Source of the DNA: Sulfuricurvum sp. PD_MW2
Lineage (GTDB): Bacteria > Campylobacterota > Campylobacteria > Campylobacterales > Sulfurimonadaceae
Assembly (NCBI RefSeq): GCF_002633015.1
Contig: NZ_NSIU01000010.1
Span: 1 to 64,000, forward strand
Direction: 5' to 3'
Length of the DNA: 64,000 nt
Shown one piece after another: positions 1 to 64,000 of this stretch (positions are counted from its first letter, which is position 1; the number at the start of each line of letters is the position of its first letter). The notes beneath the pieces were generated by a model that was not told where the DNA came from, searched no databases, and worked only from the letters and a program-made list of their open reading frames with translations. The position numbers and the translations under genes were made by a program.

Positions 1-16
1 ATTTAACATTATATGT

Positions 17-397
17 TTATAAAACGGAATATTGATATAAAAAATCTTTCTCCTGTTGGGGTATTTTTGCCATTTTTCCTGCAAAATCGATATAAACAAG
101 ATCAATATGCATTTCAAATACTTTTTCATTCTCTCGAAAAATTTCTTGGAGCAATCGAAATGATACATTTTTGATTTCTATGAGCGTGGTTTTGACTTCC
201 AATAAGTCTCCAAACTTAGCACTTTTGATGTAGTCGGCTTCAATACGTTTTGCGACGAAATGTCCTCCGCTCAATATTGGGGAACGCCCTGCATCGAAAA
301 AAAGCTGACTTCTCGCACGTTCGCAGAAATTGAGATAATTGGAGTGATAAACAACCCCACCGACATCAGTGTCTTCATAATAAACTCGTATTTGCAT
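17..397 (-). CDS. ybgC: YbgC/FadM family acyl-CoA thioesterase
   Basis: A 126-residue single-domain hotdog-fold thioesterase. The N-terminal motif YYEDTDVGGVVYHSNYL contains the family's catalytic Asp region, followed by the FCERAR helix. Family members hydrolyse short acyl-CoA or acyl-ACP thioesters, and in many Gram-negatives ybgC sits with tol-pal genes, which are not visible here. Length matches the family. The start has an AAGGGG ribosome binding site about 7 nt upstream. Family assignment is firm; the substrate is not known. Confidence 0.88.
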   Translation of the reverse strand: MQIRVYYEDTDVGGVVYHSNYLNFCERARSQLFFDAGRSPILSGGHFVAKRIEADYIKSAKFGDLLEVKTTLIEIKNVSFRLLQEIFRENEKVFEMHIDLVYIDFAGKMAKIPQQEKDFLYQYSVL

Positions 398-834
398 CTT
401 ATAACCCCTTATCCTGCGATATCTATAATTTCATGATTATGAAATTTGACCATAAACTTGTCCATTTTGATAAACTTCGTGTAGACATACAATTTGATGT
501 ATACATTTTATGCAAAAGAGTTTTACTTACTTGGTGGTACTCCACCATTTTCGAGACTCTTTTTGAATGCCATAAGTATAGAATGGTTGATCTTATTTAT
601 TGAGAATTATGTCCTAATGAGTGTTAAAACAAGGTAGCATAAGAAGCAGGATTACAAGAGATGGACTTATTTAAGATTGGGAAGAAAAAACGCTCGTCTG
701 AACCCTCAGATGAACCATTTGCTTAAGGTTACTAAACGTAAAAATCGTTAAAAAAAACTGCAGAATTTAACTCCGCGCTTGACATGATGGCACTATGAAA
801 TACTAGAATATAAAGGACATAAACCCGTATTTTG
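398..834. other. Gene-poor region with decayed sequence
   Basis: No intact gene is visible in this stretch. It holds the ybgC promoter side, a short perfect hairpin at 532-547 (TGGTGG/CCACCA, loop TACT) followed by TTTT, and a 21-codon ORF at 661-726 (MDLFKIGKKK...) whose reality I cannot support. Frequent stops in all frames and the histidine-kinase relic that follows suggest this is the eroded remains of former genes. Confidence 0.5.
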
Positions 835-871
835 GATATCAATGGATTTACTAAAACGGGGTCAGGAAATA
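825..871 (+). repeat. Imperfect direct repeat, left copy
   Basis: CCGTATTTTGGATATCAAT at 825-843 matches 18 of 19 bases of a sequence at 3153-3171. A second shared block, TCAGGAAATA, follows at 862-871. The blocks are 18 nt apart here and 7 nt apart in the right copy. The two copies flank the TonB receptor gene in the same orientation. Confidence 0.6.
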
Positions 872-998
872 AAATGGGGCAGGTTTAGGACTCTATATAG
901 TCAAAAACTTAATCATTCAGCGCTTCAAAGGGGATATCCATGTTATCAATAGATCGGAAGGTGCCGCTTTTATTATTGAAATACCATCCGCTCTTTAG
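835..998 (+). pseudogene. Relic of a histidine kinase C-terminus (frameshifted)
   Basis: Positions 876-998 read GAGLGLYIVKNLI, then a stretch ending INRSEGAAFIIEIPSAL and a stop. This is the G2 box and the last strand of a histidine-kinase ATPase domain. The preceding residues (GFTKTGSGNKMG, 835-879) are in another frame, consistent with loss of one G in the run near 875-879. Nothing resembling the rest of a kinase is readable upstream. Its stop overlaps the end of the convergent TonB receptor gene. I read it as the 3' stub of a destroyed sensor kinase. Confidence 0.7.
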
Positions 999-2995
999 TC
1001 AAATTTCATTCCTAAATGAAACCCGATGATACGCGGCATACCAAAATGATAATAGTTATGGCTAGGAGTATGGATCATAAAATCCGAATAAGCCGAATTA
1101 TCCACATTATTAACGTATACTTCAGCCGTCCATCGTTTATTCCTATAGCCTAAAGAAGCATTAGCGATAGAGTATCCGTTGTAATGTGTCGTATTTGCAA
1201 TATCATAGAAACGTTTCCCCATATACGTCATGGATGCTGTACTGTACCAATGAGCATCCAATTTGTATTTTCCACCTATTGCAGCGGTCATATCGGGGAC
1301 ATCTATTAAATTTTTGCCTGAATAATCAAGTGAATTCGAAATGAACCGATCGTATTTGGCTCGTGTGATACCTATACTGCCATATACATCAAACGTATCC
1401 GATACATAATTCAATGTCGATTCGAATCCATAACTGTGTGCTTTATCGGCATTGAGCGTTGTCGTAGCCAAATAATCATTAAAGGTGATCGTACGCACAT
1501 CATGCATACGGTTATAAAACACTGCACTGGCCATATTCCATGACGAATGAGCTCCGTTTTTATATCCAAGTTCTAAACTCTCTGTAATCTCAGGATTATA
1601 AGAGATCAAAGTCGTCCCCGGACTGCGATAATTGTATCCACCGGCACGATACCCTTTTGAATAGGTCAAATAAAGATTATTTCCATCGTTATCATAAGCA
1701 AGAGAAAACGTAGGAAGCCAGTGATCTGAAACAATAGTTGATGACAATGCAGACGCATAGCCTGTGTAGTCACGGGTAAAATCCCGTTTTGTTTGTTGAT
1801 AACGGAGCCCTGATGTCAATGAAAAATAAGAGTTCAGAGCATAACGGATTTTTCCGTACAACGCTACATTCGTATCCAAATTATCTAAATTATTCGTATT
1901 GTTATACGATGGAACAGAAGGAAATCTTTGGGTTTCAAGATAATTAAATCGCAGTTTATCGCTATAAAACCCACCCAATACATATTCCATTTTGTCATAA
2001 ATAGCATTTAGACGTAATTCCTGCGATACCTCTTCAATATTGATATCCATAAAATCATCCATTGCAATATTTAAAACACCCAATTTGGAGATATAGTCAT
2101 CTTTTTGAATCGATTGCCGTCCGTAACTGGAAACGGATGTTAAAGAGGTATTATTTTGCGTATATTTGATAACCAATGAAAGCAAGTCGCTATCCATTTT
2201 CACCCAGTCATCCTGTAGTTCATTATCGATATTGTAGGGATTGTTCGTCGTATCAATTTTAAAGGCTGTTCCGCCATCGTCCAGCTTTGTTTTTATATAG
2301 TTTAACGATAAATTCAAATGCGACGAGGGATCATATTTTAATTTTCCATTAAAACTTCTCAAATGGCGATGATCAACCATATTATGCGTTCTTTCATTCG
2401 TTGCATAGCCATCGGATTGATTGTCGGTGAATGAAAAAGAAAATCCTAATTTATCAAAACTGCTCGGACCGCTTATACGTCCATAAAATTTTTTAGAGTC
2501 ATACGAACTGTAATCGATAGATGCTTCACTTATCAGAGCATCACTAATTGGCTTTGTATACATATTGATAACACCCGATTCCGCATTTTTACCAAAATCA
2601 GTTCCCTGAGCCCCTTTAAACACCTCGATACGATTAATATTAGCCATATCCATTGCACCAATCCCATGACTAAACGTTATAGGCATATCATCAATATACA
2701 TAGCAATACTTGATTCAGTTGTAACATAATTTGAAATACCACGTATGGAAACGGTAGTATCCATACGATTTCCGAGACCCGAAATATTAGTATTTGGCAA
2801 AACGGAAGAGAGATTCTGCATAGAATTGATTTTACCAATTGATAACTTCTCTATATCCAAAACATCAATGCTTGCAGGAATATCTATTTGGTTATCGTCT
2901 AACTTTGCAGATTCAATGACAATCGGTTCTAATTGCACGGCATATACGGTTTGTACTACTGAAATACTATATAGTGCAATGAGCTTTTTAATCAT
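995..2995 (-). CDS. TonB-dependent outer membrane receptor
   Basis: About 666 residues: a signal peptide (IKKLIALYSISVVQTVYA), a TonB-box-like EPIVIES, a plug domain with VSIRGISNY and IEVFKGAQGTDFGKNAESGVINMYTK, then a beta-barrel ending in a hydrophobic LGMKFD. Family members take up ferric siderophores, haem, cobalamin or other chelates using TonB energy. The substrate is not evident, and no tonB-exbBD or ABC transporter is adjacent. The open frame extends to TTG codons at 3001/3004, which lie closer to the GAGGA site; the ATG at 2995 is an alternative. It is isolated between decayed sequences and direct repeats, which suggests acquisition by transfer. Confidence 0.88.
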   Translation of the reverse strand: MIKKLIALYSISVVQTVYAVQLEPIVIESAKLDDNQIDIPASIDVLDIEKLSIGKINSMQNLSSVLPNTNISGLGNRMDTTVSIRGISNYVTTESSIAMYIDDMPITFSHGIGAMDMANINRIEVFKGAQGTDFGKNAESGVINMYTKPISDALISEASIDYSSYDSKKFYGRISGPSSFDKLGFSFSFTDNQSDGYATNERTHNMVDHRHLRSFNGKLKYDPSSHLNLSLNYIKTKLDDGGTAFKIDTTNNPYNIDNELQDDWVKMDSDLLSLVIKYTQNNTSLTSVSSYGRQSIQKDDYISKLGVLNIAMDDFMDINIEEVSQELRLNAIYDKMEYVLGGFYSDKLRFNYLETQRFPSVPSYNNTNNLDNLDTNVALYGKIRYALNSYFSLTSGLRYQQTKRDFTRDYTGYASALSSTIVSDHWLPTFSLAYDNDGNNLYLTYSKGYRAGGYNYRSPGTTLISYNPEITESLELGYKNGAHSSWNMASAVFYNRMHDVRTITFNDYLATTTLNADKAHSYGFESTLNYVSDTFDVYGSIGITRAKYDRFISNSLDYSGKNLIDVPDMTAAIGGKYKLDAHWYSTASMTYMGKRFYDIANTTHYNGYSIANASLGYRNKRWTAEVYVNNVDNSAYSDFMIHTPSHNYYHFGMPRIIGFHLGMKFD

Positions 2996-3004
2996 TGACA
3001 ACAA

Positions 3005-3400
3005 TTATCCTCTCATATTTTTTCATGAAGAATCATATCTAGTGAATGTTGCATGTGTGTCGCAAAAAATAATCATCTGCTTTATGTGAGTTCGTAATCT
3101 GACTGATTGCAATTATAAAACAACATGTGGATACCCTCAAGCAGGAAGAACACCGTATTTTGGATACCAATAACTGGATCAGGAAATATCATAGAGTTCA
3201 AATACGCGATTTATTCTATTTCCACAATTCGATTGCGTTCGTCAATGTTTACACTTTATAAGCCATATAGAGCCTTCTCTCGCCTGTTGATAAAGCAAAT
3301 ATTCTAAAAGCCAAGCAAAATCACTGAAAGGAAGTTAGTCAGGCTTTCCAGCATATTCAGGTAATGCAAATTTTTCATATTTTGATTATATTGGTTAAAT
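3005..3400. other. Non-coding region upstream of the TonB receptor gene
   Basis: This contains the minus-strand leader of the receptor gene and the right copy of the direct repeat. Beyond these I see no supported gene. A short plus-strand open frame at 3125-3307 has no ribosome binding site and no recognisable motif. The stretch looks like eroded sequence similar to the left flank of the receptor gene. Confidence 0.45.
3153..3188 (+). repeat. Imperfect direct repeat, right copy
   Basis: CCGTATTTTGGATACCAAT (3153-3171) followed by TCAGGAAATA (3179-3188) repeats the blocks at 825-871, minus 11 nt between them. With the left copy it brackets the TonB receptor gene. Confidence 0.6.
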
Positions 3401-4546
3401 TTACGCTTTTTCCAAAATAGCTTCTATATCTTGTACACTATAAATCTCTCCCATTCCCCACACAACTGCAAGTGCGTGTGCATTACGGGCGATATCCGGG
3501 ATTCTCTCTTTGGGGATATGCGCCTGCGCAAGAGTGATCGGCGTGCCGATAGTACCGTACCAGCGTTTGAGCATTGTAATCCCCTCTTCTGCACTTTGTT
3601 TACCAAATACCTCTTTGGCAAATCGTTCGAACTGCTCTTTGTTTTTGGATTGATACCAGCTCATCCATGCAGGAACAACGATCGAGAGCCCTGCTCCGTG
3701 AGGAATGTTGAACAGAGCTGAGAGAGCATGCTCGATCATGTGATTCGGCCAGTTTCCCGCTCCTGTTCCTGAAGTGGTCAGACCGTTGAGAGCTTGAGAG
3801 GACACCCAGGCAAATTCAGCTCTGGCATGATAATCCTCAGGATGTTCTATCAGCCGATCTGTCAACTCGATCACACTTTTGACAATCGATTCGACCAAAC
3901 GCGATTGAAAATGGGGATGATCGGTTGCCGTCAAATAAGTCTCTAATGCATGGGCGATGATGTCCGAAGCCGAATAGATCAAATACTCTTTGCTTACGCT
4001 TTGCATGAGTTCCGGGTTTACAATGGAGAGTCTCGGATTGAGTAACACAGAACCGATCGAGTATTTTTGTCGTGTTGCTTCGTTGGTGATGACTGAGTTT
4101 CCGTTCATTTCACTTGCGGCAGCGGCAAGAGTGACGATAGTATAGACCGGCAGTGCTGATTGGATTGGTGATTTTCCTAAATAGTATTCCCACACATCAC
4201 CCTCAGATTTTACACCTGCTGCGATCGCTTTTGCCGTATCGATGACAGATCCTCCTCCGACGGCGAGTATCGCCTTTGTATTGGTAGATCGGGCCAGTTC
4301 AATCCCCTCATAAACTTTGGATAAAACGGGATTGCTGATCACACCGCTCAATTCATCGTATTTAATATTAGATAAATTTAGACTTTCTATTACTCTCGTA
4401 TACAAACCGTTGTTCTTGATTGAACCGGTGCCATAAACGAGCAATACATTCTCAATGCCATCGTCTTTGAGCCATTGCCCGATATTGTTTTCTTTTCCCG
4501 GACCAAATTCTATACGAGTCGGGTTGTGGTAGCTAAATGGGGTCAT
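3401..4546 (-). CDS. Iron-containing alcohol dehydrogenase (YqhD/BdhA-like)
   Basis: 381 residues, the usual length of the YqhD/butanol dehydrogenase branch of group III Fe-ADHs. The nucleotide site is LAVGGGSVIDTAKAIA. Metal ligands are recognisable in SASDIIAHALETY (Asp, His) and in MIEHALSALFNIPHGAGLSIVVPAW (two His). Such enzymes reduce aldehydes, often toxic short-chain ones, with NAD(P)H in the cytoplasm. It appears monocistronic. The exact substrate cannot be told from the sequence. Confidence 0.88.
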   Translation of the reverse strand: MTPFSYHNPTRIEFGPGKENNIGQWLKDDGIENVLLVYGTGSIKNNGLYTRVIESLNLSNIKYDELSGVISNPVLSKVYEGIELARSTNTKAILAVGGGSVIDTAKAIAAGVKSEGDVWEYYLGKSPIQSALPVYTIVTLAAAASEMNGNSVITNEATRQKYSIGSVLLNPRLSIVNPELMQSVSKEYLIYSASDIIAHALETYLTATDHPHFQSRLVESIVKSVIELTDRLIEHPEDYHARAEFAWVSSQALNGLTTSGTGAGNWPNHMIEHALSALFNIPHGAGLSIVVPAWMSWYQSKNKEQFERFAKEVFGKQSAEEGITMLKRWYGTIGTPITLAQAHIPKERIPDIARNAHALAVVWGMGEIYSVQDIEAILEKA

Positions 4547-4587
4547 AGGTCACCTCACTCTATATATTTTTCGCGATTGTATCACGG

Positions 4588-4803
4588 TTATGATTTGTTT
4601 TGTACGGGTGTGATACAGCAATCGTTAATGCCCAATAGCGATCCAGCCAATATACTGGGACTGAGACGGTATTTATGTCCGTATTCGATGTTAGAAAACT
4701 CTGAATCCGCTATTGTCTTGGCTTTTTCGTGAGGGCACCCTTCCAAAACGCAAATTTCATCGATCACTTCGTTGTAGTATTCACTCAAAGAATGTTTCAT
4801 CAT
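4588..4803 (-). CDS. Small conserved hypothetical protein
   Basis: 71 residues, soluble, with an N-terminal helix (YYNEVIDEICVLEGCPHEKAK) and four cysteines including a CC pair near the C-terminus. Its ATG overlaps the stop of the upstream 206-residue gene by 4 nt (ATGA type), implying translational coupling. I do not recognise the family. The overlap makes it a credible gene. Confidence 0.55.
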   Translation of the reverse strand: MMKHSLSEYYNEVIDEICVLEGCPHEKAKTIADSEFSNIEYGHKYRLSPSILAGSLLGINDCCITPVQNKS

Positions 4804-5420
4804 TTTCCCATTGCCATCATCAAAAATCCGGTAAATGCAGCATTGTCTCGTCCGATTAACGGACTGACTAACGTGCGCATCTGTGATAACACTGCAGTAT
4901 AGCGTTCATAAAATTCACACGTCGGACGGGGCTTATAGACGATCCCGCCGATCTCGAAAAATTTGATAATCTCTTTGGTAGTTGAGGGTTTGATAAAAAA
5001 GTTTTTTTCGCGATCATAGTAATAAGGAATGAGTGTGACAATTGACCATTTCGCCAGAGTATAGATCGCAAGAACATCTACAATCATCTCAAATCCTTTC
5101 TCCCGTTTGCCATGTATCAATTCATACAGAGCGATAGAGAGCATATCACGCTGATCCATGCTCATCGCTTTGATCATATCACGTACTTTTGGCTTTTCGA
5201 ACAATGAAATGAGGGTTGATTTAGAGACAATTTTTGCAAAGTTCTCACATATCTCATCAGGATTTCGAAAACGTTCCGGTGTAAAGAGATCTTCTACACT
5301 TTTTCCGATCTTCTCGGTATTGTGTCGTTTGATGATTGGAAGCAGCCTTTCATCTTCGAAACCTTTGGGATAAAAGGCCAAAAAGTTCGCTTCAGCCTCT
5401 TTGAGCTTATCGTAGTTCAT
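4800..5420 (-). CDS. Hypothetical alpha-helical protein
   Basis: 206 residues from the ATG at 5420, which has CAGGT about 8 nt upstream. The frame is open to 5462, but that start has no ribosome binding site. The protein begins MNYDKLKEAEANFLAFYPKGF, is helix-rich and contains one moderately hydrophobic stretch (LAIYTLAKWSIVTLIPYYY). No motif allows a function call. It is translationally coupled to the 71-residue gene that follows, so the two probably act together. Confidence 0.6.
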   Translation of the reverse strand: MNYDKLKEAEANFLAFYPKGFEDERLLPIIKRHNTEKIGKSVEDLFTPERFRNPDEICENFAKIVSKSTLISLFEKPKVRDMIKAMSMDQRDMLSIALYELIHGKREKGFEMIVDVLAIYTLAKWSIVTLIPYYYDREKNFFIKPSTTKEIIKFFEIGGIVYKPRPTCEFYERYTAVLSQMRTLVSPLIGRDNAAFTGFLMMAMGK

Positions 5421-5477
5421 TAGCATACCTGAAATATTAGTTGATATTAAATGCTCATGCATAGCATTGTTTATCCA

Positions 5478-5759
5478 TTATTGAAAAAGGTGTAAAGTGA
5501 TTTTAGCACCTTTATCACGTATAGCGATAATGCTTTGGTATTCATCAGAATTGAACCAATGTGTAGCATTCTCGTGTGAATCAAACTCTATGACTACGAT
5601 GTCAGGATATTCAATCGTCCCGACAAAAGAATCTATGTGTTTTCCACGCAAAAGGACTCTGCCTCCATAAGGCTCTAGAGTGCATTGTACTTTGCTCTTA
5701 TATTCTGTCCATTTTACTGGATCTGTAATACAAATCTGTCCTATAACATACGTTGTCAT
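5478..5759 (-). CDS. DUF1330 family protein
   Basis: 93 residues with the DUF1330 ferredoxin-like alpha/beta pattern: TTYVIGQICITDPVKWTEY, GGRVLLRGK, and VVIEFDSHENATHWFNSDEYQ. Members are small dimeric alpha-beta-barrel proteins of unknown function, related to monooxygenase-like folds. The ATG at 5759 is chosen because GGAG lies 7-10 nt upstream; the longer frame would start at a TTG overlapping that site. Confidence 0.78.
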   Translation of the reverse strand: MTTYVIGQICITDPVKWTEYKSKVQCTLEPYGGRVLLRGKHIDSFVGTIEYPDIVVIEFDSHENATHWFNSDEYQSIIAIRDKGAKITLHLFQ

Positions 5760-5838
5760 TTTCTTCTCCAATTATTGTAGCCAGATCAAAGATACCAAAT
5801 GGTAGCAATTCGATGAAAAGGGAATAGATGTTTTAAAA

Positions 5839-5860
5839 GGAGAAATTTTCCAAAATCTCC
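5839..5860 (-). terminator. Probable terminator after the ABC1 kinase gene
   Basis: Read on the minus strand, GGAGATTTT pairs with AAAATTTCTCC around a tight loop and is followed by TTTT. It lies about 30 nt past the stop of the ABC1 kinase gene and before the DUF1330 gene, so it would separate the two transcripts. Confidence 0.5.
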
Positions 5861-5890
5861 AATGTCACTGGTATAGCGGTTTTGCATATC

Positions 5891-7420
5891 TTAGCGAAAC
5901 CATAGCCTTAAAATTGCAAAAGAAAGTAGTATGTAACTACCATTTTCCCACCCCGCAATCCAAGCACCAAAAGCACCTAAAGCGAATGTGAGTGATGTAA
6001 CGATCGGACGTAAAGAAGTCTCAACGAGGTGCTTGAGACTTTCAACCTGCAGTGAGGAAATTTCTACATTGAGCTCCCCACGGCTGGCTTTGCGCAGAGT
6101 CTCTCTTGCGGCAATGAAATCATCCGGCAATCTGCGAATTTCATCACGAACAGTATCGAATAGTGATTCTTTTATCCCCAATGCTCTTGGAATATTCCGT
6201 TGTAAAATCGGAAGAATATCTTTGATACCATTGAAATTCTCAATATAGGATGTCCCTAATCCCTCGATGATAGCGCTTACACGCAGGATATAAATAGCCT
6301 CTTGAGGAAGTTTGAAAGGTAAGTTTTTTGTTTGTTCCATAACTTCAAAGGCTAGGTGCTGCATACTTCCGCTGCTGAGTGTATCATTGGAAAAAATCTC
6401 GAACATTCTCTCGGTAAACTCTGCCAACTCGGACGAAGGTGCGTCGTATGCTACTGTTCCCATCCGTTTTGCCGCACTCACGTATGCTTCATAATCACGC
6501 TCATTTGCAGCTTTGATGAGTTCTATAATCGCAACACGCATAGGATTGGAGACACGCTTAACCATCCCGAAATCAAGCAGTATCAGTTCACCCTCAGCAC
6601 TGATCAATAAATTCCCCGGGTGGGGATCAGCATGGAAAAAGCCTTTGACAAGCATTTGCTCGGTATAAAAACGGACCAGTTTATCAATGATTGGAGCTAT
6701 CTCTATGTGGTTTTCTTCAATAGATTTTCGATCGTCAAAACGAAATCCCTCTTCAAAACTCATTACAAGAGCATCTTCACCAGAGTACTGCGGATACGCA
6801 ATGGGGAATCGTATCCCGGAGTTCTCATAAACCGTACTAAAACGATCTAAATTTTGACGTTCGCGACGCATACTGCACTCTTGTATGATCATCGATGAAA
6901 ATTCTGAAATAACCGATTCGATAGAGTGGCGAGTCAAAGGAGAAAAAAGAGGACGAAAGAGACGATTAAATAATGCAACAATACGAAGATCAGCCCGAAT
7001 CCGTTTTTCAATTCCCTCTCTTCGAAGTTTAACGGCGACACGAACACCGTTGGGCAAAAATGCTTCATGGACTTGTCCGATGGAGGCAGAAGCGATTGGG
7101 ATCTCTTCGAATCGTTCAAACGGCCACTCTATAAATGAGCGTTTGAGCACTTTTTGATAATCCGTTGTACTCATTGCAGGTAAATCATCATGAATCGTTC
7201 GTAAAGCGACAAGATACCGCTCATCGAAAAAATCGTTACGGGTTGCCAGTATCTGAACCAGTTTCACAAAACTGGTCCCTAATATCATGACACTGTTGGA
7301 AAGTTGATCAGGTTCCAGGGCTCTGACACCCATAAAACTCTCTCGTTTTCTAATGAGAAGATAAAAACTGAGTAAAAGGCGAAAAACACGCCAGATACGC
7401 AGAGGAGAATAAAGTCCCAT
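5891..7420 (-). CDS. ABC1/AarF/UbiB family atypical kinase
   Basis: 509 residues. Family motifs are present in order: the Ala-rich loop IASASIGQVHEAFLPNG, the ATP lysine in VAVKLRREG, the HADPHPGNLL catalytic loop, the LLDFGMVKR metal site, and a C-terminal transmembrane pair (FALGAFGAWIAGW...SYILLSFAIL). The usual KxGQ motif reads KLVQ (Gly to Val). UbiB relatives support ubiquinone synthesis or lipid handling as ATPases, but this lineage is known for menaquinone, so the role is open. The stop overlaps the next upstream gene's frame (TGATG), showing coupling with the coiled-coil gene. Confidence 0.85.
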   Translation of the reverse strand: MGLYSPLRIWRVFRLLLSFYLLIRKRESFMGVRALEPDQLSNSVMILGTSFVKLVQILATRNDFFDERYLVALRTIHDDLPAMSTTDYQKVLKRSFIEWPFERFEEIPIASASIGQVHEAFLPNGVRVAVKLRREGIEKRIRADLRIVALFNRLFRPLFSPLTRHSIESVISEFSSMIIQECSMRRERQNLDRFSTVYENSGIRFPIAYPQYSGEDALVMSFEEGFRFDDRKSIEENHIEIAPIIDKLVRFYTEQMLVKGFFHADPHPGNLLISAEGELILLDFGMVKRVSNPMRVAIIELIKAANERDYEAYVSAAKRMGTVAYDAPSSELAEFTERMFEIFSNDTLSSGSMQHLAFEVMEQTKNLPFKLPQEAIYILRVSAIIEGLGTSYIENFNGIKDILPILQRNIPRALGIKESLFDTVRDEIRRLPDDFIAARETLRKASRGELNVEISSLQVESLKHLVETSLRPIVTSLTFALGAFGAWIAGWENGSYILLSFAILRLWFR

Positions 7421-7674
7421 CAGCGTTTCAATTCTTCAATATCCTGTTTTGTTGCGATTCCAAGTTCTTCTATAACTTCACGAATCGCCGATTTTATCTC
7501 TTCTTTGAGACGTTTTTCTTCGTCTTCACCTTTTGATTTCAAACTCTCTAGAAAACTTTTGGTATCGGTCGAATTGAGCTTCCCTTTTTCTTCAAGCTTT
7601 TTGAGTTCTTCTTCGACTCTCTCTTTGAGCAATAGTGCTCCGCCTACCCCAGTATAAAGTAACTCTTTTAACAT
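7420..7674 (-). CDS. Small charged coiled-coil (phasin-like) protein
   Basis: 84 residues from the ATG at 7674, preceded by GGAG. After a short hydrophobic start (LLYTGVGGALLL) the protein is a continuous highly charged helix (KERVEEELKKLEEKGK...), ending AIREVIEELGIATKQDIEELK. This resembles phasin or PhaF-type granule-associated proteins and the helical tails of poly-hydroxyalkanoate regulators. It is coupled to the ABC1 kinase gene. The kinase/helical-partner pairing is seen directly; the function is inferred only. Confidence 0.6.
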   Translation of the reverse strand: MLKELLYTGVGGALLLKERVEEELKKLEEKGKLNSTDTKSFLESLKSKGEDEEKRLKEEIKSAIREVIEELGIATKQDIEELKR

Positions 7675-7795
7675 GATTTTCTCCACACTTTTAGATAACT
7701 ACAGTATAAACTCAAAATATTAATATTTCTATAGTTTTTTTCTCTATATTTATAAAATTCAAACACTATAAAGATTGATATATTTTAATATTAAT

Positions 7796-9322
7796 CTAGA
7801 ATGAAAAAATAAGCTTTCCACCCACAAGATAATAATCATACCCTACCGTTTGTCCCATAGCGTAATTTCCTCCTTCAGCGTTTAGCTGGGCGGCGATATT
7901 CGGTGTGATTTGTTGACGGAGCAAAAGTGATCCGCCCCAGAACCAGTCATTGTGATCCAGTGCATATCGACGATAGCTCTGATGCCCGAAATAAGGTTCG
8001 ATGCTAATGGTTGTGCATTCGATTTGTTTGCTGGCTGAGAGATAAAATTGGTGAGATAAAAAACGCTCTGGATCAAAGTACCCTCCTCCGCTTTGTCGGT
8101 CATAGTTGAGATAACGGATACGATAGCCGACATCAACAAACGGGTCCTCTCGTAGATAGCGGTATCTCAGACCAACGATAAAATCATTCGCAAAATTATT
8201 GTCCGTATAGTCACGATAATTGTAATTTGCACTTCCTATCAATGTATCGGTAATAGAATATGTTCCAGCCAATGCATAGGTAGTCATGCCGATTTTATTA
8301 TTGATAAGCGCTGCCGTATCGGTTAAATAGTTTTTCGATAAACCGGCATAAAGCGAATAATTTTGATTACTATGAGAAATTGCCCCGTGGGTGATCGTCT
8401 TGTCAACTCCGTTCAGTTCTTGGAGTCCGGCACCTGCACTAACATTCCAATTGTTATCCAATGGAACCGACACATCAACATTGAGCATATCTGCATGAGC
8501 TTTTTGCGTATCACTCTCGGCCAATGTTTTTTGATATACAGATCTCACTGTAAAATTGTCACCGAAAAAAGTATATCCGCCTTCTAAACGGGTTGCTTCG
8601 TTAGAGTCGGTATCTTTGAAATAGCTCATTTGCGGGAAAGTGATTTCATGTTTTATCGGTCGTTTTTGATAGCATTTTTGCTCTTTATCAATCCGTACTG
8701 CGAGTTCTTTTAGCTCTTTTTCTTGGTAAGGGAGGGAACAAAGTGTTGAGGATCGAATCTCTTGCGCTTTTTCAAATTCTCCCAAGGATACATACGAGTG
8801 TGCCAAACCTACTCGGGTGTCAAATTGGTTTTCATCACGTAAAAGCGATTGATATATATTAATCGCTTCATGATTTTTTCCATTCCATCGGAGTAAATCA
8901 GCTTTGATTTTGAGGGCATCTTTGTTTTGAGGTGCGTGATTCAAAACGATTTGAATTTGTTCGTTTGCCCCTTTGAGATCCCCTTTCCATGAAAGTATAC
9001 GAGCCAACTCGGTTCTGGACGCATCATCATTCGGATTGGATTGAATCAACGTATTTAGAATCATGATTGAATCATCGTAGTGTTTTGCCCATGCGATTGC
9101 TACTGCCATCTTACGTGTTGTTTCAGCTGTCAACGTATGTTTTAGACTATCCGCATTATACGCTTCAACATAATAGGATGCAGCTTTTTCCAAGGCGTTT
9201 TGTTGAAGACTTGAATCGCCTTTTTCTTTTAATTCTCTGACCGTACTATCCAGTTCGATCCCAAACAGACCCTGTGAAGCAACCATCATACAAAGAATAT
9301 ATGACAAATAATGGGTATTCAT
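7796..9322 (-). CDS. TPR protein with YaiO-type outer membrane beta-barrel
   Basis: 508 residues: a signal peptide ending near SQGLFG, about four TPR-like helical repeats (residues 40-200, e.g. ALEKAASYYVEAYNADS and AHSYVSLGEFEKAQEI), then a C-terminal barrel with alternating aromatic strands ending LIFSF, as in the YaiO family. The TPR-plus-barrel architecture parallels PgaA, the outer-membrane exporter of poly-GlcNAc. It is the last gene of the exopolysaccharide operon, 1 nt behind the deacetylase-like gene. Predicted role: export of the polymer across the outer membrane. Confidence 0.75.
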   Translation of the reverse strand: MNTHYLSYILCMMVASQGLFGIELDSTVRELKEKGDSSLQQNALEKAASYYVEAYNADSLKHTLTAETTRKMAVAIAWAKHYDDSIMILNTLIQSNPNDDASRTELARILSWKGDLKGANEQIQIVLNHAPQNKDALKIKADLLRWNGKNHEAINIYQSLLRDENQFDTRVGLAHSYVSLGEFEKAQEIRSSTLCSLPYQEKELKELAVRIDKEQKCYQKRPIKHEITFPQMSYFKDTDSNEATRLEGGYTFFGDNFTVRSVYQKTLAESDTQKAHADMLNVDVSVPLDNNWNVSAGAGLQELNGVDKTITHGAISHSNQNYSLYAGLSKNYLTDTAALINNKIGMTTYALAGTYSITDTLIGSANYNYRDYTDNNFANDFIVGLRYRYLREDPFVDVGYRIRYLNYDRQSGGGYFDPERFLSHQFYLSASKQIECTTISIEPYFGHQSYRRYALDHNDWFWGGSLLLRQQITPNIAAQLNAEGGNYAMGQTVGYDYYLVGGKLIFSF

Positions 9323-10006
9323 CTAAACCCCTTTTAAATAAGCTTTGAAGAGCGATAGCTCAATCAGATTTTCCATTCTTTCACCTTTGAGGCCAATTGT
9401 ATTCAATGAAAGGGAATCTGATCGTATGAAATTCATTATATCATTTTCTTGATAAGATGAAATATTGATATTTTGTTGATGTATATGCAGTACAGAAAGA
9501 TTCGTTTTTATCTCTGAAAAAGGATTTTCATCCCCTAAAACGGCAATACGAAAATACGTGCTTTGGGCTAGTTGAATGAGTTCATCGTACCCTAACATGG
9601 GGTAATTCACCCCATTAACAAAAAGGGATTTCCCTATATGCACAGGTGATACCACCAAGGTGGCTTTCATCTGATACTCTATCAATAACGGTAATACATA
9701 ATTCGTAATTGTAATATCGGGCATTGAAAAGAGAAGTGCCATATTTTTCTTTTGGCTCTTTTGTTTGGCAGATTGCAATTCATCGACATAGCAGGTTTTG
9801 TATCCGTACTCATATAGATATTCCAAGTGGGTTGATAGTGCCTGAACCGAAACCGTTTTTTCCCTCTTTTCAACACTAATAAATCCATATTTCAAGATTG
9901 GACATGTGCCCTCTTCCGCTTTATTTGGTTCAATTGCGCCGAATACGGAGGTTGATAATGCAGTTGCAGAACAGATAGAAACACATATAAATTCTCTTCG
10001 TTTCAT
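9323..10006 (-). CDS. Polysaccharide deacetylase-fold protein lacking catalytic residues
   Basis: 227 residues from the ATG at 10006 (AGAGGGAA upstream). It has an N-terminal signal peptide (KRREFICVSICSATALSTSVFG). The fold is recognisable as PgaB/IcaB-like NodB homology: SVQALSTHLEYLYEYGYKTCYVDEL, then ALLFSMPDITITNYVLPLLIEYQMKATLVVS. At the position of the catalytic TFDDG it reads LFSMPD, and the HxxxH zinc motif region (FRIAVLGDENPFSEI) has no histidines. It is therefore probably a non-catalytic, perhaps polymer-binding, relative. It sits between the glycosidase-like and barrel genes, the place PgaB occupies in pga operons. Confidence 0.65.
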   Translation of the reverse strand: MKRREFICVSICSATALSTSVFGAIEPNKAEEGTCPILKYGFISVEKREKTVSVQALSTHLEYLYEYGYKTCYVDELQSAKQKSQKKNMALLFSMPDITITNYVLPLLIEYQMKATLVVSPVHIGKSLFVNGVNYPMLGYDELIQLAQSTYFRIAVLGDENPFSEIKTNLSVLHIHQQNINISSYQENDIMNFIRSDSLSLNTIGLKGERMENLIELSLFKAYLKGV

Positions 10007-10013
10007 TTCCCTC

Positions 10014-12386
10014 TTACCTCTTATCCGTTTTTTTGCGAAACCATTCTCGCAAGTGCGAAGCAGCAGGTTTTTCATACATGTGGAAACTCGGTGCATTCCA
10101 TCCATGAAAGCGATATGTTCCTATAGAATTGTTATTCCATGGTTTTGGCAACACATCGGTGACATAAAGATTTTTTTGGATCTGTTTTGCCCTAGGAGCG
10201 TCTTGTTCGTGCTCAAACACAACAGCAACGGTTTGTATTGCATCACAACTCAATGTTGGTTTATCTCCGGAACCGAGGATTTGTCGAGAGCTAGGATCAC
10301 TAAAATGGATCAGATGCCATGGAAGACGAATTTCCAACGATCTTTCATCACTATAAAAATCAGATCGTGAATTAAACTGTTTATTCTTTGGGTTTAGTGA
10401 ACCCTCGATCAGTTTTCCTGCATTATAAACGTATGATGGATAAAAAGTAGCGCCGTTCTTGCTTACTCTGCGTTCATTGGATTTGTGCAGGATAATACTC
10501 CAAAGTCCTTCCTCAGAAGAACTGAACGTTTGAGCGGTGTTGAGATATCTATCCAACGGAGTATAGATTAAGAGTCTACTCCCATGCGTTTTATCAATAT
10601 GGACAATAAAATGCAGATCAATGGGAGAGATAAGATTGACTCCCAAGGGTAATAGTTTTTCTCCATGCAGTTGGTTTGATAGATTTAAACCGATCAATAC
10701 GGAATCTTTTGACCACTCCATTGTCTCGTTAAAAAGGATTTTTAAATATAAAAACCCCTCATCATGCTGCATAAGCAATGATTGAAACTGATTCTTTTTG
10801 GAATCGTTAGCGTGATAAATACTAACGGCATCATTCCATTCATTGGATTTTGCATCCAAAGTGACCAGAGGTTTTGGATATCCTGGATACATCCCCATAA
10901 TTCCAAAGCTCTCCTCGGGATCTAAAGAGTTGAACCACAATGATTTACGCTCAAAAGGGATTAAATAAGGGAAAAATTGAATGTGTTTTTTACACCATTC
11001 ATCAAACCAGCTAAATAAAATCATCCCTGAAAAGTTGTGTTTTTCGAGCGTATTGCTCAATCGGATGATTTTTTGAGCCTGTGTCTCTTCATCCAATCCC
11101 CCTTGGTGATAACCGGATGGGTTCCAATGACCGCTGTTACGGCTTGAGGGAATGCCGTATTCTGCAATGACAACGGGCTGGTTTTTGTGATACTCTTTTA
11201 ACCTGCGGCAATACAAATCGTATCCATCTTCATGCGGGAAATCATTCATTAAAAAATCCGGATGATAGGGATAAACATGATACGAGGCGAAAAAACCGCT
11301 TCCGCGCAGAGGTGTAACCTTACGCAGATCCAGCACCTCTTTATCATCTTCATCTCTGCAATGGTTACAAGATGGAGAGAATCCTTGAAATCGAGCTGTC
11401 TCACATGGCCCAGCTTCTGAGAGATGTGTTAGGGGATCAAGCGTTGGCCAGTTGATTGTTGAAACAGGATGGGTGACTTTATACGCAGCGTGTTCGTATT
11501 TTTGTATGTCATCGCATCGTTTGGTAATCCACACCTCAAAAGGGGTTCCATCATCGATAGACAAATATTCTCCCGCAAATGAGCGTTCAGAACCTGTATA
11601 AAGAGCATTGTAATGCGTTATTGCACAACTTTCCCACTCTCTTCCCAACAAATAACCGATAAGCCATTGAGAGACATTGGCTCGATAGATGCCATGCGGA
11701 TAACCCGGTTTTTCATCTAATGAAAGATGGCCGTTGATGGCGTCAACACTTTGTTGAATTTGTTGTTTGACATAGGACATATAAGACGACTCATTAAAAT
11801 CACCTTCTCTTTTTTCAGGCAGTTCCAGCCAGATTTCTTGAAAGAAATAGAGTTTTTTCTGTGAAGCGGCATTGAACTCAAAGAGTGCTTCATAAAACGC
11901 AGGCGGATGCAATGTATATATTCTAATGCTGTTGAATCCTATCTCAGCGATTGATGCGAACCATTGTTTGTAGGTCGTTTTCCCGATGGCGTATTCTCCG
12001 GGAAAATATCCCGGTATCCCTAGCCCTATATTGACTCCGTAGATTGGGAAAGGTTTCCATCCGTTATCTTGTATTTCAATATGGTTGTCAAAGGAACGAA
12101 AATAAGAACTCGAAGCCATTGCAGGGAAAGTTTGCAGTTTTTTTTGTGCAGCGGTTTGTTCTATGAGGATGAGGATTTCAGATCGATTCGGAGACAAATC
12201 GAGGGCTTTGTAAAATGCCCATCTCGCTCCATCCCAATTGGATAGATTGAAAAAAGCCTTCCCCACCCCTATCCATTTATCGGATGAAATATCCTTTTCC
12301 AGTGAACGGCGAAAGAGGTTTAGGGCTTCTTGATAGTCCTGATTTGCAAGGGCTAAAATCCCTTTTTGATAATAATCATTTATCAT
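10014..12386 (-). CDS. TPR - glycoside hydrolase-like (TIM barrel) - CBM-like fusion
   Basis: 790 residues with no clear signal peptide. Residues 1-85 form TPR-like repeats (DYYQKGILALANQDYQEALNLF). Residues about 105-500 resemble a GH2/GH5-type TIM barrel (YGVNIGLGIPGYFPGEY, IGFNSIRIYTLHPP, GREWES as possible acid/base region, VVIAEYGIPSSRNSGHWNP as nucleophile strand). The last 250 residues (LDAKSNEWNDAVSIY...) look like a CBM9-type beta-sandwich. The start overlaps the GT2 stop by 4 nt. Likely processes or binds the polymer made by the operon; specificity unknown. The absence of an export signal on a putative glycosidase is odd. Confidence 0.65.
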   Translation of the reverse strand: MINDYYQKGILALANQDYQEALNLFRRSLEKDISSDKWIGVGKAFFNLSNWDGARWAFYKALDLSPNRSEILILIEQTAAQKKLQTFPAMASSSYFRSFDNHIEIQDNGWKPFPIYGVNIGLGIPGYFPGEYAIGKTTYKQWFASIAEIGFNSIRIYTLHPPAFYEALFEFNAASQKKLYFFQEIWLELPEKREGDFNESSYMSYVKQQIQQSVDAINGHLSLDEKPGYPHGIYRANVSQWLIGYLLGREWESCAITHYNALYTGSERSFAGEYLSIDDGTPFEVWITKRCDDIQKYEHAAYKVTHPVSTINWPTLDPLTHLSEAGPCETARFQGFSPSCNHCRDEDDKEVLDLRKVTPLRGSGFFASYHVYPYHPDFLMNDFPHEDGYDLYCRRLKEYHKNQPVVIAEYGIPSSRNSGHWNPSGYHQGGLDEETQAQKIIRLSNTLEKHNFSGMILFSWFDEWCKKHIQFFPYLIPFERKSLWFNSLDPEESFGIMGMYPGYPKPLVTLDAKSNEWNDAVSIYHANDSKKNQFQSLLMQHDEGFLYLKILFNETMEWSKDSVLIGLNLSNQLHGEKLLPLGVNLISPIDLHFIVHIDKTHGSRLLIYTPLDRYLNTAQTFSSSEEGLWSIILHKSNERRVSKNGATFYPSYVYNAGKLIEGSLNPKNKQFNSRSDFYSDERSLEIRLPWHLIHFSDPSSRQILGSGDKPTLSCDAIQTVAVVFEHEQDAPRAKQIQKNLYVTDVLPKPWNNNSIGTYRFHGWNAPSFHMYEKPAASHLREWFRKKTDKR

Positions 12387-13810
12387 TTTTGGATAGGTTT
12401 TGTTTCGCTTTTACCGGACTTATGAACGTATTCCCATGTGTAGGAGGTAAATAGAAATTTATATATGGCTTGAATACGCCACCATGCATTGAGTTGACGA
12501 TAACCGAAATGTTCCAATGCCCCATAGCTTAGCAAACGGATCAGATGGCGCCATGATGGATAACGTTTGATTGTCATCTCTTCGAGCAAAATCGTTGCCG
12601 AAGAGAGAAAAATACCATAGACGATTGCAAATAAAAGAAACAAGGTGAAGTATTCAACACTTAGCAATCCCAACCAATAGGCTAATGGCATAACGATAAA
12701 TCCAAGCAATTCGATAAATGCACCCGGAGCTTCGAGTAACACAAAATACGGAAGGGCAAAAAGACCTACCGTTTTGTATCGCGGATTAAACATCATCGAT
12801 TTATGTTTCCAGCATGCTTGGAACAATCCCACTTGCCAGCGTCGTCTTTGACGACCGAGCTCATGAAGAGACTCTGGAACTTCCGTCCAACAAATCGCAT
12901 CCAAAGCATAACTGATTTTAAACGGTTTATTTTCATGGGTGTAGAGTTTTTGGAGCTTGAAAACGATTTCCAAGTCCTCCGATACCTGATCACGACTGTA
13001 TCCGCCGCTGCGAATGACGGCATCTTTTAAAAAGAGAGAAAAAGCACCCGATAGAATCATGGATCCGTTCATGGCATTCCATCCGATACGACCGAACAGA
13101 AAGCTTCTCAAATATTCGACAATTTGGAACATAGGGAGCGTTTTATTCGGAAGTTCCGGAAGATTGGTCGTAATTTCAGGATGATTCATACCATTGAGCA
13201 CACGGACATCACCTCCGCAGGCGATAACGGGAACAGGATTTTCGATGACATGAACCATCATTTTCAAAAGTGCTCTCGGATCCAAAACCGAATCGGAATC
13301 TACCGAACAAAAATAGGGATAATGGCTGCTGTTTATCCCTGCATTCAATGCATCGGCTTTTCCGCCTTGTTCTTTATCTAAAACCAAAAAATTAGGGATC
13401 TCTTTCGAATAGTAAAATGAGTGAACCGCTTCGGTTTTTAGTATGTCACGATACAATAAAGTTGTTTTTTGCAAACGATATGTGTCAATGAGTTTTTGCA
13501 ATGTTGAATCTGTCGATCCGTCATTGATGACTATCACTTCGAAAGACGGGTATTCTTGGCTCAGGGCGGTTTCTACGGTACGAAGGATGACATTTTCTTC
13601 ATTGTGTGCGGGTATGATGATCGACACCGGAGGGGTCTCATTGGAATTCAGCCACAGCTGGTCTTCCACGTATTTGGCTTTTCTTGCCTGCCGAATAACG
13701 CTTATGAGTGCGATGGTAAGTAAAAGTGAATAGACTCCATTGAGTAAACCGTAATAGACACCGACACCGGCATTGAACAACAAAATGCTGAGTAATAAAA
13801 AATTATGCAT
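12383..13810 (-). CDS. Processive family 2 glycosyltransferase (exopolysaccharide synthase)
   Basis: 475 residues: two N-terminal membrane segments, a GT-A domain with VSIIIPAHNEEN, VINDGSTDST, KADALNAGI, the DxD site in CSVDSDS, SEDLEIVF, and the processivity motif QRRRW, then three C-terminal membrane segments. This is the architecture of PgaC/IcaA, cellulose and hyaluronan synthases, which polymerise and extrude sugars across the inner membrane. An AAGGAG site precedes the ATG. It overlaps the HEAT gene upstream (8 nt) and the glycosidase-like gene downstream (4 nt), so it belongs to one operon. I see no PilZ domain in it. Confidence 0.85.
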   Translation of the reverse strand: MHNFLLLSILLFNAGVGVYYGLLNGVYSLLLTIALISVIRQARKAKYVEDQLWLNSNETPPVSIIIPAHNEENVILRTVETALSQEYPSFEVIVINDGSTDSTLQKLIDTYRLQKTTLLYRDILKTEAVHSFYYSKEIPNFLVLDKEQGGKADALNAGINSSHYPYFCSVDSDSVLDPRALLKMMVHVIENPVPVIACGGDVRVLNGMNHPEITTNLPELPNKTLPMFQIVEYLRSFLFGRIGWNAMNGSMILSGAFSLFLKDAVIRSGGYSRDQVSEDLEIVFKLQKLYTHENKPFKISYALDAICWTEVPESLHELGRQRRRWQVGLFQACWKHKSMMFNPRYKTVGLFALPYFVLLEAPGAFIELLGFIVMPLAYWLGLLSVEYFTLFLLFAIVYGIFLSSATILLEEMTIKRYPSWRHLIRLLSYGALEHFGYRQLNAWWRIQAIYKFLFTSYTWEYVHKSGKSETKPIQK

Positions 13811-15059
13811 GGCTGTTCTCCTTGGTGGCTAAAAGATTCGTGATTGTTTGCCGTGTCAGTTCAGGATAGGCACCGAGATCGATATTGTTTTCCCAATCTA
13901 TCAACCCAATGTTATTTAAGTACTGCACAATGATTTTCGCATTATCGTAATAAGCCGATTCGGGTGAGATATAGCTCAAAAGCTCAGCAAAAAAGCCTTC
14001 CATTTGTATCGCTTCCGCAATCGATTCTTTTGCATAGTTGTCGTTACCTTGGATGATTTGCACCATCATGGTGAGAACATTCGCACCATAAGAGACCAGT
14101 AGTTCCGCGAAATTTCGACGAACCTGCCAAGCGCTATCTTCTAGTAAAAAGAGAAATTTCAATGCTTCATCTCGCTCTAAACGGTGTTTCAAAACGCCGA
14201 TAGCTTGAACGCGAACAAACCATTTCGGATGTTTTAGCATTTGTATTACAGGAGATAAATCAAACGAATTTTCAAGTGAAACATTACTCAAATGGCGCAA
14301 CGCACGAACAGACAATTCAGCATCGCCACTTTGTAAAATATCCAAACAATAGTGTATGGAATGCGTTGAAGAAGAACAGCGGCTAATCGTATCGAGCATG
14401 ACAAGTTGAGCTTCTTTCTGTGCATTAATTCGGTATAGACTGCAAGCTTCCAATAAAAGATCTAAATATTTTGGCGAAAACGTCAACAAAACCATTTCAG
14501 CATTTTTTTGAGATACTGAATGATGTTTTAATGCATCCGGCAATAAGACAACAATGGATTTCAATGCTTCATCGGTGGCGATAAGTGCCAGAGATTTAAA
14601 AATAACATTGATAAATTCCGTATTTTTCAGTGCGTTCCGTGCAGATTCTTCAAGAAGCGCAACGGATCCGTTATGTCGAAAACGGCCAATGCGATCAGCA
14701 GCAAATGCTTTTTTCTGGATGGATGCATGAGAAGAGAGTGTTGATTGGTATTTTTCGATATATCCCAATGCCTCGATCGTAGATAAAAAATGAAAATTTT
14801 CATTGTAATGGCGATACATCACCTCTTCCAATGCTTCAGAACGAAGAGGATCGGATTCTATCTCTTGCCGCAACGAAGCAATAGAGATACTCTCATTTTT
14901 TAAAATATGATCCAAACGCTCTTTATACTCGATTTTCAAACGGTCTAAACGTGCAAATCTTTTCTCATGTATCCATCGACGTGAAAACGTTGTTACAATG
15001 ATTCCGACAATGGAAACTGTGATGATAGCAATCAGGGAGATTAATATATTTTGCATCAT
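13803..15059 (-). CDS. Membrane-anchored HEAT-repeat protein
   Basis: 418 residues: an N-terminal membrane anchor (ILISLIAIITVSIVGIIVTTF), a short charged coiled coil, then HEAT-type repeats through most of the protein (for example VIQMLKHPKWFVRVQAIGVLKH and FLLEDSAWQVRRNFAELLVSYGA). It is the first gene of the exopolysaccharide operon and overlaps the synthase gene by 8 nt. It probably scaffolds or regulates the synthase on the cytoplasmic side. No enzymatic motif is visible. Confidence 0.72.
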   Translation of the reverse strand: MMQNILISLIAIITVSIVGIIVTTFSRRWIHEKRFARLDRLKIEYKERLDHILKNESISIASLRQEIESDPLRSEALEEVMYRHYNENFHFLSTIEALGYIEKYQSTLSSHASIQKKAFAADRIGRFRHNGSVALLEESARNALKNTEFINVIFKSLALIATDEALKSIVVLLPDALKHHSVSQKNAEMVLLTFSPKYLDLLLEACSLYRINAQKEAQLVMLDTISRCSSSTHSIHYCLDILQSGDAELSVRALRHLSNVSLENSFDLSPVIQMLKHPKWFVRVQAIGVLKHRLERDEALKFLFLLEDSAWQVRRNFAELLVSYGANVLTMMVQIIQGNDNYAKESIAEAIQMEGFFAELLSYISPESAYYDNAKIIVQYLNNIGLIDWENNIDLGAYPELTRQTITNLLATKENSHA

Positions 15060-15113
15060 AGTGTGATCCGTTTTGAGTTATTTTTGTGATTCTTCTTTAG
15101 TATAGTCTTTTTT

Positions 15114-15135
15114 ATCTTAAATCGATTATTAAGAT
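15114..15135. promoter_or_regulatory. Palindromic operator candidate before the exopolysaccharide operon
   Basis: ATCTTAA (15114-15120) and TTAAGAT (15129-15135) form a perfect 7-bp inverted repeat with 8 nt between. On the minus strand it is followed by an A-run rather than T-run, so it is not a terminator, and TATACT at about 15100-15105 could be the -10 of the HEAT-GT2 operon. A dimeric regulator could bind here. Confidence 0.4.
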
Positions 15136-15163
15136 TGTCTCTTCGCATATTGTTTTTTTTGAT

Positions 15164-16975
15164 TTAATATACCACTTTATTCCGTCCGCTGTATTTTGCT
15201 TCGTACAACAGCTCATCTGCGCGGTTTAAAAGGTGCTCACTGCTTTCCGCGTCATCGATCATAACAACTCCAAAAGAACAGGTGACTGTTCCGACATCTT
15301 TAAAATTGGTTGTACTGATTTTTTCTCGAATCATCTCTGCGACGTGCGCGGCTTCTTGCAAATCGGTATCCGGCAACAATATGACAAATTCTTCACCTCC
15401 CCATCGTGCGAAAAAATCACTGCGCCGAATTAACTGGGAAACAAGCTCAGATACATGTTGTAATACAGTGTCACCCACCAAATGACCATACGTATCATTC
15501 ACATTTTTAAAATGGTCGATATCAAAAAAGATAACGCTCAATCGATCATTTGTCCTCTGAGTGATTTTGATGGTATGTTCATATACCATTTCAAAATGGA
15601 ACCGGTTTGGAATCTTGGTCAGCGGATCGATCATGGTTTGCATCTGCATGACCGATATATCATTAAAGATAACGACATAACGAATCTCATCATTGACTTT
15701 AAGCACCGAAATTCTGACTTCAAAAATCGTCGTGAATCCATTGATCGTCATTTTTGCTTTATGACTTTTCAGAGGATGATTCAGCATATATTCGGTCCAA
15801 CGTTGATCATCATGCATTGGCATCAAAAATTCATTGGTATCCCCTGCTTCGAAATACTCGCAGACACACGCATGTTCTTTTTTAAAATGCTCAATGGTGT
15901 CATAGTCCAAATAGCTCAAAAATGAACTGTTAGCTGCAACAAGAGTCTCTCCATCGGTCACAATCACAGGAGAAGGAACAGAATCCAAAATCGTTTGAGA
16001 ATAGCGTTCCTGAAAACTCATTTTCGTCATGATATAGCGATAAATTCGATCGACAATCAAAACCGTCAGCACTATCAAACCAAACATAATAATGCCGGAC
16101 GCTACGATAGTATGCCTTGTATGTGATTTGAAATCATCGGATTGGCGTATGAAGAGGATATTTCCAACCTGTTTTGACGCATAGTTCTTCACTGGGAGTA
16201 CGTTTACTTGATATGTTTTATACGAATATGAGAAAAATGTATTTTCCAATTTGGAGTGCAATTTGGAATACTCCCTAAAAAACGGACGATATTGCACCGG
16301 TATGTCCATTCCGATACAGTGTCCGATTTCAATCGGATCATTGATGCGAGCAAAGTTTCCGAGTAATAGTTTATTGACAAAGAAAAAAGATTCATACCCT
16401 GCAAATCGATGAATTTTATCGGTGAAATAAGGTTCGGAAACTCCAAATTCTATTGCACCGATATAGACACCACGATCAAAAATCGGAATCATCAGTCGAT
16501 ATGCAAGCCCTTGTCTGCCCTCTTCAAACCCCGAAACATTTTGCTGTGTTTTATGTGTGTATGCGACCATTGGACGATGAAGTGCGATTGGATCTCCATA
16601 GACTTCCGGCTGATGCAATCGAAGCAAAGAGGTTCCGTCTGCATTATGAAACTGCATCACGACAAGCCAAGGATTTTCACGCTGCATCGCAATCCATTGA
16701 GGGCGCATAAGCGTATATAATTTCTTATGATCTTGCTTTCGGAAGGCTTCAATAACGCCCGGGATTTCGATATTTGTTTTGGCTCGAGAATGATAAAATG
16801 CATTTAAGTCATCTACTGTCTCATTATAGGTACGATATACCTGATTGTAGGCTTCGTTGATTCTCCGTTCTTCATCTTTTGAATCTCTGTACAAGTTGTA
16901 TCCCGTCGTTGTCGAAGAGACTAAAACAATCAACAAGATTAAAAAAACAATAACTTTCTTTTTGGAGTTATACAT
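15164..16975 (-). CDS. Membrane sensor diguanylate cyclase (periplasmic sensor-PAS-GGDEF)
   Basis: 603 residues: membrane segment 1 (about 9-27), a periplasmic dCache-type sensor (about 28-285, with VVMQFHNADGTSLLRLHQPEVYGD), membrane segment 2 (about 290-312), a PAS domain (YSQTILDSVPSPVIVTDGETLVAANSSF) and a C-terminal GGDEF domain. The active-site loop GGEEF is intact, with an RRSD inhibitory I-site five residues before it. It should make c-di-GMP and be product-inhibited. It lies between the exopolysaccharide operon and the GGDEF-EAL gene, 4 nt behind the latter, suggesting control of that polymer. Confidence 0.87.
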   Translation of the reverse strand: MYNSKKKVIVFLILLIVLVSSTTTGYNLYRDSKDEERRINEAYNQVYRTYNETVDDLNAFYHSRAKTNIEIPGVIEAFRKQDHKKLYTLMRPQWIAMQRENPWLVVMQFHNADGTSLLRLHQPEVYGDPIALHRPMVAYTHKTQQNVSGFEEGRQGLAYRLMIPIFDRGVYIGAIEFGVSEPYFTDKIHRFAGYESFFFVNKLLLGNFARINDPIEIGHCIGMDIPVQYRPFFREYSKLHSKLENTFFSYSYKTYQVNVLPVKNYASKQVGNILFIRQSDDFKSHTRHTIVASGIIMFGLIVLTVLIVDRIYRYIMTKMSFQERYSQTILDSVPSPVIVTDGETLVAANSSFLSYLDYDTIEHFKKEHACVCEYFEAGDTNEFLMPMHDDQRWTEYMLNHPLKSHKAKMTINGFTTIFEVRISVLKVNDEIRYVVIFNDISVMQMQTMIDPLTKIPNRFHFEMVYEHTIKITQRTNDRLSVIFFDIDHFKNVNDTYGHLVGDTVLQHVSELVSQLIRRSDFFARWGGEEFVILLPDTDLQEAAHVAEMIREKISTTNFKDVGTVTCSFGVVMIDDAESSEHLLNRADELLYEAKYSGRNKVVY

Positions 16976-16979
16976 CGCC

Positions 16980-19900
16980 CTATAGCCTTTTATTTGTTAT
17001 GCAATATGCTTCGAATGCTTCAATACTCAACGGACGACTGAAATAATACCCCTGATACGCTCCGCATCCAAAAGATTTCAACATGCTCAACTGCTCTTGT
17101 GTTTCAACACCTTCAGCTATGACAGATAGCCCCATGCTGTGTCCTAGTGCAATTGTTGACTTACAGATGATCGTGTCATTGGTATCACTCAAAATATCTC
17201 GTACAAACCCTTGATCTATTTTCAATTGATCCAACGGAAGACGTTTTAGATATGACAAAGAGGAGTATCCGGTTCCAAAATCATCTAAAGAAAAAGTGAT
17301 CCCGTACTCTTTTAGGGTTTCCATTTTTTCGATAACGTTTTCAATATTCTGTACCAATAAGCTTTCCGTCAATTCAAGTTTAAGCCGTTTTGGATCAATT
17401 TGATAGTGTTCAATTGTCTTGATGACACTATCCGCAAAATTGTTTTGATTGAACTGACGAGCGCTTACATTGACAGAAATGCTAAACGTTTCAAAGCCAT
17501 TTTGTTGACTCCATTGCTTGATTTGCTCGCACGCTGTTTGTAGAATCCATTCTCCCAGAGGGATGATCAAGCCAGTTTCTTCGGCAAGAGGTATAAACTC
17601 TAATGGTGAAACCATACCTCGAGTAGGATGATTCCATCGAATCAACGCTTCGGCACCATAAATTTCACCGTTATTGTAGACTTGCGGCTGATAATAAAGA
17701 GAAAATTGTCTCTCTTCAATCCCCCGTCGCATCTCCTCTTCCAGCAGTGCTCTGTCTTTTAACGATTTTTCCATTTCCGGATCAAAGAAACTTAGGGTGT
17801 TTCTACCCATCTCTTTGGATTGATACATCGCTAAATCTGCTTGTTTCATCAGTTCATCACTCGAGACACGGTCACTGTTGAAAAGTGTAATACCGACACT
17901 GGCAGTTGATTGATAGTTTATCTCATCAAGTACATACGGCTTATTCAATTCCGCTAATATTTTTTTCGCAATCTGCTCACACAAAGAGGCGGCATATTTC
18001 TCATCTAGCCCTATATTCGCAAGCAGTATGACAAACTCATCCCCACCTAATCTAGCGATGGTATCCCCGTCGCGAACACATTCGAGCAAGCGTTTGGCAG
18101 ATTGTTTGAGTAATATATCTCCTATCGCATGTCCCAATGTGTCATTGAGAGTTTTAAAATGGTCTAAATCGATAAACAAAAGTGCCCCGAATTGATGATT
18201 CGTTGCATACAGCTCCTGCATCTGGTTCAATCGCTCTATAAACAGTGTTTTATTCGGCAATTGCGTCAAGGTATCGAAAAAAGCGAGTCGATTGATCTCT
18301 TCTTCTGCACTTTTTCGTTCGGTAATATCTTGTACCGTTCCTATTGAACGAAGAGGCTTTCCTTGATCATCAAAATCACTGATGCCGCTCTCATGGACCC
18401 ATTTGATTCGTCCATCATCCATTAATAACCGATGCGTAATTTCATAAGGCTGTTGAGATGAGAGAGAAGTCATATAGGAATTGTTGACCATTTCTCTGTC
18501 TTCGGGATGAACAAGATTGGAAAAAGCGGCATACGTCGGAGTAAAATGGTGAGCATCTTGTTCGAATATTCGATAAACTTCTTCCGACCATATTAATGAA
18601 TTGTTGATCAAATCAAGCGCCCAGCTTCCCATATGGGCAACGTGCTGTGCGTCATTGAGCATTTTCGCATTGAGGCGCAAATCTTCTTGCATCTCTTTTT
18701 GTTTGGTTATGTCTTCATAGATACCCAAAACGCCTAAAATACTTCCATCTTTGTTTTTTAGGGGAATTTTGGACGTACTCAACCAGATCGTATTTCCATC
18801 CGGAGTCGTTTGATCCTCTTCATAAAAAAGTTTTGCCTCACCCGACTCAATTACCGCTCGATCATCTGCACGATAAAGTTCTGCCTGATCTCTCCATCCA
18901 AGCTGATAATCGTCTTTTCCGATTAAATCGGATGGATCTTCTAATCCTGCATCCCGTGCGAATAGAGTATTACACCCCATATAACGCAAATATTTATTTT
19001 TCCAAAATACTCGAATCGGTATAGTATCAATGATTGTATTGAGCAGATTGCGAGATTCAATAATTTCATCTTCCGCATTTTTCCATTCGGTAATGTCGGT
19101 ATCATTTCCCCGGTAGCCAAGCAAGCGACCATCAGGAGCCAGCAGAGGCAAACCATTGGTCATTAGCCATATCAGTTTTCCATCTTTGCGTTCAGCACAA
19201 TTTTTAAAATTACTAAAAGGCTCTTTACGTTTAATCACTTCAAAAGCGGCATTTTTAAACTCTTCACGTTCGGCAAGAGGGTGTAAATCGTAAAAATGCA
19301 TCCCTAATATCTCTTTTCGTGTATATCCCAAAACATCGTAAACAACATCACTCACATAGGTGTATTTTCCATCATAATCGACTTCCCATGCAATCGTTCG
19401 ACTGTGCTGTGAAAGTTCTTCCAAACGCTGTTGACTCTCCACGATTGTCTCGTGCTGATGGATAATATTCTCATCCGTACGTTTCAGTAATTGATAGATA
19501 AATCCCAAAATTAAGGTAGTAAAAAGCCCTCCGATGAGTGCTATGATTGATCCCATGTCAAAAAATTCGAGATTATTATTGGTTACATTTTGGACGACGA
19601 AAAGATCACCTACCTCTTTTCCGGAAACATCCTTAACGGGAAGGTTTGCAATACGGTAACTGTTTCCGTTGGATTCTAGTTCTTCATCCAGATTTTCATG
19701 TTTATGCTGAAGTGATAATTTGTTTTTCATATAAGAGGAAAAAGTATCCGGCAATTTTTCAAAGCTGGAATAAATGAGAACATCCGATGGAAATAATGCC
19801 CAGTTTGGTTCACGATTGAGAAGACGCATACCCTCTTCCCATTGATCTTTATTCAATCCCTTTTTGTGCAATACCATAATCAAATCAATATCGGATTGAA

Positions 19901-20510
19901 CATGCAGCATATGCAACACATCCTCAATTTCTTTACCCATTTCGACATAACCGAGCAACTCATTGTCGACGATTACAGGTTGAACCGTCCGTAATGTGAG
20001 CATTCCCATGGCACCGACTTCAATACCGGATGAAATATCGCGATGCCATTCAGCTTCCTGAGCCGTAAAACGGTCGATAAAATCCCCTTTTTTCCCGGGG
20101 TTGTGTACCCGTAAAAGACAGACTCTATGTTTGTCTAAAAAATAAAAATGGCTAAGGTTATTGCTCTCTTTCATTTTTTGGAAAGTATTTTGCCATTGAT
20201 GGAGTAATGCCGTAGAATCATTGTGACGCAGTGCTTCTTGTACATTATGATCTGATGCTATGACCTTAAGAGTGAGTGCAAGTGAAGATGCTTGTTCATT
20301 TAAAAGTGTCTGCATATTGCTATCGACTTCAGCAATATTTTTTGAAAATGTATCGTGAAGATAATGTTGATGCAGTTTGAATAAGGCAATAGCCATACCG
20401 AATGCGGTCAATACCACCAAAAGAGCTAGTGGTGTCATCAACCGGCGTGTCAATGTATTGGGACGAAACAGATTCAGTTTTGGATCTTGATGTGTGAACA
20501 ATTTTTTCAT
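16980..20510 (-). CDS. Multi-PAS GGDEF-EAL c-di-GMP protein with periplasmic sensor
   Basis: 1176 residues from the ATG at 20510 (AAGG 7 nt upstream; the frame opens at a TTG at 20516). Order: membrane segment (about 27-48), periplasmic Cache-like domain, membrane segment near 325-345, three PAS/PAC modules (QHSRTIAWEVDYDGKYTYVSD; IIDTIPIRVFWKN; MGSWALDLINNSLIWS), GGDEF with intact LGGDEF and upstream RDGD I-site, and EAL (EALIRWNHP, LDDFGTGYSSL, DQLKIDQGFV). Both active sites look intact, so it could make or degrade c-di-GMP. It is first of a two-gene unit with the sensor cyclase. Confidence 0.87.
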   Translation of the reverse strand: MKKLFTHQDPKLNLFRPNTLTRRLMTPLALLVVLTAFGMAIALFKLHQHYLHDTFSKNIAEVDSNMQTLLNEQASSLALTLKVIASDHNVQEALRHNDSTALLHQWQNTFQKMKESNNLSHFYFLDKHRVCLLRVHNPGKKGDFIDRFTAQEAEWHRDISSGIEVGAMGMLTLRTVQPVIVDNELLGYVEMGKEIEDVLHMLHVQSDIDLIMVLHKKGLNKDQWEEGMRLLNREPNWALFPSDVLIYSSFEKLPDTFSSYMKNKLSLQHKHENLDEELESNGNSYRIANLPVKDVSGKEVGDLFVVQNVTNNNLEFFDMGSIIALIGGLFTTLILGFIYQLLKRTDENIIHQHETIVESQQRLEELSQHSRTIAWEVDYDGKYTYVSDVVYDVLGYTRKEILGMHFYDLHPLAEREEFKNAAFEVIKRKEPFSNFKNCAERKDGKLIWLMTNGLPLLAPDGRLLGYRGNDTDITEWKNAEDEIIESRNLLNTIIDTIPIRVFWKNKYLRYMGCNTLFARDAGLEDPSDLIGKDDYQLGWRDQAELYRADDRAVIESGEAKLFYEEDQTTPDGNTIWLSTSKIPLKNKDGSILGVLGIYEDITKQKEMQEDLRLNAKMLNDAQHVAHMGSWALDLINNSLIWSEEVYRIFEQDAHHFTPTYAAFSNLVHPEDREMVNNSYMTSLSSQQPYEITHRLLMDDGRIKWVHESGISDFDDQGKPLRSIGTVQDITERKSAEEEINRLAFFDTLTQLPNKTLFIERLNQMQELYATNHQFGALLFIDLDHFKTLNDTLGHAIGDILLKQSAKRLLECVRDGDTIARLGGDEFVILLANIGLDEKYAASLCEQIAKKILAELNKPYVLDEINYQSTASVGITLFNSDRVSSDELMKQADLAMYQSKEMGRNTLSFFDPEMEKSLKDRALLEEEMRRGIEERQFSLYYQPQVYNNGEIYGAEALIRWNHPTRGMVSPLEFIPLAEETGLIIPLGEWILQTACEQIKQWSQQNGFETFSISVNVSARQFNQNNFADSVIKTIEHYQIDPKRLKLELTESLLVQNIENVIEKMETLKEYGITFSLDDFGTGYSSLSYLKRLPLDQLKIDQGFVRDILSDTNDTIICKSTIALGHSMGLSVIAEGVETQEQLSMLKSFGCGAYQGYYFSRPLSIEAFEAYCITNKRL

Positions 20511-20520
20511 GTTCAACCTT

Positions 20521-20556
20521 GTTAATATTAATTATTTTAATTATTTGTATATTAAC
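20521..20556. promoter_or_regulatory. AT-rich inverted repeat upstream of the GGDEF-EAL gene
   Basis: GTTAATAT (20521-20528) is mirrored by ATATTAAC (20549-20556), 20 nt apart, directly upstream of the GGDEF-EAL start. This could be an operator. The high AT content makes chance possible. Confidence 0.3.
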
Positions 20557-20637
20557 TTAGAATACACATTGATACCTTTGTGATAGATTAATAGTGCTGT
20601 GTTTCCCCACCTAAACATTGAATAACTACAAAAAGAA

Positions 20638-21042
20638 TCAAAATTTAACCTTGGCATATCGATCAATTATCCATTCTGCAACCGCTTGTTTTTCCTTTTC
20701 GGAGAGTTTCCCTTTTTGTGAGGGCATAATGCCGAACTTCTCAATCGCCATAGGATGGCACATGCTGTATTGAACACTCGGATTTTCGATATAGTCTTTG
20801 ATAAATGCGATCGTTACACGGCGTTTGACATCTTGATCTTCATCAGCGATAATAATATTCTCACGAAGACGATTTGAGACTTCGACCATCGGTGGTGCTT
20901 TTAACGTGTTGATATGTTTTAATACTTCCTGTTTCTCCATCATTTCAACATGGCATTGCATACACTTTTTTTGATAAACACTATAGCCATCCACCCCGAA
21001 CAAAGAGAGTGCAGTCCCCAAAATGAGTGTAATTTTCATCAT
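20638..21042 (-). CDS. Small monohaem c-type cytochrome
   Basis: 134 residues: a signal peptide (about 1-16), one haem-binding CMQCH (C27, C30, H31) close behind it, and a long helical tail with a possible Met ligand in GIMPSQKGKLS. A CHP motif near residue 95 is not a haem site. The ATG has AAGGA upstream and lies 13 nt after the FmdE-like gene, so they form an operon. A periplasmic electron carrier is likely; the partner is not known. The two genes lie behind a Crp/Fnr palindrome at 21718-21731. Confidence 0.8.
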   Translation of the reverse strand: MMKITLILGTALSLFGVDGYSVYQKKCMQCHVEMMEKQEVLKHINTLKAPPMVEVSNRLRENIIIADEDQDVKRRVTIAFIKDYIENPSVQYSMCHPMAIEKFGIMPSQKGKLSEKEKQAVAEWIIDRYAKVKF

Positions 21043-21055
21043 AATCTTTTTCCTT

Positions 21056-21658
21056 TTAATGGGTGATAATCAAGCCCGGATGTTCCGCGTAATCGATCAA
21101 TATCGATTTGACACGCTTCTGCCATGCCTCTTGAAATGATCTTTCAATTTCTAAAGTTGCTTTTTCGGAAAGAATCATACCCAACCATTCTGCCATTTTA
21201 GAATCAGATGGGACAATTTTGGGATTATACGAAAGTTCGATTTTCGCTCCCGTATCCATCCGTTCAATTGCCATTTCTCCTCGCATGTCCGATCCGTACA
21301 CTACCAATCTGCGCCGATCGTATTTTCCGCTCAATCCATGAAAACCGCTATTATCAGTGGCTCCGGTAATCAATGTTGCAATATTGGACATCACTCCGAC
21401 AACCCCTTCTCCCAAGTTACCTTGAAAGTATATTTTGATTTCACCGCGAATCGGGTGAGTATCAGGGTAAAGCAGGTTTAAGGCTTTTTTGAGCATCAAA
21501 TAAGTCCCCGCCACGGTAGGACATGAATGTCCCGCAAGTTTGACCGCATCCGCGTAGGTATAGGTGAATATACCCTCTTCCGCAGCACCCAACACTTTTG
21601 CTAGTGGATCGTACATCGTTATAGGAGAAACCTCGTTATAAAAAGATATATTGAACAT
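21056..21658 (-). CDS. FmdE-like domain protein
   Basis: 200 residues with no signal peptide. The segment YADAVKLAGHSCPTVAGTYLMLKKAL resembles the FmdE/GsU-type family start, where a Cys and His near the N-terminus bind metal. FmdE-type proteins are associated with molybdenum formylmethanofuran dehydrogenase operons but occur widely with unknown function. An AAGGA site precedes the ATG. It is first of an operon with the monohaem cytochrome and diverges from the rhodanese gene across a shared Crp/Fnr box. Family assignment is from motif recall only. Confidence 0.55.
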   Translation of the reverse strand: MFNISFYNEVSPITMYDPLAKVLGAAEEGIFTYTYADAVKLAGHSCPTVAGTYLMLKKALNLLYPDTHPIRGEIKIYFQGNLGEGVVGVMSNIATLITGATDNSGFHGLSGKYDRRRLVVYGSDMRGEMAIERMDTGAKIELSYNPKIVPSDSKMAEWLGMILSEKATLEIERSFQEAWQKRVKSILIDYAEHPGLIITH

Positions 21659-21717
21659 TGATAATCCTTGTTTATGTGCATTTGGAGGAATTGTACGTTT
21701 TTAGCAAGAGATTCGGA

Positions 21718-21731
21718 TTGATCTATATCAA
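21718..21731. promoter_or_regulatory. Crp/Fnr-type palindrome (FmdE-cytochrome / rhodanese)
   Basis: TTGAT-CTAT-ATCAA, a perfect match to the Fnr consensus TTGAT-N4-ATCAA. It is centred 66 nt before the FmdE-like start and 63 nt before the rhodanese start, so it can serve both divergent promoters at the same activating distance. Confidence 0.75.
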
Positions 21732-21787
21732 AAAATAAACAAATTCATTTCGTTAAGATGAGTGTTACATTTAACATAGGAGTGCAC

Positions 21788-22210
21788 ATGAAAACGATCA
21801 TGACATTGATTCTACCGCTGATGATATCAGCCGGAGTATGGGGAGCAGAACCGGTTCTCAGTGATGAGACGAAGATATTGTTAAAAGAGGCCAAATCAGA
21901 GGTCGAAGCAATTTCTCCGCAGCAATTGAAAACGTTGATGGAAGAGGGAAAAATAGTTTTGGTAGATGTACGCGATCCTGATGAGTGGGAAAAAAGCACC
22001 ATCACGTACGATCGTCAAGTCAAAATATCACGCGGTTTTCTTGAAATCAAATATCCCAAATTGATTTTAGAAAAATATAACAAAGAAGATACCTTCGTCC
22101 TCTATTGCGGATTGGAACCACGCTCGGTCTTAGCCGCACAACAATTAAAACACTTAGGGTTCAAACATGTATCGTATTTGCAGGGAGGATTAAAAAACTT
22201 CAATCCATGA
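21788..22210 (+). CDS. Periplasmic rhodanese-domain protein
   Basis: 140 residues from the ATG at 21788 (AGGAG 5 nt upstream). A signal peptide MKTIMTLILPLMISAGVWGA is followed by a single rhodanese domain: ISPQQLKTLMEEGKIVLVDVRDPDEW and the active-site loop YCGLEPRS with the catalytic Cys. Such proteins transfer sulfane sulfur from thiosulfate or polysulfide to acceptors. It faces the FmdE-cytochrome operon across a Crp/Fnr box, which implies anaerobic expression in the periplasm. Confidence 0.85.
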   Translation: MKTIMTLILPLMISAGVWGAEPVLSDETKILLKEAKSEVEAISPQQLKTLMEEGKIVLVDVRDPDEWEKSTITYDRQVKISRGFLEIKYPKLILEKYNKEDTFVLYCGLEPRSVLAAQQLKHLGFKHVSYLQGGLKNFNP

Positions 22211-22216
22211 GAATGC

Positions 22217-23962
22217 TTATAGCTCCCAGTACTTTTTGCTCACAAGAAGCTTTTGGATAGAGGGTGCGATCTGCGGATCGCTTTGCCCTTTGCTCCAAAG
22301 CCCTTTGATAAGATATCGCTTCGCATCATCAAACTGATCATCAATCAATGCAATGAACGACGATGTCGGAAAACATTGTAACAGCAGCTCTTTTTCGTGT
22401 TCGAATACTTCCGTTTCTAATGAGTTTTTTTGTAACGCATATAATGACTGGACAGAAGAGTGTTCCAAACTCCCCAAAATCCACAAAGATAGAAATTCAG
22501 TCGTATAGATATTGAGTACCGATGATGCGAATGATTCAAACGATTCACATCCGCTTTGGTCGAACTCGATGATTAAGAGTTCGATGATAGATTTGATATG
22601 ATCCAGCGGTGCCATCTCAAACAGTTCTCTCCCGACGCTTAATCCCTGCGTATGCTCAGCCCCGATATAGATACGTGCCCCTTTTTCCGTAGCACCGAAT
22701 TGGGCGGTACGAAGACCGATCAGTCCGATATCGCAATGCTGATGCCGCCCGCACCCCTTTGCACAGCCTGATATTCCGATCTGAATCCGGCGATCTCGTA
22801 TCTTCTCCAGAGGGAGCAGATAGGAGGCATCATCTTTGATATTCCAGAAGGAATACGGGCAATACTCGCTTCCGGCACAGGCAACAACCGTTTTACTGTA
22901 TGTTCGGTTTGTAAAAGGGACATCGGGTGTAGATAGTCCAACAAGATAGAGATTATGATCCGTACACAAACGGACCTCGCTCTCAGTAGCCTCCGCAAAC
23001 GATGCAATTTCGATAAGCTCATCAGGTGTTACTCGTCCAAAATCGGTTTCGTAGCAAAATGCGAATTTGTCAGCTTTGAGAGATTCATACTCTCCAAAAT
23101 CCCGTTTTTCAACAATCAGTTCACCTGCTTTTTCCCATTGTTTTTGATATTTTTCCTTCACATAACCTAAAAACTGTTCCATCCCGATCTCTTCCAACAA
23201 ATGAAACAATCTAGTACGGGTACGGGTAAAACGAAGTCCGTAGGTATTAAAGGTCTCAATAAATGCGATAAAGAATTCTACAACCTCCTCTGAATGCAAG
23301 AATATATCGGCGTTTTGGGCTATTTCGGTATTTTTACCTCCCATATAGACATTAAATCCGTACCGACCCTCTCGAATGGCTAAAGCGAAATAAATATCAT
23401 TGGCAAAAAATGAAGTAACGTTGGTGCGATTGCCGGATATTCCGGTCGAAATTCTACGCGGCAGCATCCCAACAAGATCACGATTTTTGAGAAAATACTC
23501 CTGCATTTGGAGGATAATAGGATAGGTTTCGATTACACTTGTTTCCCCTATTCCATCATACACATCGGTAACGATATTGCGTACATTGTCACCGAAGGTT
23601 TGCCATGTTGAAATACCAAGAGCATTGATCATCTTGTGGAGATGCAAAACATCCTCACTTTTTACTTCATGCAGTTGAATACCGGCACGTGCGGTAAGGA
23701 TGATTTTAAGCGAATATTCATCCGCTATTTTGGAAATTTCGCGGAGTTGAGCCGTCGTAATCCGTCCTGCGGTTATGCGCAAACGAAGCGTATAATCCTC
23801 TTGAATCGATGCGGTAAAAATTCCAAAATCTTGGAGATAAAACTCATCTCCCTCGCTAATAGCATTAAAATCCAATGTCTCTATCTGAGGGTAGTATTCA
23901 AAGGGAGAAAGCGCCATTTTATGACGTTCACGTTTGTTGAGTTTTCGTGCAGTTTGTTCCAT
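22217..23962 (-). CDS. NirA-like sirohaem nitrite/sulfite reductase
   Basis: 581 residues from the ATG at 23962, 13 nt past the stop of the CopD-like gene. It carries two ferredoxin-like/sirohaem repeats and the diagnostic Cys pairs CAGSEYC (C362, C368) and CAKGC (C400, C404), which hold the [4Fe-4S]-sirohaem centre; RRISTGISGNRTN is a further family motif. The last about 120 residues go beyond the core fold. Because it follows moaA and a CopD-like gene in one Crp/Fnr-controlled operon near nap, nitrite reduction to ammonium fits better than sulfite reduction, but sequence alone does not decide. Confidence 0.78.
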   Translation of the reverse strand: MEQTARKLNKRERHKMALSPFEYYPQIETLDFNAISEGDEFYLQDFGIFTASIQEDYTLRLRITAGRITTAQLREISKIADEYSLKIILTARAGIQLHEVKSEDVLHLHKMINALGISTWQTFGDNVRNIVTDVYDGIGETSVIETYPIILQMQEYFLKNRDLVGMLPRRISTGISGNRTNVTSFFANDIYFALAIREGRYGFNVYMGGKNTEIAQNADIFLHSEEVVEFFIAFIETFNTYGLRFTRTRTRLFHLLEEIGMEQFLGYVKEKYQKQWEKAGELIVEKRDFGEYESLKADKFAFCYETDFGRVTPDELIEIASFAEATESEVRLCTDHNLYLVGLSTPDVPFTNRTYSKTVVACAGSEYCPYSFWNIKDDASYLLPLEKIRDRRIQIGISGCAKGCGRHQHCDIGLIGLRTAQFGATEKGARIYIGAEHTQGLSVGRELFEMAPLDHIKSIIELLIIEFDQSGCESFESFASSVLNIYTTEFLSLWILGSLEHSSVQSLYALQKNSLETEVFEHEKELLLQCFPTSSFIALIDDQFDDAKRYLIKGLWSKGQSDPQIAPSIQKLLVSKKYWEL

Positions 23963-23975
23963 GAGTAATATCCGT

Positions 23976-24416
23976 TTAGAGAGCTGAACGCAGGTTAACA
24001 GCAACCCACAAAATTGCTAGATTGAGTATAAAAATTGCTAATGACCCGCCACGAGAAAGAATGGTTTGTATCAATGTCCGTGTTGTTTTATGGGTTGCAA
24101 AAGCGATATAAAGATGTATCATTGTTGCTAGAGCCAACAATGCAACCAAGAGCATCTTCCATTCAAAATATTTCCCGATTTCTGTACCGGTCTGCATCGT
24201 ACCGAAGAGTTGATAGTGATCTGCAAGAACGACCCCTGTCGTTATGAGTATCAGCAGCCATACGGTTTCAAAGTAGCCATAAAACGGCCCTATCGCACCG
24301 TATACAGCCTCTTGTGTCGCTTTATCTCGAATAAATACGCCCAATCCGAACAAAACGATGCTACCGCCTATCCATGCGCAGGCTGAGAGGATATGGATGT
24401 ATAAAATCCATGTCAT
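23976..24416 (-). CDS. CopD-like integral membrane protein
   Basis: 146 residues with four membrane segments: WILYIHILSACAWIGGSIVLFGL, the segment after FYGYFETVWLLILITTGVVLA, MLLVALLALATMIHLYIAFA and LAIFILNLAILWVAVN. The pattern of conserved His in the first and third segments (YIHILSA, MIHLYIA) is typical of CopD/YkoY or HemJ-type membrane proteins. It lies between moaA and the NirA-like gene in one operon. Possible roles include haem or copper handling; no firm function. Confidence 0.6.
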   Translation of the reverse strand: MTWILYIHILSACAWIGGSIVLFGLGVFIRDKATQEAVYGAIGPFYGYFETVWLLILITTGVVLADHYQLFGTMQTGTEIGKYFEWKMLLVALLALATMIHLYIAFATHKTTRTLIQTILSRGGSLAIFILNLAILWVAVNLRSAL

Positions 24417-24456
24417 ATCTGCCCCTTCAAACTATTAATATATCTTAATATCATAC

Positions 24457-25422
24457 TCATCCTCCGGTGCGATAAAAAGCGCGGGATGAAACTTCAACGT
24501 TCTCAATACCCCATAAATTTTTTTCTGGCTTATTAAACACTACTTCTTCTAAAATCTTAGTCGCTTGATCGATATTTCCATCACGTATGGCTTGTTTGAT
24601 ACTTTTTGCACCTTCAAAATACAAGCATCCGATGAGATCACCTTCAGCACTCAGACGCAATCGGTCACACGTTTCGCAAAAATCGTGACGGTGCGGCTCA
24701 ATAGTGCCGAATCGATATCCATCAACCATTTCATAGAGATTTGCAGGACCGGCAGATTCTTTTCCGATGGGGATAAAAGAGTATTTTCGACCTAGAACAT
24801 CAATGATTTCATCACTTCTGAGGCCTTGGAGAGTCGTTGTTGCATGGATGTTTTCCATGTATTCTATATAACGAATTTGTGCACCGATCCCTTTTGCGTA
24901 TTCAAAAAGTGGGAGTATTTCATGATCGTTGATATCTCGTAAAATAACGCTATTGAGCTTTATGCTGAGCCCTGCATCAACTGCTGCATCGATACCGGCT
25001 AAAACCTGATCTAAAACATTTTTTTGCGTGATATAATGTAATGTTTCTCTCTCAAGTGAATCAAGCGAAATATTCACCCGTCGCAATCCTGCACGTTTGA
25101 GTTTTTTTGCTTGCTCCGGCAATAAAAATCCGTTTGTTGTCAATCCGATATCGACATGCGGCGCATAGGTATGGATCATTGCAATAAGTTCGTCAAGATT
25201 ATCACGGGTTGTCGGTTCTCCACCCGTCAGTCGGATTTTTTCTATCCCATTATCAATACCGATTTTAATAAAGGCAAAAAGTTCTTCATAGCTCAATAAA
25301 TTCTCTTTTGGTACCCAGCTAAAAGGTTTTTCGGACATACAATAGCGGCAACGAAAATTACACCGTTCCGTTACGGAAACGCGCAAATAGGTCACTTTAC
25401 GCTCAAATCGATCTCGTAACAT
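24457..25422 (-). CDS. moaA: GTP 3',8-cyclase MoaA (molybdenum cofactor synthesis)
   Basis: 321 residues. Radical SAM motif CNFRCRYC (C21, C25, C28), LTGGEPTTR, a C-terminal second cluster with CETCDRLRLSAEGDLIGC, and the conserved terminal Gly-Gly. MoaA converts GTP to the cyclic pyranopterin precursor of molybdopterin, needed by NapA encoded nearby. The ATG at 25422 is chosen (AAGGA 7 nt upstream); the frame is open further upstream. It heads the minus-strand operon moaA - CopD-like - nirA-like, behind a Crp/Fnr box shared with the divergent regulator gene. Confidence 0.95.
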   Translation of the reverse strand: MLRDRFERKVTYLRVSVTERCNFRCRYCMSEKPFSWVPKENLLSYEELFAFIKIGIDNGIEKIRLTGGEPTTRDNLDELIAMIHTYAPHVDIGLTTNGFLLPEQAKKLKRAGLRRVNISLDSLERETLHYITQKNVLDQVLAGIDAAVDAGLSIKLNSVILRDINDHEILPLFEYAKGIGAQIRYIEYMENIHATTTLQGLRSDEIIDVLGRKYSFIPIGKESAGPANLYEMVDGYRFGTIEPHRHDFCETCDRLRLSAEGDLIGCLYFEGAKSIKQAIRDGNIDQATKILEEVVFNKPEKNLWGIENVEVSSRAFYRTGG

Positions 25423-25479
25423 GGTAGCTTCCTTAATAAATCTATAGGTTAATGGTAGCTGTTTTAGAACGTCAAGTTC

Positions 25480-25493
25480 TTGATTTATGTCAA
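25480..25493. promoter_or_regulatory. Crp/Fnr-type palindrome (moaA / regulator)
   Basis: TTGAT-TTAT-GTCAA, one base from the Fnr consensus, centred 64 nt before moaA and 62 nt before the Crp/Fnr regulator. This suggests coordinate control and autoregulation. Confidence 0.7.
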
Positions 25494-25548
25494 TCTTAGA
25501 ATTCTGAGGTTGCGTTATCATAAACTTTTAAACGTGAAAGGTTTTATT

Positions 25549-26205
25549 ATGTCATTTGCACTAGAGAATCTTGATTTTTTCAAAGATTGCGATCCTCAAA
25601 AACTCTCAAAATTATCATCAACCGCAAAATATAAACCTTATAATGCATCCGATATTTTGGTGTATGAAGAAGATGATATCAATCGTGTCTATTTTCTTGT
25701 AGATGGCGAGGTTAAACTCTATAAAGTAGATCGTTTCGATAATGAGATTTTTTTGTATACGCTCTGCAATCAAACTCTTTTGACTGATATCGGTTCATTC
25801 GAATGCCATACGATTAGCTGTTTTAGTAATATAGAGTTTTTGGTTCCGAGCCATGTGGTATCATTCGATTTGAAAATTTTCAAGGAAGTTGTACAAACCG
25901 ATCTGTCGCTTTTAATCAATTTGGTCAATATCTTAGCCGATCAAAAACATCGGGTTGATTGTATGGTGAGTATGGGAATGGTCTTTGATGTGACGGCAAA
26001 AGTTGCCAAGATGCTGCATGATCATCTGGATTTGTACAATCAACTCAAAAAACAAGAGATATCGTATCGTCTGAATATCCAGCCTGCAACTTTGTCTCGT
26101 GTACTTGCCAAGTTTATGCGTAAAGGTCTCATCGAAGAACAAGACCACAAAACAGTAGTTTTGCAACGCGAAGAATTAACTCGATATTTTAATGAAGGAC
26201 TTTAA
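25549..26205 (+). CDS. Crp/Fnr family transcription regulator
   Basis: 218 residues from the ATG at 25549 (AAAGG upstream). An N-terminal cyclic-nucleotide-binding-like beta roll (DILVYEEDDINRVYFLVDGEVKLYKVDR) is followed by a dimerisation helix and a C-terminal HTH (ISYRLNIQPATLSRVLAKFMRKGLIEE). There is no N-terminal Cys cluster as in Fnr, so it resembles the NssR/NarR/Dnr branch that senses NO or nitrate status. The recognition helix PATLSRV matches the Fnr-like site TTGAY-N4-RTCAA found at five places in this region. It is translated just before the NarX-like sensor gene (1 nt gap). Confidence 0.88.
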   Translation: MSFALENLDFFKDCDPQKLSKLSSTAKYKPYNASDILVYEEDDINRVYFLVDGEVKLYKVDRFDNEIFLYTLCNQTLLTDIGSFECHTISCFSNIEFLVPSHVVSFDLKIFKEVVQTDLSLLINLVNILADQKHRVDCMVSMGMVFDVTAKVAKMLHDHLDLYNQLKKQEISYRLNIQPATLSRVLAKFMRKGLIEEQDHKTVVLQREELTRYFNEGL

Positions 26206-26206
26206 A

Positions 26207-27106
26207 ATGCACTCTATATCTACAAAAGTACGCTGGATTGTTGCCATACTCTCAATCAATCTAATTACGATCATTCTGGTGGATATATGGCTGAATTCAG
26301 ATCAAAAGTTTGATGCAAAAGTCATTAATACCGCCGGAAAACAGCGTATGCTCTCGCAACGTACCGTTCTTGAACTCCATCGGCTTTTATTGGATGAAGA
26401 AGGAGCGTACGAACGCTTGCAGGCTGCTCGATCGGAATTCGATCGCAATTTCAAACAACTCAGTACTGCTACGTCTGAATACAAAGGGTTTTCAAACGAA
26501 GAGATCGAAAAAACCATGATGGACGTGTATGCACACTGGAATCGGATGGGCGGATTGATCGATCGGTATTTACAGGGAGATCACAACCTTTTTGATTTGA
26601 AAACAATCTATGATGATGGTGACCGTACGCTCGTGCTGATGGATCAAGCCGTTACCCAATACGAAGAATATATGATGGAAAAACGGATTGTAGCGCACCG
26701 TATCCAAATCTTTTTGGCCTTGATCTCTTTTGGTGTTATCCTCTATATGGCCAGAACCACCTTGGGGATCCAGCAAAATTTTGATAAGTTCTTAGAACAC
26801 TCAAAATCAATCAGCGGGAATGAGAATATTGATGTCCACAAAGGCAATGAACTCGATATCGCGTGTGCTCATATCGAATATTTCTTGCAAAATGTCGAAG
26901 AAGCGATTCAAACCGCAACCGAAGCGGTTGAGAAAACGGAAGCGGCAACAGCTATCCTGATCGGATCAACCCCTGAAACTGAAGAACTCTTGGAGCAAAG
27001 CGAAGACATGATGATTCAGGTCAGCGAAGAGTTGCACCACACCGCTCAACGCCTCAAAAAGCTCAAAAGCAATCTCGAAACCGCCAACGCGATTCGAACC
27101 GCATAA
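26207..27106 (+). CDS. NIT/PilJ-type sensor protein without an output domain
   Basis: 299 residues. Membrane segment 1 (about 9-28), a periplasmic helical domain containing VINTAGKQRMLSQRTVLELH, membrane segment 2 near 165-185, then a cytoplasmic helical tail. INTAGKQRMLSQR is the P-box of NarX/NarQ and PilJ-type sensors, which in NarX binds nitrate or nitrite. No HisKA, methyl-accepting or GGDEF domain follows; the tail is only coiled coil (VEKTEAATAILIG...). It lies between the Crp/Fnr gene and napA. It may sense nitrate and signal through protein contact. Confidence 0.75.
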   Translation: MHSISTKVRWIVAILSINLITIILVDIWLNSDQKFDAKVINTAGKQRMLSQRTVLELHRLLLDEEGAYERLQAARSEFDRNFKQLSTATSEYKGFSNEEIEKTMMDVYAHWNRMGGLIDRYLQGDHNLFDLKTIYDDGDRTLVLMDQAVTQYEEYMMEKRIVAHRIQIFLALISFGVILYMARTTLGIQQNFDKFLEHSKSISGNENIDVHKGNELDIACAHIEYFLQNVEEAIQTATEAVEKTEAATAILIGSTPETEELLEQSEDMMIQVSEELHHTAQRLKKLKSNLETANAIRTA

Positions 27107-27117
27107 AGGTTCGAATC
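27091..27117 (+). terminator. Strong hairpin overlapping the sensor gene stop
   Basis: GATTCGAACC (27091-27100) and GGTTCGAATC (27108-27117) form a perfect 10-bp stem with a 7-nt loop that contains the stop codon. There is no T-run, so it may stabilise the mRNA 3' end or weakly terminate before the nap promoter. Confidence 0.4.
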
Positions 27118-27139
27118 TCCTCTCAAAACTCCTCTTGGT

Positions 27140-27153
27140 TTGACTTAGGTCAA
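27140..27153. promoter_or_regulatory. Crp/Fnr-type palindrome upstream of napA
   Basis: TTGAC-TTAG-GTCAA, a perfect palindrome of the same family as the four other sites, centred 132 nt before napA. The greater distance implies a longer untranslated leader than for the other genes. Confidence 0.72.
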
Positions 27154-27278
27154 ATACTTTTTTTTCGAATTACTTTACAATGCTTGAAGTGCATGAATTA
27201 TTTCATAGCACAAGGGAATCTTAAGAAGATAAAACCGTTTTAGGGATACTTTCACCTGATTTCACTAAGGAGGATTCA

Positions 27279-30068
27279 ATGTCAATGGAGAGAAGAGAAT
27301 TTTTAAAAAGCGCAGCTGCAGCGTCAGCTGCTGCTGCAGTTGGTATGACAGTTCCTGCAACCGTAGAAGCTGCGTCAAATCAAGCCCAAGCCGGATGGCG
27401 CTGGGACAAAGCGGCCTGCCGATTCTGCGGAACAGGTTGCGGAATCATGATGGCAACCAAAGATGACCGCATCGTTGCGGTAAAAGGCGACCCACTTGCT
27501 CCCGTTAATCGTGGCTTGAACTGTATCAAAGGGTACTTCAACGCGAAAATCATGTACGGTGCAGACCGTCTGACTCAACCTTTGTTGCGTATGAATGAGC
27601 AAGGCCAGTTTGATAAAAAAGGTAAGTTTAAACCGATTACTTGGCAACGTGCGTTTGATGAGATGGAAAAACAAATCAAATCGGCGCTCAAAGAAAAAGG
27701 TCCTACCGGTGTTGCTATGTTTAGCTCCGGACAACAAACTGTTATGGAGGGAAATGCGGCTCTCAAGCTCATGAAAGCAGGTTTCCGTACCAACAACATC
27801 GATCCGAATGCACGTCTTTGTATGGCATCAGCCGTTACCGGATTCATGAACGTTTTTGGTGCGGATGAGCCATCTGGATGTTACGATGATATTGAATTGG
27901 CTGAGACAATTGTCGCGTTTGGTTCAAACATGGCAGAAATGCACCCTATTCTTTGGTCACGTGTATCGGATCGCAAACTCAGCAATCCGGACAAAGTACA
28001 AGTTATCGTTCTTTCAACCTATAAACACCGTACAATGGACCTTGCGGACGTCGAGATTGTCTTTAAACCAAATACTGATTTGGCCATTTTCAACTATATT
28101 GCGCGCGAAATTGTTTACAATCATCCAGAAGCAATCGATTGGGATTTCGTCAATAAATACATCGTATTCGCAACCGGACCGGTCGATATCGGGTATGGTT
28201 TGCGAGAAGACATCCACCACCCTAAATACAAAAAAAGCGAACTGGATACTGCAGCGAAACAAAAGTCAAAAGTACTTACTGCAGATGAAGGTGTCAGCTT
28301 AGGTTACCTCGGATACAAAGCGGGTGATACGCTTGAGATGAAAAACAGCGGTGACGCGAATAAACACTGGAAAATTACGTTTGAAGAGTTCAAAAAAGGG
28401 CTTGCTCCGTATACACTTGACTACACTGCGAAAGTATCAAAAGGTGACCCGGATGAGAGCATTGAAGAGTTCAAAGCCAAACTTCAAAAAATGGCAGACC
28501 TCTATATCGAGAAAAATCGTAAAGCTCTTACTTTCTGGACAATGGGGTTCAATCAGCATACTCGCGGTACATGGGTAAACGAGCAAGCCTATATGATCCA
28601 TTTCCTCCTTGGAAAACAAGCGAAACCGGGAAGCGGTGCATTCTCACTAACCGGTCAACCATCAGCATGTGGAACTGCGCGTGAAGTAGGAACTTTTGCT
28701 CATCGTCTCCCAGCAGATATGGTCGTTATGAATCCTGAGCACCGCAAACGTGCAGAAGAAATCTGGAAGCTCCCTGCGGGAACAATTAATCCAAAAATGG
28801 GATCCCATTTCACCCAAATTCACCGTGATCTAGAAGATGGAAAAGTGAAATTTGCATGGGTCAGCGTTTGTAACCCGTATCAAGATACCGGAAATGCAGA
28901 ACACTGGATTAAAGCGGCGCGTGAAATGGATAATTTCATCGTTACCTCTGATGGTTACCCGGGTATTTCGGCAAAAGTATCGGATTTGATCCTCCCAAGT
29001 GCCATGATGTATGAAAAATGGGGAGCCTACGGTAATGCAGAACGTCGTACTCAACACTGGCGTCAACAAGTCACCCCTATCGGTGATGCAATGTCAGATA
29101 CATGGCAGTTTGTTGAGTTGTCAAAACGCTTTACTATCAAAGAGGTTTGGGGAGCGCAAAAAATTCCTGGTCTTGACACTGGTCTTCCTGATGTCCTAGG
29201 TACTGCAAAAGCAATGGGATATAAAGAAACCGATACCCTCTTTGATGTTTTATTCGCCAATCCAACCGCAAAAAGCTATAAATGGCCTGACGCAGTCGGT
29301 AAAGGGTTTCAAAACTCAGAAGTTGAAGGTGATAAACGTAACGTTATCGGAAGTGATGGCAAACCATTCAAAGGATACGGATTCTTTATCCAAAAATATC
29401 TTTGGGAAGAGTATCGTAAATTCGGAGATGGACATGGACATGACTATGCCGATTTCGACACATATCACAAAGTGCGTGGCTTGAAATGGCCGGTAGTAGA
29501 TGGTAAAGAGACTGCATGGCGCTATAACGCTAAATACGATCCGTATGCGAAAAAAGCGAACAGCGGTCCGTTTTCATTCTACGGACATGCATTCAAAGAG
29601 ATCCCATCCGGTAATCTAAAAGGTATTACAGACCAAACAAAAGTTCATTTGGACGGAAAAGCGAAAATTTTCTTCCGTCCGTATATGGAACCGACCGAAG
29701 TACCGGATAGCAACTACGATATCTGGCTATGTACCGGTCGTGTACTAGAACACTGGCACAGTGGAACCATGACAATGCGTGTTCCTGAACTCTACCGTGC
29801 TGTACCGGAAGCATTGTGCTATATGCATCCAAAAGATGCTGAAAAACGCGGTGTCAAACAAGGCGATATGGTGTGGGTTGAATCACGCCGCGGTAAAGTA
29901 AAAGCTCACGTTGAAACACGTGGCCGTAACCGCCCGCCGCGTGGATTGGTATTTGTTCCGTGGTTTGATGAAAAAGTTTATATCAATAAAGTTTGTTTGG
30001 ATCACACCTGCCCGATTTCAAAACAAATCGACCATAAAAAATGTGCTGTAAAAATTTATAAAGCCTAA
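27279..30068 (+). CDS. napA: Periplasmic nitrate reductase catalytic subunit NapA
   Basis: 929 residues. A Tat signal ([12 protein letters not shown]) is followed by the [4Fe-4S] site CRFCGTGC...C (C47, C50, C54, C82), and bis-MGD binding domains of the DMSO reductase family. NapA reduces nitrate to nitrite in the periplasm. AAGGAGG lies 7 nt upstream; the ATG at 27285 is an alternative. First gene of napAGHBFLD, the typical Campylobacterota order, lacking napC: NapGH supply quinol-derived electrons. Confidence 0.98.
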
Positions 30069-30079
30069 CGGAAACAGTC

Positions 30080-30892
30080 ATGAAAAATTCTCCTTCAAAC
30101 GATCGTCGTCGATTCCTCCTCTCCGCTGCGAGAGGAATTGGACTCAGTGCGATGGGTGCGTTGGTGTGGAGTGCCTATGTTGGGGAAGTGAAAGCGGCTC
30201 CTTTGATTTTACGTCCCCCGGGTGCTTTACGGGAAGATGAGTTCATTAAAAATTGTATTAAATGCGGATTGTGCGTAGAAGCGTGTCCTTATGATACATT
30301 GAAGCTGGCGAAACCGGGAGATAATCTTCCTATCGGAACACCCTACTTCACTCCACGCAATGTACCGTGCTACATGTGCGATCTGGTTCCGTGTGTTCCG
30401 GCATGCCCAAGCGGTGCGTTGAGTCAATCTTCGCTTGCTACCTATATCGAGAATCATGCGAAACTCGACATTAAAAAAGCACGCATGGGATTAGCGGTAA
30501 TCGATGAAGAGTCCTGTATTGCAACATGGGGCATCCAATGTGATGCATGTTATCGCGCTTGTCCATTGATGGGTGAAGCAATTACGATTGAATTTTCTAA
30601 AAATGAGCGAACGGGTAAACATGCATTTCTAAAACCTGTGGTTCATGCAGATGTCTGTACCGGATGCGGCATGTGTGAACATGCCTGTGTAACGAAAAAA
30701 GCGGCTATTTACGTACTCCCAAGAGCATTAGCAATGGGAGAAGTGGGTAATCACTACATCAAAGGGTGGGAACCTAAAGATGAAAAGCGTCTGGATGAGC
30801 CAAAGCCCGAAGTGACGCATCATGAATTAACGAAAACTAAAATCAGTGAAAAAAGCGCTCTTGATTCGCTTAATGACGAAAGTGGGCTATGA
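30080..30892 (+). CDS. napG: NapG, periplasmic ferredoxin-type quinol dehydrogenase subunit
   Basis: 270 residues: Tat signal (RRRFLLSAARGIGLS) and four [4Fe-4S] binding motifs, including CIKCGLCVEACP, CYMCDLVPCVPACP, CDACYRACP and CTGCGMCEHAC. NapG with NapH transfers electrons from menaquinol toward NapB/NapA. The stop overlaps the napH start by 4 nt. Confidence 0.96.
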   Translation: MKNSPSNDRRRFLLSAARGIGLSAMGALVWSAYVGEVKAAPLILRPPGALREDEFIKNCIKCGLCVEACPYDTLKLAKPGDNLPIGTPYFTPRNVPCYMCDLVPCVPACPSGALSQSSLATYIENHAKLDIKKARMGLAVIDEESCIATWGIQCDACYRACPLMGEAITIEFSKNERTGKHAFLKPVVHADVCTGCGMCEHACVTKKAAIYVLPRALAMGEVGNHYIKGWEPKDEKRLDEPKPEVTHHELTKTKISEKSALDSLNDESGL

Positions 30893-31707
30893 TGAAACAC
30901 TATCGATATCTTTTGATGAGACGGTTGACTCAAATAGCCATAATAGTGCTCTATGTTGGAGCGAACGTTTGGGGATGGAAAATTCTTCAAGGGGATTTAA
31001 GCGCTTCGAAGCTGATGGGAATCGTTCCTTTGGCAGATCCGTATGCGGTACTTCAAATCGTCTTCACGGGGGCAACACTGGGGATGGATATTATCCTCGG
31101 TGCTTTGATCGTCGCGGTTTTTTATGGAATCGTCGGAGGTCGTGCTTTTTGTAGCTGGGTGTGCCCAGTCAATATGATTACCGATTTGGCTGCTTGGCTG
31201 CGTCGGAAAATGAAATTATCTGAAATCCAAAAACGATTTTACATCAATCGTTCGATCCGTTATTGGATTTTAGGGCTTGGTTTGATCCTTTCAGCGGTGA
31301 TGGGGGTAGCGGCATTTGAGCTGATTAGCCCTGTTTCTATGGCGCATCGCGGAATCATATTCGGTATGGGTATGGGTGGCGGTGCTTTAGCAGTGATATT
31401 TTTATTTGATCTGCTGGTTCATGAAAACGGATGGTGCGGGTATATTTGTCCACTGGGTGCTTCGTATGCGCTTATCGGCAAATTCTCCTTTATCCGTGTT
31501 CATCATGATGCCAATAAGTGTACCGATTGTAGAGCATGTATAACGGTGTGTCCTGAAAAAGAGGTACTCCACATGATCAATCGAAGCAGTGAAAGTGTTT
31601 TGATGGGTGAATGCACCAATTGCGGCAGATGTATTGATGTTTGTCAAGATAACGCGCTCGGATTTTCAATTCGAAGTCAGTTAAAACAACCAAAGGATGA
31701 AGAATGA
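30889..31707 (+). CDS. napH: NapH, membrane ferredoxin-type quinol dehydrogenase
   Basis: 272 residues with four membrane segments, the CxxxCP motifs SWVCPVNM and CGYICPLGA on the cytoplasmic face, and C-terminal ferredoxin clusters CTDCRACITVCP and CTNCGRCIDVCQ. It forms the membrane quinol-oxidising partner of NapG. Translationally coupled to napG and napB (4-nt overlaps on both sides). Confidence 0.96.
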   Translation: MMKHYRYLLMRRLTQIAIIVLYVGANVWGWKILQGDLSASKLMGIVPLADPYAVLQIVFTGATLGMDIILGALIVAVFYGIVGGRAFCSWVCPVNMITDLAAWLRRKMKLSEIQKRFYINRSIRYWILGLGLILSAVMGVAAFELISPVSMAHRGIIFGMGMGGGALAVIFLFDLLVHENGWCGYICPLGASYALIGKFSFIRVHHDANKCTDCRACITVCPEKEVLHMINRSSESVLMGECTNCGRCIDVCQDNALGFSIRSQLKQPKDEE

Positions 31708-32318
31708 AAGCAAATCATATTATCGGTAGCCTTGTGGCTGCTTGTATACTCATTAGCGGTGTCTATGCTGCAAATACTAGTGCAGGTTTAGATGAAAAAG
31801 ATTTAGGGATGCGCAAAGCAGAGGTATATACTGAAGATACAGCTGCTCCCGATGGTACAAACTACCATAAGGAAGCTCCGGGAACTTCTAAAAAAATCGA
31901 ACGTGCGTATGTCAATGCACCGCCGATGATCCCTCATGACATTAGCGATTTAGGGGAAATCGATAAAAACAATAATGCGTGTTTGGGATGTCATATGCCT
32001 GAAGTGGCGAAAGATATGGGGGCAACTCCGATTCCAAAATCACATTTTACCAACTTCCGCCCTCATGTAGAGTCGGATGCGGATGATAACTTTAAATCAG
32101 AAAGCAACGATCAAATCATCAAAAAAGATCTACACGGACAGCTATGGCAAGGGCGTTTTAACTGTACACAATGTCATGCCCCGCAAACACAAGGTAAATT
32201 ACGGGTGGAAAGTAACTTCAAACCTGAATATACTGATAAAAAAGGGCAAAAACACAAAAACAAATCCTATTTGATTGATGAGATTGAAGCCGGTGTAAAA
32301 GTTGGAAACGGATTATAA
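31704..32318 (+). CDS. napB: NapB, dihaem cytochrome c subunit of nitrate reductase
   Basis: 204 residues: a signal peptide and two haem motifs, CLGCH (C93, C96, H97) and CTQCH (C154, C157, H158). It delivers electrons to NapA in the periplasm. It overlaps napH by 4 nt. Confidence 0.96.
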   Translation: MKANHIIGSLVAACILISGVYAANTSAGLDEKDLGMRKAEVYTEDTAAPDGTNYHKEAPGTSKKIERAYVNAPPMIPHDISDLGEIDKNNNACLGCHMPEVAKDMGATPIPKSHFTNFRPHVESDADDNFKSESNDQIIKKDLHGQLWQGRFNCTQCHAPQTQGKLRVESNFKPEYTDKKGQKHKNKSYLIDEIEAGVKVGNGL

Positions 32319-32319
32319 G

Positions 32320-32796
32320 ATGTCAGGATCAACACGTCGCAGTTTTTTTGGTGCTTTGGGATCATTGTTCAAAGAGAATAAAGGTCCCATCCATCCCCCA
32401 TATGCATCTGTAACGGCAACATTCGATGAATGCCGTATTTGCGAGGGAATGTGCGTCCGCGCGTGTGAAGAAAATATCATCCTGCGGGATGAAAAAGGAA
32501 CTCCTTATTTGGATTTCAAAATCAGCGGATGCAGTGATTGTACGAAATGTATGGATGCTTGTATCCCTAATGTATTAAGTGAACCTACCCAATTTATACG
32601 GGGGCGGGCAAAAATTACATCGATGATGTGTATGGCACATCACGACACAATATGTTTTTCTTGCAAAGACCCTTGTTTGGAAAATGCAATTGTATTTCAA
32701 GGGATGCTTAATCCTATTATCATCCCTGAAAAATGTACGGCTTGCGGATATTGTGTTTCCGTATGTCCAAATAGCGCGATCGAGGTGGTAGCATGA
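32320..32796 (+). CDS. napF: NapF, ferredoxin-like maturation factor
   Basis: 158 residues from the ATG at 32320, 1 nt past the napB stop. N-terminal STRRSFFGALG, then four cysteine clusters including CRICEGMCVRAC, CSDCTKCMDAC, CKDPC and CTACGYCVSVCP. NapF is a cytoplasmic iron-sulfur protein that assists NapA cofactor loading. Confidence 0.92.
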   Translation: MSGSTRRSFFGALGSLFKENKGPIHPPYASVTATFDECRICEGMCVRACEENIILRDEKGTPYLDFKISGCSDCTKCMDACIPNVLSEPTQFIRGRAKITSMMCMAHHDTICFSCKDPCLENAIVFQGMLNPIIIPEKCTACGYCVSVCPNSAIEVVA

Positions 32797-33731
32797 AAAT
32801 CATAGTATTAGTGATCGGATGTGTCTATTGGCTCTATGCCGCAATACCTCCATCTGCCGTGATAAAAACGGGGGGACTCATCAGTGACATCGTTGTCTCG
32901 GATGGGAAGATTTATGCCGCTACCGATGGGGAAGGCGTTGAAGTTTTTGATATGAAATCGTTCAAAAAGCTGAACACCTTTCGTGTCCCCAATATTAAAA
33001 ATATGAGCGGCAAATCATATTCCCCGAAAATATATTCGGTTGATCATTATAACAATATGACCGTACTCGTATCAGAAAGCGGCAGTAATTTTCGAAATGT
33101 TTATTTGATGCGCAATGACAAAGTTTCCAAAATTGTGGATAACGGACGTGGACTTTTGATCAAAAAAGTCCGTTTTGTCGATGATAATCATCTGTTATTC
33201 GGTCTAACAGGAGATACAATCGTCTTGATGGACATCGAAAAAAACACCTTGGTCTATCAAGTACAAGCCGGAGGCGGAGTCTTTAGAGATTTTGCACTGA
33301 ACCCAACAAAATCGTATGTAGCCGTAGCGGATGAAGGTGGCGAAATCCCTATGATAGAGATTAAAAGTGGACGTAAGATTAAAACACTCAAGGGTATCAA
33401 TGTCGATAATATCAATCGTCTTGACTACAAGCAAAATACTATCATTTCAGCCGGACAAGATAGACGTGTAGGGATCTATTCTGCTAAAAACAGCTATTTT
33501 CTCGAAACGGACTTTTTTGTTTATGCGGTTGGGCTAAGCCCCTCTGCATCTCTAGGTGTCTACACTGACGGAACCGAAAATGAGCTGCAGGTGTTTAACA
33601 TCGCGACAAAAGCAAAGACATCACGGCTCCGCGGCGGTGATGCCGTTTTCGATTCATTGATCTTTCTTGACGAGCATCGACTTATCGGAGCCGGAGAAGA
33701 AAACAAAATTTACTATTGGAGAATACCATGA
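32793..33731 (+). CDS. napL: NapL, periplasmic beta-propeller protein
   Basis: 312 residues with a signal peptide (KIIVLVIGCVYWLYA) and repeating beta blades such as ISDIVVSDGKIYAATDGEGVEVFDMKS, characteristic of a WD40/YVTN-like propeller. NapL is found in Campylobacterota nap operons; its role is poorly defined. Overlaps napF and napD by 4 nt each. Confidence 0.9.
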   Translation: MKIIVLVIGCVYWLYAAIPPSAVIKTGGLISDIVVSDGKIYAATDGEGVEVFDMKSFKKLNTFRVPNIKNMSGKSYSPKIYSVDHYNNMTVLVSESGSNFRNVYLMRNDKVSKIVDNGRGLLIKKVRFVDDNHLLFGLTGDTIVLMDIEKNTLVYQVQAGGGVFRDFALNPTKSYVAVADEGGEIPMIEIKSGRKIKTLKGINVDNINRLDYKQNTIISAGQDRRVGIYSAKNSYFLETDFFVYAVGLSPSASLGVYTDGTENELQVFNIATKAKTSRLRGGDAVFDSLIFLDEHRLIGAGEENKIYYWRIP

Positions 33732-34078
33732 ATATATCAAGCATTGTGGTGCAAACCAACCCAAAACATACTGAGGAAGTTGTTGAATTGCTTAAACAAG
33801 CCGATTTTTGTGATTACCATTTTCACGATGAAAAAGGACGTATTATTGTCACCATCGAAGGTGAAGGTGTTGAAGAAGAGATACCGAAACTGGTTCATAT
33901 CCAATCCATGGAACATGTCATTTCAGCAGATATGTCATTTGCTTTTAGTGAAGATGAACTCAATGCCGAGCGTGATAAATTGGAAGTAGCCGGAAGCGAT
34001 ATTCCCGAATGGCTTAATGACGAAAATGCCACAAAACGGGATATTAAATACAACGGAGATCTCAAAGATCGATTCTAG
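33728..34078 (+). CDS. napD: NapD, NapA signal-peptide chaperone
   Basis: 116 residues from the ATG at 33728, overlapping the napL stop by 4 nt (ATGA). The N-terminus NISSIVVQTNPKHTEEVVELL and IIVTIEGEG match NapD, which binds the Tat signal of NapA until the cofactor is inserted. It has a longer C-terminal tail than Escherichia coli NapD. Last gene of the nap operon. Confidence 0.9.
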   Translation: MNISSIVVQTNPKHTEEVVELLKQADFCDYHFHDEKGRIIVTIEGEGVEEEIPKLVHIQSMEHVISADMSFAFSEDELNAERDKLEVAGSDIPEWLNDENATKRDIKYNGDLKDRF

Positions 34079-34129
34079 TAGATGTAATAACTTAGAAAAA
34101 ATTGTAAATTTTAAATGATAGGAAGTTCT

Positions 34130-36232
34130 ATGGAGCCGATAATGCATGTATTAAAGCGGGATGGCTCTACCGAGCCGTTTTATCCGTTTAAAATCGAAGA
34201 CGCAATTCGCAAAGCTTTTGAAAGCGTTTCTGCAGTTTTTGATGAAACAATCGCACAAAACGTATTTACAAGAATCATACACAATCATGTATGCGATGTA
34301 GAAGGGATTCAAGATCTTATTGAACGTGCCTTGCATGATGCGGGCTATTTTGAGGTGATGAAATCATTTATTACCTATCGATTTTTACACAAAATGCAGC
34401 GCGAACATATTTTAGGCTTGGGCAATGATACAACGTATGTAAACTCTACCCAAAGTGTTGAAGAGTATATTCACAAATCCGACTGGAGGGTAAATGCAAA
34501 TGCAAATACCGGATACTCCAATGCCGGATTGGTGAATAACCTCGCAGGCAAAGTGATCGCTAACTTTTGGCTTGACAAAGTGTATGCTCCGCATGAGGGA
34601 GCCGCCCACCGAAACGGTGACATTCATATCCATGATTTGGATTGTTTGACCGGATATTGTGCCGGATGGAGTTTGCGCGCATTGCTCAATGAAGGTTTCA
34701 ACGGTGTACGCGGTCGTGTAGAGAGTACCCCTCCCCGCCATTTTCGCGAAGCACTGGGACAAATGGCGAATTTTCTGGGGATTTTGCAATCCGAATGGGC
34801 AGGTGCACAGGCATTCAGTTCGTTTGACACCTATTTAGCCCCTTATGTATTTGCGGATGAACTGAGTTTAAATGAGATCAAAAAAGCAATACGCGGCTTT
34901 GTCTACAATTTGAATGTTCCGGCTCGGTGGGGTCAATCTCCCTTTACCAATATCACATTGGATTGGACGGTTCCTGATGATTTGGCATTGCAATTTCCAA
35001 CGTGCAACAACATCCATTTGTTCCACGATTTTGCATTTACTGCACATCATCAGAAAAAGCTGACCGAATACAATAAAAAGAGCTTACAAGAGCTTACGTA
35101 TGCCGATTTCCAAGATGAGATGGATCAAATCAATCGTGCTTTTTATGAAGTGATGAGCGAAGGCGATGCAACAGGCGCACCGTTTACGTTTCCGATTCCA
35201 ACGGTCAATATCACCGAAGATTTTGACTGGTATGGTCCGAATACTGATGTTTTATTTGAAAACACCGCCAAAATCGGTTCAAGCTATTTCCAAAACTTCA
35301 TCGGTAGCCAATATCTGCGAGATGCCACAGGTGAATTGATTGAAAATCCCCACGCGTACAAACCTGGACATGTCCGCAGTATGTGCTGTCGTTTACAACT
35401 CGATCTTCGAGAACTCCTCAAGCGGGGAGGCGGTTTATTCGGCAGTGCCGAAATGACGGGCAGCATCGGTGTAGTTACCATCAACATGGCTCGATTAGGG
35501 TATTTGTACAAAGAGGATCATGCACGTTTGCTTGTAGCATTGGATGAGTTGATCGAGATAGCATATTCGACGTTGGAGAAAAAACGCCAATTTGTTCAGG
35601 ATATGTTTCAGAGAGGTCTCTATCCCTATACTGCACGTTATTTGAAAGGGTTTCACAACCATTTTTCTACGATCGGCGTCAACGGGATGAACGAAATGAT
35701 TCGTAATATGACGAACGACACCGAGACAATCGCTACCGAATGGGGCATGCGCTATGCGATAGAGATACTCGATCACATGCGAGATAAAATGCGCACCTTT
35801 CAAGAACGCAGTGGAAATCTCTATAATCTCGAAGCGACACCGGCGGAAGGGACAACCTACCGTTTTGCCAAAGAGGATATCAAACGCTATCCAGACATCC
35901 TCCAAGCAGGACACGGAGATAATATTTACTATACCAACAGTTCTCAACTGCCTGTTGATTTGACTTCCGATCCGTTCGAAGCACTGAGTTTGCAAGATGA
36001 ACTCCAATGCCGCTATACGGGAGGGACAGTTTTGCATCTGTACATGGGTGAACGTCTCAGTTCAGAGGAGGCATGCCGGCGTATGGTCAAAAATGTTATT
36101 ACGAATTTCAGGCTCCCTTATATAACCGTAACACCCACATTCTCGGTATGTCCTGTACATGGTTATCTCAATGGAGAACATGAATACTGCCCAAAATGTG
36201 ATGAAGCACTGTCCTATCGCGAGTCGGCGTGA
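34130..36232 (+). CDS. nrdD: Class III anaerobic ribonucleotide reductase NrdD lacking the glycyl-radical domain
   Basis: 700 residues from the ATG at 34130 (AGGA upstream). It has an N-terminal ATP-cone (VLKRDGSTEPFYPFKIEDAIRKAFE), the ten-stranded catalytic barrel, and the C-terminal Zn motif (CPVHGYLNGEHEYCPKC). It then ends DEALSYRESA and stop. The normal RVxGY glycyl-radical segment of about 40 residues is absent here and occurs in none of the 700 residues. The missing segment is found 1.16 kb downstream as a separate ORF (37393-37557). The gene makes dNTPs without oxygen; activity should require that second peptide. It follows nap and precedes nrdG by 4 nt. Confidence 0.93.
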   Translation: MEPIMHVLKRDGSTEPFYPFKIEDAIRKAFESVSAVFDETIAQNVFTRIIHNHVCDVEGIQDLIERALHDAGYFEVMKSFITYRFLHKMQREHILGLGNDTTYVNSTQSVEEYIHKSDWRVNANANTGYSNAGLVNNLAGKVIANFWLDKVYAPHEGAAHRNGDIHIHDLDCLTGYCAGWSLRALLNEGFNGVRGRVESTPPRHFREALGQMANFLGILQSEWAGAQAFSSFDTYLAPYVFADELSLNEIKKAIRGFVYNLNVPARWGQSPFTNITLDWTVPDDLALQFPTCNNIHLFHDFAFTAHHQKKLTEYNKKSLQELTYADFQDEMDQINRAFYEVMSEGDATGAPFTFPIPTVNITEDFDWYGPNTDVLFENTAKIGSSYFQNFIGSQYLRDATGELIENPHAYKPGHVRSMCCRLQLDLRELLKRGGGLFGSAEMTGSIGVVTINMARLGYLYKEDHARLLVALDELIEIAYSTLEKKRQFVQDMFQRGLYPYTARYLKGFHNHFSTIGVNGMNEMIRNMTNDTETIATEWGMRYAIEILDHMRDKMRTFQERSGNLYNLEATPAEGTTYRFAKEDIKRYPDILQAGHGDNIYYTNSSQLPVDLTSDPFEALSLQDELQCRYTGGTVLHLYMGERLSSEEACRRMVKNVITNFRLPYITVTPTFSVCPVHGYLNGEHEYCPKCDEALSYRESA

Positions 36233-36236
36233 TGAA

Positions 36237-36899
36237 ATGGCACTCTACGATCTAACCCCATTCACTCTCCTTGACTTTCCTGATCTACCGGCAGCCATTT
36301 TTTGGTTTGCCGGTTGCAATCTTCGATGTTTGTATTGCTACAATCCGGACATCGTCCATGGGGACGCACACATCGACGAATCTACCGCACTTGCTTTTTT
36401 GTCCAAACGGCTTGGATTGCTCGAGGGAGTCGTACTCAGCGGAGGAGAAGCAACATTGTATCCTCGGTTAATCGAATTTTGCCGCTCCATCAAAGCTCTC
36501 GGATTCAAAATAAAACTCGATACCAACGCAATGCGTCCCGATGTCATCGAAAAATTGCTACATGAGAATCTTCTCGACTATGTTGCACTTGATTTTAAAG
36601 CGCCCGCCTCGCATATGACGCGCATTTGCGGCGGCGGTAGTGAGCACCGATTTTGGGAGAGCTTTGATCTGTTGCAACACTCGAATATCTCCTTTGAAGT
36701 ACGCACGACATTTCATCCCGATCTTATCGATGAATCTGATCTTATCTCTATGGCAGAAGCATTGAATCAAAATGGTTATTCCTCTCCATTTTATGTTCAA
36801 ATGGTTAAATGTGATATTCCTACTTTGGGAAATATCCACCTCTCAGAACGAACAATAGATACAAAACGGCTAATGAAACATATAACCTTTCGTAATTGA
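36237..36899 (+). CDS. nrdG: Anaerobic RNR activating protein (radical SAM)
   Basis: 220 residues from the ATG at 36237, 4 nt past the nrdD stop. Radical SAM motif CNLRCLYC (C27, C31, C34), LSGGEATLYP, and IKLDTNA. It uses SAM to install the glycyl radical in NrdD. Here its substrate would be the glycine of the separately encoded domain at 37393-37557. Confidence 0.92.
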   Translation: MALYDLTPFTLLDFPDLPAAIFWFAGCNLRCLYCYNPDIVHGDAHIDESTALAFLSKRLGLLEGVVLSGGEATLYPRLIEFCRSIKALGFKIKLDTNAMRPDVIEKLLHENLLDYVALDFKAPASHMTRICGGGSEHRFWESFDLLQHSNISFEVRTTFHPDLIDESDLISMAEALNQNGYSSPFYVQMVKCDIPTLGNIHLSERTIDTKRLMKHITFRN

Positions 36900-36909
36900 T
36901 CTATGTCAA
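36896..36909. promoter_or_regulatory. Crp/Fnr-type palindrome upstream of cytochrome c
   Basis: TTGAT-CTAT-GTCAA, overlapping the nrdG stop codon, centred 62 nt before the cytochrome c start. It is one base from the site at 21718. Confidence 0.72.
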
Positions 36910-36964
36910 AGACTTTGTCCTGAAAACACTTTAAAATGACACTATCTTTTGTAAGGAGTTTTCA

Positions 36965-37261
36965 ATGAAAAAAGTGTTGATCGCACTCTGTGTTATCTTT
37001 GGTCTTTGGAGTACATCTATGGCAGACGAAGGTGGCGACTTATTTAAAAAATGCGCTACCTGTCACGGTGTTCAAGGTGAAAAAGCGGCATTAGGTAAAA
37101 GTAAAATTATCAAAGATATGAGCAGTGCACAAATCATTACCGCTCTCAAAGGCTATAAAGACGGTAGTTACGGCGGAGCCTCAAAGGCGCTCATGAAAGG
37201 GCAAGTTATGACATTGAGTGATGCACAAATCACTGCCTTAGCAGCTCACATCAGCAAATAA
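36965..37261 (+). CDS. Class I cytochrome c (c553-type)
   Basis: 98 residues: a signal peptide ending about SMADE, haem site CATCH (C30, C33, H34), and a distal Met likely M82 in GQVMTLSDAQI. TAAGGAG precedes the ATG. It is a small soluble periplasmic electron carrier, probably for nitrate or nitrite reduction. It has its own Crp/Fnr box and lies between nrdG and the orphan NrdD glycyl domain. Confidence 0.93.
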   Translation: MKKVLIALCVIFGLWSTSMADEGGDLFKKCATCHGVQGEKAALGKSKIIKDMSSAQIITALKGYKDGSYGGASKALMKGQVMTLSDAQITALAAHISK

Positions 37262-37392
37262 TTATTCCCCTTATGGGGAGTTGGCTCGAGCAGTATAGGA
37301 AAAATCCCTCCTTAAGGACCGCAACGTAAGCACTATACTGCTTGAACAAACTCCTCATATGAGTTTAAATTAGTTAATATGAAGGATCTCTT
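37262..37392 (+). ncRNA. Candidate structured RNA leader or small RNA
   Basis: Two nested stems are visible: 37272-37282 with 37349-37359 (11 pairs, one G.U) and 37287-37298 with 37333-37344 (12 pairs, one G.U), closing a 34-nt loop (37299-37332). The loop contains CCTCCTTA (37307-37314), complementary to Shine-Dalgarno sequences. Its TCCTT can pair with the AAGGA at 37382-37386 that serves the NrdD glycyl ORF, and with the cytochrome c site TAAGGAG. It could be a leader that restricts translation of the ORF or a small RNA. No known riboswitch consensus is recognised. Confidence 0.5.
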
Positions 37393-37557
37393 ATGTTAAA
37401 TGAAATGCTCCAAAAAAATGCAATATCTACACGTACACGATGTGTTGTTTATACGAGAGTCATGGGCTATCACCGTCCGGTTGAAAGTTTTAATATCGGT
37501 AAAAAACAAGAGCACAAAGATCGCCTCCATTTTTGTGAGATTCAAAAAAAAATCTAA
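37393..37557 (+). CDS. Stand-alone NrdD glycyl-radical domain (54 residues)
   Basis: A short ORF with strong support: AAGGA 6 nt upstream of the ATG and a stop just before a terminator. Residues 20-37 read YTRVMGYHRPVESFNIGK, then KQEHKDR. This is the C-terminal glycyl-radical motif of class III ribonucleotide reductases (RVxGY, radical on Gly25), exactly the part missing from nrdD at 34130-36232. Known parallel: YfiD, a small glycyl-radical protein that replaces a damaged part of pyruvate formate-lyase. Here it looks like a permanently separate subunit. It may be cofactor-like with NrdD. Alternative: a relic of a second nrdD. Confidence 0.85.
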   Translation: MLNEMLQKNAISTRTRCVVYTRVMGYHRPVESFNIGKKQEHKDRLHFCEIQKKI

Positions 37558-37563
37558 CCCTGC

Positions 37564-37580
37564 CCCCTCTTTTTGAGGGG
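37564..37580 (+). terminator. Terminator after the NrdD glycyl-domain ORF
   Basis: CCCCTC and GAGGGG pair around TTTTT, 7 nt past the stop. The following sequence is only weakly T-rich (ATTCTT), so termination may be partial. Confidence 0.5.
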
Positions 37581-37584
37581 ATTC

Positions 37585-37598
37585 TTGATATATGTCAA
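37585..37598. promoter_or_regulatory. Crp/Fnr-type palindrome upstream of nnrS
   Basis: TTGAT-ATAT-GTCAA, centred 61 nt before nnrS, at the same spacing as the other single-gene sites. Confidence 0.72.
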
Positions 37599-37652
37599 TT
37601 CCTCCCCTGCACTATCTCGATATACTCCCACACATTTTAAAAGGAAATCAGT

Positions 37653-38861
37653 ATGGTTACATTTTCGACTTCGCCTACGGGTCCCAAGCAGAATTATTTT
37701 CTCTCCCAGCCGCATCAGCCGTTTTTTGTATTCGGTCTAATCTGGGCAGTTGTTTCAATGAGCCTCTTTACCCTTTCGCACAAAGGGATCATTGTACTTA
37801 GCATGAATGAAAATGAATTTCATCTTTATTCGCTCGCATTTTTAGTCTTTGCCCAATTTTTTCACGGATTTTTGTTTACTACTTTTCCCCGTTTTTGTAC
37901 CGCAATGACTATTCCAAAGGAAGTTTATATTCGTATCGTGTGGCTCTATCAAATCGGTGCAGTTTTATTTTTTGTGGGGACGTTACTCTCAAAATGGATG
38001 ATATTGATCGCCTTATTTAGTGTACTTTTTGCACATGCCATGGCTATTTTTACCCTCGTATGGATCTATAAAATCGGGCAGTCTTCTCTCAAACAAGACC
38101 CCTATTGGATATTGGTAGCCCACTCTATTACAATCGCAACACATGCTTTGTGGATCATCGCCTATACGATTAGCTTATTTTGGGATTTTCAAAGCTATTT
38201 TCCACTCATAGCACCGATCATTGTCAATTTCTTCTTTGTCTTTTTGACGTTTGCCGTTGCACAGCGGATGATTCCGTTTTTCAGCCATTCACAGGTTTCG
38301 AGATCTCCATTTTTTATTGAAATTGTTTTCGCAGCTTTTATTATAAAAACAATCATGGCTTTATTGGATTGGACACTGGCAGAATCTGTTGTCGGAATCG
38401 CCCTATCGTTCTATTTATTACGTGAGTTTTTACGCTGGAAACTCCACCCGTTTGACTCGCCTGCCATTGTATGGGTCCTTCATCTCGCACTGTTTTGGTT
38501 GCCGCTTGGTTTATTTGTTGGTTCATTGATGGAGATTGCAGAATACGTTTACACGACTAACTTCTTATTTGCCGAAATTCATTTGCTCGTTTTGGGATTT
38601 TTGACCACCGTATTGATCGGATTCGGTACACGTGTCACCTTGGGACACTCAGGTCAAGCTCCGCATGCTGATCGAATAGCAATAGCTCTTTTTTGGTGGA
38701 CTCAGATTATCGTATTCTTGCGTTTAACATTATCGATAGATTCAGGATTGATCGGAGCTCATGAATGGCTTTTTGATGCGGCAGCGTTTGGATGGATCAT
38801 GCTGTTTATCGTATGGGGAGGACGTTACGGAAAAACTCTAATCTACGGAAAGCAACGCTGA
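37653..38861 (+). CDS. nnrS: NnrS, haem-copper membrane protein for nitric oxide stress
   Basis: 402 residues with about 12 membrane segments and conserved His in the helices, including LSHKGI, AQFFHGFLFTTFPRF, FFSHSQVSRSP and the HLLVLGFLTTVLIGFGTRVTLGHSG block typical of NnrS. NnrS binds haem and copper and protects from NO formed during nitrate reduction. AAGGA lies upstream; a Crp/Fnr box is centred 61 nt before the start. The stop lies within the terminator hairpin at 38856-38876. Confidence 0.93.
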   Translation: MVTFSTSPTGPKQNYFLSQPHQPFFVFGLIWAVVSMSLFTLSHKGIIVLSMNENEFHLYSLAFLVFAQFFHGFLFTTFPRFCTAMTIPKEVYIRIVWLYQIGAVLFFVGTLLSKWMILIALFSVLFAHAMAIFTLVWIYKIGQSSLKQDPYWILVAHSITIATHALWIIAYTISLFWDFQSYFPLIAPIIVNFFFVFLTFAVAQRMIPFFSHSQVSRSPFFIEIVFAAFIIKTIMALLDWTLAESVVGIALSFYLLREFLRWKLHPFDSPAIVWVLHLALFWLPLGLFVGSLMEIAEYVYTTNFLFAEIHLLVLGFLTTVLIGFGTRVTLGHSGQAPHADRIAIALFWWTQIIVFLRLTLSIDSGLIGAHEWLFDAAAFGWIMLFIVWGGRYGKTLIYGKQR

Positions 38862-38886
38862 CATATTACGTCAGCGATATTTTTTT
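38856..38886 (+). terminator. Terminator after nnrS
   Basis: CGCTGAC and GTCAGCG (38856-38876) pair around ATATTAC and are followed by a run of seven T (38880-38886). It overlaps the nnrS stop codon and lies at the convergent end of the HPP gene. Confidence 0.75.
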
Positions 38887-39336
38887 CCGTAATTTATGTA
38901 ACCCCATTCCGATAATGATAAGAGTGATTAAACCTGCAAAGAGCGGCCACAACAATAAAAGGGTCAAATGCCCTTGGGTAACAATCAAAAAGTTGGCTCC
39001 CGCAGGAGGATGAATCGCTTTAAAAGTGTGCATCAACATTATCACTATCCCAAATCCTATTCCGATTGAGAGCCAATCTCCGCTGCTAAAATGTAAAATC
39101 AAAAAACCGATCAACGTAGATATCACATAACTGACCAAAACATTCCACGGTTTTGAAAATTGGCTTTCAGGAGCACTAAATAAAAGCACTGCCGTTGCTC
39201 CGAACGGTGCGATCAGAAGCATTTGATGTACTGATTGAGCTATAAGTCCAATCAGTGACAATCCAACAAACGCTCCCACACCAGTATATAGTCCATCATA
39301 CAATGAATCAAAGCGAATCGTTTTTATTTTATGCAT
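38866..39336 (-). CDS. HPP family membrane protein
   Basis: 156 residues from the ATG at 39336; the frame is open further but would overlap the divergent gene. Four membrane segments and the signature AIHPPAGAN plus LIAPFGATAVLLF are typical of the HPP family. Some HPP proteins in cyanobacteria and chloroplasts transport nitrite, which would fit its position beside nnrS and nap. The function here is inferred. Confidence 0.82.
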   Translation of the reverse strand: MHKIKTIRFDSLYDGLYTGVGAFVGLSLIGLIAQSVHQMLLIAPFGATAVLLFSAPESQFSKPWNVLVSYVISTLIGFLILHFSSGDWLSIGIGFGIVIMLMHTFKAIHPPAGANFLIVTQGHLTLLLLWPLFAGLITLIIIGMGLHKLRKKISLT

Positions 39337-39499
39337 TTGAGGCTCTATTCTTAATTTTAATAATACTAGCAAAACTATACTAATGAAATGTATCACTAAA
39401 GCAAATAAAACAAAGTTTTTATTTCTAATTTTGCAAAACGCTATCTGATACAAAATAAAGTAACAATGGAGTACAATTCCAGAAAAAAAGAGGTACATA

Positions 39500-39877
39500 A
39501 TGAATTCAGAAAAAGTAATTTCCGGATTTTTTATCATCCTGGCACTAACGCTCAACTTCGGATTTGTTTACGGGGATTTCGATGTCATAGCCTATCATAG
39601 TGTCTATGAACTCGTTGCTGCTATAACGGTCAATATTATTGCGACTATCATGAAGCTCGGGGACAAAACACAAACCGGATCGGTGCTTCTTGCTACGAGT
39701 TTTGTTGCCGATTTACAACTGATTGCGGCAGCATCATTTTGGGGAATCGTCAACATGACGAGCGTTATGACCACCGAGCTTTTTACAATTATCGTCTCAT
39801 TGGCAGCAGGTGCACTGGTTGCAAATATCATTTCCGTCACCTTATTTGTCGGTGAAACATTGCTTCTTAAACGTTAA
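39500..39877 (+). CDS. DUF6394-like small membrane protein
   Basis: 125 residues with four membrane segments (SGFFIILALTLNFGF, ELVAAITVNIIATIM, LQLIAAASFWGIVN, LFTIIVSLAAGALVANIISVTLFV). AGAGGT precedes the ATG. It is 11 nt ahead of the K+ channel gene, suggesting an operon and perhaps an accessory role. Family name is from memory and not certain. Confidence 0.65.
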   Translation: MNSEKVISGFFIILALTLNFGFVYGDFDVIAYHSVYELVAAITVNIIATIMKLGDKTQTGSVLLATSFVADLQLIAAASFWGIVNMTSVMTTELFTIIVSLAAGALVANIISVTLFVGETLLLKR

Positions 39878-39888
39878 TCGCCTATCTT

Positions 39889-41550
39889 ATGAAAAACGAA
39901 TCGTCTATTTGGCTTTTTTTGAGGAAAATGAGGACGCCGTTAATCGTCCTCAACATTGCGCATGCCTTACCTGTAATACTCCTCACCCTTGTTCCTGGAA
40001 CAGGAATAAACGGGCAACCTCTCTATCTGAGTTTTTTCGACGCGATGTACATTGTCGGATATACCGCTACGACTATCGGTTTTGGTGAGATTCCCTACAC
40101 GTTCAGCTATCCACAGCGTATCGTCGTTTTGATGACGATCTACGCAACAGTTCCCGCTTGGCTTTATGCTCTGGGATCGATTATCGCACTGGTACAGGAA
40201 AAAACATTCATCTATGCTCTCAAAATGAACGCCTTTCGCCGTAAAGTACACCATTTGGGACAAGATTTTATTATTGTCTGCGGATATACTGATGCAGGAA
40301 AGCTTTTGATCGACAGACTGAACAAAGACAACCTCTATCGTATTATCGTTATTGATAAAAGCATTGAAAAAATCGAAGCACTTCAAAGCGAACTCTATCT
40401 CCCCTCCATTCCTGCATTGGTCGCCGATGCTTCGATGACGGAGGTTCTAAAATCTTCAGGAATAGAGTCACCGCATTGTAAATATCTCGTTACCCTTTTT
40501 GATGACGATCAGCTCAATCTGAAAATCTCTGTACGTGCACGTATTCTCAACCAAAAACTTCGTATCATTGCGCGTTCGGGAATCAAACAAGGTGGAGAGA
40601 ATCTCACAAACATTGGTGTTGACCATGTCATCGATGCGTTTTCGATTATCGCCAAACGGATCGATTTCGCTCTCCGGTCTCCCTATCTGTTCAATCTCCT
40701 TAGTTGGGTACAAGGTGGAAATCTGCACGTCAGTAAAAGCGATATTCTCCCAATGGGAAAATACATCGTTTGCAGTAAAGGACGCTTTGGTAAAACGCTG
40801 CAAAACACCCTCGATAACAATAAAATCGAATATACCTATCTCGATATCAACAAAGATACCCATGAAAAAGTCTCTTCAGATCAAGAGTTCTTTATCCAAG
40901 CAGGGATCATGGACGCGGCGTGTATCATTGCCGGTACAAATGACGATGCGATCAACCTTTCGATTGTCGCGACGGCACGCAGTCTCAATCCCAATATTTT
41001 TGTCATTGTTCGTGAAAATGAACTCGAAGAGCGAAGTTTATTCAGCCACTTGCGGGTTGATAAAATCTTTATTCTTGATCAGATTGCTGCATTAGACGGA
41101 TACAACTATATCGATCGGCCGATGACCTTTAAATTCATCGATGAGATTTCCAAGTTCAACAAAGAGATGTACATCGATACCTTGTTAATGATCACTAAAA
41201 AAGTGAACAAGCGCCCTGCTCTCATTCAAATGACGATCGACGAACATCATATGTATGCCCTCAGCCGATATTTGAGTGAAGATTCCGTAACGCTTGGTCA
41301 GATTTTGAACAATCCGTATCGTGATGGAATCGATTTGGAGATCTTTGTCCTTGGGCTAGAGAGAGAAAACGGAGAATTTATATTGCTTCCGGATGAGACA
41401 ACATTGCTTTCTCCGAACGATCATATCTTGTTTGCATCCACACGCCCGAGTCTCCATCGCTTCGAGACGATCGTCAACCATTACTATGAACTCTACTATG
41501 TCATACACGGGGTAGAAGCGCGAAGAGTCAAACTCCCTTTTCTTAGCTAA
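39889..41550 (+). CDS. Potassium channel with two RCK/TrkA-N domains
   Basis: 553 residues: two membrane segments around a pore loop with filter TTIGFGE, then two TrkA-N domains (DFIIVCGYTDAGKLLIDRL near 120 and GKYIVCSKGRFGKTLQNTL near 285), each followed by TrkA-C-like parts. This is a ligand-gated K+ channel of the Kch/MthK type with nucleotide-binding RCKs. The filter GFG rather than GYG is an unusual but known variant. Its stop overlaps the end of recR by 4 nt on the opposite strand. Confidence 0.87.
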   Translation: MKNESSIWLFLRKMRTPLIVLNIAHALPVILLTLVPGTGINGQPLYLSFFDAMYIVGYTATTIGFGEIPYTFSYPQRIVVLMTIYATVPAWLYALGSIIALVQEKTFIYALKMNAFRRKVHHLGQDFIIVCGYTDAGKLLIDRLNKDNLYRIIVIDKSIEKIEALQSELYLPSIPALVADASMTEVLKSSGIESPHCKYLVTLFDDDQLNLKISVRARILNQKLRIIARSGIKQGGENLTNIGVDHVIDAFSIIAKRIDFALRSPYLFNLLSWVQGGNLHVSKSDILPMGKYIVCSKGRFGKTLQNTLDNNKIEYTYLDINKDTHEKVSSDQEFFIQAGIMDAACIIAGTNDDAINLSIVATARSLNPNIFVIVRENELEERSLFSHLRVDKIFILDQIAALDGYNYIDRPMTFKFIDEISKFNKEMYIDTLLMITKKVNKRPALIQMTIDEHHMYALSRYLSEDSVTLGQILNNPYRDGIDLEIFVLGLERENGEFILLPDETTLLSPNDHILFASTRPSLHRFETIVNHYYELYYVIHGVEARRVKLPFLS

Positions 41551-42116
41551 ATACTGACACGATCTTCAAGCGCTTTGGTGAGTGAGAGTATATCGACGTT
41601 CTCGAGACTCACCCCGGTCGGAACCCCCTGGGCAATACGGCTAAAACGGACATCGCAATCGATCAATTTATCCTCAATATAGAGCATTACCCCTTGATTG
41701 GCTATCGAGGGTGTCAATGCAAAAATCACTTCTTTGATACCGCTTTGTATGATTCCTCGCAGATGTGTGATATCCAGTTCCTCGATCGAATCGAGGACAA
41801 AATAGCGTCCGTCAAAAAGAGCATTCTCTTCAAATGTGAGAATATCTTTGGCATTTTCTACAATACACAAAATTTGGTGATTGCGATGTTCATCGCTGCA
41901 TATCGAGCAAAGTTCATCTTCGCTCAATCCTCCGCACGAGCGGCATTTTTTGAGACTGGTGATCGCACTTTCTATCGCATGAGCAAGCTTTAGTGCACCG
42001 AAACTGTCATGCATCACCATGTGATATGCCAAACGAGTGGCAGATTTTTGTCCTATTGCAGGGAGCTGTTGAAGAGCATCAACAAGGCGATTAAATTTTT
42101 CTAGGGATCGTTTCAT
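41547..42116 (-). CDS. recR: Recombination mediator RecR
   Basis: 189 residues: helix-hairpin-helix (LVDALQQLPAIGQKSATRLAYHMV), zinc finger CRSCGGLSEDELCSIC, and a Toprim domain (ILCIVENAKDILTFEE). RecR with RecO loads RecA in gap repair. Length is near the usual 198. Confidence 0.95.
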   Translation of the reverse strand: MKRSLEKFNRLVDALQQLPAIGQKSATRLAYHMVMHDSFGALKLAHAIESAITSLKKCRSCGGLSEDELCSICSDEHRNHQILCIVENAKDILTFEENALFDGRYFVLDSIEELDITHLRGIIQSGIKEVIFALTPSIANQGVMLYIEDKLIDCDVRFSRIAQGVPTGVSLENVDILSLTKALEDRVSI

Positions 42117-42196
42117 AACCGATATTGTAGCAAAGGTCGTACCATAAATACTTTAGTCTTAACGGCTCAATTAAGCTAACACTCTTTTTCACATGG

Positions 42197-42202
42197 TATA
42201 AT
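42197..42202 (+). promoter_or_regulatory. -10 element of the dnaJ promoter
   Basis: TATAAT 32 nt before the dnaJ start, preceded by a T-rich -35 area typical of Campylobacterota sigma70 promoters. No CIRCE or HrcA-type repeat is visible. Confidence 0.5.
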
Positions 42203-42233
42203 GGCAAAAAAATTATGTTTTTGGAGTTAAGAC

Positions 42234-43349
42234 GTGGAAGAATTGAGCTATTATGAGATTTTAGAGGTAACCAAAACCGCCAACGGTGACGAAATTAAAA
42301 AAGCGTACCGAAAAATGGCAAAACTCTATCATCCTGATCGCAATCCTGACGATCCGAGCGCAGAACATAAATTCAAACTCTGCAATGAAGCGTACCAAGT
42401 TCTCAGCGATGATCAACAACGTGCTATCTATGATCGTTACGGAAAAGAAGGCCTCCAAGGCGGCGGTGGACGTCGCTCAAGCGGGGGGTTTGATGATCTT
42501 GGAAGTATTTTTGAAGAGATGTTTAGCGGTTTTGCAGGCGGAGGACGAAGACAATCACGTGGACAAAGCGATAAATTCCCTCTTGATATGAGTGTGGAGA
42601 TGCGTATCAGCTTCAAAGAAGCGGTATTCGGATGCGAAAAAGAGGTCACCTTTTCCACAAAAAATTCATGTAAAACATGTAAAGGTACGGGCGCAAAAGA
42701 CGGAAAAGTTACCACCTGTAGCCAATGTGGCGGAAAAGGACAAGTTTATGTTCGTCAAGGATTTATGACGTTTTCCCAAACCTGTCCGGCATGTCACGGT
42801 GAGGGGACGATGGCAAGTGATAAATGTTCTGATTGTAAAGGCAAAAGCTATACAGAGAGCAAAGAGAGTGTCACCATCAAAGTTCCAGCCGGAATCGACA
42901 CCGGAAACAGACTACGCGTATCCGGACGAGGAAATACGGGAAAAAGCGGTGTTCGAGGAGATATGTACGTCACATTTGAGGTAGAAGAAGATAGCCATTT
43001 TATCCGAAACGGCAATGATATTTATCTCGAAGTGCCGGTGTTTTTTACCCAAGCGGTATTAGGTGAAAATATCACAATCCCCTCTTTGAACGGAGAATTG
43101 ACTTTGGAACTCGAAACAGGAACCAAAGATACGCAGCAATACCGTTTTAGAGGCGAAGGTATTGCCGATGTTCACGGACGCGGCAAAGGTGATTTGGTTG
43201 CTCAAATTCGTCTTACCTACCCAAATCGTCTCAACTCAGAACAAGAAGAGCTATTGCAAAAACTCCAAGAGAGTTTCGGTATTGAATCAAAACCTCACGA
43301 AAGTTTGTTCGAATCGGCATTCGAACGTGTTAAGGGATGGTTTAAATAA
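42234..43349 (+). CDS. dnaJ: Chaperone DnaJ
   Basis: 371 residues: J-domain with HPD (33-35), Gly-rich segment ([13 protein letters not shown]), four zinc repeats [24 protein letters not shown] and CSDCKGKS, and the C-terminal substrate domain. It stimulates DnaK ATP hydrolysis. dnaK and grpE are not adjacent. The frame starts with GTG (MEEL). Confidence 0.96.
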
Positions 43350-43377
43350 CCACTCCCTTTAACATTAAATTCTACCC

Positions 43378-44673
43378 CTATTTTCTTTCGCCCCCGTGTG
43401 CCTCATGTCCTCCGATCTCTATCGTATAGTTTACTATCACTTCGTGAAGTGTTTTTTGATTGTTTGCAATATATTTTGAATGATCTTGATTGTATTGCAA
43501 TCGGAATCGAGAAGATTCAAATGGTTTGTATTCCAGTTTCGCACTTGTGCGGTTCAAATGTTCTATAGAGGTCAATGGATCGGTTGTCTCATTTTTATAT
43601 ATCTCATCGTATCGGACTCCCATTGCCCAGTGATCGTTAAACTGATAGAGTAGCTCACTGTAGTATCCAGCTTGTTTTTCGACTCCTGCGGCGGTATCCT
43701 TGTTACGCTGTATCCACTCGTTCTGCCATGTCAATGCACCGTATCCATCTAAAGGATACTCAAATGTCACATCGGCACCATAGAGACGTGTTTGCCCATA
43801 ATCACTAAAACTATCAGGGATCAGATTGCCAGAGCCGTCTATGTTTTGAATTTCTGATTTGCCTTGCGCGTAACTAATCCCTGACGAGAGTTTCCCCTCT
43901 CCTATTTCACTACCGATTTTGAGATAGCCGACTGCGGTTGATGCAGATTCTTTGGCGCTAAATCCTTGATTTGGATTGCCGTTGAAGAGTTCAATACCGC
44001 TCATCAGATAAAACGGTGTCGGCGCCGTCCACTGTAGTTGTGCCCCCTCGCCTCCTAAGCCGTCAATCCCAAACAAAGCGAAGTTTATGAGTTCTTTATC
44101 CTCAAAATTCCATGTGTGATGGTGCTGTTCATTGGATTTTCCAAAGGCGCTTTTCAATTTCCCGGCTTTAAACCCAAAGCCATGTTCAAGTGCTCTTGTG
44201 ATTATGTAGGCCTCTTCAATTTCCAATGTACCATCCCCGTGAATATGGAAAATAGCGCTTGCTTCCAATGCAGGATCAATATCTGCACTCAGACCAACAT
44301 CGGCATAGTTAAAATTAAAGCCGTTTTTTGCGTTAAAAGGAATCTCCATGTTTCCCGCATCTATGAAGCCGGGAATAGATCCGTTTGAATAGTTGTAATT
44401 ACTGATATTTCGTGAGGTATACCCACCATTTAAAACTAATTCGATTTCAGGGACATGAGTTAATGAACTCTCAGCTGATGTAACAGGTTGAGCCGATTCA
44501 ACTTTACTCGCTTCTTCTTTGAAGCTTTGTTTTTCCAGCACTTTAATCTGCTGCTGCATTTCGTATAACTGCTGCTGCAATTGTGCCATTTGCTTTTTTA
44601 GCTGTTCAACCTCGTACTCACTTGAGAATAATGCAGTGGTACATACGAGGGAGAGTACGGTTTTTTTTACCAT
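43378..44673 (-). CDS. Outer membrane porin-like protein with N-terminal coiled coil
   Basis: 431 residues: a signal peptide (KKTVLSLVCTTALFSS), a coiled coil of about 40 residues (YEVEQLKKQMAQLQQQLYEMQQQ), then a beta-barrel with repeated aromatic strands. It ends in His/Gly-rich GGHEAHGGERK. It resembles the zinc-regulated or phosphate-selective porin family found in Campylobacterota. The His-rich end and neighbouring His-rich periplasmic protein suggest metal binding. Substrate not determinable. Confidence 0.65.
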   Translation of the reverse strand: MVKKTVLSLVCTTALFSSEYEVEQLKKQMAQLQQQLYEMQQQIKVLEKQSFKEEASKVESAQPVTSAESSLTHVPEIELVLNGGYTSRNISNYNYSNGSIPGFIDAGNMEIPFNAKNGFNFNYADVGLSADIDPALEASAIFHIHGDGTLEIEEAYIITRALEHGFGFKAGKLKSAFGKSNEQHHHTWNFEDKELINFALFGIDGLGGEGAQLQWTAPTPFYLMSGIELFNGNPNQGFSAKESASTAVGYLKIGSEIGEGKLSSGISYAQGKSEIQNIDGSGNLIPDSFSDYGQTRLYGADVTFEYPLDGYGALTWQNEWIQRNKDTAAGVEKQAGYYSELLYQFNDHWAMGVRYDEIYKNETTDPLTSIEHLNRTSAKLEYKPFESSRFRLQYNQDHSKYIANNQKTLHEVIVNYTIEIGGHEAHGGERK

Positions 44674-44726
44674 AATATCTCCAATAGAAATTTAAAATTG
44701 ATAAGAAGTAATAGATAGAAAAGCGA

Positions 44727-44996
44727 TTAGGAGAGAGGCGGAGCCCGTGCATTAATACACGAATAGACAATATCTTCGGGATTGGTAAACTCAGGGAGGA
44801 TAATCGAATCGTATTGCACCGGCTCAACCAAGCGAGATACTGCAACAGGGATATCCGCTCCGCTCATGGAGTCATGCGCATAACATTTGACACAATGGCT
44901 ATGTTCATTCAAATCATGGTGTACGTGAGTATTGGCAATACTCATGGAGGCCATAAACCATAATAAAAATACGAAATGGAACCGATTCTTTTTCAT
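44727..44996 (-). CDS. Small His/Cys-rich periplasmic protein
   Basis: 89 residues: a signal peptide (about 1-21, FVFLLWFMASMSIANT), then HVHHDLNEHSHCVKCYAHD, likely binding a transition metal (Cu, Zn or Ni), and an end ARAPPLS. The RAPP terminus recalls small proteins encoded with metal-efflux genes. It precedes the porin-like gene on the same strand, so the two may be one operon. No Shine-Dalgarno is obvious. Confidence 0.65.
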   Translation of the reverse strand: MKKNRFHFVFLLWFMASMSIANTHVHHDLNEHSHCVKCYAHDSMSGADIPVAVSRLVEPVQYDSIILPEFTNPEDIVYSCINARAPPLS

Positions 44997-45051
44997 TGGA
45001 GTAATTATATCTCGCGTTGTTTAAAGGGAAAGAGTTATAAAAGAGGTAAAA

Positions 45052-45072
45052 CTCGCCGAATACTTCGGCGAG
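45052..45072 (-). terminator. Terminator after ccsBA
   Basis: CTCGCCGAA and TTCGGCGAG form a perfect 9-bp stem with a 3-nt loop, followed on the minus strand by TTTTACC. It ends the ccsBA transcript. Confidence 0.75.
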
Positions 45073-45081
45073 AATCAAGGA

Positions 45082-48000
45082 TTATTTCATAGAACGTTTC
45101 GGATAAGCCATTGCGATCACAATAGCGATAACGGCATACGTCCACGGTACAAAATCCGGAACCGGAACCGGGTCGCCTTTCGCATACGAGTGCATCCCTG
45201 CTAGATAATAGTTGACCCCAAAGTAGGTCATCAATACGGAAGTAAACGCCAACAACGATACAACGCTGTAAATGTATTCCGTATAGGCCCCTTTGATAAA
45301 GCGCAAATGCAGCACAACAGCATACACCAAAATAGTTACAAGCGCCCATGTCTCTTTCGGGTCCCATCCCCAATAGCGTCCCCAGCTCTCATTCGCCCAT
45401 ACACCACCGAGGAAATTTCCGATCGTCAAAAGAACCAATCCGATCAATAAACTCATTTCATTAATAGCGTTGAGTTCTTTGATAGCGTTATTCAACCGTG
45501 CCGAATTGTCGGGCTTTTTGAGGAAAAAGATAACAAGCGTAATCATTCCAAGTAACGCTCCAAGCCCTAAGAACCCGTAACTGGCCGTAATCATGGCAAC
45601 GTGGATTGTCAGCCAATACGATTGGAGCACCGGAACGAGGTTTGTCACCTGCGGATCCATCCAATTCAGATGCGCTACAAAAAGAATCAATCCGGTCATA
45701 ATCGCGGTTGCCGCCATCGTCATAACAGAGCGGCTAGAGAAGATAAACCCGGCAAGCACACTTGCCCAACCGATATAAATCATCGACTCATAACCGTTTG
45801 ACCACGGTGCATGTCCGGCAATATACCAGCGCATGATGAGTCCGATCGTATGTGCCGCAAAGAACAATACTAAAAGTGAGAAGGAGACCTTACTGATCCA
45901 CTCTGCACGAACCGCCGGTTTGATGATTTTGATAAATGATAAAATGAGTAATGTAAACCCGACGACAAAATAAAGCGGCCATAGCTGTTCAAAGATGTTC
46001 GCTTTGTTATAGAAAATCTCAATTTTGCTCTTCATATCGTTCGGATAGACACTCGCCCCGACAAAACGTTGATATTTATCAATACGGGCCAACGCTTCAT
46101 CCGCTTTTTTCCAGTCACCGCTTTTCATAGATTCATCGATCGATCCAAAATAGCCAACGGCCAACAGACGTACAATCTCGGATTCTTTCGGTGTCAAAGT
46201 TTGGAGCGCTTCAATAGTAGCATCCCATTTGTGATTCTTATCATTTGGTTTTGGCCAGATTCGTATTAACGATCCGGTATAAACCATATAGGCTACGTTT
46301 ACACGCTCATCGACTTGGAGCAAAGCTTTATCCAATTTATCCCGTTTCCCCGGAGCTTTACGATTGGCTTCATCCACAAGTTGTGCGAGTTTATACCCTG
46401 CAAGTTCATCTGGAGCTTGGAAAAATTGTGAAAATGCCGCCGTTTTTGAATCTTCAGGCAAACCGATCAATTTGTTGATCTCTTTGTCTCCCGTACGGAT
46501 GATTGCGATTTCGCGCCAAGCATCCGGTCGAAGCATCATTCCCAATACAACTTGGTTCGATGTAAGCCCCAAAAAGGTATCGCTACGATTCAGTTTGGCT
46601 AAAATCTCGCGGGAAAGGGTATCGAGAGGTTTCATGCGCCCACTGGTATCTTGAACGATCAAGTGACCGAATTTTTCGGCATGCGCTTTATCAAACGATT
46701 TCGCGGCTTGTATCACCGGATTTTGTTCATCCGAAGCAATCGCGTTTGTCGTCAAGGTGCTCATTGCGAGTGCGATGATGAAAAGAGCTGCCGTACTTTC
46801 AGATTTCATGGATTGTAATTTTTGGCTCAATGCATTGAAACGTCCATTTTTTACCATCAACACACCAAACATTCCGATAGCAAGCAACAAATAACCGATA
46901 TAAGTAATTATCGTTCCAGGATCACGATTCACCGAAAGCACTGTCCCCATTTCATCTTGATCAAACGAAGATTGAAAGAATCGGTACCCCTCATAGTCCA
47001 AGATATGATTCATATAAATCCTAAAATCGAATTTTTCCTGATTGGCAGGATCTTCTACGCTCACTTCACTTGCATACGATGCAGGAGACATGGATCCAGG
47101 ATAGCGTTCAAGCTGGAAGTCCCGCAAGGCAATAGAAAACGGTAATTTACGTTCTATCGATCCATAACTTGCTTGGATCGTAGTGTCTCCCAAATGAATG
47201 GTTTTAGGTTCACCTACTTCACCCGGTGAACCCAAGAGTACTTCGGTTGCTTTTTTGTCTTTGTTCTCGAAACTGAGTGTCAAAGCATCATGTCCGTTTT
47301 GCTGCATCATAGGACCTTTTTTCCCATTTTCTGCACCAGAAACCAGTTGCATAGTTGCCTTCGGGGTAAAGCCGCGCATTACAAATCCGCTTTGCTGAGT
47401 TTGGAAAAGAATTCTATTTTCCATCTTGTGTTTTCCACTACCCAAAGCAGAAGGTTGTTGCGTATCCATACTAAGAGTGGTCAATGCAACCGGAGTATTG
47501 ATAAATGGAGTCTCTCCCTCTACGCTGAGTGCGATAACAGGTTTATCAAACGTTTTGTTCGAGTCAAAATCGATAACGATGTCATTGGCTTCAATAAATT
47601 CACCGTGTTTCAGCGTAATTTGTTGTGCACCCATCGCACCCGTAACCATAAGATTAAAAATCGGTTGACCTTTAGGATCTGCAACAGCTTCGTAACGGGC
47701 ATCACCCATATAAGAATCAAGATTGACTTTGATCTTCTCTCCATCCACAGCTAATTCCCGTTCAAAGATATTGCCTGAGCGTTTTGAAAGGTACAATGGC
47801 TCTTTGAAGCTATATTTTTTGTCGTTTTTGACGACATCGAACGCTATGTAGGGTTCTGAACTGACCAAAACATCACTGCTTTCGCCTTCTCGGATATGCA
47901 TAGTACCCTCATATCCGGCATATCGGGTAACGGCAGCTCCCGCAAGAATAATTAGAAAAGCGGCATGAAATATAAAAACAAGCCATTTTGCTTTTCGTGC

Positions 48001-48216
48001 CATTTTGAAATTGATGATGTTAAGTGTCAAATTGATTGCCAACAAAGCCAACAAAATTTCAAACCAACGTGCATTGTAGACATCGGCTTTAGCAGTCATA
48101 GAACCGTAATCATTTTCGATAAATGTCGCGTAGCCTATAGCTACGGCAAACACAAGCATAAGCACAGCCATGGTTTTCATGGAGCTTACTAGAGATAGAA
48201 CTTTGTTCATGGTCAA
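45082..48216 (-). CDS. ccsBA: Fused cytochrome c biogenesis protein CcsBA (ResB-CcsA)
   Basis: 1044 residues. The N-terminal ResB/CcsB part has three membrane segments and a large periplasmic domain. The C-terminal CcsA part carries the haem-handling WWD motif ESWGRYWGWDPKETWAL and flanking His residues. It exports haem and ligates it to CxxCH sites (System II), needed for NapB and the other c-type cytochromes of this window. The fused form is typical of Campylobacterota. Confidence 0.96.
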   Translation of the reverse strand: MTMNKVLSLVSSMKTMAVLMLVFAVAIGYATFIENDYGSMTAKADVYNARWFEILLALLAINLTLNIINFKMARKAKWLVFIFHAAFLIILAGAAVTRYAGYEGTMHIREGESSDVLVSSEPYIAFDVVKNDKKYSFKEPLYLSKRSGNIFERELAVDGEKIKVNLDSYMGDARYEAVADPKGQPIFNLMVTGAMGAQQITLKHGEFIEANDIVIDFDSNKTFDKPVIALSVEGETPFINTPVALTTLSMDTQQPSALGSGKHKMENRILFQTQQSGFVMRGFTPKATMQLVSGAENGKKGPMMQQNGHDALTLSFENKDKKATEVLLGSPGEVGEPKTIHLGDTTIQASYGSIERKLPFSIALRDFQLERYPGSMSPASYASEVSVEDPANQEKFDFRIYMNHILDYEGYRFFQSSFDQDEMGTVLSVNRDPGTIITYIGYLLLAIGMFGVLMVKNGRFNALSQKLQSMKSESTAALFIIALAMSTLTTNAIASDEQNPVIQAAKSFDKAHAEKFGHLIVQDTSGRMKPLDTLSREILAKLNRSDTFLGLTSNQVVLGMMLRPDAWREIAIIRTGDKEINKLIGLPEDSKTAAFSQFFQAPDELAGYKLAQLVDEANRKAPGKRDKLDKALLQVDERVNVAYMVYTGSLIRIWPKPNDKNHKWDATIEALQTLTPKESEIVRLLAVGYFGSIDESMKSGDWKKADEALARIDKYQRFVGASVYPNDMKSKIEIFYNKANIFEQLWPLYFVVGFTLLILSFIKIIKPAVRAEWISKVSFSLLVLFFAAHTIGLIMRWYIAGHAPWSNGYESMIYIGWASVLAGFIFSSRSVMTMAATAIMTGLILFVAHLNWMDPQVTNLVPVLQSYWLTIHVAMITASYGFLGLGALLGMITLVIFFLKKPDNSARLNNAIKELNAINEMSLLIGLVLLTIGNFLGGVWANESWGRYWGWDPKETWALVTILVYAVVLHLRFIKGAYTEYIYSVVSLLAFTSVLMTYFGVNYYLAGMHSYAKGDPVPVPDFVPWTYAVIAIVIAMAYPKRSMK

Positions 48217-48284
48217 CCTAATATGAAAAATATTGCGTATTGTAGTGGGTCTTGGGTAAATATTTGTTAATTAAAAATTAATAC

Positions 48285-49643
48285 TTATACACCCTCAAGG
48301 AGCATTGCTTCGGCGACTCGTTTAAACGCTGCGATGTTGGCTCCGTCTACAAAATTGCGCTCTACACCGTACTCTTTTGCCGTCAGTGCAACGCGCTTAT
48401 AAATTTGACGCATCAATTCATCCAGTTTACGATCCACTTTGTCAAAATCCCATTTCTCCATAGAAGCGTTTTGGGACATTTCAAATTCACTGACCGCGAC
48501 ACCTCCGGCATTGGAAGCTTTACCCGGTGCAAAAAGGATACCTTCTTGCTGCAGCAATTCGATCGCATCAGGCAACGTTGGCATATTCGCCCCTTCTACA
48601 ACGGCAACACATCCGTTTTGAATCAATTTTTGCGCATCTGAAAATGTTAGCTCATTTTGTGTCGCGCACGGAAATGCCGCGAAACATGGGATCTGCCATA
48701 CAGCGTGAGCATTCTCCGGATACTCAGTTTTTGGCGTATAAACAGCCTCTAAGACCCATTGCGTATATTCACTGAGCGATCGTCGTCGTCCACTCTCTTT
48801 GAGCTCACGGACTATCGAAAGATTGATCCCTTTTGGATCATATACCGTACCGTCACTGTCACTGCATGTCACCACAATTGCACCGAGCTGTTGCAATTTT
48901 TCTATCGTATGTATAGCAACATTTCCGGCACCGCTTACGGTACACACTTTTCCCTCTAACGATTCTTGCAGCTCTTGAAACAACATCTCTCTGGCAAAAT
49001 AGACCGCACCGTATCCTGTTGCTTGAGGACGCATTAACGATCCACCGAATGCATAGGGTTTTCCGCTGAGGACTCCGTCATAGTTTCTGGTAATATGTTT
49101 ATATTCTCCGAACAAATACCCGATCTCACGGCTTCCTACACCGATGTCTCCAGCAGGAACATCAACCCGTGCACCGATATAGGGATGAAGCTCTCGCATA
49201 AATGCGTGACAAAACTTCATAATCTCAAAATCGCTTTTTCCTTTCGGATCAAAATCACTTCCCCCTTTTGCTCCGCCAAGCGGTAAACCGGTGAGAGAAT
49301 TTTTGAAAATCTGCTCAAATGCTAAAAACTTCAGCACCCCAGTCGTTACGCTCGGATGAAAACGAAGCCCCCCTTTGTAAGGTCCCAAGGCATTATTAAA
49401 CTGTATACGGTATCCGTTATTGATTCGGACACGGTTTTGATCATCCAGCCACTGTACTTTGAACTGAATGATCCGATCAGGAGTAACAAGACGCTCTAAT
49501 ATCGCAAACTGTTCATAGCGCGGATCGCTTTTGATTATCGGTTCCAATGAGCTGAGGACTTCACTCACCGCTTGTAAAAATGTATTATCCGTTGCGCAGT
49601 TCGATTTTTCGAGGTTGGCTAAAATTTTTTCGACCATACTCAT
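48285..49643 (-). CDS. gdhA: NADP-specific glutamate dehydrogenase
   Basis: 452 residues, the usual length of hexameric GdhA. Motifs: PYKGGLRFHPSV, GGAKGGSDFDPKGKS, VDVPAGDIGVGSREIGYLFG and the Rossmann VSGAGNVAIHTIEKL. It assimilates ammonium into glutamate, which would take up ammonium produced by the NirA-like enzyme. Confidence 0.97.
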   Translation of the reverse strand: MSMVEKILANLEKSNCATDNTFLQAVSEVLSSLEPIIKSDPRYEQFAILERLVTPDRIIQFKVQWLDDQNRVRINNGYRIQFNNALGPYKGGLRFHPSVTTGVLKFLAFEQIFKNSLTGLPLGGAKGGSDFDPKGKSDFEIMKFCHAFMRELHPYIGARVDVPAGDIGVGSREIGYLFGEYKHITRNYDGVLSGKPYAFGGSLMRPQATGYGAVYFAREMLFQELQESLEGKVCTVSGAGNVAIHTIEKLQQLGAIVVTCSDSDGTVYDPKGINLSIVRELKESGRRRSLSEYTQWVLEAVYTPKTEYPENAHAVWQIPCFAAFPCATQNELTFSDAQKLIQNGCVAVVEGANMPTLPDAIELLQQEGILFAPGKASNAGGVAVSEFEMSQNASMEKWDFDKVDRKLDELMRQIYKRVALTAKEYGVERNFVDGANIAAFKRVAEAMLLEGV

Positions 49644-49651
49644 CTCCTCTA

Positions 49652-50227
49652 TTAATGTTTTTGATGATCAGATAAAAAATCTACGATGGTATCAAAGTGA
49701 CGTTCAATCTCTTTGAACCCGTGGTCACCGCCCTCTTCTATTATCATTTTGGATTTGGACAATTTTGCTACCGCTTCGGCATAGTCCAATACTTCATCAC
49801 CACTCTGTACCATCAATAGAGCGTTTTCTCCCTGATACGTCTCAACATCATAGCGTTTTAGCATATCCAAATGCTTGATTGTCCATTCATAGGTACTCTG
49901 ATCATAAAAATTAGGTGAATTGCCAAGGGCTCGTTGGAGTGTTTTGTATGAATAGATGGCAGGGTTGATTAATACACACGGCAAAGTGTATTTGTGTGAA
50001 AGGTACATCGTATAATACCCTCCCAACGAAGAACCGATCAACGAGACCTTTCCAAAAGCTTGAAACGCTTCAATAAGCTCTTCGAGCGTTTGAATCGCCA
50101 AATCAGGAATCGTCGATAGAGAGGGGGCAATGAATGGAATATTGTTCGTCTTACAGTAATTGCGAAGTGCTATCGCTTTTGAACCGTTACCATGACTTCC
50201 AAATCCGTGAGTGTAGATAATCATCAT
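49652..50227 (-). CDS. YqiA-type alpha/beta hydrolase
   Basis: 191 residues: nucleophile elbow GSSLGG, acidic residue in QSGDEVLDY and His in GGDHGF give a complete Ser-Asp-His triad. The family (UPF0227/YqiA) comprises small cytoplasmic esterases of unknown natural substrate. It lies 13 nt after polA and 8 nt before gdhA on the same strand. Confidence 0.8.
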   Translation of the reverse strand: MMIIYTHGFGSHGNGSKAIALRNYCKTNNIPFIAPSLSTIPDLAIQTLEELIEAFQAFGKVSLIGSSLGGYYTMYLSHKYTLPCVLINPAIYSYKTLQRALGNSPNFYDQSTYEWTIKHLDMLKRYDVETYQGENALLMVQSGDEVLDYAEAVAKLSKSKMIIEEGGDHGFKEIERHFDTIVDFLSDHQKH

Positions 50228-50240
50228 TGCCTCTTTCGTG

Positions 50241-52964
50241 TTATTTTAATTCACCCCAGTGATTGCCTATATGCATCGAGGTTTTGAGCGGAATACGGAG
50301 TTTCATAACATTTTCCATCACCCCGACGAAACGGCGTGCGTATTCTTCCGCTACATCCGCATCCACCTCAAAAATCAGTTCATCGTGGATTTGTAGCAGC
50401 ATTTTGGCACGGAGATTTTCGGTGCGGATCATCGTATCGATGGCGTTCATCGAGAGCTTGATGAGATCACTGGCAGAGCCTTGAAATACGGTGTTGACCG
50501 ATTCACGCTCGTATGCGGCTTTGAGCATCGGAGTGGCAGAGGCGAAATCGAAATAGCGACGACGATGCAAAAGTGTCTCGACGTATCCCATCTCTTTAGC
50601 TTGCTCGACAATACCGCTGAAATATCCTTTCACACTCGGGAAGGTCTCAAAATAGCGTTCGATAATCTCTTTGGCCTCTTTGGTTGTAATGCCCAGCGTG
50701 TCAGAGAGTTTTTTCTGTCCCATACCGTACAAGAGACCAAAATTGACCGTTTTTGCAATATTACGCTTGCTTGCTGCCTCTTCTTGACCAAAGAGCGCCA
50801 TTGCTGTTTGCATGTGGATATCATGCCCCTCGTTGAAGGCATTGACCAGCACACTGTCATTACTGAAATGGGCAAGGAGACGAAGCTCGATTTGCGAATA
50901 GTCGATCCCGATTAGTTTTTTACCTGCAGGAGCCACGAACGCTTCTCGAATACGCATCCCCAATGCCGTTTTGACGGGAATATTTTGGAGGTTAGGATTT
51001 TTAGAGCTGAGTCGTCCCGTTGCCGTACCTGTTTGAACAAACGAGGTGTAGATACGGCTATCAGAATCATTTTGCGCCAGTGCGATCAACGGTTCGATGT
51101 AGGTGGAGTAGAGCTTGTGGTATTCACGGTACTGCAACAGCATCGGAATCATTGGATGCTCATTTTTAAGCCCTTCCAACACCTGCTCATCCGTGCTGTA
51201 ACCTGTTTTGGTCTTTTTACCGTGAGGGAGTCCTAGCGTTTCAAACAACACAACTCCGAGCTGTTTGGGTGAATTGAGATTGAATACCGTGCCGCACGCA
51301 TTATGAATCTGTTCGCTCAACGTAGCGATTTCATGCGCAACCTCTTTTTTAAACGTCTCCAAAACCGACGTGTCGACGGCAATCCCCTCTTTCTCCATCC
51401 CCAGCAACGTCAACGTAAAAGGAAACTCGACGTTAAACGCCTCATCAAGCGCTTCCTGTCCACCTTTGAGGAGAAGTTGTTCGCGAAGCACTTCGTAGAG
51501 GCGATAGGTGATATAGGCATCCTCTCCCGCATACTTACACGCATCTTCGATCGCTACGGAAGCAAAATTTTCCCCTTTTTTAACCGTATCTTTAAAATGG
51601 ATCATCTCGTGGTGCAACAGATTTTGGGAAAGGTTATCCATCGAAAGTGAGCGGGCAGAATCGGTGAGCCACGCAAGCACCATCGTATCGGCATGAATGT
51701 TCAAACATTCAACGCCCAAAAAGCGGGTGACGAAATGGAGATCGAATTTGATATTATGTCCGATGACTCGACGCTCAAAAATCGCCTTGATCGCTTGTTT
51801 TGCGGTGTCAATCGATACTTGATCCCCTACTCCGAGATAACTATGCATCATCGGCACATAATATCCTGTTTTTCCATCACTGCTAAAACTAAAACCGACC
51901 AAGTGATCTTTTGTCGGATCAAGCCCTGTTGTTTCGGTATCGAATGCAACCATCACATCATGAGGAAGTGCTTGAATAACATTCATAAGCGCTTCATCAG
52001 TATCAAGAAGTGTACTACACCCCTCACTACTTTCACACACCGGTATTTCTACTTTTTCAGTTTTTAACGGAACACTAGAGGATTGCGACTCTTCAAACAA
52101 TGCTTTTGCTTTGATAGTACGCAACACGGCGTTCATTTCATAATGGACCAGATCGTCATAAATCGGCAAAAATGGGTTTTCAAAGTGCATTGCAAATTCA
52201 GAAAAATCGAGATTTTCAAAAAGATCATTTTTGAGACGTACCAATTCACGTGAACGAAATGCATCGTCTCGATACGTTTCAAGCAAACCTTTAATCCGAA
52301 CAGGCGTCACCTCGTCGATTCGCTCATACAGCGCATCAAGCGTGCCGAATTGGCTTAACAGTTTTTGCGCCGTCACTTTTCCGATCCCCTTGACACCGGG
52401 AACATTATCAGCAGTATCGCCTATGAGGGACTGATAATCGATAAATTGGCGCGGGTGAACACCGTATTTCTCTTCACAATGACGTTCATTCATCACTTTT
52501 TTGCTGATAGCATCGACTAACACAACACGATCATCATCGATCAATTGATACAGATCTTTATCATGCGAAACGACACGTACCAAAAACCCATGTTCACGTG
52601 CGGCGCGAACAACCGAAGCGATCATATCATCCGCTTCATATCCGCTCATGGAGAGCGATTTGTATCCCATTTTGTCAATCCATTCGATGGCGATAGGGAG
52701 TTGCATAATAAGCTCTTCGGGTGCGGGAGAACGGTTTGCTTTATAGTTGGGATCAATCTCTGCACGAAAGCTTGGACCTTTGGCATCCAAAGCAAAAATC
52801 AGATAGTCACTGCTGTGATCTTTGTGCAACGAAGCGATGAAGTTTATAAAACCTGTCAACAGTCCGGTAGGGAACCCCTGTTTGTTTTTCAAAGGGGGAA
52901 GCGCATAAAAGGAACGGAAAAAAAATCCGAATGTATCGATAATGGTTATAGTAGGCTGAGACAT
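50241..52964 (-). CDS. polA: DNA polymerase I
   Basis: 907 residues: 5'-3' exonuclease (SGYEADDMIASV, GDTADNVPGVKGIGK), 3'-5' exonuclease with an intact FDTETTGL, and the polymerase with DYSQIELRLLAHFS, KTVNFGLLYGMG and QIHDELIFE. It replaces RNA primers and fills repair gaps. Full length. Confidence 0.97.
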   Translation of the reverse strand: MSQPTITIIDTFGFFFRSFYALPPLKNKQGFPTGLLTGFINFIASLHKDHSSDYLIFALDAKGPSFRAEIDPNYKANRSPAPEELIMQLPIAIEWIDKMGYKSLSMSGYEADDMIASVVRAAREHGFLVRVVSHDKDLYQLIDDDRVVLVDAISKKVMNERHCEEKYGVHPRQFIDYQSLIGDTADNVPGVKGIGKVTAQKLLSQFGTLDALYERIDEVTPVRIKGLLETYRDDAFRSRELVRLKNDLFENLDFSEFAMHFENPFLPIYDDLVHYEMNAVLRTIKAKALFEESQSSSVPLKTEKVEIPVCESSEGCSTLLDTDEALMNVIQALPHDVMVAFDTETTGLDPTKDHLVGFSFSSDGKTGYYVPMMHSYLGVGDQVSIDTAKQAIKAIFERRVIGHNIKFDLHFVTRFLGVECLNIHADTMVLAWLTDSARSLSMDNLSQNLLHHEMIHFKDTVKKGENFASVAIEDACKYAGEDAYITYRLYEVLREQLLLKGGQEALDEAFNVEFPFTLTLLGMEKEGIAVDTSVLETFKKEVAHEIATLSEQIHNACGTVFNLNSPKQLGVVLFETLGLPHGKKTKTGYSTDEQVLEGLKNEHPMIPMLLQYREYHKLYSTYIEPLIALAQNDSDSRIYTSFVQTGTATGRLSSKNPNLQNIPVKTALGMRIREAFVAPAGKKLIGIDYSQIELRLLAHFSNDSVLVNAFNEGHDIHMQTAMALFGQEEAASKRNIAKTVNFGLLYGMGQKKLSDTLGITTKEAKEIIERYFETFPSVKGYFSGIVEQAKEMGYVETLLHRRRYFDFASATPMLKAAYERESVNTVFQGSASDLIKLSMNAIDTMIRTENLRAKMLLQIHDELIFEVDADVAEEYARRFVGVMENVMKLRIPLKTSMHIGNHWGELK

Positions 52965-52974
52965 AAACCCCCTT

Positions 52975-53790
52975 CTAGGCGTTTATTTTTTCAAGGATTG
53001 AGTTGATCGCACCTTGCAATTTCGCAGTATCATATCCTGCTTCTTCCGCTTTTTTAAGTCCGAAAGCAAGTCCGTGCTCTCCAAACGGGTTATTGATCGG
53101 AATGATGGTTTTGATAATATTTAACGCGGTAGCGTATTCTCGGATCTCTTCAGGGGCACTGCTAGGAGAATCGGAGTATTGAATCATATCGATAAACTCT
53201 TTGTCAAAATTCCAATGGGTAAAAATCGCAGCAGTTACTGCCGCAGTCGTCTCTTGGATATAGGAACGTTCAACACTTGCAATATCGATTGCGGAAATGA
53301 TGTCCGCTTTAAAATTGGTCGCTAAATCCTCTTGGATAACATCACTGGCGATAATAATTTTGCCGGTTTCTTGCAAAAATGTGGCCAAAAACAATTTGTC
53401 CGCTTTGACACGATCAATTTTACTGTACCATTCGTGTACGAGTGCTGCTTGCATGGATGATATCTCAGCAAAACGATCCGAACTGATTCCATAAGGTTCC
53501 ATGTCTACATTGAGGAGTTTACGAACCGAATTCCCCAATCCGATAGAGCGGGTCATACTCATACCAAAAAGTGATACAGCCTGCGCTACGTTTAAAATTT
53601 CACGTCGAAAGCTGTACAGAGGGGAATTTGCCGCTTTCAGCAAATTTGCCACGATCATAGGATCGGTTTCTACTGTTTTCACCAAATCTTGAATTGAAGA
53701 GTTAGGATCATTGCACACCCGCTGCATATCAATAACGGTTTTCGGCAGCGGTGGTAGAGATTTAATACTGTTTACAATTGAATTCTTCAT
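52975..53790 (-). CDS. HDOD domain protein
   Basis: 271 residues from the ATG at 53790 (the frame opens at a TTG with no ribosome site). HDOD pattern: LPPLPKTVIDMQRVCNDPNSSI, VETDPMIVANLLKAANSPLYSF and VSLFGMSMTRSIGLG. HDOD proteins are signalling or regulatory proteins related to HD phosphohydrolases but without the metal residues. No second domain is present. Confidence 0.85.
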   Translation of the reverse strand: MKNSIVNSIKSLPPLPKTVIDMQRVCNDPNSSIQDLVKTVETDPMIVANLLKAANSPLYSFRREILNVAQAVSLFGMSMTRSIGLGNSVRKLLNVDMEPYGISSDRFAEISSMQAALVHEWYSKIDRVKADKLFLATFLQETGKIIIASDVIQEDLATNFKADIISAIDIASVERSYIQETTAAVTAAIFTHWNFDKEFIDMIQYSDSPSSAPEEIREYATALNIIKTIIPINNPFGEHGLAFGLKKAEEAGYDTAKLQGAINSILEKINA

Positions 53791-53826
53791 GAAATGGTGA
53801 TCCTCTAAATTAAACAATGGCAGTTA

Positions 53827-56646
53827 TTATAGCCTATTTAATTCAAGAGATAAATATTTTCCGGTAAAGCTTCCCGTTTTCTCCCAATCTCTAGCCACAC
53901 TTTCAGGATCTCCTTCAGCAACGAGCAATCCGCCACCGCTTCCACCTTCAGGGCCCATATCGATGATATAATCCGCATTTTTGATCATATCAAGATTGTG
54001 TTCGATGACCAATACGGAGTTACCCAATTCAACAAAATTGTGCAGCACTTTGGTCAAACGGTTGACATCATCAAAATGCAATCCTGTTGTCGGTTCATCG
54101 AGAATATAAAGGGTATTACCCGTATCGCGGCGGCTTAATTCCTTAGCAAGCTTGATACGCTGCGCCTCACCGCCCGAGAGCGTTACGGCGTTTTGTCCCA
54201 GAGTGATATAATCAAGCCCAACATCGCTCAATGTTTGCAGAATCGTTTTGATTTTCGGAATCGGTGCAAAAAACTCAAGCGCTTCTCCGACCGACATATT
54301 CAAAACATCAGAGATATTTTTCCCTTTGTATTCGACCTGCAAGGTTTGCAAATTGTAGCGGCTTCCGTGACATGCATCACATTTGACCATAATATCGGGC
54401 AAAAAGTGCATCTCGATTTTGATCTCCCCTTCCCCTTGGCACTTTTCGCATCGTCCACCTTTGACGTTGAAACTAAACCGTGATGCCGTATAGCCTCGGA
54501 TTTGTGCTTCTTTGGTTTTGGTAAAGAGGTTACGAATCTCATCCATTACCCCCGTATAGGTCGCAGGATTGGATCGTGGTGTTCTTCCGATCGGGCTTTG
54601 ATCGAGATAAATAACTTTATCCAGACTCTCCAACCCATGAACTTCTACCCCTGCTACACGATTGATTTTACGGGCATGATTAAGTATTTCGCGTGTCACT
54701 GGCAATAAGGTCTGAAGAATCAAAGAACTCTTTCCGCTACCGCTAACCCCCGTTACACACACAAAATTATGCAATGGTATTTTTACCGACAAATCATTAA
54801 TATTATTTAATGTAACACTATTGACGCTAATCCACTCTTTTTGAGGACGACGATAAAAATACTCGATTTTTTTGCGTCCGGAGAGATAATCCGCCGTCAA
54901 CGTATTCGAGCGTTTCATCTCTTCCAACGTTCCTGAGAAAACCACATTTCCTCCGAATTTTCCGGCTCCAGGTCCTATATCAACGATGTAGTCGGCATGC
55001 TCAATCGTCTCTTTATCGTGTTCAACGACAATAACGGTATTCCCTTTTTCCTGCAATGAGCGAAGGGTACGGATCAGTTTTAGAGTATCCCGTTCATGCA
55101 GACCGATACTCGGTTCATCCAAAACATACATGACGCCGGTCAACCCGCTACCGATCTGTGATGCAATACGGATACGCTGTGCTTCACCGCCGCTGATCGT
55201 ACGTGCATCACGGCTCAGAGATAAATATCCCAATCCCACATCAAACAAGAAGAAAAGGCGTTCTCGAATTTCGTTCAAAATCGGGGTGGCAATCATGGTA
55301 TTTTGGTCGCTCAAATACTCGAATGTTTTCGGATCGGCAAACCATGCATATGAATCTTTGAGCGGCATTGTTATGACGTCTCCAATCCCTTTTTCTGCAA
55401 CCCTTACCGCGAGCGATTCTCTCTTCAATCGATGTGAATTACAAACATTACACGATTTTTCCGACATATAATCCGCTAAATCTTTTTCATCTTTGAAAAT
55501 ATCATAGGCGATACGGACAATCCCCGGCCATACACGTCGAATCGGATGGTCTTGCCATTTGAATTCCACTTCATTAACACTGCCGTGGAGAATCGCTTTT
55601 TTCTGATACTCTTCGAGCGCGTAGAACGGTACGGTGATATCGATCCCTTCTGTTGCACAAAATGCTTTTAAGAACGTAAAATAGTACCCCTTGTTAAATC
55701 CATAGACGATCTTGATTGCCCCTTTCTCTATCGGGAGCTCGGAATCGATTATTTTGTCATAGTCAAGCGCATAGCGTATCCCCAAACCGTCACACTCAGA
55801 ACAAGCACCTTTGGGGGAGTTGAACGAAAACGAAAGCGGTTCCAAGGGATCAAAACTCACTTTACAATCAAAACAGGCACTGTGTTCGCTGTAATGGATC
55901 AATTTTTCATTGAGCCCCACCTCTTCGTTGTTTTGAATCTCAATCTCCACTTCGCCATATGACTCTTTGAGCGCTTTTTCAACGTCCTGAGCTACACGGT
56001 CATGGTTGTCATCTTTGATAATGAGCCGATCGATAACCACTTTGATCGTATGTTTTTTGGTTTTTGCAAGCTCAATCTCTTCATCCAAACGGACCATGAC
56101 TCCATCAATCATGGCACGAACGTACCCTTTGTGGCGCAATGACTCGAGTATATCGGTGAATGAACCTTTTTTCTCACGTACCAAAGGTGCCAAGATAACA
56201 ATCTTCGCACCATCCGGCAACTTTAACACCTGATCGATGATATCTTGAGCCGACATTTTGGAGATTTTTTTACCGCACAGATGACAATGTTGGACTCCAA
56301 TACGAGCATAGAGCAATCGCAGATAATCGTAAATTTCCGTAATGGTTCCAACGGTAGAGCGGGGATTTTTGGAAGTGGTTTTTTGATCTATCGCAATAGC
56401 GGGGGTAAGACCTTCGATTTTGTCGACATCGGGTTTTCCGACACGATCCAAAAATTGACGCGCATACGACGACAGCGATTCGATATAGCGGCGCTGCCCC
56501 TCGGCGTAGAGGGTATCAAAAGCCAATGTGGACTTTCCACTACCGCTGATACCGGTACATACCACCAATTTATTTTTTGGAATCTCCAAAGATATATTTT
56601 TTAAATTATGCTCTTTTGCACCAATAATTTTAATTTTGTCCATCAT
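53827..56646 (-). CDS. uvrA: Excinuclease ABC subunit UvrA
   Basis: 939 residues: two ABC ATPase halves with Walker A GISGSGKSTLAFD and GVSGSGKSSLILQ, two signature motifs (ISGGEAQRIRIA, LSGGEAQRIKLA), and zinc modules. UvrA finds bulky DNA lesions and loads UvrB. Full length. Starts with tandem ATGs, 1 nt before the TauE gene stop. Confidence 0.97.
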   Translation of the reverse strand: MMDKIKIIGAKEHNLKNISLEIPKNKLVVCTGISGSGKSTLAFDTLYAEGQRRYIESLSSYARQFLDRVGKPDVDKIEGLTPAIAIDQKTTSKNPRSTVGTITEIYDYLRLLYARIGVQHCHLCGKKISKMSAQDIIDQVLKLPDGAKIVILAPLVREKKGSFTDILESLRHKGYVRAMIDGVMVRLDEEIELAKTKKHTIKVVIDRLIIKDDNHDRVAQDVEKALKESYGEVEIEIQNNEEVGLNEKLIHYSEHSACFDCKVSFDPLEPLSFSFNSPKGACSECDGLGIRYALDYDKIIDSELPIEKGAIKIVYGFNKGYYFTFLKAFCATEGIDITVPFYALEEYQKKAILHGSVNEVEFKWQDHPIRRVWPGIVRIAYDIFKDEKDLADYMSEKSCNVCNSHRLKRESLAVRVAEKGIGDVITMPLKDSYAWFADPKTFEYLSDQNTMIATPILNEIRERLFFLFDVGLGYLSLSRDARTISGGEAQRIRIASQIGSGLTGVMYVLDEPSIGLHERDTLKLIRTLRSLQEKGNTVIVVEHDKETIEHADYIVDIGPGAGKFGGNVVFSGTLEEMKRSNTLTADYLSGRKKIEYFYRRPQKEWISVNSVTLNNINDLSVKIPLHNFVCVTGVSGSGKSSLILQTLLPVTREILNHARKINRVAGVEVHGLESLDKVIYLDQSPIGRTPRSNPATYTGVMDEIRNLFTKTKEAQIRGYTASRFSFNVKGGRCEKCQGEGEIKIEMHFLPDIMVKCDACHGSRYNLQTLQVEYKGKNISDVLNMSVGEALEFFAPIPKIKTILQTLSDVGLDYITLGQNAVTLSGGEAQRIKLAKELSRRDTGNTLYILDEPTTGLHFDDVNRLTKVLHNFVELGNSVLVIEHNLDMIKNADYIIDMGPEGGSGGGLLVAEGDPESVARDWEKTGSFTGKYLSLELNRL

Positions 56647-57384
56647 CTACCCCATAATTAGTTTGTATGCCGTAATAGCAAAAATAACACTATAAAAAAT
56701 AACCAAAATCTGTTTATAGCGGGCTACTTTAATCTTATGCAATAACCAGATTCCTCCCACTGTTCCCAGCAGCGAAGCCAAAGCCATTGTCAATCCCGCC
56801 TCTAGATTAACGAATCCTAACCACAAAAGGGTAACAAACGCCGAAATAGAAGAAAAAATAACAAAAAAATGACCTACTGCAGAGGCTTTTTTGAGGGGAA
56901 ATCCCATAAAACTGACCAAAATCGGCGTCATCAATATCGATCCGCCTACCCCTAACATCCCTGAAAATATGCCGACTCCGCTCCCTACCAGAGTATAGAG
57001 CGGACGATGCACCACTTCAGAACGTGTCGGAACAGGATTAGAAAACGCCAGTCGAGCAAGGGTGAAAGCGACTATTGATAAAAATAGCCATTCCAAAATA
57101 CTCGAATGAAGCATTTTGACCAATACTCCTCCAATCATCGCTCCAAGGATTCCGCCAAATCCAAAATATTTGACATCACTGATATTATAAGTTCGATTTT
57201 TGTAGTGAAGCCATGCCGCCATTAACGATCCCGCAACCATTTGTGTTACCGAAATTCCGATGGCCTCTTTGATGCCGAATCCTAAATAAAGGAGTATCGG
57301 AACACTCACTGTCCCGCCGCCGATCCCAAAGAATCCCGAAAGTGTACCGACGCCGATCCCTAAAAGGGCTAGTTCTATTGTCAT
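56647..57384 (-). CDS. TauE/SafE family anion permease
   Basis: 245 residues with about eight membrane segments and the duplicated glycine-rich motifs SGFFGIGGGTVSVPILLYLG and FSGMLGVGGSILMTPILVSFMG. Members export sulfite, sulfonates or related organosulfur anions. No partner gene indicates the substrate. Ends directly against uvrA. Confidence 0.88.
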   Translation of the reverse strand: MTIELALLGIGVGTLSGFFGIGGGTVSVPILLYLGFGIKEAIGISVTQMVAGSLMAAWLHYKNRTYNISDVKYFGFGGILGAMIGGVLVKMLHSSILEWLFLSIVAFTLARLAFSNPVPTRSEVVHRPLYTLVGSGVGIFSGMLGVGGSILMTPILVSFMGFPLKKASAVGHFFVIFSSISAFVTLLWLGFVNLEAGLTMALASLLGTVGGIWLLHKIKVARYKQILVIFYSVIFAITAYKLIMG

Positions 57385-57472
57385 CTCTTTTCTTTCATAA
57401 TTCTTTTCATCCGCGCGATTATACTCCGTTCGCGCTTCAGGAATACCTTGTTAAGTTCAAATAAATTTACGC

Positions 57473-57478
57473 TATAAT
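57473..57478 (+). promoter_or_regulatory. -10 element of the cheX/fliN promoter
   Basis: TATAAT 37 nt upstream of the CheX-like start. I see no sigma54 or sigma28 consensus, so a housekeeping promoter is likely for this flagellar group. Confidence 0.45.
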
Positions 57479-57514
57479 CAACACACAATAGATAAAAATA
57501 GAGAGTGAGCATGA

Positions 57515-57940
57515 ATGTTACCTATTATTGTTGAAGCCGCAACAAATTTCTGTACTCATCAAATACGTATGCCATACGATCTCTCAATGCCATCATCAAA
57601 AAAGAGAACACTTCTTGCTTATATTGATGTTGAAATGACCAACGGCGAGATGCATAGAGCCTATGTAGGGTGTGACGAACATCTCATTCAAACGATCACA
57701 AATATTTTTCTGGGTGAAGAAAGCAGCGACGAGGGAACCCTTGTCGACATGCTCTTGGAAACCACCAATATGATTGTAGGAAATGCAAAAGTTCTTGCCG
57801 GAGAGTTACACCAAACCCCAATGAGTATTTCAACACCGTTTATTGTTCCGCAAGATAAGATCACTGATCTTCAGATGGATGAAAAACAAAACATAGGTGT
57901 TGACGGCGGAGAAATGATGATTGGATTGCAAAGGCTCTAA
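57515..57940 (+). CDS. CheX-like chemotaxis phosphatase
   Basis: 141 residues. The segment LVDMLLETTNMIVGNAK carries the ExxN motif of CheC/CheX/FliY phosphatases, which remove phosphate from CheY. The gene is 4 nt before fliN in an operon. A single such motif fits CheX. Confidence 0.72.
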   Translation: MLPIIVEAATNFCTHQIRMPYDLSMPSSKKRTLLAYIDVEMTNGEMHRAYVGCDEHLIQTITNIFLGEESSDEGTLVDMLLETTNMIVGNAKVLAGELHQTPMSISTPFIVPQDKITDLQMDEKQNIGVDGGEMMIGLQRL

Positions 57941-57943
57941 AAT

Positions 57944-58291
57944 ATGGACGAAACAGTGCTAGATTTCCAACAAAACCTTCCTAAAGATCATAGCTTTGAT
58001 CCAGAAAGAGAACTCTCATGGATGGATTATGACGGCTTGCTTGATATGGAAGTCGAGTTTGTCGCTGATTTGGGACAAACCACCCTATCGCTCGAAGAGA
58101 TACTCAAACTTGAAAAAGGGTCTGTTATCGATTTGGGAAAACCGGCGGGTGAAAGCGTCGAATCGTATGTCAATAATCGTATTATCGGAAAAGGCGAAGT
58201 TATGGTGTACGAAAAAAACTTAGCTATCCGGATCAATGAGGTGCTCGATTCGAGTGCCGTACTTTATTACCTTTCAAAAGAGAGACTATGA
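57944..58291 (+). CDS. fliN: Flagellar motor switch protein FliN
   Basis: 115 residues with the FliN/SpoA core: LLDMEVEFVADLGQTTLSLEEILKLEKGSVIDLGKPAGESVESYVNNRIIGKGEVMVYE...LAIRI. It forms the C-ring with FliM and FliG. It overlaps the next gene by 4 nt. Confidence 0.93.
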   Translation: MDETVLDFQQNLPKDHSFDPERELSWMDYDGLLDMEVEFVADLGQTTLSLEEILKLEKGSVIDLGKPAGESVESYVNNRIIGKGEVMVYEKNLAIRINEVLDSSAVLYYLSKERL

Positions 58292-59196
58292 GATATTTAT
58301 TGCCGTTACTTCTTCTCCCAGCATTGCTGTGGGGTGCCAAAATCTTGAGTTATAACGTCTATGATCGAAACGATCGGGTTGATGTGATGCTGACATTCGA
58401 TACCCCTTATGAGGGAGTTTTGCGTCAAAACCGGATCGGCAATACCTTTACGGTCAAATTGGAACAGGCGTTTATCGAAGATCCGAAAGTAAAAACCATC
58501 ACTTCCAAATATCTTAATAAACTCTCCATCACGCCAAAAGAAGATCATACGGAAATCACCGCTGAAGTATCGAACGATGTGACAATGCAAGCATCAAAAA
58601 CATCCGATTCGTACGGACTTCGTTTACGCTTTATGAATCCATCCGCTCCTGCCAATCCTTTTACCGGCGCTGCGAGCGGCGAACAACCCGCAGTCGGTGC
58701 ACTCCCTACGAAAAAAGGGAACGAGTTTGAGCAAAGTTACTACGTTGTCATCGCGATTTTGGTCATCGGGATTGCGATTTTGTTTTGGCTAAAACAAAAC
58801 ATTGCAAAACGTACTGCGACGATGAGAACCGAACCAAAAACACCATGGCTCTTTGATAAATCATCAACACCTGCACCTGAAACCAAAGCAGCAACCCTCT
58901 CCAGTACGATTCCTCTCAGTTCCGATACCGGTGGAATACACATACGATTTCAAAAATCGCTCGATAATTCTCACTCCGTTGCGATGCTCGATTACGGTAC
59001 CATGAGCTATCTTGTCTTACTCGGAAACAACACGATTTTGCTCGATAAATTTCAAGACAATATCCCTGTTACTCAAAATGATTTTGAGAGCTTGCTGCAA
59101 TCAAAACATCGCGAACTTGATGGCTATTTTCAACTCGCTCCGGCACAAGATGAAGTATTTGACGCTTATAAAGAGAAGGCATCGGGCGTTTATTAA
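58288..59196 (+). CDS. fliO: FliO-like flagellar export protein with large periplasmic domain
   Basis: 302 residues: a signal peptide (RYLLPLLLLPALLWGA), an about 130-residue beta-rich periplasmic domain, one membrane segment (YYVVIAILVIGIAILFWL) and a cytoplasmic part with IRFQKSLDNSHSVAMLDYGTMSYLVLLGNNTILLDKF, matching the FliO core. Campylobacterota FliO are known to have an added periplasmic domain. Overlap with fliN supports the call. FliO is a scaffold for the FliP export pore. Confidence 0.72.
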   Translation: MRYLLPLLLLPALLWGAKILSYNVYDRNDRVDVMLTFDTPYEGVLRQNRIGNTFTVKLEQAFIEDPKVKTITSKYLNKLSITPKEDHTEITAEVSNDVTMQASKTSDSYGLRLRFMNPSAPANPFTGAASGEQPAVGALPTKKGNEFEQSYYVVIAILVIGIAILFWLKQNIAKRTATMRTEPKTPWLFDKSSTPAPETKAATLSSTIPLSSDTGGIHIRFQKSLDNSHSVAMLDYGTMSYLVLLGNNTILLDKFQDNIPVTQNDFESLLQSKHRELDGYFQLAPAQDEVFDAYKEKASGVY

Positions 59197-59250
59197 CCGC
59201 GCTAATGTTATAATTCTCACTAAGGATATTTATAGCTTTACGCCAAAGGA

Positions 59251-60585
59251 TTGGTCATACATACTCGAGAGATAAAACTTATACTTTTCAGCTTCATAGT
59301 TGTCATTTTTGTCGGTGCCTTGTTACTTTCCCTCCCTTTTGCCCATAATGGAGAACTCCGTTTTATCGATGCCGTCTTCACTGCAACCTCCGCGGTCTGT
59401 GTTACCGGATTGATTGTGAAAGATACACCTGTAGATTTTACCTCGTTTGGGCATGCCATCATTTTGACACTGATCCAACTCGGGGGTCTGGGGTACATGA
59501 CGGCAGTCACCTTTTTGGCCGTTATGCGAAAACAAAAAATCAACCACAGAGACCGTCTCATTCTCAAAGAGTCTCTCAACCAGCCGGGGCTAGACGGATT
59601 GGTCCGCTTTTTAAAAATCGTATTTGCCTCTATCGTTATCATCGAAGTCGTAGGAATGATCATTCTCACTCTACGTTTTTGGGCTGATATGCCCTTTGCA
59701 AAAGCATTATGGTTCGGTACATTCCATGCGATCTCAGCCTTTAACAATGCCGGCTTCTCACTCTTCCGTGATAACATGATGGGTTATCGGGGAGATTTGA
59801 TTATCAATTTAGCGATCCCGTTCTTGATCATCCTTGGTGGATTGGGCTATGTTGCTTTGCTTGAGATTTATAACTTTCGCCGAAATCGACTGGTGCGAAT
59901 TTCTACCCATACTAAAATCGTTTTGTGGATGACTGGTATTTTGATCCTATTGGGGATGTTTTTTCTCTTATCATTAGAATGGAACAATCCAAAATCGTTT
60001 GGCTCGATGAGCACCTATGAAAAGATTTTAGCGGCATGGTTTGCATCGGTCAACTACCGTACTGCAGGATTCAACAGCATCGATTTCTCAACGCTTACCG
60101 ATTCGAATCTTTTCTTCGCTACGTTTTTTATGATGACCGGAGGGAGCCCGGGAGGTACAGCCGGGGGTATTAAAACGACCGCCGTCGCTTTGGCATTGAT
60201 CGGTATGTGGTACACTCTACGCGGAGACTCGAATGCCCATATTTTCAAACGCTCTATTTCCCCCTATCAGATCAATAAAGCGTATGCGGTTATTTTTGTC
60301 GCATCGATTTATGTCGTCGTCTCGACGGTCATCTTGAGTGAAGTAGAACATTTGCCGTTTTTACGGATCTTGTTTGAGACCACATCGGCATTCGGAACCG
60401 TCGGTCTCTCGACCGGAGATGGAGGAGTATTGAGTTACAGTGCCCTCTTCAGTGATGCCGGTAAGCTCAATATCATCATTTTGATGCTGATGGGAAGGGT
60501 CGGAGTATTCGCCTTTACAATCATTATCGTGGGTAAAGCGGTGGAAAGCCGTATCAAATATGCAGAAGGAAAGGTTATTATTTAG
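59251..60585 (+). CDS. Trk/Ktr-type potassium uptake membrane subunit
   Basis: 444 residues with about eight to ten membrane segments and the four P-loop motifs: TSAVCVTGL, HAISAFNNAGF, NYRTAGFNS and TSAFGTVGLST. It takes up K+ together with the TrkA/KtrA subunit that follows by 1 nt. The start is unclear: the frame opens at 59236 after a stop and the only usual start is TTG at 59251, with AAAGGA touching it at zero spacing. A frameshift before it is possible. Confidence 0.88.
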   Translation: MVIHTREIKLILFSFIVVIFVGALLLSLPFAHNGELRFIDAVFTATSAVCVTGLIVKDTPVDFTSFGHAIILTLIQLGGLGYMTAVTFLAVMRKQKINHRDRLILKESLNQPGLDGLVRFLKIVFASIVIIEVVGMIILTLRFWADMPFAKALWFGTFHAISAFNNAGFSLFRDNMMGYRGDLIINLAIPFLIILGGLGYVALLEIYNFRRNRLVRISTHTKIVLWMTGILILLGMFFLLSLEWNNPKSFGSMSTYEKILAAWFASVNYRTAGFNSIDFSTLTDSNLFFATFFMMTGGSPGGTAGGIKTTAVALALIGMWYTLRGDSNAHIFKRSISPYQINKAYAVIFVASIYVVVSTVILSEVEHLPFLRILFETTSAFGTVGLSTGDGGVLSYSALFSDAGKLNIIILMLMGRVGVFAFTIIIVGKAVESRIKYAEGKVII

Positions 60586-60586
60586 T

Positions 60587-61237
60587 ATGGAAACATTTGC
60601 AGTTATAGGATTAGGAAAATTTGGTTTTCACGTTGCCAAAGGATTGGCGCAACAAGGACTGAACGTCATCGCAGCCGATTTGAATGAAGATCATGTCCGT
60701 GAAGTCAACGAATACGTCCAAGACGCTGTCATTTTGGACTCAACCGATATGAGAGCGTTACGAGAGGCAGGAATCGGCAGTGTCGATGTGGCGGTTGTCA
60801 GTATCGGAGAAAACATTGAGGCGAGTATCCTCACCGTTATGGCGTTAAAAGAGTTAGGGGTCGAAACCGTGATAGCCAAGGCAATTACTACGGTACACGG
60901 GCAAATCCTATCAAAACTCGGTGCTGCAAAAGTGATCTATCCTGAAATGGAATCGGCGAAAAAGATCGTCAAGAAAATGGTCAAAAATATGCACTATGAG
61001 ACGATCGATCTCTCTATCACCATGAAAATAGCCAAACTGACCGTACCTTCCTTCTGGGTAGGGACTTCGATCTTATCCCCAATGTTTGAAAACGAATACG
61101 AAGTAAAACCGATTGCGTATAAACACCAGGGCGTATGGTATACCTCATTTGAAAAAGACGATATCCTCGAAAAAGGGGATATTTTGGTCGTCCTCGGTGA
61201 TGCAGGCCATATTGAAGAGTTAAGTAAGAAAATCTAA
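60587..61237 (+). CDS. TrkA/KtrA-type potassium uptake regulatory subunit
   Basis: 216 residues from the ATG at 60587, 1 nt past the stop of the membrane subunit. Nucleotide-binding Rossmann motif VIGLGKFGFHVAKGL, acidic strand end VIAADLNEDH, and a TrkA-C domain (VPSFWVGTSIL). It gates the partner by NAD(H)/ATP-type ligands. Single RCK, as in KtrA. Confidence 0.93.
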   Translation: METFAVIGLGKFGFHVAKGLAQQGLNVIAADLNEDHVREVNEYVQDAVILDSTDMRALREAGIGSVDVAVVSIGENIEASILTVMALKELGVETVIAKAITTVHGQILSKLGAAKVIYPEMESAKKIVKKMVKNMHYETIDLSITMKIAKLTVPSFWVGTSILSPMFENEYEVKPIAYKHQGVWYTSFEKDDILEKGDILVVLGDAGHIEELSKKI

Positions 61238-61240
61238 TTT

Positions 61241-63133
61241 TTACAGTTTGTTGGCGATCGTTTTGATTTCATTCACGAGCGCCTGCTGACGCGTATAGAT
61301 ATACTCGATCAAATAGCTCTCAAACGGCTCGATAAGACCGAGTTCCACAACCACTTTCGTAAAATCTTCACCCTCTTGAATGTATTGAACCTTGCCGCTG
61401 ATACTCATACTGACCATCCCCTCATCAAAACGCTCAAGCGGGAGATTAAATTGCAAATTAACCTTTGAATGCAATTTCAACGTCACTTTGGAAACGCTGA
61501 GTCTGCAAGCAATCGATTTGATAGAAATATCCAAGATATTCCCCGAAATCACACTTTTGCCTGATGATATGGTTACGTGCATCCGATGATCACTTTGAAT
61601 TCGGATATATTGACGGTTGTTCCCTGAAGCTTGCATCGGTTCGAATCTGGTCAAAACGGCAATTTTTTTAGCGACATCTACGATTTTGACATTTGCCAAG
61701 ATATCAAAGGGTATACCGGGACCCTGTATAACGACATGCTGTTCGAGTTTCATCGCATAACCCTGGATTTTTTCGATAGAGATGTACACCATCTCATCGG
61801 ATATTTTCACCAATTTCGCGGCTGTACTGATCCGAATCCCTTTGTAAAAATTGAGCAGTTTTACCGATGTATTGGTCAAAATCATTTTTTCCAGGTAGTG
61901 GATCGCCTGCTGTTTTTGATCAACTTCATGCTCCGCTGCAGAAATTTCGAAATGGATCAAATGGGTTAAATCGCGTGAAAAAAGCTGCTTTTGATTGATA
62001 TGATCGATAATCCCGATTGCTCGATTGAGTTCGACTCCGTGCATATCAACGATATACGAGTTGATGACAGGCAAGGCACCGTCGATAGAAATCTCAATCC
62101 CAAGTCCTTTATGAAATTTTTCAAGACTGTGTTTGAGATCACCCAAAGAGACGCTCGAAGCTAAAATCGTAAAAATATCTTTATGCCATTGTGCGATTTG
62201 TATCTCAGGATCAAAATTTAACTCGATGCATTTCAATATCTCTTTACAGACATCGTTATAGATATCCTCACCGCGTAGTTCGATGATTCGCTCTGCATTT
62301 TCTATGTACATGACAATAACGGGGATAGGCTCATTTTCACGTTTGTGGACAACAAAAGAATCTTTTAGCAATTCAATAAAATTCATCCTATTGTGAAGCC
62401 GTTTTTCGTTATTCTCCAACGATCCAGAGAGGGGAATCATACTCATCAGGTGATCCCCGTCTTTGAGAGGCTGATGGGAAACAAAATATTCTCGCTCATC
62501 CCCGCTAGCGTCTTTAGCAGAAATAATTTTTTGAGAAACACCGGTTGTTTCAAGGAGTGATGCAATCTCTTGGTTCCGAAACTGCTGATCGATCTCACTG
62601 AGATTTTTTATCTTAAATTTTCGTTTGAGTGTATCATTGGCATAGACTGTTTTCCCCTCATTGTGTATCCAAAAAAGGTTTTCAGAAAACTCAGAAATCA
62701 AACGCTCATAATTGGTAACAATTAGCTCATTGTGTTTTTTGATCAGTGAAGGAAAAAGATTGATCAATGCACCCGCAAATGTTTCATCATCACCCGGAAG
62801 AGGAGAAACTGCCATGGCGCGTAAAGATAAAGCAATTTTATACATATTGAGATTGTTTGTATCGGGCGTGAAAATAACCGTCTCTAAAGAGTGTGAGGAT
62901 GATAAAAGAGTCCATACTTGATGATTTTTAAACGATGTATAGCTTCCGCAGAGAATCAATAGATGTGATTGTATCGGGAGAAATTCGTTGATTTTTTCCA
63001 AAGGGATAAAACGGGTGCTGCGGAACAAACTTTGAGCTGTTTCGCTAAATGCCAGTGATGCTTCCGATTCATGCAGTACAACGAGATCAAAATGTTTAGC
63101 ATATTTAGCAATTTTTTGAATTGACACATTCAT
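61241..63133 (-). CDS. PAS - degenerate GGDEF - PilZ-like signalling protein
   Basis: 630 residues, soluble. A receiver-like N-terminus (about 1-130), a PAS-like segment (ENLFWIHNEGKTVYANDTLKRKF), a GGDEF fold (RMNFIELLKDSF... to 390) in which the active loop is WHKDIFTIL instead of GGDEF, then a C-terminal region (about 505-600) with PilZ features: YIRIQSDHRMHVTIS and ILDISIKSIACRL. The PilZ motif DxSxxG reads DISIKS, so binding may be altered. Likely a c-di-GMP reader with a dead cyclase. It converges with the K+ uptake genes. Confidence 0.65.
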   Translation of the reverse strand: MNVSIQKIAKYAKHFDLVVLHESEASLAFSETAQSLFRSTRFIPLEKINEFLPIQSHLLILCGSYTSFKNHQVWTLLSSSHSLETVIFTPDTNNLNMYKIALSLRAMAVSPLPGDDETFAGALINLFPSLIKKHNELIVTNYERLISEFSENLFWIHNEGKTVYANDTLKRKFKIKNLSEIDQQFRNQEIASLLETTGVSQKIISAKDASGDEREYFVSHQPLKDGDHLMSMIPLSGSLENNEKRLHNRMNFIELLKDSFVVHKRENEPIPVIVMYIENAERIIELRGEDIYNDVCKEILKCIELNFDPEIQIAQWHKDIFTILASSVSLGDLKHSLEKFHKGLGIEISIDGALPVINSYIVDMHGVELNRAIGIIDHINQKQLFSRDLTHLIHFEISAAEHEVDQKQQAIHYLEKMILTNTSVKLLNFYKGIRISTAAKLVKISDEMVYISIEKIQGYAMKLEQHVVIQGPGIPFDILANVKIVDVAKKIAVLTRFEPMQASGNNRQYIRIQSDHRMHVTISSGKSVISGNILDISIKSIACRLSVSKVTLKLHSKVNLQFNLPLERFDEGMVSMSISGKVQYIQEGEDFTKVVVELGLIEPFESYLIEYIYTRQQALVNEIKTIANKL

Positions 63134-63259
63134 CCCTGAATATTATAAAATTTTGTATACATTGTACCGAATTGCTCAGGTTTCACGACTTAAATAAAAG
63201 GAAAGTTAGGTTGAAAACAGTTTCTGCTAATATTGCAAAAAAATTTTAGGAACTATAAA

Positions 63260-64000
63260 ATGCTTCGTTTTGCTCCAAGCCCGACGGGAGATATGCATAT
63301 TCGTAATCTTCGAGTCGCTTTATTTAATTATATTTGTTCCATCCAGCGTGAAGAACCGCTATTAATCCGCATCGAAGATACCGATCAAAAATGTAGTATT
63401 CCCGACAAAGAGAAAGAAATTTTTGAAATTCTCTCACTGTTTGGGATCACATACCAAGAGCAACAACTTCAAAGCAATCATTTAAAATTTCATCGAGCTA
63501 TGGCCTTGCAATTGCTGCAAGACAAAAAAGCGTTCAACTGTTTTTGCTCGCCAGCTACATTGGATGCGAAACGTGAAGCGGCAAATGAGAATAAAATACC
63601 CTATCGCTATGACGGAATTTGTGAAACGCTCTCTTCTGATCAAGTGATTGATAATCCCCTCCCCTTTACCATTCGTCTCAAAAAACCGCTCCAGTCGATC
63701 ACAGTCAATGACATCATTCATGGTTATTCGACCTTTGCACCTGATGACATCGATAGTTTTATCATCATGAGCACCGACAAATATCCTACCTACAATTTTG
63801 CGTGTGCGGTGGATGATATGTTGGCGGATGTCTCTTTGATCATCCGCGATGAAGAGCACCTGAGCAATACCCCAAAACAAATTGCGATTCATGAAGCCCT
63901 CGGATATATCAAAAAAATCGAATATGCTCACGTGCCAAGCATTGTCGGTGATGATACGATAAGCGTCAAATGGCTTCTTGAAGAGGGGTATTTACCTGAA
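63260..64000 (+). CDS. gltX: Glutamyl-tRNA synthetase, partial (window edge)
   Basis: The first 247 codons are in view. MLRFAPSPTGDMHI carries the class I start motif, followed by RIEDTD, SFIIMSTDKYPTYNFACAVDD, and a KMSKS-region equivalent GDDTISVKWLLEEG. It charges tRNA-Glu or, as in many Campylobacterota with two gltX genes, tRNA-Gln for transamidation. The HIGH motif reads HIRN, with Arg replacing the conserved Gly. The gene runs off the window. Confidence 0.92.
   Translation, partial: MLRFAPSPTGDMHIRNLRVALFNYICSIQREEPLLIRIEDTDQKCSIPDKEKEIFEILSLFGITYQEQQLQSNHLKFHRAMALQLLQDKKAFNCFCSPATLDAKREAANENKIPYRYDGICETLSSDQVIDNPLPFTIRLKKPLQSITVNDIIHGYSTFAPDDIDSFIIMSTDKYPTYNFACAVDDMLADVSLIIRDEEHLSNTPKQIAIHEALGYIKKIEYAHVPSIVGDDTISVKWLLEEGYLPE

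Follow-up and report, generated by a model that had tools for sequence, protein, structure and literature searches.

The five minus-strand genes at positions 7796-15059 of the window, i.e., the whole stretch of 64,000 nucleotides of Sulfuricurvum sp. PD_MW2 DNA that was analyzed, most likely encode a synthase-dependent-like exopolysaccharide system whose products would assemble a sugar polymer, trim it, and carry it out of the cell. On balance, the best reading is synthase-dependent exopolysaccharide secretion in a variant form, with a glycosidase co-exported via the Tat pathway together with a deacetylase or the dead descendant of one. Its most unusual feature is the signal-less glycosidase encoded beside a Tat-tagged deacetylase. 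Few synthase-dependent exopolysaccharide machines are known, five being listed in one survey (PMC7112194). A published description of the present five-gene set was not found in the literature, nor was a paper joining HEAT, GT2, and exopolysaccharide in the sense meant here; PMC12419801 was rejected as such a paper, since HEAT is named there only for beta-catenin.

Organization and Distribution of the Locus

In order of transcription, the locus encodes a HEAT-repeat protein, a GT2 synthase, a TPR-glycosidase, a catalytically dead CE4 protein, and a TPR outer-membrane protein; all features described below are located on the minus strand. These gene contents had been proposed in a first-pass annotation and are borne out, as is the claim that the five ORFs overlap or nearly touch, the intergenic spacings being −8, −4, +7, and 0 bp. 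Rfam and tRNA scans gave no matches, and promoter and terminator scans yielded scores below shuffle expectation.

The neighborhood survey called for by that annotation revealed the complete or almost complete gene set in about 18 further genomes, from which it follows that the arrangement is not due to chance. The occurrence of the operon is sporadic, in Campylobacterota, Desulfobacterota, Thermodesulfobacterium, and Nitrospirota-type genomes, with the gene order largely maintained. Among its variants are L027, where a HEAT gene was not detected, L035, where the HEAT and GT2 genes are divergent, and L062, a HEAT-GT2-glycosidase-barrel locus whose glycosidase carries a signal peptide and which has no CE4 gene.

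Upstream of the operon in the window are two c-di-GMP genes carrying GGEEF, GGDEF, and EAL motifs. The first, 104 bp away, encodes a dCache-PAS-GGDEF diguanylate cyclase (15164..16975; Pfam GGDEF, 160.8 bits) and the second a dCache-PAS-GGDEF-EAL protein (16980..20516; Pfam EAL, 263.9 bits; GGDEF, EAL, and DDFGTG motifs). Both are real genes, as annotated, but they are not conserved operon neighbors and were rejected as a constant part of the system: neither L026 nor the majority of the other operons has them upstream. Within the fetched flanks, a GGDEF gene was found at L039 only among the other operons, while the sequence upstream of L026, judged by eye, reads as a short-chain-dehydrogenase-like fragment.

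The TPR-Glycosidase

The TPR-glycosidase-CBM-like fusion (790 aa, 10014..12386) is devoid of a signal peptide. Its AlphaFold2 model (pLDDT 77) consists of N-terminal TPR helices (aa 5-83, 12138..12374; Pfam TPR_2/TPR_16, helix pairs in the model), a (beta/alpha)8 domain, and a beta-rich C-terminal domain (aa ~505-750, 10137..10874), which has no Pfam match and is possibly carbohydrate-binding. In the modeled barrel, the candidate acid/base Glu250 (codon 11637..11639) is located after beta4 (242-247) and the candidate nucleophile Glu409 (codon 11160..11162) on beta7 (405-410), as would be expected of a clan GH-A enzyme; both positions are occupied by Glu in 23/23 homologues. The best PDB structural matches are GH157, GH5, and GH2. 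The top match is the GH157 endo-beta-1,3-glucanase LaGH157 (PDB 9g4n; Z 26.2, rmsd 2.8 over 292 residues, 17% identity), with GH2 and GH5 close behind (Z ~23-24); the match list is made up mostly of GH-A families, other GH families remaining compatible. LaGH157 likewise contains two conserved Glu residues, whereas the window protein is fused to TPRs and lacks a signal peptide. A beta-glucan polymer was considered from this likeness, which is too weak for such a claim. The GH domain had no significant family match in Pfam (GH113 at E=0.15), and a PDB sequence search with the glycosidase returned TPR matches only.

Export Signals and the Proposed Tat Partner

The deacetylase ORF is readable from 10105. 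Its start is, however, most likely at 10006 (MKRREF), as no other start places the twin-arginine signal at the N-terminus. The RR pair of this predicted signal (9995..10000) is found in 19/19 CE4 proteins of the operon type, where the motif is mostly [ST]RRxFLK; the window copy reads KRREFIC. With an RR signal, a hydrophobic region, and TatC in the genome (210 bits over cut-off), the CE4 protein is a predicted Tat substrate.

Signals of the glycosidases were called from N-terminal hydropathy, which is clearly bimodal (−0.35 to 0.99 versus 2.44 to 2.79). A signal peptide is missing from 18/18 copies with intact N-termini, all of them paired with an RR-signal CE4 protein, while 5/5 divergent glycosidases with their own signal are without a CE4 protein of the operon's family (Fisher p 3e-5 for the association, a value that ignores kinship of the copies). 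As the five signal-bearing glycosidases are confined to one side of one tree branch (support 70/62), the complementarity of signal and partner may reflect a single evolutionary event.

Precedents for such an arrangement are the Tat hitchhikers HybOC and PaoABC (PMC4273604), in which a signal-less protein is likewise genetically paired with a Tat-signal partner. The known pairs are cofactor-containing oxidoreductases, whereas the pair proposed here would consist of a glycosidase and a deacetylase, the latter active or dead. It is tentatively proposed, as a reading with somewhat less than even odds, that the hydrolase is carried via Tat by the deacetylase, which in the window would be a dead escort kept for hydrolase export and assembly.

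Alternatively, the TPR-glycosidase could be a cytoplasmic enzyme that trims aborted chains, processes a primer, or binds the synthase/HEAT complex, the Tat signal of the CE4 protein being unrelated. The missing signal peptide of the 18 copies fits this location, and TPR and HEAT are typical interaction modules, the HEAT domain itself being predicted to be cytoplasmic. This alternative is nevertheless considered somewhat unlikely. Relatives of the glycosidase, both with TPR (L062, L063) and without (L058-L060), are clearly secreted or lipoproteins; a cytoplasmic hydrolase would seldom meet its substrate if the polymer is extruded by the synthase; and the pairing with the Tat-CE4 protein would be left unexplained.

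The CE4 Pseudo-Deacetylase

The window CE4 protein (227 aa from MKRREF, 9323..10006) has the PgaB-type/NodB-type de-N-acetylase fold, with the AF2 core mostly above pLDDT 80; all 13 PDB structure matches of the model at E <= 0.001 are deacetylases, e.g., PgaB and IcaB, while a PDB sequence search gave one weak unrelated match. Judged from the alignment, the enzyme is catalytically dead. The metal/catalytic motif TFDD reads LFSM (9722..9733; TFDDG in 17/17 other loci), and in the metal-binding motif HxxxxH (9521..9538; GCHxxxxH in 17/17 other loci) the histidines are replaced by L157 and P162. The catalytic residues are lost only in the window and its 75%-identical sibling L026. The annotated dead deacetylase is, thus, a trait of the window lineage and does not define the system, the motifs being intact in 17/17 other loci.

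It could be argued that the dead gene is functionless and decaying and that the Tat pattern is incidental, given that every catalytic motif is lost and that the gene has the highest dN/dS and the lowest GC among the five. Such decay is improbable, since the frame is open in both carriers, the window and L026, at a dN/dS of 0.27 (a single pair with a near-saturated dS of ~1.1), and the RR signal and NodB fold are retained.

Synthase, HEAT Protein, and Outer-Membrane Protein in Relation to Pga

The processive GT2 polysaccharide synthase (475 aa, 12383..13810; Glycos_transf_2, 85.7 bits) contains the motifs NDGSTD, DSD, SED, and QRRRW and has hydrophobic segments at both ends; its identity to the counterparts in other operons is 39-90%. 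The HEAT-repeat protein (418 aa, 13803..15059; Pfam HEAT_2, 37.5 bits) has a single N-terminal TM segment (residues 5-23) followed by RRWIHEKR, and R27, R28, and D39 are invariant across 12 homologues. It is predicted to be a cytoplasmic membrane-anchored scaffold or co-polymerase-like synthase partner and may be a stand-in for a co-polymerase. None of the five proteins has a PilZ match in Pfam. The TPR protein (508 aa, 7796..9322; 28-75% identity to its counterparts in other operons), the predicted exporter, has a TPR part that is clear in Pfam, while its C-terminal outer-membrane barrel is predicted from a weak similarity to PgaA, extending over residues 36-427.

The first-pass annotation regarded the polymer system as distinct from Pga, Pel, Bcs, and alginate. 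For the latter three this is correct, since the locus is without their core genes; with regard to Pga, it is so by family models, though only in part. The best curated matches of GT2, CE4, and barrel are Pga proteins, and the locus is better seen as a distant relative of the Pga machinery than as an unrelated one, but all three are far below the equivalog cut-offs: 138 of 422 bits for the GT2 (TIGR03937, PgaC_IcaA), 22 of 322 for the CE4 protein (TIGR03938, PgaB), and 53 of 367 for the barrel (TIGR03939, PgaA). Shared with pgaABCD are a PgaC-like processive GT2, a CE4 domain, a hydrolase, and a TPR protein with a predicted outer-membrane barrel, and the tasks are distributed among the parts in a comparable way. 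The locus differs in its HEAT protein, its Tat-type CE4 signal, its clan GH-A/GH157-like hydrolase with a TPR of its own, and in that no PgaD was seen. E. coli PgaB combines CE4 and glycoside hydrolase in one periplasmic protein; here, deacetylase and hydrolase are likewise coupled, but as two proteins, linked by gene order and, we infer, by Tat co-export, the CE4 proteins of the operon type (227-260 aa) and the hydrolase being encoded by separate genes. In the Pga system, the TPR of PgaA binds the deacetylase domain of PgaB and raises deacetylase and hydrolase activities (PMC9384988).

A true, if divergent, pga operon that makes PNAG, fully acetylated or in part deacetylated, and in which PgaB is divided between a CE4 protein and a hydrolase, would account for these curated matches and for PgaB/IcaB as the nearest structures to the dead CE4 protein. 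It is regarded as unlikely in view of the low bit scores, a hydrolase that resembles GH157/GH5/GH2 and has no PgaB match, the fact that no PgaD-like protein was seen, and the presence of separate PgaB-like and PgaC-like genes in the same genome. That the GT2 makes a lipid- or protein-linked glycan instead of a free exopolysaccharide, as conceivable from the diversity of GT2 enzymes, is highly improbable, as QRRRW and the C-terminal TM segments match processive synthases and the TPR outer-membrane protein and polymer-modifying enzymes are linked in nearly every operon copy.

Clusters of HEAT, GT2, and TPR-barrel genes are also found at L050, L051, and L041, loci that belong to further members of the Campylobacterota and to a contig of Bacteroidota-like character. 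The L050 GT2 is 37% identical to that of the window, but these loci have a YaiO barrel (TIGR04390), which the window barrel does not match, and they are without TPR-glycosidase or Tat-CE4. Gene order suggests that the HEAT family is common to both types of locus, the profile match being weak.

Proposed Pathway and Implications

For the variant of synthase-dependent secretion favored here, the following scenario is proposed. From its motifs and TM segments, the GT2 would polymerize the sugar at the cytoplasmic face and extrude the chain, presumably assisted by the membrane-anchored HEAT protein. The glycosidase and the CE4 protein would fold together in the cytoplasm and exit as a complex via Tat, in the manner of hitchhiker pairs. 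In the periplasm, the clan GH-A-like glycosidase would trim the chain, which in most relatives would also be modified by the CE4 deacetylase; the window enzyme, without catalytic residues, would then be retained as export escort or scaffold. Finally, as suggested by its PgaA-like similarity, the TPR-barrel protein would take the polymer across the outer membrane.

With a recurrent, apparently unnamed gene set in several phyla, among them sulfur and iron bacteria and thermophiles, there is more ground on which to look for biofilm polymers. Should the glycosidase prove to be a Tat hitchhiker, the co-export of folded complexes would extend from cofactor enzymes to polysaccharide processing, there would be a reason for keeping a dead enzyme, and a stable deacetylase-hydrolase complex would be predicted in place of the single PgaB chain.

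Gene Organization and Relation to Pga

The five minus-strand ORFs at 7796-15059 of the window, whose positions in the first-pass annotation were confirmed, are tightly packed (intergenic spacings of -8, -4, +7, and 0 bp) and, judged from sequence, form a divergent, recurrent operon of a predicted exopolysaccharide type. In profile searches with Pfam and NCBIfam, a family was assigned to the HEAT protein, which has a single N-terminal transmembrane segment; GT2, TPR (at the N-terminus of the 790-amino acid protein), polysaccharide deacetylase (a marginal match of the CE4 protein), and TPR/PgaA-like matches were obtained for the others. The nearest curated model of the GT2 protein is PgaC_IcaA, at 138 bits versus a cut-off of 422; its motifs NDGSTD, DSD, SED, and QRRRW and the hydrophobic segments at both ends are as expected for a putative processive synthase. 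The barrel-gene product is a TPR protein matching PgaA weakly (53 versus 367 bits). The Pga equivalog cut-offs are reached by none of the five proteins, and by curated models the system lies outside Pga, as had been proposed. A separate pair of PgaB-like (663 amino acids) and PgaC-like (430 amino acids) proteins is encoded on another contig of the genome; therefore, the operon is an additional system. No published description of it was found in the literature searched, the coverage of which was incomplete. Just downstream of the barrel gene, a small protein with weak phasin-like similarity (7420-7686) overlaps the start of an ABC1/UbiB kinase gene.

GT2 relatives at L050 and L051 of other Campylobacterota and at L041, a contig with Bacteroidota-like genes, have a HEAT protein and a barrel of the YaiO type as neighbours but lack the TPR-glycosidase. 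HEAT, GT2, and TPR barrel may thus be a broader core, with TPR-glycosidase and Tat-CE4 protein as one elaboration; HEAT homology between both locus types is weak at the profile level. The L041 contig (G447:C288), assigned to a Sulfuricurvum MAG, is probably bin contamination. In two different locus types, proteins of ~380 amino acids directly follow the barrel gene (L041:9546-10715 and L062:2085-3212) and have similar N-terminal regions (VIDKTVKDQSYQEH and VILDKTVPKPTYREH, resp.); no family match was obtained for the L041 copy.

Distribution

A neighbourhood survey recovered the gene set in other genomes. With a profile of the 790-amino acid protein, 15 loci were found in named genomes of Campylobacterales including Sulfuricurvum, Geobacteraceae, other Deltaproteobacteria, Thermodesulfovibrio, Thermodesulfobacterium, and uncultured bacteria, and 6 further loci in genomes from the phylum to which L028 and L034 belong. 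The order HEAT-GT2-TPR-glycosidase-CE4-barrel is retained in most; exceptions are L035, where HEAT and GT2 are divergent, L027, where no HEAT gene was detected, loci cut by contig ends, and L062 and L063. Within the genus, 2 of 36 other genomes carry the operon; a 60-genome tally gave three carriers, the window's own genome included, and none outside the genus, and about 397 Campylobacterota genomes held no additional full-length match. In the order of L027, 5 of 141 genomes were positive, and in the phylum of L028, 8 of 295. This sporadic distribution suggests horizontal spread.

Several loci show irregularities. The GT2 gene of a Sulfuricurvum MAG contains an in-frame TAA (L030:8868-8953, also L010), by which the system may be switched off there, or which may be an assembly error. 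In the Thermodesulfobacterium hveragerdense draft (L038:8590-10771), GT2 is split into two ORFs and the TPR-glycosidase is cut to 257 amino acids, unlike the intact L040 copy. The sibling operon L026 is flanked by 28-nt inverted repeats of 89% complementarity (L026:98-125 and L026:8090-8117), whose 17-base core occurs five times in that genome, sometimes close to contig ends, and is absent from the window's genome; this repeat may be mobile, or one at which assemblies break.

Glycosidase and Deacetylase

In the AlphaFold2 model of the TPR-glycosidase (pLDDT 77), a (beta/alpha)8 barrel lies between the TPR helices and a C-terminal domain rich in beta-strands. The placement of E250 after beta4 and of E409 on beta7 is the clan GH-A pattern; both positions are Glu in 23/23 homologues. 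The best solved structural match is GH157 (17% identity; Z 26.2 and rmsd 2.8 over 292 residues); GH5 and GH2 come next.

The deacetylase had been described as dead, which is borne out for the window and L026 but not for the 17 other loci, all of which have TFDDG and GCHxxxxH. In the window, TFDDG is replaced by LFSMP and the motif histidines by L157 and P162. A fresh pseudogene would be one explanation; since both copies have an open reading frame, dN/dS is 0.27 (one pair, window versus L026), and the model at E <= 0.001 matches deacetylases only (PgaB, IcaB, and others), the protein is better read as a retained pseudoenzyme under relaxed constraint. The other four operon genes have dN/dS values of 0.04-0.16; dS in this comparison is 1.1-1.6. 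By its sequence, the dead deacetylase appears to be kept in this lineage.

Export Signals and Proposed Co-export

A twin-arginine signal, in most cases of the form [ST]RRxFLK, stands at the N-terminus of all 19 CE4 proteins, and a TatC gene is present in the window's genome. A molybdopterin oxidoreductase resembling periplasmic nitrate reductase is encoded at 27279-30068; such oxidoreductases are typical Tat cargo.

By maximal N-terminal hydropathy, a signal peptide was called in none of the 18 glycosidases with intact N-terminus and adjacent Tat-CE4 (-0.35 to 0.99), and clearly in five divergent glycosidases (2.44 to 2.79). In L062 and L063 the signal precedes the TPR; those of L058-L060 are lipoproteins without TPR. 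The L062 and L063 enzymes (L062:4818-8885 and L063:618-4733) also have an extra C-terminal region of ~450 amino acids. None of the five loci with a signal-bearing glycosidase has a CE4 protein of the operon family, the best CE4 matches in their genomes scoring <=117 bits versus 229-413 bits for operon members. The cleanest case is L062, with HEAT, GT2, signal-bearing glycosidase, and barrel, and no CE4. Because one branch of the tree (support 70/62) can separate the signal-bearing copies from the others, this complementarity may be one evolutionary event; Fisher's p of 3e-5 ignores kinship and is not independent evidence.

The simplest joint account of the signal pattern would be that the signal-less glycosidase leaves the cytoplasm together with the Tat-borne CE4 protein, as do the signal-less partners of the Tat hitchhiker pairs, HybC with HybO and PaoBC with PaoA (PMC4273604). 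Glycosidase and CE4 protein are probably a Tat-linked enzyme pair. Co-export, if true, would explain why the dead deacetylase has kept its signal and fold.
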